Virus record (IMG/VR): IMGVR_UViG_3300025896_000194
Coordinates: 1-22,928 of that record
Direction: 5' to 3' (one strand)
Source: a virus
Length of the DNA stretch: 22,928 nucleotides
The first letter of the stretch is position 1, and every line of letters starts with the position of its first letter. The notes below the pieces were generated by a model. That model was not told where the DNA came from. It made no database searches and saw only the letters and a program-made list of their open reading frames with translations. Positions 1 through 22,928 of this stretch are shown piece after piece. Made by a program: the position numbers and the translations under genes.

Positions 1-44
1 AAAAGCAGGCCGAGAAGAAAGCCGCGCAATTATTAACCCCATGA
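1..44 (+). CDS. 3' end of an upstream gene (partial)
   Basis: Reading from base 3, the last 13 codons are open and end KQAEKKAAQLLTP with TGA at 42-44. The stop overlaps the next start as ATGA, the same join used many times in this window, which is the main reason to believe this frame. The Lys/Ala/Glu-rich tail looks helical and charged. Too little is present to name the gene; in this position a packaging-related or regulatory gene would be expected. Confidence 0.45.
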   Translation, partial: KQAEKKAAQLLTP

Positions 45-709
45 ACAACGCCAAAACCGCCCAAATCTACGGAGTCAGCGTCCCAACCATCAGCCGATGG
101 AACCGGGTCGGGGTAGAGTCCGGCCAGCCACCTCCGTATGGCGACCCGTCCCATATGGTCGCCTGGTATCAGGAGATGCTGGATCTTGGGCATTTCGAGA
201 AAGGCGTTCCGACTTCCCTTCTTGCGGCTGCGTCACGGGTTGCGGCAATTACCCCCCGCGAGAACGATTCCGGGCCGGTAGATTTCAGTAAATCAGCGCA
301 CAAGCCGCGAGGATATTCTGAGACGCTGGAACTGGCGGAGCGGAACGTAAACGCGGTTCAGTCCCTCTTTGATCAGGCGGTATTGGAAAACAACAGCGCT
401 GTTCTAATCGGCCTGCAAAAGACGCTGAACGATGCGGTTGATTCGCACCGGGCTTTAATGCGCGATAGGGGTAAAATCCAAGCAGAAGCCGGGGAGACGC
501 TGTCTAAGGAAGAAGTCCGGTCGGCTATGCTTGAACTCCACGCCAACGTCGCCAAACAGTTCCGCCAAGGCATCCGCGCCGCCTTCCCTGATGCCGCCGA
601 CCTCACCGACAGCCGGGAGAAATGGAATGTATTTGCCGATGGATTAGTTGATCGAATCTGCGTAAAATTGACGGAATCGGATTTTGCTGCACCTGTTGAA
701 ACGCCATGA
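41..709 (+). CDS. terminase small subunit-like DNA-binding protein
   Basis: A 222-aa protein whose N-terminus (about residues 6-25, AQIYGVSVPTISRW) reads as a helix-turn-helix with recognition helix VPTISRW. The rest is charged and helical (SKEEVRSAMLELHANVAKQF near 160-180). In lambda-type phages the small subunit (gpNu1) sits immediately before the large subunit, uses an N-terminal winged helix to bind cos DNA and recruits gpA through its C-terminus; the position and HTH fit that role. The ATG overlaps the upstream stop (ATGA) and no Shine-Dalgarno is visible. It is longer than Nu1 (about 180 aa). Sequence match to Nu1 itself is not obvious by eye, so the role rests on the HTH and synteny. 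Confidence 0.7.
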   Translation: MNNAKTAQIYGVSVPTISRWNRVGVESGQPPPYGDPSHMVAWYQEMLDLGHFEKGVPTSLLAAASRVAAITPRENDSGPVDFSKSAHKPRGYSETLELAERNVNAVQSLFDQAVLENNSAVLIGLQKTLNDAVDSHRALMRDRGKIQAEAGETLSKEEVRSAMLELHANVAKQFRQGIRAAFPDAADLTDSREKWNVFADGLVDRICVKLTESDFAAPVETP

Positions 710-927
710 ACACGAAACCGAAACTACTACTCAGTAAGCTAATGCAATCCGGAATGACCGAATCCACGGGGATCATGGCGCGGATGGCCCTGGGAATTCC
801 GCAGCTACCAGAACTCCCCGCAGGCTGGGCATTATCAGAGCCCACACCGATAATCCACGGTGAATTTGCGAGGATTGACGCACCCGCCAAGGAATGTCTG
901 CAAGAGACTTTCTCACTCAAACCTTAA
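706..927 (+). CDS. hypothetical protein, 73 aa, between the terminase subunits
   Basis: Starts by ATGA overlap with the small terminase and runs 34 bases into the large terminase gene. No recognisable domain; it is Pro/Leu-rich in the middle (residues around 32-41, IPQLPELPAGW) and has no membrane segment or signal peptide. Tight overlaps on both sides argue that it is translated as part of the packaging operon. Its function is unknown. It could be a short regulator or linker between terminase subunits, but nothing in the sequence shows that. Confidence 0.55.
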   Translation: MNTKPKLLLSKLMQSGMTESTGIMARMALGIPQLPELPAGWALSEPTPIIHGEFARIDAPAKECLQETFSLKP

Positions 928-2828
928 GCGTTCATTACCAACCCAGGGAATCCCGCCCCATCGCGGAATGGGCGCGGGAGACAATCACGATCGAGGGAGC
1001 GGAAAACAAATCCTTTGCTGGTCAGCCTTTTGAAATCAAAAATACCCCGTATAACGAAAAGGTTTTTGATTTCATTCAATCGGAGTATTGGCGGGAACTG
1101 ATTGTAATGAAGTCCAGTCAGGTGGGGCTGACGTATGCGGTTTTCATCAGTATGGCATGGCTGGCCAAGCACGCGCCCGGAAACATGATGTATTGTGCTA
1201 GGGACGAGAACACCGTTCGGGAGCTTGGGAAGCAGCGAATTACCCCAATCTTGAAGCAAATCGGCGCTGACGTTGCGGATGATCTGTCCGCAAAGGATCA
1301 GACGGTAATGGTTAAGCGGGTGAACGGGGCCACGCTGCGCTTGGTTGGTGCGCAGTCGGCTTCCGGCTTCATTACGTGGCCTGCGTCTTACGGATTCGTA
1401 GACGAGGCGGAATGCCACCCTCTACTAAATGAGGGGACTACTATTGATTTAACTCGCGCCCGCTTCAAGGCTGACCCCGACAGTAAACTCGTTGTTTTCA
1501 GTAAAGCGCAGGATTTCCCAATCTACGAAACCGACAAGACCACCAAGAGGCAGAAGATTACCAGCGGCCAAGGAACGCGATGCGCTGATGAATACTATAG
1601 CGGCACTCAAGAGAAACTGCACGTTCCATGCCCTCATTGCCAGCACCACCAGGAATTAGTCTGGTCGCAAATGAAGCTGGAGGCAGAGGCCATCACATCA
1701 GAGCAAGGGGCACTCCCGGTCACTTACGACTACGGGAAGGTAATGGCGGGCACTTATTACGAGTGTATTTCCTGCAAAGGCAAGATCACCGACAGGGATA
1801 AGAGAAAAATCGTCCCGGTTGGGAAGTGGATTCCAACACCGACAGCGCAACGGCAAGGACCATACCCGGTGCCGTTTCCTTATCGCCAGTCCATCCACAT
1901 CAGCGACCTTTACGTATTCCTTTTCTCCTCTGTTTCGTGGGGGAATCTAATGCTGAAATGGCTGGAGTCCGAGGGGGACGACGACAAGCGGGATGCGTTC
2001 TACAATGACCATCTAGGACTCCCCCGCCCTGAACGCAAATCGGCAGGCAAAGTCGAAATGCACGCAGTAGAGCGCCTGATTTCCGATTACCCCCGGCTGC
2101 AATGCTACGATTCCGGGCGACGCTGGCAGGGCGCACAAGCCCCGCTTACGTTTGAACCGCTATTCATCGGGGTAACGGTGGATAAGCAAGACGGATACCT
2201 GAAATATGCCATCGGGGCCTTCATGGAAAACGGGGAGGTGAGGGTAATTGATTACGGGGTCTTGGCGAATGAGGACGATATAACATTTTTGTTGCAGAAT
2301 TTCTCCGTTACCTCGGAGTCGGGCAGGGAATTCCGCATCTTCTGCGGCCTTTTCGACTGCGGGTTTCGCCGCTCAAAGGTGATTGAATACTGTTTCGAGA
2401 TTCGCGGACTGATTCCCTACTTCGCGCCCGCCCGTGGGGTGCAACGGGTGCAGTCCAGGGCGTCTATTTGGGTCACGGAGGACAAGAGCCTGCCAAACGC
2501 GGCAATCTCAATCGTGAACTTCGACAGTCAGGCGTGGGAAGACGACCTTTACCGCCGCCGAATCATCGAATTCGACCCCAAGAAGCCCAAGAAACGCTAT
2601 CCACGGATTCACCTGCCGTCTGATGTTGGGGAGGACTTCAAGGAGGAGCTTTCCAACGCGCATCAGGTGGAGGAAGTGGTAAAGGGGCGAAATACAGGCG
2701 TTTGGATCTGGACGAAAGCCAAAGACCACGAGCCAAACGACTACGGGGATACTACGAAAATGCTTCTCCTGCTATGGGTGCTCCATGCCCCGGATGATAC
2801 GCCAGAGGAAGCCCCGGAAGAGAGTTGA
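894..2828 (+). CDS. terminase large subunit, GpA family
   Basis: A 644-aa packaging motor (ATPase plus nuclease), close to lambda gpA in length (641 aa). Visible parts: Walker A-like KSSQVGLT at 73-80, Walker B FVDEAE with D170/E171, and a zinc-binding pair CPHC (246-249) and CISC (291-294) as seen in the GpA family. A C-terminal RNase H-like nuclease follows, with candidate acidic residues in GVTVDKQDG (D430) and LFDCGF (D488). GpA-type terminases translocate DNA into the prohead through the portal and usually cut at cos sites. AAGGA lies directly against the ATG with no spacer, so it is unlikely to act as a normal Shine-Dalgarno. The ATG at 894 gives a natural GpA N-terminus. Identification is firm; cos cutting is inferred. 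Confidence 0.95.
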   Translation: MSARDFLTQTLSVHYQPRESRPIAEWARETITIEGAENKSFAGQPFEIKNTPYNEKVFDFIQSEYWRELIVMKSSQVGLTYAVFISMAWLAKHAPGNMMYCARDENTVRELGKQRITPILKQIGADVADDLSAKDQTVMVKRVNGATLRLVGAQSASGFITWPASYGFVDEAECHPLLNEGTTIDLTRARFKADPDSKLVVFSKAQDFPIYETDKTTKRQKITSGQGTRCADEYYSGTQEKLHVPCPHCQHHQELVWSQMKLEAEAITSEQGALPVTYDYGKVMAGTYYECISCKGKITDRDKRKIVPVGKWIPTPTAQRQGPYPVPFPYRQSIHISDLYVFLFSSVSWGNLMLKWLESEGDDDKRDAFYNDHLGLPRPERKSAGKVEMHAVERLISDYPRLQCYDSGRRWQGAQAPLTFEPLFIGVTVDKQDGYLKYAIGAFMENGEVRVIDYGVLANEDDITFLLQNFSVTSESGREFRIFCGLFDCGFRRSKVIEYCFEIRGLIPYFAPARGVQRVQSRASIWVTEDKSLPNAAISIVNFDSQAWEDDLYRRRIIEFDPKKPKKRYPRIHLPSDVGEDFKEELSNAHQVEEVVKGRNTGVWIWTKAKDHEPNDYGDTTKMLLLLWVLHAPDDTPEEAPEES

Positions 2829-2846
2829 CCCGCCCGCAATCTTACC

Positions 2847-3065
2847 ATGAAAGACATCCTGAGTGCAATTGTTGATGCCGTCACGCTTTTAGCTGTGGTT
2901 TACATGTGGGAATCAACCCGGAAGATGAGGGATGAGATGCGGGAAATGATGAATGGAGAGGATGACGACGAACCCGACGATGGCGAGGGCGATAATCCGC
3001 AGGACAAAGGCCCCAAAACCCCTTTCGGCATCGACCGAGACGACCCTGGAGACTGGTGGAAGTAA
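2847..3065 (+). CDS. small acidic membrane protein (hypothetical)
   Basis: A 72-aa protein with one N-terminal hydrophobic helix (about residues 7-21, AIVDAVTLLAVVYMW), then a charged Met-rich helix and a very acidic tail (GEDDDEPDDGEGD near 37-49) ending in DWWK. There is no lipobox. It lies between the terminase and a connector gene with short gaps (18 and 23 bases), in the same direction. The single membrane anchor with an acidic cytoplasmic or periplasmic tail is odd for a packaging-module gene. It may be an accessory gene or an inner-membrane effector. Function is unknown. Confidence 0.55.
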   Translation: MKDILSAIVDAVTLLAVVYMWESTRKMRDEMREMMNGEDDDEPDDGEGDNPQDKGPKTPFGIDRDDPGDWWK

Positions 3066-3088
3066 AGGGTTGACTCACCCCATAGCGG

Positions 3089-3397
3089 ATGAGGGAAAGC
3101 CCAAATCCGGCAATTGTGGCATCGTTTTGCCGCCGCTACACCATTGAGGACTTAGATACCGCCATCGGGCAGCTATCTGAGGCTTTCCTGACCTCCCAAT
3201 TCAGCAATATCTCAGTTCTCGGCATGAACACCGGCCAGGACGGAAGCCGCGCCGATACCATCCTTCAAACGCTGGAAATGGCCCGCCAGATGAAGCTGGA
3301 GGAAGAGGATTCCAGCGGGGATACCGCCGCGATTGCTCTGGATGCCAAATCCCCATTGGGAGTCGGCTTTGATTTCAGTTCCCGCCAAATCGAATAA
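3089..3397 (+). CDS. gpW-position head-tail connector candidate
   Basis: A 102-aa protein in the slot of lambda gpW, between gpA and gpB. It contains a predicted helix (YTIEDLDTAIGQLSEAF, residues 17-33), a central beta-like stretch and a second helix (TILQTLEMARQMKLEEE, about 57-73). This helix-strand-helix order resembles gpW, which binds the bottom of the portal after DNA packaging, but gpW is only 68 aa and direct similarity is weak by eye. An in-frame TAG at 3083-3085 forces the start to lie at or after 3089. The next gene begins 4 bases after the stop. Confidence 0.5.
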   Translation: MRESPNPAIVASFCRRYTIEDLDTAIGQLSEAFLTSQFSNISVLGMNTGQDGSRADTILQTLEMARQMKLEEEDSSGDTAAIALDAKSPLGVGFDFSSRQIE

Positions 3398-3400
3398 CGT

Positions 3401-4918
3401 ATGTCCAAGCGCAAACGACCAAAACAGGCATCAGGCGGAATCGAGGCACCCGTTGCATACGGTTACGGCGGGGGTGGTAGTTCCGGCTCTGGCTACACGG
3501 CTGCGGACCAATCGACCGGGCGGGGATATGTCTATTTTCCTAACTTAGACAGCAAAACCAACCTTGCCCCATACGTCCGCACAGAGATTGCACGCAAGGC
3601 CCGCTGGCTTGTTGGTAACGTCGGGCTTCCTCGCCACTTTGCCAAGACACTCCCGCGCATGGCGGGGCCACTCATCCCGCAGCCAGCCACAAAGGATCTG
3701 GAATGGAATAAGCAAGCTCTGGAATTCTTCAACCGGACACAGGGAAGCCGGTTGATTCACGATCAAGCCGGGATGGAGAACTTCGCCACCCGGCAAAAGA
3801 CCATTCTGGAATTCGGCGGGATTGATGGGGATGTTTTCGTGGGACTGACCACCACAACTACCGGCAACGCCAGAACGATCCTCTACGAATCCCCGCAAAT
3901 CGGGAATGGCAACAAGCAGACCACTCAAGAGGGATGGTTTGATGGGGTCCAAGTGGACCGCTACGGAAAGAAAAAGGCTTACTGCCTACTAAAGCCCGGT
4001 AACTACAATCGGGAAGGGGAGGTTATCCCGGCATCTAAGATTCTGCATTGTGGCCGGTTTGAGTCGCCGCAATCCCCTCGTGGATTGAGCGCATTCGTCC
4101 ACGCAATCAATAACATGCTGGATATTCGGGAGATTGATAACGACACCAAGCGCGGGATCAAAGCCGGGAACATCGTTGGCTTTTACGTCACGAATCAGAT
4201 TCTAAACAACATTGATGCGGCTCCCGCTGCCGGGAAATACGGCACCAAGACGGATTACCAGGCGTTAAACCGTGGAGTGGTCGCCGATCCTAAGCCAATC
4301 AAGTTTGAACAACTCACGGAAGGCGGCGGCTCAATGCTGACGCTCAACCAAGGGCAGGATTTAAAGACGGTCAACGACACGCGCCCGCACCAGAACCAGA
4401 TGCTATTCAAGGAGGGGTTGGTTCACGACTGCGCGGCGGGTTTTTCCATGCCGGTTGAATCTATGTGGTCCATCTCGGGCATCACAGGGCCAGCCGTCCG
4501 GTTCATCATGAGGATGGCCGAAAAGACGCTAAATGAAATGCGGTCCAATCTGATTGAGCAGTTTTGCCAGCCTTATTGGGTTTATGCCATCGCTCTAGCG
4601 CAGAAGTCCGGGGCCATCCCTTACTGTAAAGACCCTGATTGGTTTAAATGTAATTGGATTGCCCCAAGTGCGCTGACGATTGATGCCGGACGGGATTCCT
4701 CCGCTGGATTGAAGGAACTACGGGAGGCGGGCGGCACCTTTGAGGATTGGTATGGAGAAGATAGCCGGGACTGGCGCAAACAGTTCCGCCAGCGTGCCAT
4801 TGAACTGAAAGAAGGTCAGGAGCTAGAAAAGGAATTTGGACTCAGGGAATGTTCATTCTTTGGCAAGGAGGACACGATTCCACCGCCTATTCCAACCCAA
4901 TCAAAAAACCCACCCTGA
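3401..4918 (+). CDS. portal protein, lambda gpB family
   Basis: A 505-aa portal, the dodecameric ring at the head vertex through which the terminase pumps DNA and to which the neck attaches; lambda gpB is 533 aa. A Gly-rich, basic N-terminus (GYGGGGSSGSGY, about 21-32) precedes the conserved body. Family-like segments include SPRGLSAFVHAINNMLDIRE in the middle and, near the C-terminus, FSMPVESMW and SGITGPAVRFIMRMAEKTL. The next part, QPYWVYAIALAQKSGAIP, matches the lambda-portal pattern of two long helices. The Gly-rich N-terminus could be removed during maturation by the protease encoded next. No Shine-Dalgarno; the start ATGTCCAA is shared with the capsid and tape measure genes. Confidence 0.93.
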   Translation: MSKRKRPKQASGGIEAPVAYGYGGGGSSGSGYTAADQSTGRGYVYFPNLDSKTNLAPYVRTEIARKARWLVGNVGLPRHFAKTLPRMAGPLIPQPATKDLEWNKQALEFFNRTQGSRLIHDQAGMENFATRQKTILEFGGIDGDVFVGLTTTTTGNARTILYESPQIGNGNKQTTQEGWFDGVQVDRYGKKKAYCLLKPGNYNREGEVIPASKILHCGRFESPQSPRGLSAFVHAINNMLDIREIDNDTKRGIKAGNIVGFYVTNQILNNIDAAPAAGKYGTKTDYQALNRGVVADPKPIKFEQLTEGGGSMLTLNQGQDLKTVNDTRPHQNQMLFKEGLVHDCAAGFSMPVESMWSISGITGPAVRFIMRMAEKTLNEMRSNLIEQFCQPYWVYAIALAQKSGAIPYCKDPDWFKCNWIAPSALTIDAGRDSSAGLKELREAGGTFEDWYGEDSRDWRKQFRQRAIELKEGQELEKEFGLRECSFFGKEDTIPPPIPTQSKNPP

Positions 4919-4926
4919 AACCCACC
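4905..4926 (+). repeat. leader repeat copy 1 (two 12-base units of AAACCCACC)
   Basis: Two direct copies of AAACCCACC, at 4906-4914 and 4918-4926, with a 12-base period. The block overlaps the portal stop (TGA 4916-4918) and lies 26 bases before the S49 protease start. Twenty of 22 bases match the block at 7995-8016, which also sits before a gene start. It may be a translation leader, a protein-binding site or residue of recombination. Confidence 0.5.
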
Positions 4927-4952
4927 CTCAGCCTGAAAACATTCCGTAAAAT

Positions 4953-5813
4953 ATGATTCTTTCCTCAATTCACGCACGGACCCCATGGGCAATCCTGCCG
5001 GACCGGCTGACGGAATCGCTCGCGGTTCTGGCTGCGGCCCGCCCGCCTAAAAAGCCAATGTATCGGGCGGATGAGGATGGATGCGATATGGCGGAGGACT
5101 GGAGCCTTGCTGACCGGCATAATTCCGCCCGCCTGATGATTCAGCGGGTCGGGAACAATACCGCCGTCCTGCAAGTCAGGGGCATGATTCTGAAAGATTG
5201 CCCGTTTTGGTATTGGGTTTGCGGCTATGCCACTTCGCTGACCCTGCTGGATACCGCCTTGGATATGGTGGCAGAGGGTGGATTCACGGCACTGATTCTG
5301 GATTTCAATAGTCCGGGCGGCTCCGTGGTTGGTCTGGAAGAAACCGCAACCCGAATCAAGGCGCTCCAAACCCAAGGCGTCCATACCACCGCATACGCAT
5401 CCATCATGTGCGCGAGCGCCGCCTATTATATAGCGACCGCCTGCCAGGAGATTTTCGCCGCCCCATCCGCCATCGTGGGCAGCATCGGAACCTATTCCGT
5501 CTTTATGGATTGGTCAAAAGGCGCGGAAATGTCCGGGCTATCCTTCCAGGTATTTGTTGCCCGTGATGCCCCACTAAAAGCAGCCGGAGCAGACGGAACC
5601 CTGACCCAGGCGCAAATGGATGAAATGCAGCGGCACGTTGATGAGGCTGATTCCATGTTTCAGGCGCAAGTCAAAGGCTCCCGCAGAAAGCTCAATCTTG
5701 AGCAGGCGTCCACCGGGGCTTGGTGGGATGCCCGTTCATCGCCCCGTGGGCTTGTGGATGACGCTAGTTTGTTTCATAGCTTGGATGATCTTCTGGCCGT
5801 CATTGCTACTTGA
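4953..5813 (+). CDS. S49-family prohead protease (gpC-like)
   Basis: A 286-aa serine protease of the SppA/S49 family that in lambda-type heads (gpC) cleaves portal and scaffold during prohead maturation. Visible signatures: FNSPGGSV (119-125), which is the oxyanion/strand motif, and ASIMCASAAYYIA (149-161), with Ser155 as nucleophile. Next come SAIVGSIGTY (172-181) and, near the end of the fold, ARDAPLKAAG with Lys209 as likely general base. The C-terminal helix QMDEMQRHVDEADSMF is typical. The ATG follows a 34-base gap holding the AAACCCACC repeat. In lambda the scaffold Nu3 is the in-frame 3' part of gene C; here the scaffold is a separate downstream gene. Confidence 0.92.
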   Translation: MILSSIHARTPWAILPDRLTESLAVLAAARPPKKPMYRADEDGCDMAEDWSLADRHNSARLMIQRVGNNTAVLQVRGMILKDCPFWYWVCGYATSLTLLDTALDMVAEGGFTALILDFNSPGGSVVGLEETATRIKALQTQGVHTTAYASIMCASAAYYIATACQEIFAAPSAIVGSIGTYSVFMDWSKGAEMSGLSFQVFVARDAPLKAAGADGTLTQAQMDEMQRHVDEADSMFQAQVKGSRRKLNLEQASTGAWWDARSSPRGLVDDASLFHSLDDLLAVIAT

Positions 5814-5829
5814 CAGCGGCCATTCAGGC

Positions 5830-6324
5830 ATGGCAAACGCCCCTGAAACCCCTATTCCCGCCCCTTCTGCTGGCCTTGTGGCGCGTCTTGCTGCCCATCT
5901 TGGCCTTACTGCCCCGGTTGAGGCCGCGCCCGTTGAAACTCCGGTAGCGGATACCGCTCTGGCTGATCTGCAATCCAAGTTTGATTCCCTTCAAGCTGGA
6001 TTCGATGCTGCTTCCGTTAATGCGGTTGCGCTGAGTGAGCAAGTAACGGCACTCACCGCCGAACGTGACGCCGCGCAAGGCGTCCTGAACGCCATCGAAG
6101 CCCTTGTTCCTAATATCAAGGACGGCCCCGCAGCCGCTATCGAAGCCGCCGTAATTAAGCAGTCCGTCGAAATCGTGGCCGCTTCCGGCTTCAAGGCCGA
6201 GGAAGCGCCCGCTGTGGACCCCTCTGCTGTCGAGGAAAGAACGATGTCCGCTTCGGAATTTGAGAAACTCACATTCAAGGACCGAAATAGCTACATGCGC
6301 TCAGGCGGAAAAGTCACCGAATAA
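5830..6324 (+). CDS. scaffold-like coiled-coil protein
   Basis: A 164-aa protein placed exactly between protease and major capsid, the usual scaffold slot. The N-terminus is Pro/Ala-rich (PETPIPAPSAGLVARL). A coiled coil spans about residues 45-90 (LADLQSKFDSLQAGFDAA and VALSEQVTALTAERDAAQ). The C-terminus is short and basic (FEKLTFKDRNSYMRSGGK), as expected for a coat-binding end. Scaffolds template the procapsid and are then cut or expelled. The frame is open upstream to an ATG at 5620, but that would overlap the protease by almost 200 bases. The ATG at 5830 (MANAPETP), 16 bases after the protease stop, is the better start. Confidence 0.75.
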   Translation: MANAPETPIPAPSAGLVARLAAHLGLTAPVEAAPVETPVADTALADLQSKFDSLQAGFDAASVNAVALSEQVTALTAERDAAQGVLNAIEALVPNIKDGPAAAIEAAVIKQSVEIVAASGFKAEEAPAVDPSAVEERTMSASEFEKLTFKDRNSYMRSGGKVTE

Positions 6325-6344
6325 CACTCTCACAATCCTAAATT

Positions 6345-7529
6345 ATGTCCAACGCAATCACCCTTACGGGTCTTACTGAGATCCTCTACAAGTCCCGCGA
6401 CATTGTTGCTGCGGAACCCGTCGCGTTCTGTAACTCCGTTATGATCAACTCCAACGGAAGCGAACGCGTTTCTATTAACGGAACGGTCAAATCTATTCGG
6501 ACCGGTCAGCCTACGCTGAACACCAGCTTTACCCCGGCCATGACCATTCCGGCTGCGGATGATTACAGCACCACCACCGACAGCGTAGCGGTTGGTCAGA
6601 CTGCCAATGTCAAAATTCCTCTTCGTGGTGAAGAGTTGCGGCAGTTGCAGAACTGTTCTTCGGATGACGACTTTAAAAATAACGTCGTTTCCCAGGCATT
6701 CAGGACCATCCGAAACGCCATTGAGGCCCACGTTGCGGGCGTTGCCTACAAAGGGGCTTCCCGCGCCACCGGAACCGCAGGAACTACCCCATTCGCCAGC
6801 AATTACAACATCATTAATGCCGCCCGCCAAATCCTGGTGGATAACGGATGCGGAAACATTGAAGGCTCCGTCAGCGCCATCATGAATACCACCGCAGGGA
6901 CCAATCTGCGCAACCTGTCCAATCTGCAAAAGGTGAATGAGTCCGGGAATGATTCCCTTCTCCGCCGTGGCACTCTGTTGGATATCAGCGGAATCATGTT
7001 GAAGGAATCTGCCGGTATCACTACCGGGGTCACTGCCGGAACTATGGCTTCTGCCACTTCCACGAGCGCAGCTTTCACGGTTGGCCAGACTGTTATTCCG
7101 CTGGCTACTGCCGGAACCGGGGTCGTTGCTGCGGGTGATTCGGTTACCTTCGCCAACGATACCAACGTCTATGTAGTGGCTTCCGTCAGCTTTGCCGGGG
7201 CCAACCCCGCCAGCGGCGACAGTATCACGCTTAATTACCCCGGTCTGCGCAAGGCCCAATCAGCCGCAACCCGCGCAATTACCGTCACGGCAGCATTCAC
7301 GCCGAACGTAGTTCTTCACCGGAACTCCACGGAGCTTATCATCCGCCCACCCGCAATGCCTGATAGCGGAGACGCCGCCCTTGATCGCACTACCCTTGCT
7401 GATCCAATCAGCGGCCTGGTGTTTGAAATGGCCATCTATAAAGGCTACGGCATGAACATGCTGGATATTACCACCTACTACCAGGCAAAAGTCTGGAAAC
7501 CCGAGTTCGTGGTCAACCTCCTCGGCTAA
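6345..7529 (+). CDS. major capsid protein, P22 gp5 family
   Basis: A 394-aa HK97-fold coat protein. Family-like segments: the long helix FKNNVVSQAFRTIRNAIEAH (about 117-136), the loop RATGTAGTTPF, and LLRRGTLLDISGIMLKESAG (about 205-224), which matches the P22-type pattern before the insertion domain. A beta-rich I-domain-like insertion (about 235-310, GDSVTFANDTNVYVV, GDSITLNYPGL) is followed by the C-terminus YYQAKVWKPEFVVNLLG, similar to the P22-family ending. It is somewhat shorter than P22 gp5 (430 aa). The leader ACAATCCTAAATT is A/C-rich, without Shine-Dalgarno. Two stem-loops follow the stop, the second a strong terminator, as expected for the most abundant product. Confidence 0.88.
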   Translation: MSNAITLTGLTEILYKSRDIVAAEPVAFCNSVMINSNGSERVSINGTVKSIRTGQPTLNTSFTPAMTIPAADDYSTTTDSVAVGQTANVKIPLRGEELRQLQNCSSDDDFKNNVVSQAFRTIRNAIEAHVAGVAYKGASRATGTAGTTPFASNYNIINAARQILVDNGCGNIEGSVSAIMNTTAGTNLRNLSNLQKVNESGNDSLLRRGTLLDISGIMLKESAGITTGVTAGTMASATSTSAAFTVGQTVIPLATAGTGVVAAGDSVTFANDTNVYVVASVSFAGANPASGDSITLNYPGLRKAQSAATRAITVTAAFTPNVVLHRNSTELIIRPPAMPDSGDAALDRTTLADPISGLVFEMAIYKGYGMNMLDITTYYQAKVWKPEFVVNLLG

Positions 7530-7535
7530 CCCTCT

Positions 7536-7583
7536 GCGGGAGGGGAGTAACCTTTTGGAAGGGGTGTAACTCCCCTCCCCCGC
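7536..7583 (+). other. long hairpin after the capsid gene
   Basis: Bases 7536-7548 (GCGGGAGGGGAGT) pair with 7569-7583 with a 2-base bulge (13 pairs). The inner part can fold further as CCTT/AAGG (7551-7554 with 7559-7562). No T tract follows directly, so it is not a classical terminator by itself. It may protect the capsid mRNA 3' end from exonucleases or assist the terminator that follows 11 bases later. Confidence 0.7.
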
Positions 7584-7593
7584 ACTAACTGCC

Positions 7594-7628
7594 GCCCCGG
7601 CTCGGACTTACCGGGCCGGGGCTTTCTT
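7594..7628 (+). terminator. rho-independent terminator after major capsid gene
   Basis: Stem 7594-7605 with 7611-7622 (12 pairs, one of them G-T; outer arm GCCCCGGC/GCCGGGGC), loop ACTTA, then TTTCTT. Its T tract ends only 5 bases before the next start, so downstream genes must be served by read-through unless a hidden promoter exists. Likely acts as an attenuator that raises capsid mRNA over distal genes. Confidence 0.85.
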
Positions 7629-7633
7629 ATTCC

Positions 7634-7996
7634 ATGGACCTATTAAAAAGAGCGATTGCCAGCCAGTTTGCGGGAGCGATGGCGATAGCCGCCAGCACGT
7701 TTACGGCTTGGTTTCCGTCTGGATCGGTTGAGGTTGAGATTAGCTGCATGGGGAGCACTGGAACCAGTGATGATTCACAGTTGCCGATGGGGGGATTGCT
7801 GCACCGGGCCAAAGAGGAAGTAACAATCCACGTTAAGCTGTCCGACCTCCCGAACGAAACCGCCCCGGCTATTTCATCCCGGTTCTACGCCGGAACCACC
7901 GCAACCAGGGGAAGCGCCATTTCCTACCAAGTCGATTCCGTAAAGAATATGAGTCACCTCGCCAACTGGATTGAGATTAAAGGGAGCCGGTCTTAA
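7634..7996 (+). CDS. head-tail joining/attachment protein candidate
   Basis: A 120-aa beta-rich protein directly after the capsid, the position of lambda gpFII, which attaches heads to tails. A helical N-terminus (LLKRAIASQFAGAMAIA) is followed by strands (GSVEVEISCMG, EEVTIHVKLSDLP, SAISYQVDSVKNMSHLAN). The VKLSDLP segment and a late YxVxSV strand recall the small FII-like joining proteins, but similarity is not strong enough to be sure. The ATG lies only 5 bases after the T tract of the capsid terminator and has no Shine-Dalgarno. Alternatives are a capsid stabiliser or a head completion protein. Confidence 0.5.
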   Translation: MDLLKRAIASQFAGAMAIAASTFTAWFPSGSVEVEISCMGSTGTSDDSQLPMGGLLHRAKEEVTIHVKLSDLPNETAPAISSRFYAGTTATRGSAISYQVDSVKNMSHLANWIEIKGSRS

Positions 7997-8016
7997 AACC
8001 CACCCGAAAACCCACC
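7995..8016 (+). repeat. leader repeat copy 2 (two 12-base units of AAACCCACC)
   Basis: AAACCCACC occurs at 7996-8004 and 8008-8016, again with 12-base spacing. The block matches 20 of 22 bases of the one at 4905-4926. It begins on the stop codon of the joining-protein gene (TAA 7994-7996) and lies 18 bases before the start at 8035. Both copies are followed by CCGTAAAA just before the ATG. Confidence 0.5.
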
Positions 8017-8034
8017 TTCCGCCGTAAAAAGAAA

Positions 8035-8679
8035 ATGGAAAACCTTCTGGCCGTAGAAGAAAAATTCTCCGAAACCGTTTCCCGCTATCTCTCGCGGGAG
8101 ATGGGGAAAGGGAAAGATGCGCGGAAGACGATGGAGCGGCTTATGGGTGATTGGGTGATTAAGGCCCTCGTAATCACCAAACGGGCAGAAAGGGCCAATA
8201 TTAAATCTCAGTTAATGGCCCCGTATCGCGGGCGCATACCGACAACCCGCGCCAAACGGTCAAAACTGGCGCATGAAATGGCGGAGACGAACGCATTGGT
8301 TCATATCCGGCACATCAACTACAAGGGAGCCAGAGGGCTATCCTTTGCGGAACTACGGAAACTCGCCCGTGTCTATGTAGCCCGCCGCATGTTCGCCGCG
8401 GGCCTGCACCGCGCAGGCTACATGCCAGCACTCCGCAAGCTCCGCCGCTCTGCGGGAGAAAGGCCGCCGCGCTACAAGAACGAACCCGGCACAGAACCGC
8501 GATGGACCGACACGCCGGAATCCCTTACGCTGGAGGTGATGAACTTTGCCAAGGTTATTGCGGTAATCTCGCCGCAAGCATTTGAACTTGGCGCAAAAGG
8601 GACGCAAGCCACTATTGCCGGATGGTTATCTGAAGACCTTCTAAAACAGATGAACCGCGCTGGACTCAACGCCAAATAG
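8035..8679 (+). CDS. basic neck/minor tail protein candidate (gpZ position)
   Basis: A 214-aa Lys/Arg-rich protein, largely helical by composition (ELRKLARVYVARRMFAAGLH in the middle) with a more mixed C-terminal third (TDTPESLTLEVMNF, FAKVIAVISPQAFELGAKG). It occupies the slot of lambda gpZ or HK97 gp10, proteins at the head-tail interface. Strong positive charge would suit contact with DNA or an acidic portal face. I see no diagnostic motif, so the assignment is by order and charge. The leader has repeat copy 2 and an A-rich run but no G-rich Shine-Dalgarno. Confidence 0.45.
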   Translation: MENLLAVEEKFSETVSRYLSREMGKGKDARKTMERLMGDWVIKALVITKRAERANIKSQLMAPYRGRIPTTRAKRSKLAHEMAETNALVHIRHINYKGARGLSFAELRKLARVYVARRMFAAGLHRAGYMPALRKLRRSAGERPPRYKNEPGTEPRWTDTPESLTLEVMNFAKVIAVISPQAFELGAKGTQATIAGWLSEDLLKQMNRAGLNAK

Positions 8680-8680
8680 C

Positions 8681-9199
8681 ATGACCTCCCCCGTCGATTA
8701 CCTACTATCCCAAATGGAGGAACTGCTTGTAAACGGCAGCGTCGATTACGGTATTCCAGCCGTATTCCCTACCTCTGGTGATATTCCAGTCTATCGCGGG
8801 GATGCCCCCTTAACCATGCCGCTCCCGGTTCTGGCGCTCTGCCAGGATGGGGCTTGCAAGGAACGCCACCTTCAAGGGGCCGGAATGTGGGAAATCCCCG
8901 TATCGGCCCGCCTTGTTCTGGACCGCAACGGCACCCTTGGCGATACCCCGGCAGAAGTCGCCGCATCAATCCGCAGCTATGCCGATGATCTGGAGGCGGT
9001 TCTGACCATGAAGCTTCGGCTTGATGAAACGGACGAAACGGCCGGATTCTCTACCCCTGAAGAACGCCTTAGCTCCGATGATGTCCACGTTTGGGAAATC
9101 TCCGAAGTATCAATCGAAGCCGATACCGAACTGGAAGGCGACCCCGTCTGTGAGGTTAAATTCACCGCCTTCTGTTGCCACGCCGGAAAAGTAATCTGA
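8681..9199 (+). CDS. tail terminator-like protein (gpU position)
   Basis: A 172-aa alpha/beta protein. It opens with a helix (VDYLLSQMEELLVNG), then strands (PLPVLALCQDG, WEIPVSARLVLD) and a helix PAEVAASIRSYADDLEAVLT. It ends with strands (DDVHVWEISEVSIEAD, CEVKFTAFCCHAG). This arrangement and its place before the tube gene resemble tail terminator proteins (lambda gpU, HK97-type), which cap the tube and join it to the head. Direct identity to gpU is not evident. It starts 1 base after the previous stop. Confidence 0.5.
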   Translation: MTSPVDYLLSQMEELLVNGSVDYGIPAVFPTSGDIPVYRGDAPLTMPLPVLALCQDGACKERHLQGAGMWEIPVSARLVLDRNGTLGDTPAEVAASIRSYADDLEAVLTMKLRLDETDETAGFSTPEERLSSDDVHVWEISEVSIEADTELEGDPVCEVKFTAFCCHAGKVI

Positions 9200-9200
9200 T

Positions 9201-10196
9201 ATGCCTGCAATCGCTCCATTCCTAGTCCACGCATCCAGTGATGGCGTTCGTATGTCTGATGTCGGGCTGCGGGGCGATGAGGATTACCTGCTGGTCCACA
9301 GCGTCGAGGATGCAGCGGACTGGAAGGGTGAGATTGAACGGTTTGGCATCACTGGCGAAAAGGTTTACCACGCACTCCAAGACCCTTACCTGACGTTCAG
9401 CTTCGATGCGGATTGCCTCGCGTTTGAAGGGTTGGCAAACTGCCATCCAGGCCGAACCGTCACCGCCGCGAGTATCAACAATATCATTCCAGGCGCGTTT
9501 GGATGGGATGGAGCGAACCGCATCTACGTTTACCGCCGTCCGCGTCGTCGCCGGTCAGGGGCGCAACTGGCCAGTATCAATTTCGAGATTGAGGTTCATA
9601 ATTCATCCTTTACGGCTCAATACGACAACGGACTAAGCCCTCTCACTTGGACCGATCCATCAACCGTCCTGATTTCCTCGCCAAACGCCTTCGTCCCCGC
9701 CGTTAGCTACTTTGGCGCAACGATCTTCTGGCGCAGACGCGGAACCATCGACCGAACCGCATTCTTCGACCCGTCCAACCTCCTTGGCTTGGATATTCGG
9801 GAATACTGCCAATCGTGGCCGGTTGCGTCCACTAAGCCCGCCGACCTTGCGGCATTCCTGGTAAGCGTTGATTCACAGGGCGACGAGACCGGAAGCTCCA
9901 TCGTTGAGATTTTCGACGTAACGACCGGGCAGCACTTCCTTGAGGATTCCCAGGGCAATCAACTCCCTACGCTACTCGCCAACGGAACTAATCCAATCGA
10001 CGCGCAAGTCTTCCCGAATACCGCCTGCCGATGGGCTGCCGTATGGCGGGATACGAGCGGAACGGAGCACGTTGCGGGCGATTACTTTGGCTCAGAGGCC
10101 AATCTCGCTGCGTTCCAAGTCGCGCATCCAGACGACGCATTCCTGACGCTGGCGGGACTCTACGACATGAAGAAATCCATGACCGCGTTCCCTTGA
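9201..10196 (+). CDS. unknown tail-module protein, 331 aa
   Basis: A beta-rich protein with no motif I recognise. The N-terminal half has alternating strands and a basic stretch YVYRRPRRRRSGAQLAS (about 110-126). The C-terminal half (from about residue 215, DLAAFLVSVDSQGDETGSS) reads like a small independent domain ending MKKSMTAFP. It is bounded by a tail-terminator-like gene (1-base gap) and a probable tube gene (18-base gap), so a structural tail or neck role is likely. It has no signal peptide or transmembrane helix. A two-domain tube-associated or decoration protein is possible, but no function is shown. Confidence 0.6.
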   Translation: MPAIAPFLVHASSDGVRMSDVGLRGDEDYLLVHSVEDAADWKGEIERFGITGEKVYHALQDPYLTFSFDADCLAFEGLANCHPGRTVTAASINNIIPGAFGWDGANRIYVYRRPRRRRSGAQLASINFEIEVHNSSFTAQYDNGLSPLTWTDPSTVLISSPNAFVPAVSYFGATIFWRRRGTIDRTAFFDPSNLLGLDIREYCQSWPVASTKPADLAAFLVSVDSQGDETGSSIVEIFDVTTGQHFLEDSQGNQLPTLLANGTNPIDAQVFPNTACRWAAVWRDTSGTEHVAGDYFGSEANLAAFQVAHPDDAFLTLAGLYDMKKSMTAFP

Positions 10197-10214
10197 CAGA
10201 TGCGGCATGGGAAC

Positions 10215-10658
10215 ATGGCCGCTATCTCTCCATACTACGTCCAATCGGTCAACACGGTTGATGCTCAAATCGGGCTATCCGCTGACCTTACCGGGATGCT
10301 GATTGATTCCTGTTCCGCCTCTGCCGACCGGGATGAAGTCGAACACCAGAACTTTGCCGGGGTTCCAAAGGTTCATATTGCGCGGACTCCAAAATACACC
10401 CTGACGTTTGGCGCAAAGGTCATGGCTCGTTCCAGCGGAATCAGCAACGCCCACCCCGGCACCGCTATTTCACTCGCCACCATCGTTCAATTCCGTTCCG
10501 GCACCAATCACGGCTTTGATACTACGGAAGGTTGGTGGATGCTCGGAAACGTCACCCACAGCCAGCCACGTGGCGACCTGGACGAAATTAACTTCCCTGT
10601 TCGCATGATTGGATTCGCCACCAGTTCCACCGGGACACTGGTTGCCGCCAGTCCTTAA
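10215..10658 (+). CDS. major tail tube protein candidate (gpV position)
   Basis: A 147-aa beta-rich protein beginning MAAISPYYVQSVNT; segments PKYTLTFGAKVMARSSG and TAISLATIVQFRSG alternate strands with a hinge as in tube proteins. It lies after the terminator-like gene, upstream of the chaperones and tape measure, and is followed by a strong transcription terminator, which is expected after an abundant tail tube gene. The frame is open to an ATG at 10200 (4 bases after the previous stop), which would add MRHGN. I prefer 10215 because it gives a cleaner N-terminus. No homology proof by eye. Confidence 0.55.
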   Translation: MAAISPYYVQSVNTVDAQIGLSADLTGMLIDSCSASADRDEVEHQNFAGVPKVHIARTPKYTLTFGAKVMARSSGISNAHPGTAISLATIVQFRSGTNHGFDTTEGWWMLGNVTHSQPRGDLDEINFPVRMIGFATSSTGTLVAASP

Positions 10659-10688
10659 TTTGTTTCATTGGTGTTGGTGTTCATAGTG

Positions 10689-10726
10689 CGGGCGGCTCAT
10701 ACGTGGGCCGCCCGTTTTCGTTTCTT
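10689..10726 (+). terminator. rho-independent terminator after tail tube gene
   Basis: Stem 10689-10696 (CGGGCGGC) with 10707-10714, 10-base loop, then TTTTCGTTTCTT. It lies 30 bases after the tube stop and 17 bases before the next ATG, mirroring the capsid-gene terminator. Likely lets read-through at reduced level into the tail assembly genes. Confidence 0.85.
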
Positions 10727-10743
10727 GACGCATCCGCCTTTGG

Positions 10744-11550
10744 ATGCTCGCCGAGACATGGATTCCGATTGATAACGACCCCTTGCTTCCCGCCGCACTT
10801 GCCGCGCTCGGATTCTACGTAAAAGCAAACGTCCACCTGCACCCGGACGCGCCAACCATGGCTGCGCATAAGGTTGTAACGTGGATGGTGGCTCCGGCTT
10901 CACAGGACAACACACACGACGGCAAGCAGCTTGTTCCGGCATGGAGGGATGGGCAGCTAATCAAAGCCGCTCCAGCGCATCCCCTGATTGCCGCAATGCT
11001 GGCACTGAAAACCCGGCAAGTCTTATCCGACTGGAAAAAGGGAATTCACGGGATGCCGCATATCGTCATTGTGACCGGAACCAAATTCGCCCGCGCCATG
11101 GCTCCTTCTATGCGGTCGCAGAATGCCGATATTTCCCACCACCTGAACGGATTAGCGGAAGCCTTCACGCTGGACCATGCCGCCGCCGCCATTACCTGCG
11201 GACACGGGATTACAGCCATTCCCTGCCACGGGTGTTCTGTCACCTCTCGCAGCGCCTTTAGCCAAGTCGTCCCCGCCGCAACCCTCGCCGCCGCAGCCGC
11301 CGCCGTAGAACGCAATCCGTCCGCATCCGCTACAACCATTATCACCGGTTACGCTGCCGGGGAGCACCCATTCCTCTACGCTCTCGCCGCCATCCAGCAG
11401 GCAAGGGCGCTTGGAATCGTGGCGGAAAAGAAAGATCCGACAATGCACCTGAATAGCCGGTCAGGCGGGAAGGTCGCGCTTGTCTCGCAGTCCATCATGG
11501 AAGGGCCGAACTCCTTCAAAGAACACGTTCATAAACACCTACGCCAATGA
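10744..11550 (+). CDS. unknown tail-assembly-region protein, 268 aa
   Basis: First gene after the tube terminator. The N-terminus has a mixed alpha/beta character (GFYVKANVHLHPDAPTM). A central stretch (MPHIVIVTGTKFARAM, about 104-119) is followed by a Cys/His-containing loop (ITCGHGITAIPCHGCSV, about 152-168). The protein then becomes Ala-rich (AATLAAAAAAVERNPSASA) and ends in helices (EHPFLYALAAIQQARALGI). The CGHG and CHGC cluster might bind a metal, but spacing does not match a family I know. It is coupled by ATGA to the next gene. Not a recognisable lambda tail protein. Confidence 0.65.
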   Translation: MLAETWIPIDNDPLLPAALAALGFYVKANVHLHPDAPTMAAHKVVTWMVAPASQDNTHDGKQLVPAWRDGQLIKAAPAHPLIAAMLALKTRQVLSDWKKGIHGMPHIVIVTGTKFARAMAPSMRSQNADISHHLNGLAEAFTLDHAAAAITCGHGITAIPCHGCSVTSRSAFSQVVPAATLAAAAAAVERNPSASATTIITGYAAGEHPFLYALAAIQQARALGIVAEKKDPTMHLNSRSGGKVALVSQSIMEGPNSFKEHVHKHLRQ

Positions 11551-11768
11551 CTATTGAAGCCCACCAAGAACGAATCGCCATCGAGCACGCCGCCGTTTTC
11601 AACGAATGGGTGAAGAGATTCGCCACCAATCCAAAAGAGTTTACAGCCCTCTTGGACCCTGACGGGAAACCATTTAATGACTACGGCGCAAACTGTGCCG
11701 CCTACTTCCGCCAACTTTATTCAGAACTCTATCCACATGACCGAACCAACCGCACTCCCATCGCTTGA
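11547..11768 (+). CDS. small hypothetical protein, 73 aa
   Basis: Begins with an ATGA overlap with the upstream gene and ends 32 bases inside the chaperone gene. It is helical and acidic at the start (EAHQERIAIEHAAVFNEWVK), with no membrane segment. Its size and position just before the frameshift pair suggest a small tail-assembly factor, but no family is recognised. Confidence 0.6.
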   Translation: MTIEAHQERIAIEHAAVFNEWVKRFATNPKEFTALLDPDGKPFNDYGANCAAYFRQLYSELYPHDRTNRTPIA

Positions 11769-12240
11769 TTTCAGCACAGAGGAATCGCTGCAAACCTCCG
11801 CCGATACCCGCGCATCCGTCGCGCTCCATGCCGCTGATAGCCCGATGTATTTCAAGGGCTTGCCGCTCAAGCTGACGATCAGCATCAAGAGCCTATTCTT
11901 CATGCTGCAACGGCTGGATGGGGCTATCGAGACCGCAGGCGACCGGCACGAACGGGACGCGCTGATTCTGCTTTATCTCGCCAGCCAGCCCGCTTCTACA
12001 TGGTCAGGACCGCAAAAGGCCGGGAATCAACTATTCCAGCCGCTCCGCTCCCGTCCGTCCGAATGGTTGGCTGCAATCGACGAATGGGCGGATAAGACGC
12101 TGGATTGCTCGGATTCCATGGATGCGGTCCGAATCACGGACGCGCTTTGGGACTTGCACCACGCCACCCGCCCCGCTGTAGATAGTCCCGAATCAGAAAC
12201 CGCATTGGGAAACGAAATGCCGATCCCGCCTGGGAACTAA
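11737..12240 (+). CDS. tail assembly chaperone (G-like), 0-frame product
   Basis: A 167-aa, mainly helical and acidic protein immediately upstream of the tape measure, the position of lambda gpG. An internal helix pair (LKLTISIKSLFFMLQRLDG and RHERDALILLYLASQ) precedes a charged C-terminal tail. Near its 3' end is a GGGAAAC heptamer at 12207-12213, in the correct phase (G GGA AAC) for -1 slippage into the next ORF. Tail chaperones coat the tape measure and guide tube polymerisation. The frame is open to an ATG at 11677, but 11737 leaves only a 32-base overlap with the previous gene and is preferred. Confidence 0.75.
   Translation: MTEPTALPSLDFSTEESLQTSADTRASVALHAADSPMYFKGLPLKLTISIKSLFFMLQRLDGAIETAGDRHERDALILLYLASQPASTWSGPQKAGNQLFQPLRSRPSEWLAAIDEWADKTLDCSDSMDAVRITDALWDLHHATRPAVDSPESETALGNEMPIPPGN
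12207..12213 (+). promoter_or_regulatory. programmed -1 frameshift slippery site GGGAAAC
   Basis: Pattern X XXY YYZ in phase with the upstream gene: G (12207), GGA (12208-12210), AAC (12211-12213). The -1 frame is open from 12186, just after a TAG at 12183-12185, through to 12473. A weak stem TCCC/GGGA (12224-12227 with 12232-12235) begins 10 bases downstream. Lambda uses GGGAAAG at the equivalent place in G-T. Confidence 0.82.
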
Positions 12241-12242
12241 GA

Positions 12243-12473
12243 ATGGTTGCCGCAATCCGTCCAATCAGCGGCGGAACGTCTCAGGAAATCCGGGAAGAGA
12301 TGCCCCTTGCCCGTGCCTATGCGAATTATCATATCGCGCTAATCCAGCTTGGGCATGATGTCCAATGGCCTGCCGTGATAGCCGCCCGTCGCACCCTGTC
12401 CGCTACATGGATGCAGGACATGATCAAAACCGCCACCAGCTCACCAATTACCGGCGTCTGCCGCCTTGACTGA
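12243..12473 (+). CDS. T-like extension of the tail chaperone (-1 frame)
   Basis: Seventy-six codons from the first ATG, lying exactly in the -1 frame of the upstream chaperone. After slippage at 12207-12213 the fused protein would read ...LGN-RNADPAWELRM... and have about 245 aa (159 from the upstream frame and 86 from this one). Lambda gpGT is made the same way, at a low ratio to gpG, and its T part contacts the tube protein. The segment is helical with conserved-looking ARAYANYHIALIQLG. The ATG at 12243, 2 bases after the upstream stop, could also give a separate product by reinitiation, with GGGA about 8 bases upstream as a weak ribosome site. Confidence 0.75.
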   Translation: MVAAIRPISGGTSQEIREEMPLARAYANYHIALIQLGHDVQWPAVIAARRTLSATWMQDMIKTATSSPITGVCRLD

Positions 12474-12488
12474 CCCTCTTTAAAACCG

Positions 12489-14288
12489 ATGTCCAATAAG
12501 AAGTCTTCTATCGAGGCCCAACTCAAATTATCGGGGCTTGCCGCCTTCCGGTCAGGGCTTGGGCAGATAGGGACAGATGCGCGGAAAGTAGGGGAGGCTA
12601 TGCGCTCTGCCATTCCCGCCCCCGACATCACAAAGACGCAGGTTTACCGGGATAATGAATACCGGAAGCAGAACGCAGCGAACCTGACCAGGTATCTAGG
12701 TGAGCAGGAAAAGAAACGGGCTGATATTGCCATCAAGGAGCAAAACAGGATCGCCTTGGAATCACGCAGGATTCAGATGAGCGGCGGACGCTCGGGCTAC
12801 GGGCATCTTTCAGGGACGATGTATCAAGGCGGGAAGATGGATGTAAGCCAGGTTGGAAAATCAGGCAGAAGCAGGGCTTATGGGCTGGGTGTTGGATACA
12901 ATGCTATTCAAGATGCAGTCCAGGGAGGGCCAGCCGCCGTAGCCAACAACGTCCCGCAGATTCTGGAACTACTCGGGGAGTCGCCAAAGTTAATGGCCGC
13001 AGCCAAGTTGGGGGCAATCGCTCTGGCTGGATATGCCGCCAACAAGTTATTCCAGTCTGGCTGGGATAATACTTTCGGTTTTGATGAGTCTATCGCCAAG
13101 CGGAACATCCAAAACCGAAAGGCGATGGATATGAACGCGGCTCCATATCGCGCTTCCGGGGAAGCGGTCGGGGCGCGGGATAATGAAAATCTACGGGTTT
13201 CCGGCCTAAGCGGGGGCGCTGAATCCAGGCGTTTAACAAGCAAGGAGAGGGAAATTGAACTGGTAAACCAAGGCAAGTTGGCAAGAATTGAAGCCATTGA
13301 AGACCCGGCTGAACGCGCCAAAAAAGCAGCGGAAGAGGAAGCCCGCATAGTAGAGGAAGCCCATCAGCGCAATCTTCAGCGGACCAAGGATGAATGGAAT
13401 CTTGCGGCAGCAGAACAGGCGGCAGCAGAGGAGAGGAAAAATGCTCTGGTTGATGAGATTAAACTAATCAACGAGAAAGCCACAACATTCAAGCAGGCCG
13501 ACTTCGACCGCCGCGCCTTCCTTGAGGGTCAACTACCCGCAGCATCAGAAAGCCTTAATGCGGCAAGGGGCAGGTCTGAAACCGCCATCGCCAACATGGG
13601 TAATGCCACAGGGGCGGGCGGGGCAATCGCGGCACAAAAGGAGAACATCCAAGCCGGTCTAAAGGCTCAACTGGAAGTCATCAACAAGCAGCGGGAACTA
13701 ATCGAGGCGGAGGGCCGCATGAATCAGCATAACGAGCAGGTGGACTTTAAGCGGATGGCGGCTCAGGCGCGATTGAATCTCAAGGAGCAGGAAAAGGAGA
13801 GGCAGACAATCCGCGATGAACTATCGAACGATGAAGCGCTCGCCAATATGTCGCCACGGAAACGGGCCAAGGCAGAAGAAGCGCAACGACTCGCGGCAAA
13901 CATCAAAGAGCTTAACGCGCAAGGCATCCACGGGAAGGAAGCGGAGGACATGGCAGGGCGCAGGATGAAGCTATCCAATGACGCTGACCCATCCAAGAAA
14001 AAGCGGATTCGCGGGGCAGGATACGGAGGCGGGGGCGGAAGTGACTTCGGCGGACTCGGAAGCGCAACCTACGGAGGATTAGACGACCTCGCCGCCATGC
14101 AACCCGCCGCAAGCCGGGAGCGGAAAACCATCAAGGGAGCCGGGGCTAAGGAAAAGAAATCCGGCAGCAACGACAACCCGGACAACCTTTATCAAGTCAT
14201 GGTGAAGGGATTCGCGGAAGTGGTTAAAGCCGTCCGTGACACCGGACCTAATGCGACAGACCGGGCAAAACCAAGCAGCAGCAACTAA
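12489..14288 (+). CDS. tail tape measure protein
   Basis: A 599-aa, mostly helical protein directly after the G/GT pair, as in lambda gpH. The N-terminus resembles tape measure openings (residues 10-26, AQLKLSGLAAFRSGLGQ). Residues 137-163 (YNAIQDAVQGGPAAVANN and following) and a hydrophobic helix near 168-188 form the usual membrane-active segment. A coiled-coil rod runs about 245-500 (AKKAAEEEARIVEEAHQRNL). The C-terminus is Gly-rich and basic (GYGGGGGSDFGGLG). Tape measure length sets tail length; about 600 residues at roughly 1.5 angstrom each suggests a tail near 90 nm. Its stop overlaps the next start (TAATG). Confidence 0.85.
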   Translation: MSNKKSSIEAQLKLSGLAAFRSGLGQIGTDARKVGEAMRSAIPAPDITKTQVYRDNEYRKQNAANLTRYLGEQEKKRADIAIKEQNRIALESRRIQMSGGRSGYGHLSGTMYQGGKMDVSQVGKSGRSRAYGLGVGYNAIQDAVQGGPAAVANNVPQILELLGESPKLMAAAKLGAIALAGYAANKLFQSGWDNTFGFDESIAKRNIQNRKAMDMNAAPYRASGEAVGARDNENLRVSGLSGGAESRRLTSKEREIELVNQGKLARIEAIEDPAERAKKAAEEEARIVEEAHQRNLQRTKDEWNLAAAEQAAAEERKNALVDEIKLINEKATTFKQADFDRRAFLEGQLPAASESLNAARGRSETAIANMGNATGAGGAIAAQKENIQAGLKAQLEVINKQRELIEAEGRMNQHNEQVDFKRMAAQARLNLKEQEKERQTIRDELSNDEALANMSPRKRAKAEEAQRLAANIKELNAQGIHGKEAEDMAGRRMKLSNDADPSKKKRIRGAGYGGGGGSDFGGLGSATYGGLDDLAAMQPAASRERKTIKGAGAKEKKSGSNDNPDNLYQVMVKGFAEVVKAVRDTGPNATDRAKPSSSN

Positions 14289-14938
14289 TGGGCGCTCACG
14301 TTATCATTCTCAAGAAACCGGCGCAGGCAACCCTGATGTCGCCCGGAATCGTCACGATCTCGGACGCGTCCGGCTTCGATACCGTCACGGCGCGTTATAT
14401 CTCGCAGACTACCGCTGACGCAGTATCCCGCGCCAACCTTCCCGGTTCAACGTCCGCTCAATGCCCGGTGCAGGGCGGAACAATGATCTTCATGGGTGTT
14501 TCAGACACGGCAGACCTTCCGGGCGGGTGCTGTGAATATACGATGACTTGGCGGGGGCTTCTGAATGTCCTTCCAGGAAGGAATGAACAAGTCACGGAAA
14601 CCCGCAGCGTAAGAGAACGTCTTTACCCGGATGGGATTTCCGGCATTCCCGGTGTGGCCGGAACAGTTAATGCGCGGCTCTTAGAGCTACAGGCTGGCGC
14701 TTCCATCCGGTCCATTCACACAACCAAGCCGCAGCCCCCCGCCCTCGCTGCCGCAAATCAGGCTCCTGGGGGACTTCCGGCAAACCCTGGAAGGGGATAC
14801 CAAGTAATCACCTCCGCCAAGACATATTGCTACCCGGACGGCTGGATTTGCTATTCATGGCAGTCGGAGCAGCCGCTTCCCGGAATCTGGTTTGTCACGG
14901 CAGAATACAAATTTGAACAGGCTTCAACCTCCGGCTAA
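14288..14938 (+). CDS. tail tip protein candidate 1, 216 aa
   Basis: Coupled to the tape measure by TAATG. It is beta-rich (MSPGIVTISDASGFDTVTAR, GTMIFMGVSD, CCEYTMTWRGLLNVL) with a Pro-rich middle and an aromatic C-terminus (GWICYSWQSEQPLPGIWF). By order it would be a distal tail or tail-tip component (lambda gpM position), but I recognise no family. Six Cys residues are spread through the chain; whether any pair is unclear. Confidence 0.6.
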   Translation: MGAHVIILKKPAQATLMSPGIVTISDASGFDTVTARYISQTTADAVSRANLPGSTSAQCPVQGGTMIFMGVSDTADLPGGCCEYTMTWRGLLNVLPGRNEQVTETRSVRERLYPDGISGIPGVAGTVNARLLELQAGASIRSIHTTKPQPPALAAANQAPGGLPANPGRGYQVITSAKTYCYPDGWICYSWQSEQPLPGIWFVTAEYKFEQASTSG

Positions 14939-14940
14939 TC

Positions 14941-15900
14941 ATGATCACAACCTTTTCCAGCAGCGCGAAGATCGCCATCACGCCAACAACTGACGTTTCC
15001 AGTAGTGTTCCTTTTGGCCTGTCCGGGGGAATGTCTGCGGAAAGTAGCGCGGAAGGCGATGAATCCTTTTTCATCCGCGCTTTCTACCCAGCCTATACTA
15101 ACTTCGATTCAGGAGGTTCCGCCGTGGATGATTCATTCACATTCGGAACCTTCCCCGGATTCGAGGACAACGGCACGGGCGGAACCGCTGAAAAGGACTG
15201 GAACGGGCAGGCGCTTTCCATCGTCACAGCAAAGGCTCTAGTGATTGAGATTAAGCCGATTCAAGCCTACCTCGGAACGGCCGCGACTGGCGTGCTGACC
15301 AGTGACGGAACCAACGTCACGGACGGGGACACTGTGACCATCGAAAGCATAGTTTATCGGTTCAAAAACACGATGGCCGCAGCCTACGATATCAAGATTG
15401 CCGCAACCGCCGCGCTTACCATCCTGAATCTGGACGCCGCGATTGATGCCAGCGGGACTCCCGGAACTGAATACTACACCGGAACCCTCGCTCATCCTTC
15501 CGTTTTGGCTACAGGGACAACGGCCACAACCATTTCCTTCATCTACGCCAGGACGGGAGACGCGGGAAACCTGATCGCCACCACGGAAGCCAGCACGCAC
15601 CTAAGCTGGGGGGCTGCTACGCTCACGGGCGGGGAGGACGTAACGCAACCCGCCGTTGCGCGGACCCTTGAGGGCACAGTCAGGATTGAACTTGGCAACG
15701 GATTCCTCCCCGGAACCAGCGCAAGCCTGATCTATGAAGTAACAAGCCCGTCACTCCTTACACTGGCCATTCCGGAAGGGTGGACCCCTGGCGGTTCTGG
15801 ATCAATCCTAGTCTCGTTCACTTCCGATGGACCTTACCCACTGACCGACAAGGACGTAAACGCAGTTGTCACAGTCGCCATTATTGGCAGCTCCACTTAA
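14941..15900 (+). CDS. tail tip protein candidate 2 with inserted Gly/Thr-rich domain, 319 aa
   Basis: A beta-rich protein in three parts. Residues 1-111 (SVPFGLSGGMSAESSAEGDE, SFTFGTFPGFEDNG) and 232-319 (GTVRIELGNGFLPGTSASL, GSILVSFTSDGPYPL) look like one structural body split by a domain at about 112-231. The insert has the pattern DGDTVTIESIVYRFKNT, IKIAATAALTILNLDAAID, GTPGTEYYTGTLAHP, GDAGNLIATTEA and LTGG. I recognise this pattern as a widespread module of phage virion proteins. The stop is followed by the next start after 7 bases. Exact tail role is unknown. Confidence 0.65.
   Translation: MITTFSSSAKIAITPTTDVSSSVPFGLSGGMSAESSAEGDESFFIRAFYPAYTNFDSGGSAVDDSFTFGTFPGFEDNGTGGTAEKDWNGQALSIVTAKALVIEIKPIQAYLGTAATGVLTSDGTNVTDGDTVTIESIVYRFKNTMAAAYDIKIAATAALTILNLDAAIDASGTPGTEYYTGTLAHPSVLATGTTATTISFIYARTGDAGNLIATTEASTHLSWGAATLTGGEDVTQPAVARTLEGTVRIELGNGFLPGTSASLIYEVTSPSLLTLAIPEGWTPGGSGSILVSFTSDGPYPLTDKDVNAVVTVAIIGSST
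15274..15633 (+). other. inserted phage virion domain (coding) within tail protein
   Basis: Encodes residues about 112-231 of the 319-aa tail protein. Key pattern: GDTVTIESIVYRFK, then IKIAATAALTILNLDAAIDA, TPGTEYYTGTLAHPSV, TGDAGNLIATTEA, ending LTGG. Similar repeats are common in tail and capsid decoration proteins of many phages. Boundaries are approximate and set by eye. Confidence 0.55.
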
Positions 15901-15907
15901 TTTCCCC

Positions 15908-16420
15908 ATGGACACAGAAACCACGATTGAAACAGACCTGAAACTTTCCGTGAATTACGGCGGGGTAACTCCCATCGGGGGCGGGCGGATGAGCTTTTCC
16001 CCGAACCACCTTAGCCGGATTGCGCCAACGAATGACAGCACCTTTGTCCGGCGCATCCTGTTCACTGACCTTCTTACGGATGGCTCATACAAGACATTCA
16101 AAATGGTTTGGAATACCGGGAACGTGCTTACGAACCATGCTGACGTTGCGCTGACCAATCCAGCCGGGGAGGAAATCACCTATTCCGATACAGGGCGGCT
16201 TCTCTACGTCAAATCCAACGTCCACACCTACAACGTCACGGCTTCCGTCCCGCTCCCGTCATACATCAGCGCAAACGGGGCATTCCTACTGGACTCCGCT
16301 TTTGATATTACAAACCCGCCAGACGGCGACCCGATCCTGGAGATTCGCTGGCTGGCTACCGGGATTACCGCCGTCGGTTCCGGGAATTTCTACTGCGACT
16401 TAATCCTTGCCGTTTCCTGA
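15908..16420 (+). CDS. tail tip protein candidate 3, 170 aa
   Basis: Starts at the ATG in TTTCCCCATGG, 7 bases after the previous stop; the in-frame ATG at 15866 would overlap that gene and is not preferred. The chain is beta-rich with a jelly-roll-like feel: TFVRRILFTDLLTDGSYKTF, HTYNVTASVPLPSYIS, PILEIRWLATGITAVGSGNF. No signal peptide. It is probably a structural tip or decoration protein in a run with the genes on either side; no family recognised. Confidence 0.6.
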   Translation: MDTETTIETDLKLSVNYGGVTPIGGGRMSFSPNHLSRIAPTNDSTFVRRILFTDLLTDGSYKTFKMVWNTGNVLTNHADVALTNPAGEEITYSDTGRLLYVKSNVHTYNVTASVPLPSYISANGAFLLDSAFDITNPPDGDPILEIRWLATGITAVGSGNFYCDLILAVS

Positions 16421-16422
16421 TT

Positions 16423-16950
16423 ATGTATATCGACAAAATCAAAGCATCCTTTTCCGTCGAGTCTGCCCTGAATAGTGAGGACTCCGGCGTTCAAGGTTCC
16501 GTCAATACCCTCATCGGGCAGGATCTGACCTATCTCGGATTGGATTCGTTCTACTCGTTCTGCATCGACGGGGAGAACCTCGCCACGATGATGTTTGATT
16601 CCTTTCCTTCCGTGGAATTGAATGCGGTCGCCTTGGATGGGGACGACAAGCAACCGCTTCTAATCAACTCAATCCACGGCTACGCAATCAAGGTCATTGC
16701 TGACGCTGGCCTGACGCCAACCGGGGCCGTGAACGTGTCGATTCTGGACATCGGCAGCATTACTGGAGTTACCGGCGCAGAGCACCGACTGATTGCAGGG
16801 GACTCATTGGTTGTCATGACTGATAAAGGGTGGCCACCGCTCGCCACCGCTCAAATAGAACTGGCTGAAGTCGGCACGCTGGCGAACTGCAAGGTTGCGT
16901 TCTGCCTGTTTGGTCACTCAACCGCAACCGCTCTTGGATATGGCAGCTAA
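16423..16950 (+). CDS. tail tip protein candidate 4, 175 aa
   Basis: Begins 2 bases after the previous stop. Beta-rich body (DLTYLGLDSFYSFCIDGENL, NSIHGYAIKVIADAGL, GAEHRLIAGDSLVVMTDKGW) ending LFGHSTATALGYGS. Its size and composition resemble the neighbours on both sides, and the three may share a fold, though pairwise similarity is not evident by eye. Function unknown; structural tail role inferred from position. Confidence 0.6.
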   Translation: MYIDKIKASFSVESALNSEDSGVQGSVNTLIGQDLTYLGLDSFYSFCIDGENLATMMFDSFPSVELNAVALDGDDKQPLLINSIHGYAIKVIADAGLTPTGAVNVSILDIGSITGVTGAEHRLIAGDSLVVMTDKGWPPLATAQIELAEVGTLANCKVAFCLFGHSTATALGYGS

Positions 16951-17494
16951 AACAAAACCAGTCACCACGGCGATTATTCAACTGCCGGATGCTTGCCCGC
17001 CTGAATTTCCATTTCAGGCAATGAGTGAACATCCGTCAGAAATCACCAAGTTCATTCTGGTTGATTTTGGAGTCGCCGTGCCAAGCCCCGCGACCATCGA
17101 ACAGATGGAGGATATTCTGGATTTTGTTCCTACCTGCCAGCCGTTTTCCCGCATCACTTATCTGGACGGAGATGGGAAGCCTATCGGTTCAATGTCCTCA
17201 GCGGCCAAGGGGTATTCCCTGAATGACCGGCGATGGGATGACGGCAGGCATTATTGCCAAAGGGGGATTCTCGCTGTGCGTAGGATGTGGGCTGAGGGCG
17301 AAGCGCGGGGAATGATCCCCGGCGAAATCACCAGCCCCATCCCAACCCCCTACGTCCCGCCCGTAATCGAGCCTGCCGTATTTGTGGAACTCCCCCCGGT
17401 CTATGCCATCCAAGACCCGTCTGAACTTTACACCGATCCAATCCGCATCCTCCCGGAAGAACTCGCAAACCTTGACACTCCCCCAAAACCATGA
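16940..17494 (+). CDS. hypothetical tail protein with Pro-rich C-terminus, 184 aa
   Basis: The frame is open to 16895, but ATG 16940 (MAAKTKPV) leaves only an 11-base overlap with the previous gene and is preferred. The N-terminal two-thirds is alpha/beta (EITKFILVDFGVAVPSP, QPFSRITYLDGDGKPIGSM, GRHYCQRGILAVRRMWAEGE). The C-terminus is a Pro-rich linker-like tail (PIPTPYVPPVIEPAVFVELP). It is the last gene before the lysis cassette and joins it by ATGA. Possibly a tail-fibre attachment or assembly factor; no family recognised. Confidence 0.6.
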   Translation: MAAKTKPVTTAIIQLPDACPPEFPFQAMSEHPSEITKFILVDFGVAVPSPATIEQMEDILDFVPTCQPFSRITYLDGDGKPIGSMSSAAKGYSLNDRRWDDGRHYCQRGILAVRRMWAEGEARGMIPGEITSPIPTPYVPPVIEPAVFVELPPVYAIQDPSELYTDPIRILPEELANLDTPPKP

Positions 17495-17895
17495 CGCGAA
17501 TCCTTTTACTCTGCCTCGCGCTCCCGGCTTGCACGGTCCGGCCTATGATGAAATCAGGCGATTCCTATGTGAGTCTTGGCGGGTCGATCTTCACTAAGTC
17601 AGCCAATGAAACCGCTACGTATTCCGGGCCGCTTGGGAATCTCAGCTATGCCGACACAGGCAAGGATGAGACGGTAATTCCGGGAAAGATCGTGAATTAC
17701 TACGGCATCAAAGCCGCAACGGAAGCCGCAACGTCTGCCTTCCGCACTTCCGAAAGCACCACGCGCATTCTCGCCAAAGAGGAAACGAAGAAGGTTGGCA
17801 TTCAATCCGCCGCCGATGTGGAGAAGGTGAAGATTCTCAACCCGGTTGAGGAAGCGATTCCTGCCGCCGCAATCCCAACCCCTGCCGCGCCATGA
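17491..17895 (+). CDS. lipoprotein (outer spanin candidate)
   Basis: A 134-aa protein with a short lipoprotein-type signal: MTRILLLCLALPAC, with Cys14 as the likely lipidated residue (LPAC; Pro at -2 is unusual). The mature part has no further membrane helix, a helical Ala/Thr region (IKAATEAATSAFRTSES) and a Pro/Ala-rich end. It opens a tightly overlapping lysis cassette (ATGA joins on both sides). In diderm hosts outer spanins are small lipoproteins that link to an inner-membrane spanin and fuse the membranes; this gene with the next one would suit that pair. It is longer than most o-spanins, so an ordinary phage lipoprotein is the alternative. Confidence 0.6.
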   Translation: MTRILLLCLALPACTVRPMMKSGDSYVSLGGSIFTKSANETATYSGPLGNLSYADTGKDETVIPGKIVNYYGIKAATEAATSAFRTSESTTRILAKEETKKVGIQSAADVEKVKILNPVEEAIPAAAIPTPAAP

Positions 17896-18161
17896 CCATT
17901 GACGATACGGAACTACTCAAGACCGCCGTTGGATGGGTCGCCGCAATCGGAACAACCTTGACCGGCTCCGTTGCTTATCTCTTTTCCCAAGTCGTCGCAC
18001 TCAACCGCAAGGTTGGGCATATGGAATCTGAGATTGAAGAATACAAACGCGACATTGCCGAATACAAAAACTGCCCGATTCCGCAATGCCATTTCCGAAT
18101 GATCAAGCTCCGCAAGGAATGGACTGACACCGTAGCCAAACTCAAAACAACGACATCATGA
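17892..18161 (+). CDS. membrane protein with coiled coil (inner spanin or holin candidate)
   Basis: Eighty-nine aa: an N-terminal transmembrane helix (about 12-34, AVGWVAAIGTTLTGSVAYLF) followed by a coiled coil (LNRKVGHMESEIEEYKRD, then IAEYKN). Next come two Cys in NCPIPQCHF and a basic end. The N-in membrane helix plus periplasmic coiled coil is the layout of Rz-type inner spanins, and a lipoprotein gene lies just upstream. The order (lipoprotein first) is reversed compared with Rz/Rz1. A small holin accessory is the other possibility. ATGA overlaps on both sides. Confidence 0.6.
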   Translation: MTIDDTELLKTAVGWVAAIGTTLTGSVAYLFSQVVALNRKVGHMESEIEEYKRDIAEYKNCPIPQCHFRMIKLRKEWTDTVAKLKTTTS

Positions 18162-18376
18162 ATGAAATCACCAAATCCAAATCCATCTTCAAATCCAAGT
18201 CAGTCTTTGCCGGGGTCTTGGTTGCCGTGGCCGGTGCTCTTGGTTCCTTCGCACCAGACCTCGCCCCGTGGCTTGCGGCTCATGCTGACGTTGTGCTCAT
18301 GGCTGCGGGCATTCTGCAAGTTGGTTTGCGCATGGTTACCAAAGGCAGCGTTACCCTGTTTGGTGATTCTGACTAG
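18158..18376 (+). CDS. holin candidate, two membrane helices
   Basis: Seventy-two aa with a Lys-rich N-terminus (MNEITKSKSIFKSK), two hydrophobic helices (SVFAGVLVAVAGALGSFAP and ADVVLMAAGILQVGLRMV) and a short polar end. Size and two-helix hairpin fit a holin, which forms membrane lesions that release the endolysin. Located in the cassette that ends in a CHAP endolysin. A second ATG, at 18162 in the +1 frame, opens an ORF that covers this whole gene and continues past it. Confidence 0.6.
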   Translation: MNEITKSKSIFKSKSVFAGVLVAVAGALGSFAPDLAPWLAAHADVVLMAAGILQVGLRMVTKGSVTLFGDSD

Positions 18377-18563
18377 TTGTTCCCACGACTACCGGACGGC
18401 AAAACAAACCCTGACCTCCGCACAACTTGATTCCTGGGCAACCCCAATCCACCCGGAACCGCTTCAATTTACCCCCCTGATCCCCCGCACTTATTCAGAA
18501 CTAGAAAGGCAAGCCGCAGATGAACAGGAAGCCCTCAAGACCTTACGCGCCCTTGGATTCTGA
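18321..18563 (+). CDS. small lipoprotein overlapping the holin gene (spanin candidate)
   Basis: In a different frame from the holin, codons from TTG 18321 read a lipoprotein-like signal. Lys8 is followed by the hydrophobic stretch AALPCLVILTSC, with the LTSC lipobox cysteine at 18378-18380. The mature part (about 61 aa) is hydrophilic with a helix YSELERQAADEQEALKTLRA. Only this frame fills most of 18377-18563. The same frame is open back to ATG 18162, only 4 bases from the holin start, giving a 133-aa version with an odd Ser/Pro-rich N-terminus; the start is therefore uncertain. Overlapping or embedded lipoproteins are typical of outer spanins. Confidence 0.5.
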   Translation: MVCAWLPKAALPCLVILTSCSHDYRTAKQTLTSAQLDSWATPIHPEPLQFTPLIPRTYSELERQAADEQEALKTLRALGF

Positions 18564-18666
18564 GGAAGAACGCCGCGCCCCGGTTGGTTGCCTTCTTTCC
18601 TTTGTCTGCGGAATCGCTGCCGTTGCCTGCATTATTGCCCGTCTCGTTTACCTGAATCTCCCATGA
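18520..18666 (+). CDS. 48-aa single-helix membrane protein
   Basis: A short gene that is easy to overlook. A hydrophilic N-terminus (MNRKPSRPYAPLDSEEERRA) is followed by one hydrophobic helix (about 22-40, GCLLSFVCGIAAVACIIA) and a short RLVYLNLP end. It starts 44 bases inside the upstream lipoprotein gene and its stop overlaps the next start as ATGA (18663). These joins, the clean membrane helix and the lack of any other gene in 18564-18662 support it. It may be an antiholin, pinholin-like or spanin-related factor; the sequence does not decide. Confidence 0.55.
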   Translation: MNRKPSRPYAPLDSEEERRAPVGCLLSFVCGIAAVACIIARLVYLNLP

Positions 18667-18890
18667 AAACTTACCTCCTTAAATACCTCGCCACCTGGCT
18701 TGCGGATAACAATAAGCAAGTCGTCGGCTACATCATCGAAGCCATCAAGACGGCAGATAATCGTTTCGAGAAGGGGCCGGAAAAGCTCCGATTCGTTCGG
18801 ACTGCCGCTGTCTCCTTCCTGAATGACAAGGCTGGATGGTTGGTGGACACGATTATTCACCTTCTCTTGGCTTGGACCCGTAAGGCATGA
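18663..18890 (+). CDS. small helical lysis-cassette protein, 75 aa
   Basis: The frame is open to ATG 18588, but 18663 (MKTYLLKYLATWLADNNK) gives the ATGA overlap and is preferred. Helical throughout, with amphipathic segments (QVVGYIIEAIKTADNRFEKG, KLRFVRTAAVSFLND) and a hydrophobic C-terminal helix (GWLVDTIIHLLLAWTRKA). The middle faintly recalls the soluble half of some small phage holins, but this is not firm. It is joined to the endolysin by another ATGA overlap, so it is probably a membrane-associated lysis factor. Confidence 0.55.
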   Translation: MKTYLLKYLATWLADNNKQVVGYIIEAIKTADNRFEKGPEKLRFVRTAAVSFLNDKAGWLVDTIIHLLLAWTRKA

Positions 18891-19399
18891 GCACGCTACC
18901 CCTTAGATTGCGCCTAATCTCAACCGCCCGAAATGAAGTCGGAACGGTGGAATCATCACGCAATACAGGGAAGCGCATCCGCGAGTATCAAGCCGCAACG
19001 AATCTAGGCGGAACTAGCTGGCCATGGTGCGCGGCATTCGTCTGTTGGTGTATCCGTGAATGGGGGAAGGATGCGGAAGTATTAAAGGCGCTCGGAAAGT
19101 CACCGGCTCAGTTTGAGAAGTGGCGACCAAAGACCGCCGCTGCATTCGGCTTTGAGGATTGGGCACGGAAGAACGGGCTTCTAATCCTTACCGACAGCCA
19201 ACAAAACCAACTACGCACAGGTGATTTGATCGTGTTTGATATGTCTCATATCGGGATCGTGGTCAACGATTCTGGAACCAAGGTATTCACCGTGGAAGGG
19301 AATACAGGCCCATCCGGGGGCCGTGAAGGAGATGGGGTATGGGAGAAAGTCCGTAACCGCCCGGAGGCCCGTTCATTTATCCGGCTATTGCCACCATGA
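18887..19399 (+). CDS. endolysin with CHAP domain
   Basis: A 170-aa single-domain peptidoglycan hydrolase of the CHAP (NlpC/P60-like) type. Catalytic features visible: Cys48 in GTSWPWCAAFVCWC, His121 in DMSHIGIVV and a polar residue in VEGNTG (E137/N139). CHAP enzymes cut peptide bonds or the amidase bond in peptidoglycan. No signal peptide, so release depends on a holin from the adjacent genes. No separate cell-wall-binding domain, which is usual for phages of diderm hosts. Start overlaps the previous stop (ATGA) and the stop overlaps the fibre gene (ATGA). Confidence 0.88.
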   Translation: MSTLPLRLRLISTARNEVGTVESSRNTGKRIREYQAATNLGGTSWPWCAAFVCWCIREWGKDAEVLKALGKSPAQFEKWRPKTAAAFGFEDWARKNGLLILTDSQQNQLRTGDLIVFDMSHIGIVVNDSGTKVFTVEGNTGPSGGREGDGVWEKVRNRPEARSFIRLLPP

Positions 19400-21150
19400 G
19401 AAACATTATCACCATCCTATTTCTGGCCGTATCCGCCGCCTCCGCACTAGCTCAGGCGCGGATCATTAACACCACAGCAACCCGCCCCGTCACGGAAGCG
19501 CCTGCAATCTCAGCCTATCGCGCTAATGCCCTGACGTTCCGGGTTAAACTGGACGCAACCCGTCCAACCCTGACCGGCGTAACGACTCTCACGGCAGAAA
19601 TCCGGGCAAGCAAGCTGGATACCGGCGCGCCCCTTGCGGCTACAGACATAGACGCACCAACCGAGGCAGGGCCTTTCGACATTGAAATGACGGCGGGGCA
19701 GATGAACCAATCCCTTAATGGGGCGGCATCCGGCGTCTTTTGGTTGGTGATTTATACTATCGCGCCAAACGACGTTCTGGACGTGCTTTATACGGCTCCG
19801 TTAAAGCTGATGGAGCACGGGGCAAGCCTGACCGCTCCCTCCCCACCTAATACCGCAATTGCGCTTACCCGGTCCGCTGCCGATGCGCTTTATACCACCT
19901 TGGCCGCTACTGCCGCACTGGATGTCCGTGTAACCGATCTGGAAGCCGGGACCGGAACTGATACCGTCCTTGGGGATTCTGATGGCGTTGGCGTGAGTGA
20001 TTCTAGCGACTTATGGGTATCAGACGGCACGCCAGCCGGAGCGGTGGACCTGACGCCATATGCTCTGACCGCAACCATTGCCGCCGGGTATCAACCACTT
20101 GATTCCGACCTGACTTCACTGGCCGCTCTGGCATCAACTACTTTCGGGCGGGGTTTGATTACCACAGTGGATGCGGCGGGACTTCGGACATCTGCGGGAC
20201 TCGGAACCCTCGCCACTCAATCAGGGACGTTTAGCGGAACTAGCAGCGGAACCAATACCGGGGACCAAGACCTTTCCGGCTACCTCGCCAGCGCGACCGC
20301 CGCGACAACCTACGTGCCTGTAACCCGCACGATCAACGGAAGCGCCCTGTCTTCCGATGTCACAATTTCAACCATCACGGGCAATGCGGGAACGGCTACG
20401 GCTCTAGCGACCCCCCGCGCAATCAATGGAACCAACTTTGATGGTTCCGCCGCAATCACTGTAACCGCAGCAGCCGCAACCTTGACCGGCAACACGCTGA
20501 ATGCCGCCGTGACCGCCAGTAGCCTTACCAGCGCAGCGGGCGGGGCCTTTGGAACCGGGGCTTATGCCGCCACACCAACACGGGCAACCCTTGGGCTGGC
20601 AACGTCCGACTCCCCGGCATTCGCCGCGCTTTCACTGGCGGGGCAATCCCTCACCGGAACGCAAGCCACTAGCCTGGCTGAGATTGCAACAACGTGGAAC
20701 ACGACTGGTATTCCAACCGCATTTAAACTGGACGTAACAAACACCGCCAGCAATGCCGCGAGTTCACTGATGGATTTACGGTCGGGCGGAATAAGCCGTT
20801 TCAGGGTGCAGGTTGACGGGCAGGTTTATGGATCGGTTGCTTCGTTTGCAAGTTACGCACTCATCCCCGCCATTTTCGCAAGGTCAGCCACGGGTCGCTT
20901 TGTGATGGGTGCTGCTGACGATGTGGCCTTGCAACGCAACGCCGCAGGAGTCGCCGAAATCAACAGCGGCACCACCAACGCCTATCGGGATTTGCGGGTG
21001 CGCAGCATCATCGCACAACCTCCCGCAACCATCACCCCGGCCAGCAACGGCGACATGGTTTTCGAGGCCACCAGCAACACCAGCGTGACCCTAAAACTCA
21101 AAGGCACCGATGGCACAGTTCGCAGCGTCGTCTTGACTCTGGCGCCATAA
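19396..21150 (+). CDS. fibre-like protein with Sec signal peptide, 584 aa
   Basis: The N-terminus MRNIITILFLAVSAASALAQ is a textbook signal peptide (cleavage after ALA), which is not normal for a tail fibre. Residues 22-150 form an unrecognised beta domain. The rest is low-complexity Thr/Ala/Gly/Ser sequence with fibre hallmarks: YQPLDSDLTSLAALAS, GLRTSAGLGTLATQSGTFSG and the repeat GNAGTATALATPRAINGT (near residue 330), as in T4- and stf-like fibres. The C-terminus (NGDMVFEATSNTSVTLKLKG) is of a type I recall at the ends of many phage fibres. Starts by ATGA overlap with the endolysin. Either a side fibre or an exported adhesin-like protein. Confidence 0.75.
   Translation: MRNIITILFLAVSAASALAQARIINTTATRPVTEAPAISAYRANALTFRVKLDATRPTLTGVTTLTAEIRASKLDTGAPLAATDIDAPTEAGPFDIEMTAGQMNQSLNGAASGVFWLVIYTIAPNDVLDVLYTAPLKLMEHGASLTAPSPPNTAIALTRSAADALYTTLAATAALDVRVTDLEAGTGTDTVLGDSDGVGVSDSSDLWVSDGTPAGAVDLTPYALTATIAAGYQPLDSDLTSLAALASTTFGRGLITTVDAAGLRTSAGLGTLATQSGTFSGTSSGTNTGDQDLSGYLASATAATTYVPVTRTINGSALSSDVTISTITGNAGTATALATPRAINGTNFDGSAAITVTAAAATLTGNTLNAAVTASSLTSAAGGAFGTGAYAATPTRATLGLATSDSPAFAALSLAGQSLTGTQATSLAEIATTWNTTGIPTAFKLDVTNTASNAASSLMDLRSGGISRFRVQVDGQVYGSVASFASYALIPAIFARSATGRFVMGAADDVALQRNAAGVAEINSGTTNAYRDLRVRSIIAQPPATITPASNGDMVFEATSNTSVTLKLKGTDGTVRSVVLTLAP
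20101..20126 (+). repeat. fibre DNA repeat, copy 1
   Basis: This stretch matches 23 of 26 bases at 21359-21384 in the next fibre gene. It encodes DSDLTSLAA, a motif common in phage fibres (LDADLTALAAL type). Such shared words allow recombination between fibre genes. Confidence 0.6.
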
Positions 21151-21160
21151 TCAAAATCAC

Positions 21161-22264
21161 ATGAAATCAAAAATCACCGTAATCACTCTCGCCCTGGCTG
21201 GCGCGGCTTGTGCCGCCTGGACACCAAAGGATTCCGCCGTGGATTACCCCACGATGACCGTTCCCGCAGCCGGAGACGCTATCCCGATTTGGGATGCAGG
21301 CACGGATGCAACGCAGCAGATTTTCTGGAGCACGTTTGTAAGCTCGTTTCAGGGATTAGATGCCGACCTGACTTCATGGGCCGCAATCACCCCCGGAACC
21401 GGAATCGCAACCGCTCTTGCCGTCAACGTCGGGTCGGCTGGCGCTCCAGTCCTATTCAACGGAGCGGGCGGAACTCCATCATCCCTGACCGGAACCAACA
21501 TCACCGGAACCGCAACCGGCCTTACCGCTGGCATTTCCAACGGGCTTAAGTCCGCAACCACTACCGTCAGCGTATCGGCAGCAACTGCACCAAGCTCAGG
21601 TCAGGTTTTGACCGCTACAAGCTCAACCGCCGCAACATGGCAATCAGTAACCGGAACCGGCGACGTAACCGCCGCCTCCGCATTCGGAACTGATAACGTC
21701 CTGATCCGATCCGATGGAACCGGCAAGGGAACGCAAGCCACCGGGATTACCGTAAGCGATGGGGATGCAATCAGTGGGGTTGCCAGCATTGCAACAACTG
21801 GCGCAGTTACTGCCGGTTCACTGGAATTTGAAGGAGCTACCGCAGACGCATTTGAAACTACTATTGCTGTCACTGACCCGACCGCAGACAATACCCTCAC
21901 GCTTCCGAACGCATCCGGCACAGTCGCCCTTGCCCAAATCGTCACAAAGTCCACCGCCGCAAACTACACCATCGGCACCACGGATAGCCGGGAACTCTAC
22001 GGCGGAACCATCTACGTCACAGGCGCGGCAACCATTACCATTCCAGCCGTAGCCGCAGGGGCATCCTTTACGGTCATTACGATTGGGGCCGTTGCGGTAT
22101 CAGTGGACCCGAACGCCGCAGACCTGATCTATCTGGACGGAACCGCACTGGCTGACGGGGATAAAGTCACCAACACCAGCACAGCGGGGGACGTTGCTGT
22201 ATTTACCTATCTGGACGGGACGGGATGGTATGCTTCAACAAACGCGTGGACGGACGGAAACTAA
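21161..22264 (+). CDS. second fibre-like protein with signal peptide, 367 aa
   Basis: The N-terminus MKSKITVITLALAGAACAAW is again signal-peptide-like (cleavage probably near ACA); the Cys lacks a good lipobox. The body repeats fibre motifs: LDADLTSWAAITPGTG, SSLTGTNITGTATGLTAG, VTGTGDVTAASAFGTDN and NTLTLPNASGTVALAQ. The C-terminus (IYLDGTALADGDKVTNTS ending WYASTNAWTDGN) resembles the compact beta-rich tip domains of phage receptor-binding proteins. It lies 10 bases after the first fibre gene and shares a 26-base DNA repeat with it. A receptor-binding role is inferred. Confidence 0.72.
   Translation: MKSKITVITLALAGAACAAWTPKDSAVDYPTMTVPAAGDAIPIWDAGTDATQQIFWSTFVSSFQGLDADLTSWAAITPGTGIATALAVNVGSAGAPVLFNGAGGTPSSLTGTNITGTATGLTAGISNGLKSATTTVSVSAATAPSSGQVLTATSSTAATWQSVTGTGDVTAASAFGTDNVLIRSDGTGKGTQATGITVSDGDAISGVASIATTGAVTAGSLEFEGATADAFETTIAVTDPTADNTLTLPNASGTVALAQIVTKSTAANYTIGTTDSRELYGGTIYVTGAATITIPAVAAGASFTVITIGAVAVSVDPNAADLIYLDGTALADGDKVTNTSTAGDVAVFTYLDGTGWYASTNAWTDGN
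21359..21384 (+). repeat. fibre DNA repeat, copy 2
   Basis: Counterpart of 20101-20126, encoding DADLTSWAA. The three mismatches include a change from CT to TG inside ACTGG/ATGGG that alters Leu to Trp. Confidence 0.6.
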
Positions 22265-22268
22265 GAGT

Positions 22269-22928
22269 ATGAGACACCATTCATCCATTGCGCGGAAAAA
22301 AGCCGGAGCCAATGAACCGGTTCCCTTCGACATCGTCGTCAACTTCTCCGACGGCTCCGGCGCCATGACTGCCGCGAAGATGCAAAACGGCACCCATGGC
22401 GCGACATCATGGGGAACATGGGCGGAGGTTGGTGCTATTGATTACACCACTATTGAGGATCACGACGCATCCCTGCCGTTCAATCTCATTTGCAATGGGG
22501 TCAGTTATAACGGCACAGAGGCCGCGACGAAGGGGTTGACATTTGACTTTTCAACCGCACCAACAAATGACGATGTTTTCAGCTATGTGCTTTCAGGGAC
22601 AAGGCAGGATTGCGTCTTTTTGATTTTGGTAAAATTCGCAACCATCGCATCAGGCTCACCGGTCAGCTACAATAACGACATTTTCCAGATTTCCGGAGCG
22701 GACTATACAATTGTTCAGCGCCAGCATAGCTTCAACGGGACTAAAACATTTTACGCTCATGCCGAGGGCGACCTGGGCGGGGTTATTCCAGACCCGGAGG
22801 ATTGGGTGATTATCTGCGGGAGACATAACGTAATTGGCGGAGTCGGGGAAATGTTTGTTCAGGCCGCTTCCACCGGGGTTGTATTAGGGGCGTCAGAAGT
22901 GACTCACACCACCCCAGCCGGGGATACG
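22269..22928 (+). CDS. fibre-associated or lectin-like protein (5' part, runs off the window)
   Basis: ATG at 22269, 4 bases after the previous stop, opens 220 codons with no stop before the window ends. The N-terminus MRHHSSIARKKAGANEPV is basic and not a signal peptide, unlike the two previous fibres. The chain is beta-rich with aromatic and Gly positions (VPFDIVVNFSDGSGAMT, TSWGTWAEVGAIDYTTI, DIFQISGADYTIVQRQHSF, KTFYAHAEGDLGG), giving a concanavalin/LamG-like impression. This fold call is by feel only. Position suggests a tip, chaperone or receptor-binding partner of the fibres. Confidence 0.65.
   Translation, partial: MRHHSSIARKKAGANEPVPFDIVVNFSDGSGAMTAAKMQNGTHGATSWGTWAEVGAIDYTTIEDHDASLPFNLICNGVSYNGTEAATKGLTFDFSTAPTNDDVFSYVLSGTRQDCVFLILVKFATIASGSPVSYNNDIFQISGADYTIVQRQHSFNGTKTFYAHAEGDLGGVIPDPEDWVIICGRHNVIGGVGEMFVQAASTGVVLGASEVTHTTPAGDT

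Follow-up and report, generated by a model that had tools for sequence, protein, structure and literature searches.

The window, meaning the whole stretch of DNA analyzed here, is a 22.9 kb IMG/VR virus record with a lambda-like gene order, in which genes for the large terminase, portal, protease, major head protein, and tail are followed by lysis genes, an endolysin gene, gpA, gpB, and the start of gpC. The features from the endolysin gene onward are as follows (SP, signal peptide).

18887..19399, + strand: endolysin (CHAP), from Pfam CHAP and PHROG endolysin matches
19396..21150, + strand: gpA, tail-fiber protein of 584 aa with a predicted SP, from the phrog_1833 tail fiber match and homologues
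19396..19452, + strand: predicted Sec SP of gpA, residues 1-19 (MRNIITILFLAVSAASALA, then Q), from the scorer and shuffles; sole start codon before Met98; type kept in L207A (MFRFSLLLFLALAGPLQA, then Q)
19453..19860, + strand: gpA N-terminal domain, residues 20-155, with SP-bearing homologues (L207) and, remotely, an SP-less one (L371)
20320..20517, + strand: gpA fiber stretch, residues 309-374, matched by phrog_1833
20581..20835, + strand: gpA residues 396-480, ~50-59% identical to SP-less fibers of L084, L085, L088, L089, and L086
21037..21144, + strand: gpA C-terminal stretch, residues 548-583, resembling the tail adhesin C-termini of Vi01-type Salmonella phages
21161..22264, + strand: gpB, fiber-like protein of 367 aa with a predicted SP, from repeat matches and the L207B homologue
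21161..21214, + strand: predicted Sec SP of gpB, residues 1-18 (MKSKITVITLALAGAACA, then A), from the scorer and shuffles; L207B counterpart MKYFLIFCLLALPAWG (A)
21215..21391, + strand: gpB residues 19-77, with weak likeness to the Met1-starting N-terminal module of SP-less fibers such as that of L194
22269..22928, + strand: gpC, third module gene, no SP, cut by the contig end; no significant family

The endolysin stop codon overlaps the gpA ATG (ATGA), which makes co-expression of gpA with the lysis genes probable, and gpB starts 10 bases past the gpA stop codon. The tail fiber family phrog_1833 matches gpA at residues 309-374 (E=2e-9). The gpA N-terminal domain matched no named family in PHROG, Pfam, and solved-structure searches, and when the profile of this domain was run against the sequences of solved structures, only chance matches came back. 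The gpB protein itself had no family match in PHROG and Pfam searches; its repeats match many phage fiber ORFs, and the fiber character of its homologue L207B is indicated by several tail-fiber and baseplate family matches. BLASTP aligned gpB from residue 19 to residue 2 of the L194 fiber, and profile comparison of the gpB N-terminal region with this SP-less module was weak for gpB alone (E=0.27). Single-sequence AlphaFold models of gpA and gpB had pLDDT values of 34 and 38, which are too low for a fibrous trimeric fold to be read from them. The contig stops within gpC, and a further conventional fiber may be encoded by the window phage.

A rule-based scorer that requires a positive n-region, a hydrophobic core, and agreement with the -3/-1 rule predicted cleavage between MRNIITILFLAVSAASALA and QARI in gpA (score 11.7) and between MKSKITVITLALAGAACA and AWTP in gpB (score 10.0). 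Both predicted SPs have a short positive n-region, a hydrophobic core that is strong rather than marginal, and an A-x-A type site near residue 20, and neither contains a lipobox. An earlier, looser version of the scorer recognized 14 of 14 E. coli signal and lipoprotein peptides, and false positives on shuffled sequences were 1.0% for gpA and 0.5% for gpB. These low rates, together with the two SPs of the homologous pair in contig L207 described below, make it unlikely that two adjacent SPs arose by chance. We consider it quite likely that the SPs of gpA and gpB are functional export signals. The earlier note had described two consecutive fiber-like proteins starting with Sec-type SPs, and this description holds: the N-termini and positions are exactly those it gave, and it is supported by the scorer with shuffles and, for gpA, by the phrog_1833 match. 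A downstream Met as the true start, which that note had considered, is ruled out for gpA, in which there is no in-frame ATG, GTG, or TTG between Met1 and Met98, and is unlikely for gpB, since an SP is also present on the homologue L207B.

Close homologues of gpA and gpB were found only in L207, a contig located via gpB, where they are adjacent, in the same order, and both SP-bearing. This contig is Mu-like, encoding a PF10123 protease and a phrog_1005 head protein. L207A (226 aa, predicted cleavage between MFRFSLLLFLALAGPLQA and QVRS) is 50% identical to gpA residues 19-195, L207B (424 aa, predicted cleavage between MKYFLIFCLLALPAWG and AQQS) is 55% identical to gpB residues 21-221, and the start of L207B overlaps the stop of L207A by ATGA. 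Thus, the mature parts are ~50-55% identical between the two phages, and the SP sequences have diverged with their type kept, a pattern that rests on this one independent homologue pair. Two further genes with SP-like starts follow L207B, the last of which has a lipoprotein-type score. A viral scan with the N-terminal 160 aa of gpA gave no matches, and a viral profile scan with the gpA N-terminal domain minus the SP recovered L207 again and nothing else. Residues 17-19 of L207B align to position 2 of phrog_677 (baseplate wedge-tail fiber connector) and phrog_958 (baseplate wedge), and also, below the cut-off, to position 2 of PF07880 (T4 gp9/10 N-terminal). By these alignments, the L207B SP stands exactly ahead of a predicted virion-attachment module that opens at Met1 in other phages.

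Phages with the same head-tail genes as the window carry an SP-less fiber in the gpA slot that has part of the shaft in common with gpA. L084, L085, L088, and L089 are colinear with the window, with most genes at ~55-95% protein identity and the tape-measure-like and capsid genes more diverged; L164-L168 comprise the terminase-side part of window-like relatives. Past the endolysin gene, L084, L085, L088, and L089 encode an inserted HNH-like gene, small ORFs, and an SP-less fiber starting MPDYTVKADVDSMLRADNDAGIRSAIGLG, which in L085 is 59% identical to gpA over residues 396-480 of the latter. L086, L087, and L091 have only lysis genes in common with the window and encode an SP-less fiber starting MAKQTINIGTTANDGTGDPIRAAFEKVNDNFTEIY, which in L086 has two stretches in common with gpA. 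The gpA shaft parts in these L084-L091-type fibers imply that homologous shaft parts occur both with and without an SP. Both kinds of homologue for which the earlier note had proposed a search were therefore found, with an SP in L207 and without one in L084-L089-type relatives and L371.

The SP-bearing fibers form a recurrent class. Fiber-like ORFs were gathered via the gpA and gpB repeats and reduced to 87 distinct N-termini, of which 18 scored as SP or lipoprotein, compared to 7 of 217 other large ORFs at the same loci (Fisher p=3e-6); this sample was drawn with window sequences, so that 18/87 does not estimate a rate for all phages. Most of the seven other scoring ORFs adjoin SP-bearing fiber-like genes. 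The feature described in the earlier note is thus not peculiar to this phage and recurs in a class with many SP-bearing members elsewhere. The SP-bearing fibers of L183 and L217 end in a Peptidase_S74 chaperone domain, and that of L179 is encoded in a P22-like structural operon, flanked by a head-tail adaptor-like gene and the head-closure gene Hc3. Among the 24 records holding SP-bearing fiber-like ORFs, Terminase_6N was found in 8 (with a match over the cut-off in seven) and GpA_ATPase in none, so that for the remaining records the assignment to viruses relies on IMG/VR and neighboring genes. The search for an annotated isolate with an SP-bearing relative found none; homologues in Bradyrhizobium, in Sinorhizobium, and in two environmental podoviruses are SP-less, and tblastn searches with L191 and L377 gave no matches. 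SP-like leaders are also found on capsid genes of L207 and of the L086 group. Since capsid proteins assemble in the cytoplasm, such a start does not necessarily indicate export, and translation of these capsid genes may actually begin at internal GTG or ATG codons.

Exported proteins that become oxidized are expected to be rich in cysteines and in close cysteine pairs. In 21 SP-bearing fibers, five of them judged by eye, there were 7.6 cysteines per 1000 residues, compared to 3.4 in SP-less fibers, and 81 of 114 cysteines had a neighbor within 20 residues (42.6 expected); the corresponding close-neighbor count in SP-less fibers was 57 (40.7 expected). This pattern suggests that the class contains disulfide-bonded exported proteins, and it bears on gpA and gpB indirectly, because their mature parts contain zero cysteines.

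Integrated prophages of Verrucomicrobiota contain further class members. The profile of the gpA N-terminal domain minus the SP matched 1 of 387 Verrucomicrobiota genomes, at a Mu-like prophage in which an SP-less remote gpA homologue is followed by an SP-bearing protein of 1288 aa. A neighboring gene, used as an anchor, is present in 62 of the 387 genomes. Among 20 anchor loci read, which were grouped after the data had been seen, clear fiber-type neighbors occur in L376-L380, L383, L388, L392, and L394, and SP-bearing genes are present in these loci; L391 and L393 are ambiguous, and the rest have no fiber gene at the anchor. Several of the SP-bearing products contain true tail-fiber or collar domains (phrog_523 in L383, E=2e-28; phrog_5073 in L380, E=1e-22; phrog_4209 in L388, E=1e-12). 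In six prophages read downstream, phage genes stop soon past tape-measure-like and hub-like genes, and host genes (dinB-like, mutS-like) follow the phage end in two. No SP-less fiber gene was found up to the prophage end in the six, and none was recognized in the upstream parts read for three. The SP-bearing proteins thus appear to be the only recognizable fiber candidates in these six prophages, in which a diverged fiber or a hub that binds receptors might have escaped recognition. The fiber of Akkermansia phage Moulinsart lacks an SP, and the trait is therefore not universal in Verrucomicrobiota phages. For the window phage, a genome scan with the portal alignment gave no matches and one with the endolysin matched mainly Verrucomicrobiota MAGs and Burkholderiales, results from which we only tentatively assign a Verrucomicrobiota host.

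We tentatively propose that gpA and gpB are members of a widespread class in which genuine, probably cleavable Sec SPs precede ordinary virion fiber parts, and that these proteins are exported late and mounted on tails at lysis. In this route, gpA and gpB would be produced late in infection, with expression tied to that of the lysis genes; host Sec would export them, and signal peptidase would remove the SP and free the native N-terminal attachment module. Folding would take place in the periplasm, where cysteine-bearing members of the class could form disulfides. Holin and endolysin would then open the cell, allowing the proteins to reach tails that had been built in the cytoplasm and to bind them via the N-terminal module; the last assembly step would thus fall at or after lysis. 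The sequence-level basis of this proposal is the SPs, the order of the parts, the SP pair kept in L207, and the absence of other recognizable fibers in prophages of the class; export, cleavage, folding outside the cytoplasm, and attachment to virions are what we infer from it. The most likely identity of gpA and gpB is that of virion fibers or accessory proteins of fibers, and, given export, a virion-associated role is slightly favored.

The main competing explanation, which we regard as unlikely, is that gpA and gpB are exported without being virion parts: secreted or displayed at the surface, they would cover receptors or glycans on the infected cell and on its debris, thereby stopping superinfection or the loss of progeny that adsorb to debris, as T5 Llp does in function. 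The exclusion factor or adhesin of the infected cell suggested in the earlier note belongs here. The SPs, which appear real and are conserved in L207, the seeming coupling of expression to the lysis genes, and the occurrence of exported phage receptor blockers beside receptor-binding genes (T5 Llp, PMC9586334) are all consistent with such a role. However, class members contain virion attachment modules and are located in structural operons, they are the only recognizable fiber candidates in several integrated prophages, and an SP-less fiber occupies the same slot in relatives of the window phage. An Llp/Cor-type superinfection-exclusion lipoprotein was rejected, as gpA and gpB lack a lipobox and, at 584 and 367 aa, are far larger than Llp or Cor. 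An extra adhesin made by the lysogen, which the earlier note had suggested, is likewise less favored, given the late or structural operons and the six integrated prophages. A trimeric autotransporter adhesin was rejected, since no C-terminal outer-membrane anchor was matched in Pfam and the gpA C-terminus matches phage tail adhesins.

Alternatively, the N-terminal helix would serve not for export but as a packing element or membrane-piercing tail-tip anchor of a protein of the cytoplasm and virion, an explanation that we consider distinctly unlikely. It would accord with the SP-like leaders on capsid genes of L207 and the L086 group and with the cytoplasmic site of all other virion assembly in general phage biology, but it does not account for the A-x-A type c-regions, which both members of the pair retain despite drift of the SP sequence, for the enrichment and pairing of cysteines across the class, for the position of the L207B SP outside the virion module, or for the rarity of SP scores among large non-fiber ORFs. 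The uncleaved hydrophobic anchor raised in the earlier note is disfavored by the conserved A-x-A type end and, class-wide, by the cysteine pairing. Nor is there support for that note's idea that the N-termini were captured from host secreted proteins: the bodies appear to be virion-type modules, and the L207B SP precedes position 2 of baseplate and fiber-connector families. Dual use, in which export would be inefficient and would leave part of the protein for virion assembly in the cytoplasm and part as a secreted blocker, would reconcile the SPs with the virion modules; we consider it improbable, as the h-regions are strong. Least probable is an artefact of wrong start codons or chance hydrophobic starts: gpB could begin at GTG27 or ATG32, but gpA has no alternative start before Met98, SPs are present on both L207 homologues, and chance would yield ~1% per protein, and we rejected the start-codon explanation on these grounds.

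Our proposal of export followed by mounting on tails would place the final step of virion assembly outside the cytoplasm. The assembly of tailed phages is taught as taking place wholly in the cytoplasm up to lysis, and fibers are not known to attach after lysis in any natural tailed phage. A literature search, mostly without subscription papers, found no report of Sec SPs on tailed-phage fibers, and within that scope split-compartment fiber assembly appears to be a route not described for tailed phages. The occurrence of SP-bearing fibers in many phages suggests that, in some tailed phages, host-binding proteins leave the cytoplasm ahead of lysis. Given that some of these proteins are the sole recognizable fibers of their prophages, either the last assembly step can occur outside the cytoplasm, or fiber modules have come to serve as receptor blockers or adhesins that are secreted. 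It is conceivable, though doubtful, that a whole branch of tailed phages, prominent among Verrucomicrobiota phages and prophages, exports its fibers by Sec, matures them outside the cytoplasm, often with disulfides, and mounts them at lysis. For annotation, the presence of an SP is used to tell cellular adhesins from viral ones, and SP-bearing fiber genes can consequently be misfiled.

Several known systems resemble gpA and gpB in part. The pIII and pVIII proteins of filamentous phages are virion proteins with cleavable SPs, and those phages assemble in the inner membrane; the SP on a virion-type protein is alike, whereas the window encodes a tailed phage, whose heads and tails are cytoplasmic. 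Ordinary tail and baseplate fibers (phrog_1833, phrog_677, phrog_523, Peptidase_S74) are like the SP class in their repeats, N-terminal attachment modules, C-terminal chaperone or collar domains, and place in structural or late operons, but they start with the module at Met1, ahead of which the SP class has a Sec SP. T5 Llp, which blocks FhuA (PMC9586334), and Cor are phage-coded, exported, and linked to host recognition, as is predicted for gpA and gpB; in contrast, they are lipoproteins, and gpA and gpB are non-lipoproteins several times larger and built of fiber modules. SAR endolysins and SP-bearing lysis proteins (e.g., that of JG068, PMC3765740) are late phage proteins that use Sec, as proposed for gpA and gpB, which differ in having no lytic domain and a cleavable-type rather than signal-arrest sequence; a SAR endolysin was rejected, as neither protein has a muralytic domain or a Pfam match. 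Finally, bacterial secreted adhesins, including cellular DGR targets, combine an SP with binding domains as SP-bearing fibers do, and a survey of hypermutation targets reported that most cellular target clusters have SPs or transmembrane domains and that viral targets are mainly tail proteins (PMC8144416); SP-bearing fibers differ from these adhesins in being encoded in phage structural or late operons and in containing virion modules.

Genes encoding Sec signal peptides (SPs) occur in unbroken series of two to four at loci L048 (7299-12991), L231 (4252-5216), and L392 (3814-5614), and genes for a terminase and for a portal or head-tail adaptor-like protein directly precede the L048 series. 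SP-like leaders are also present on genes at the major capsid position, both in L207 (3779-4756), an unrelated Mu-like phage contig carrying homologues of the window's two SP-bearing fibre-type proteins, and in L086 (10849-12252) and the L087/L091-L098 group. The leader is MNPKPKTGRLTAVLALACTAPLWA, followed by VNNSF, in L207 and MKKKPLIVLPVLAFSLTILT, followed by MDASPLD, in the L086 and L087/L091-L098 genes. The native N-terminus likely sits after the leader, with a GTG or ATG codon at the junction.

In several Mu-like prophages of Verrucomicrobiota, the capsid gene is adjoined by a small SP-bearing ORF. Patatin-like ORFs, identified by eye from GGGxPGLDIHAGIW...GTSAGAI, also lie within Verrucomicrobiota Mu-like prophages, close to the structural genes:

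Small SP-bearing and patatin-like ORFs in Verrucomicrobiota Mu-like prophages
L371 5646-5978, reverse complement, small SP-bearing ORF by capsid gene
L377 3379-4056, small SP-bearing ORF by capsid gene
L403 19004-19393, small SP-bearing ORF by capsid gene
L388 605-1132, reverse complement, small SP-bearing ORF by capsid gene
L404 12240-13052, patatin-like ORF
L371 170-1054, reverse complement, patatin-like ORF

The closest relatives of the window phage (L084, L085, L088, and L089) carry an HNH-like insertion (8538-9185) immediately 3' of the endolysin gene, at the exchange junction of the fibre module. In the window, a small ORF (17491-17895) with a lipoprotein-like start, MTRILLLCLALPAC, shows 76-80% conservation among relatives, where it adjoins the lysis genes. 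Another ORF (18162-18563), kept by relatives at 56-67%, overlies the holin-like gene (18158-18376) in a different frame; it has an ILTSC motif and a weak match to LysC (Rz1-like), and is perhaps an overlapping Rz1 gene.
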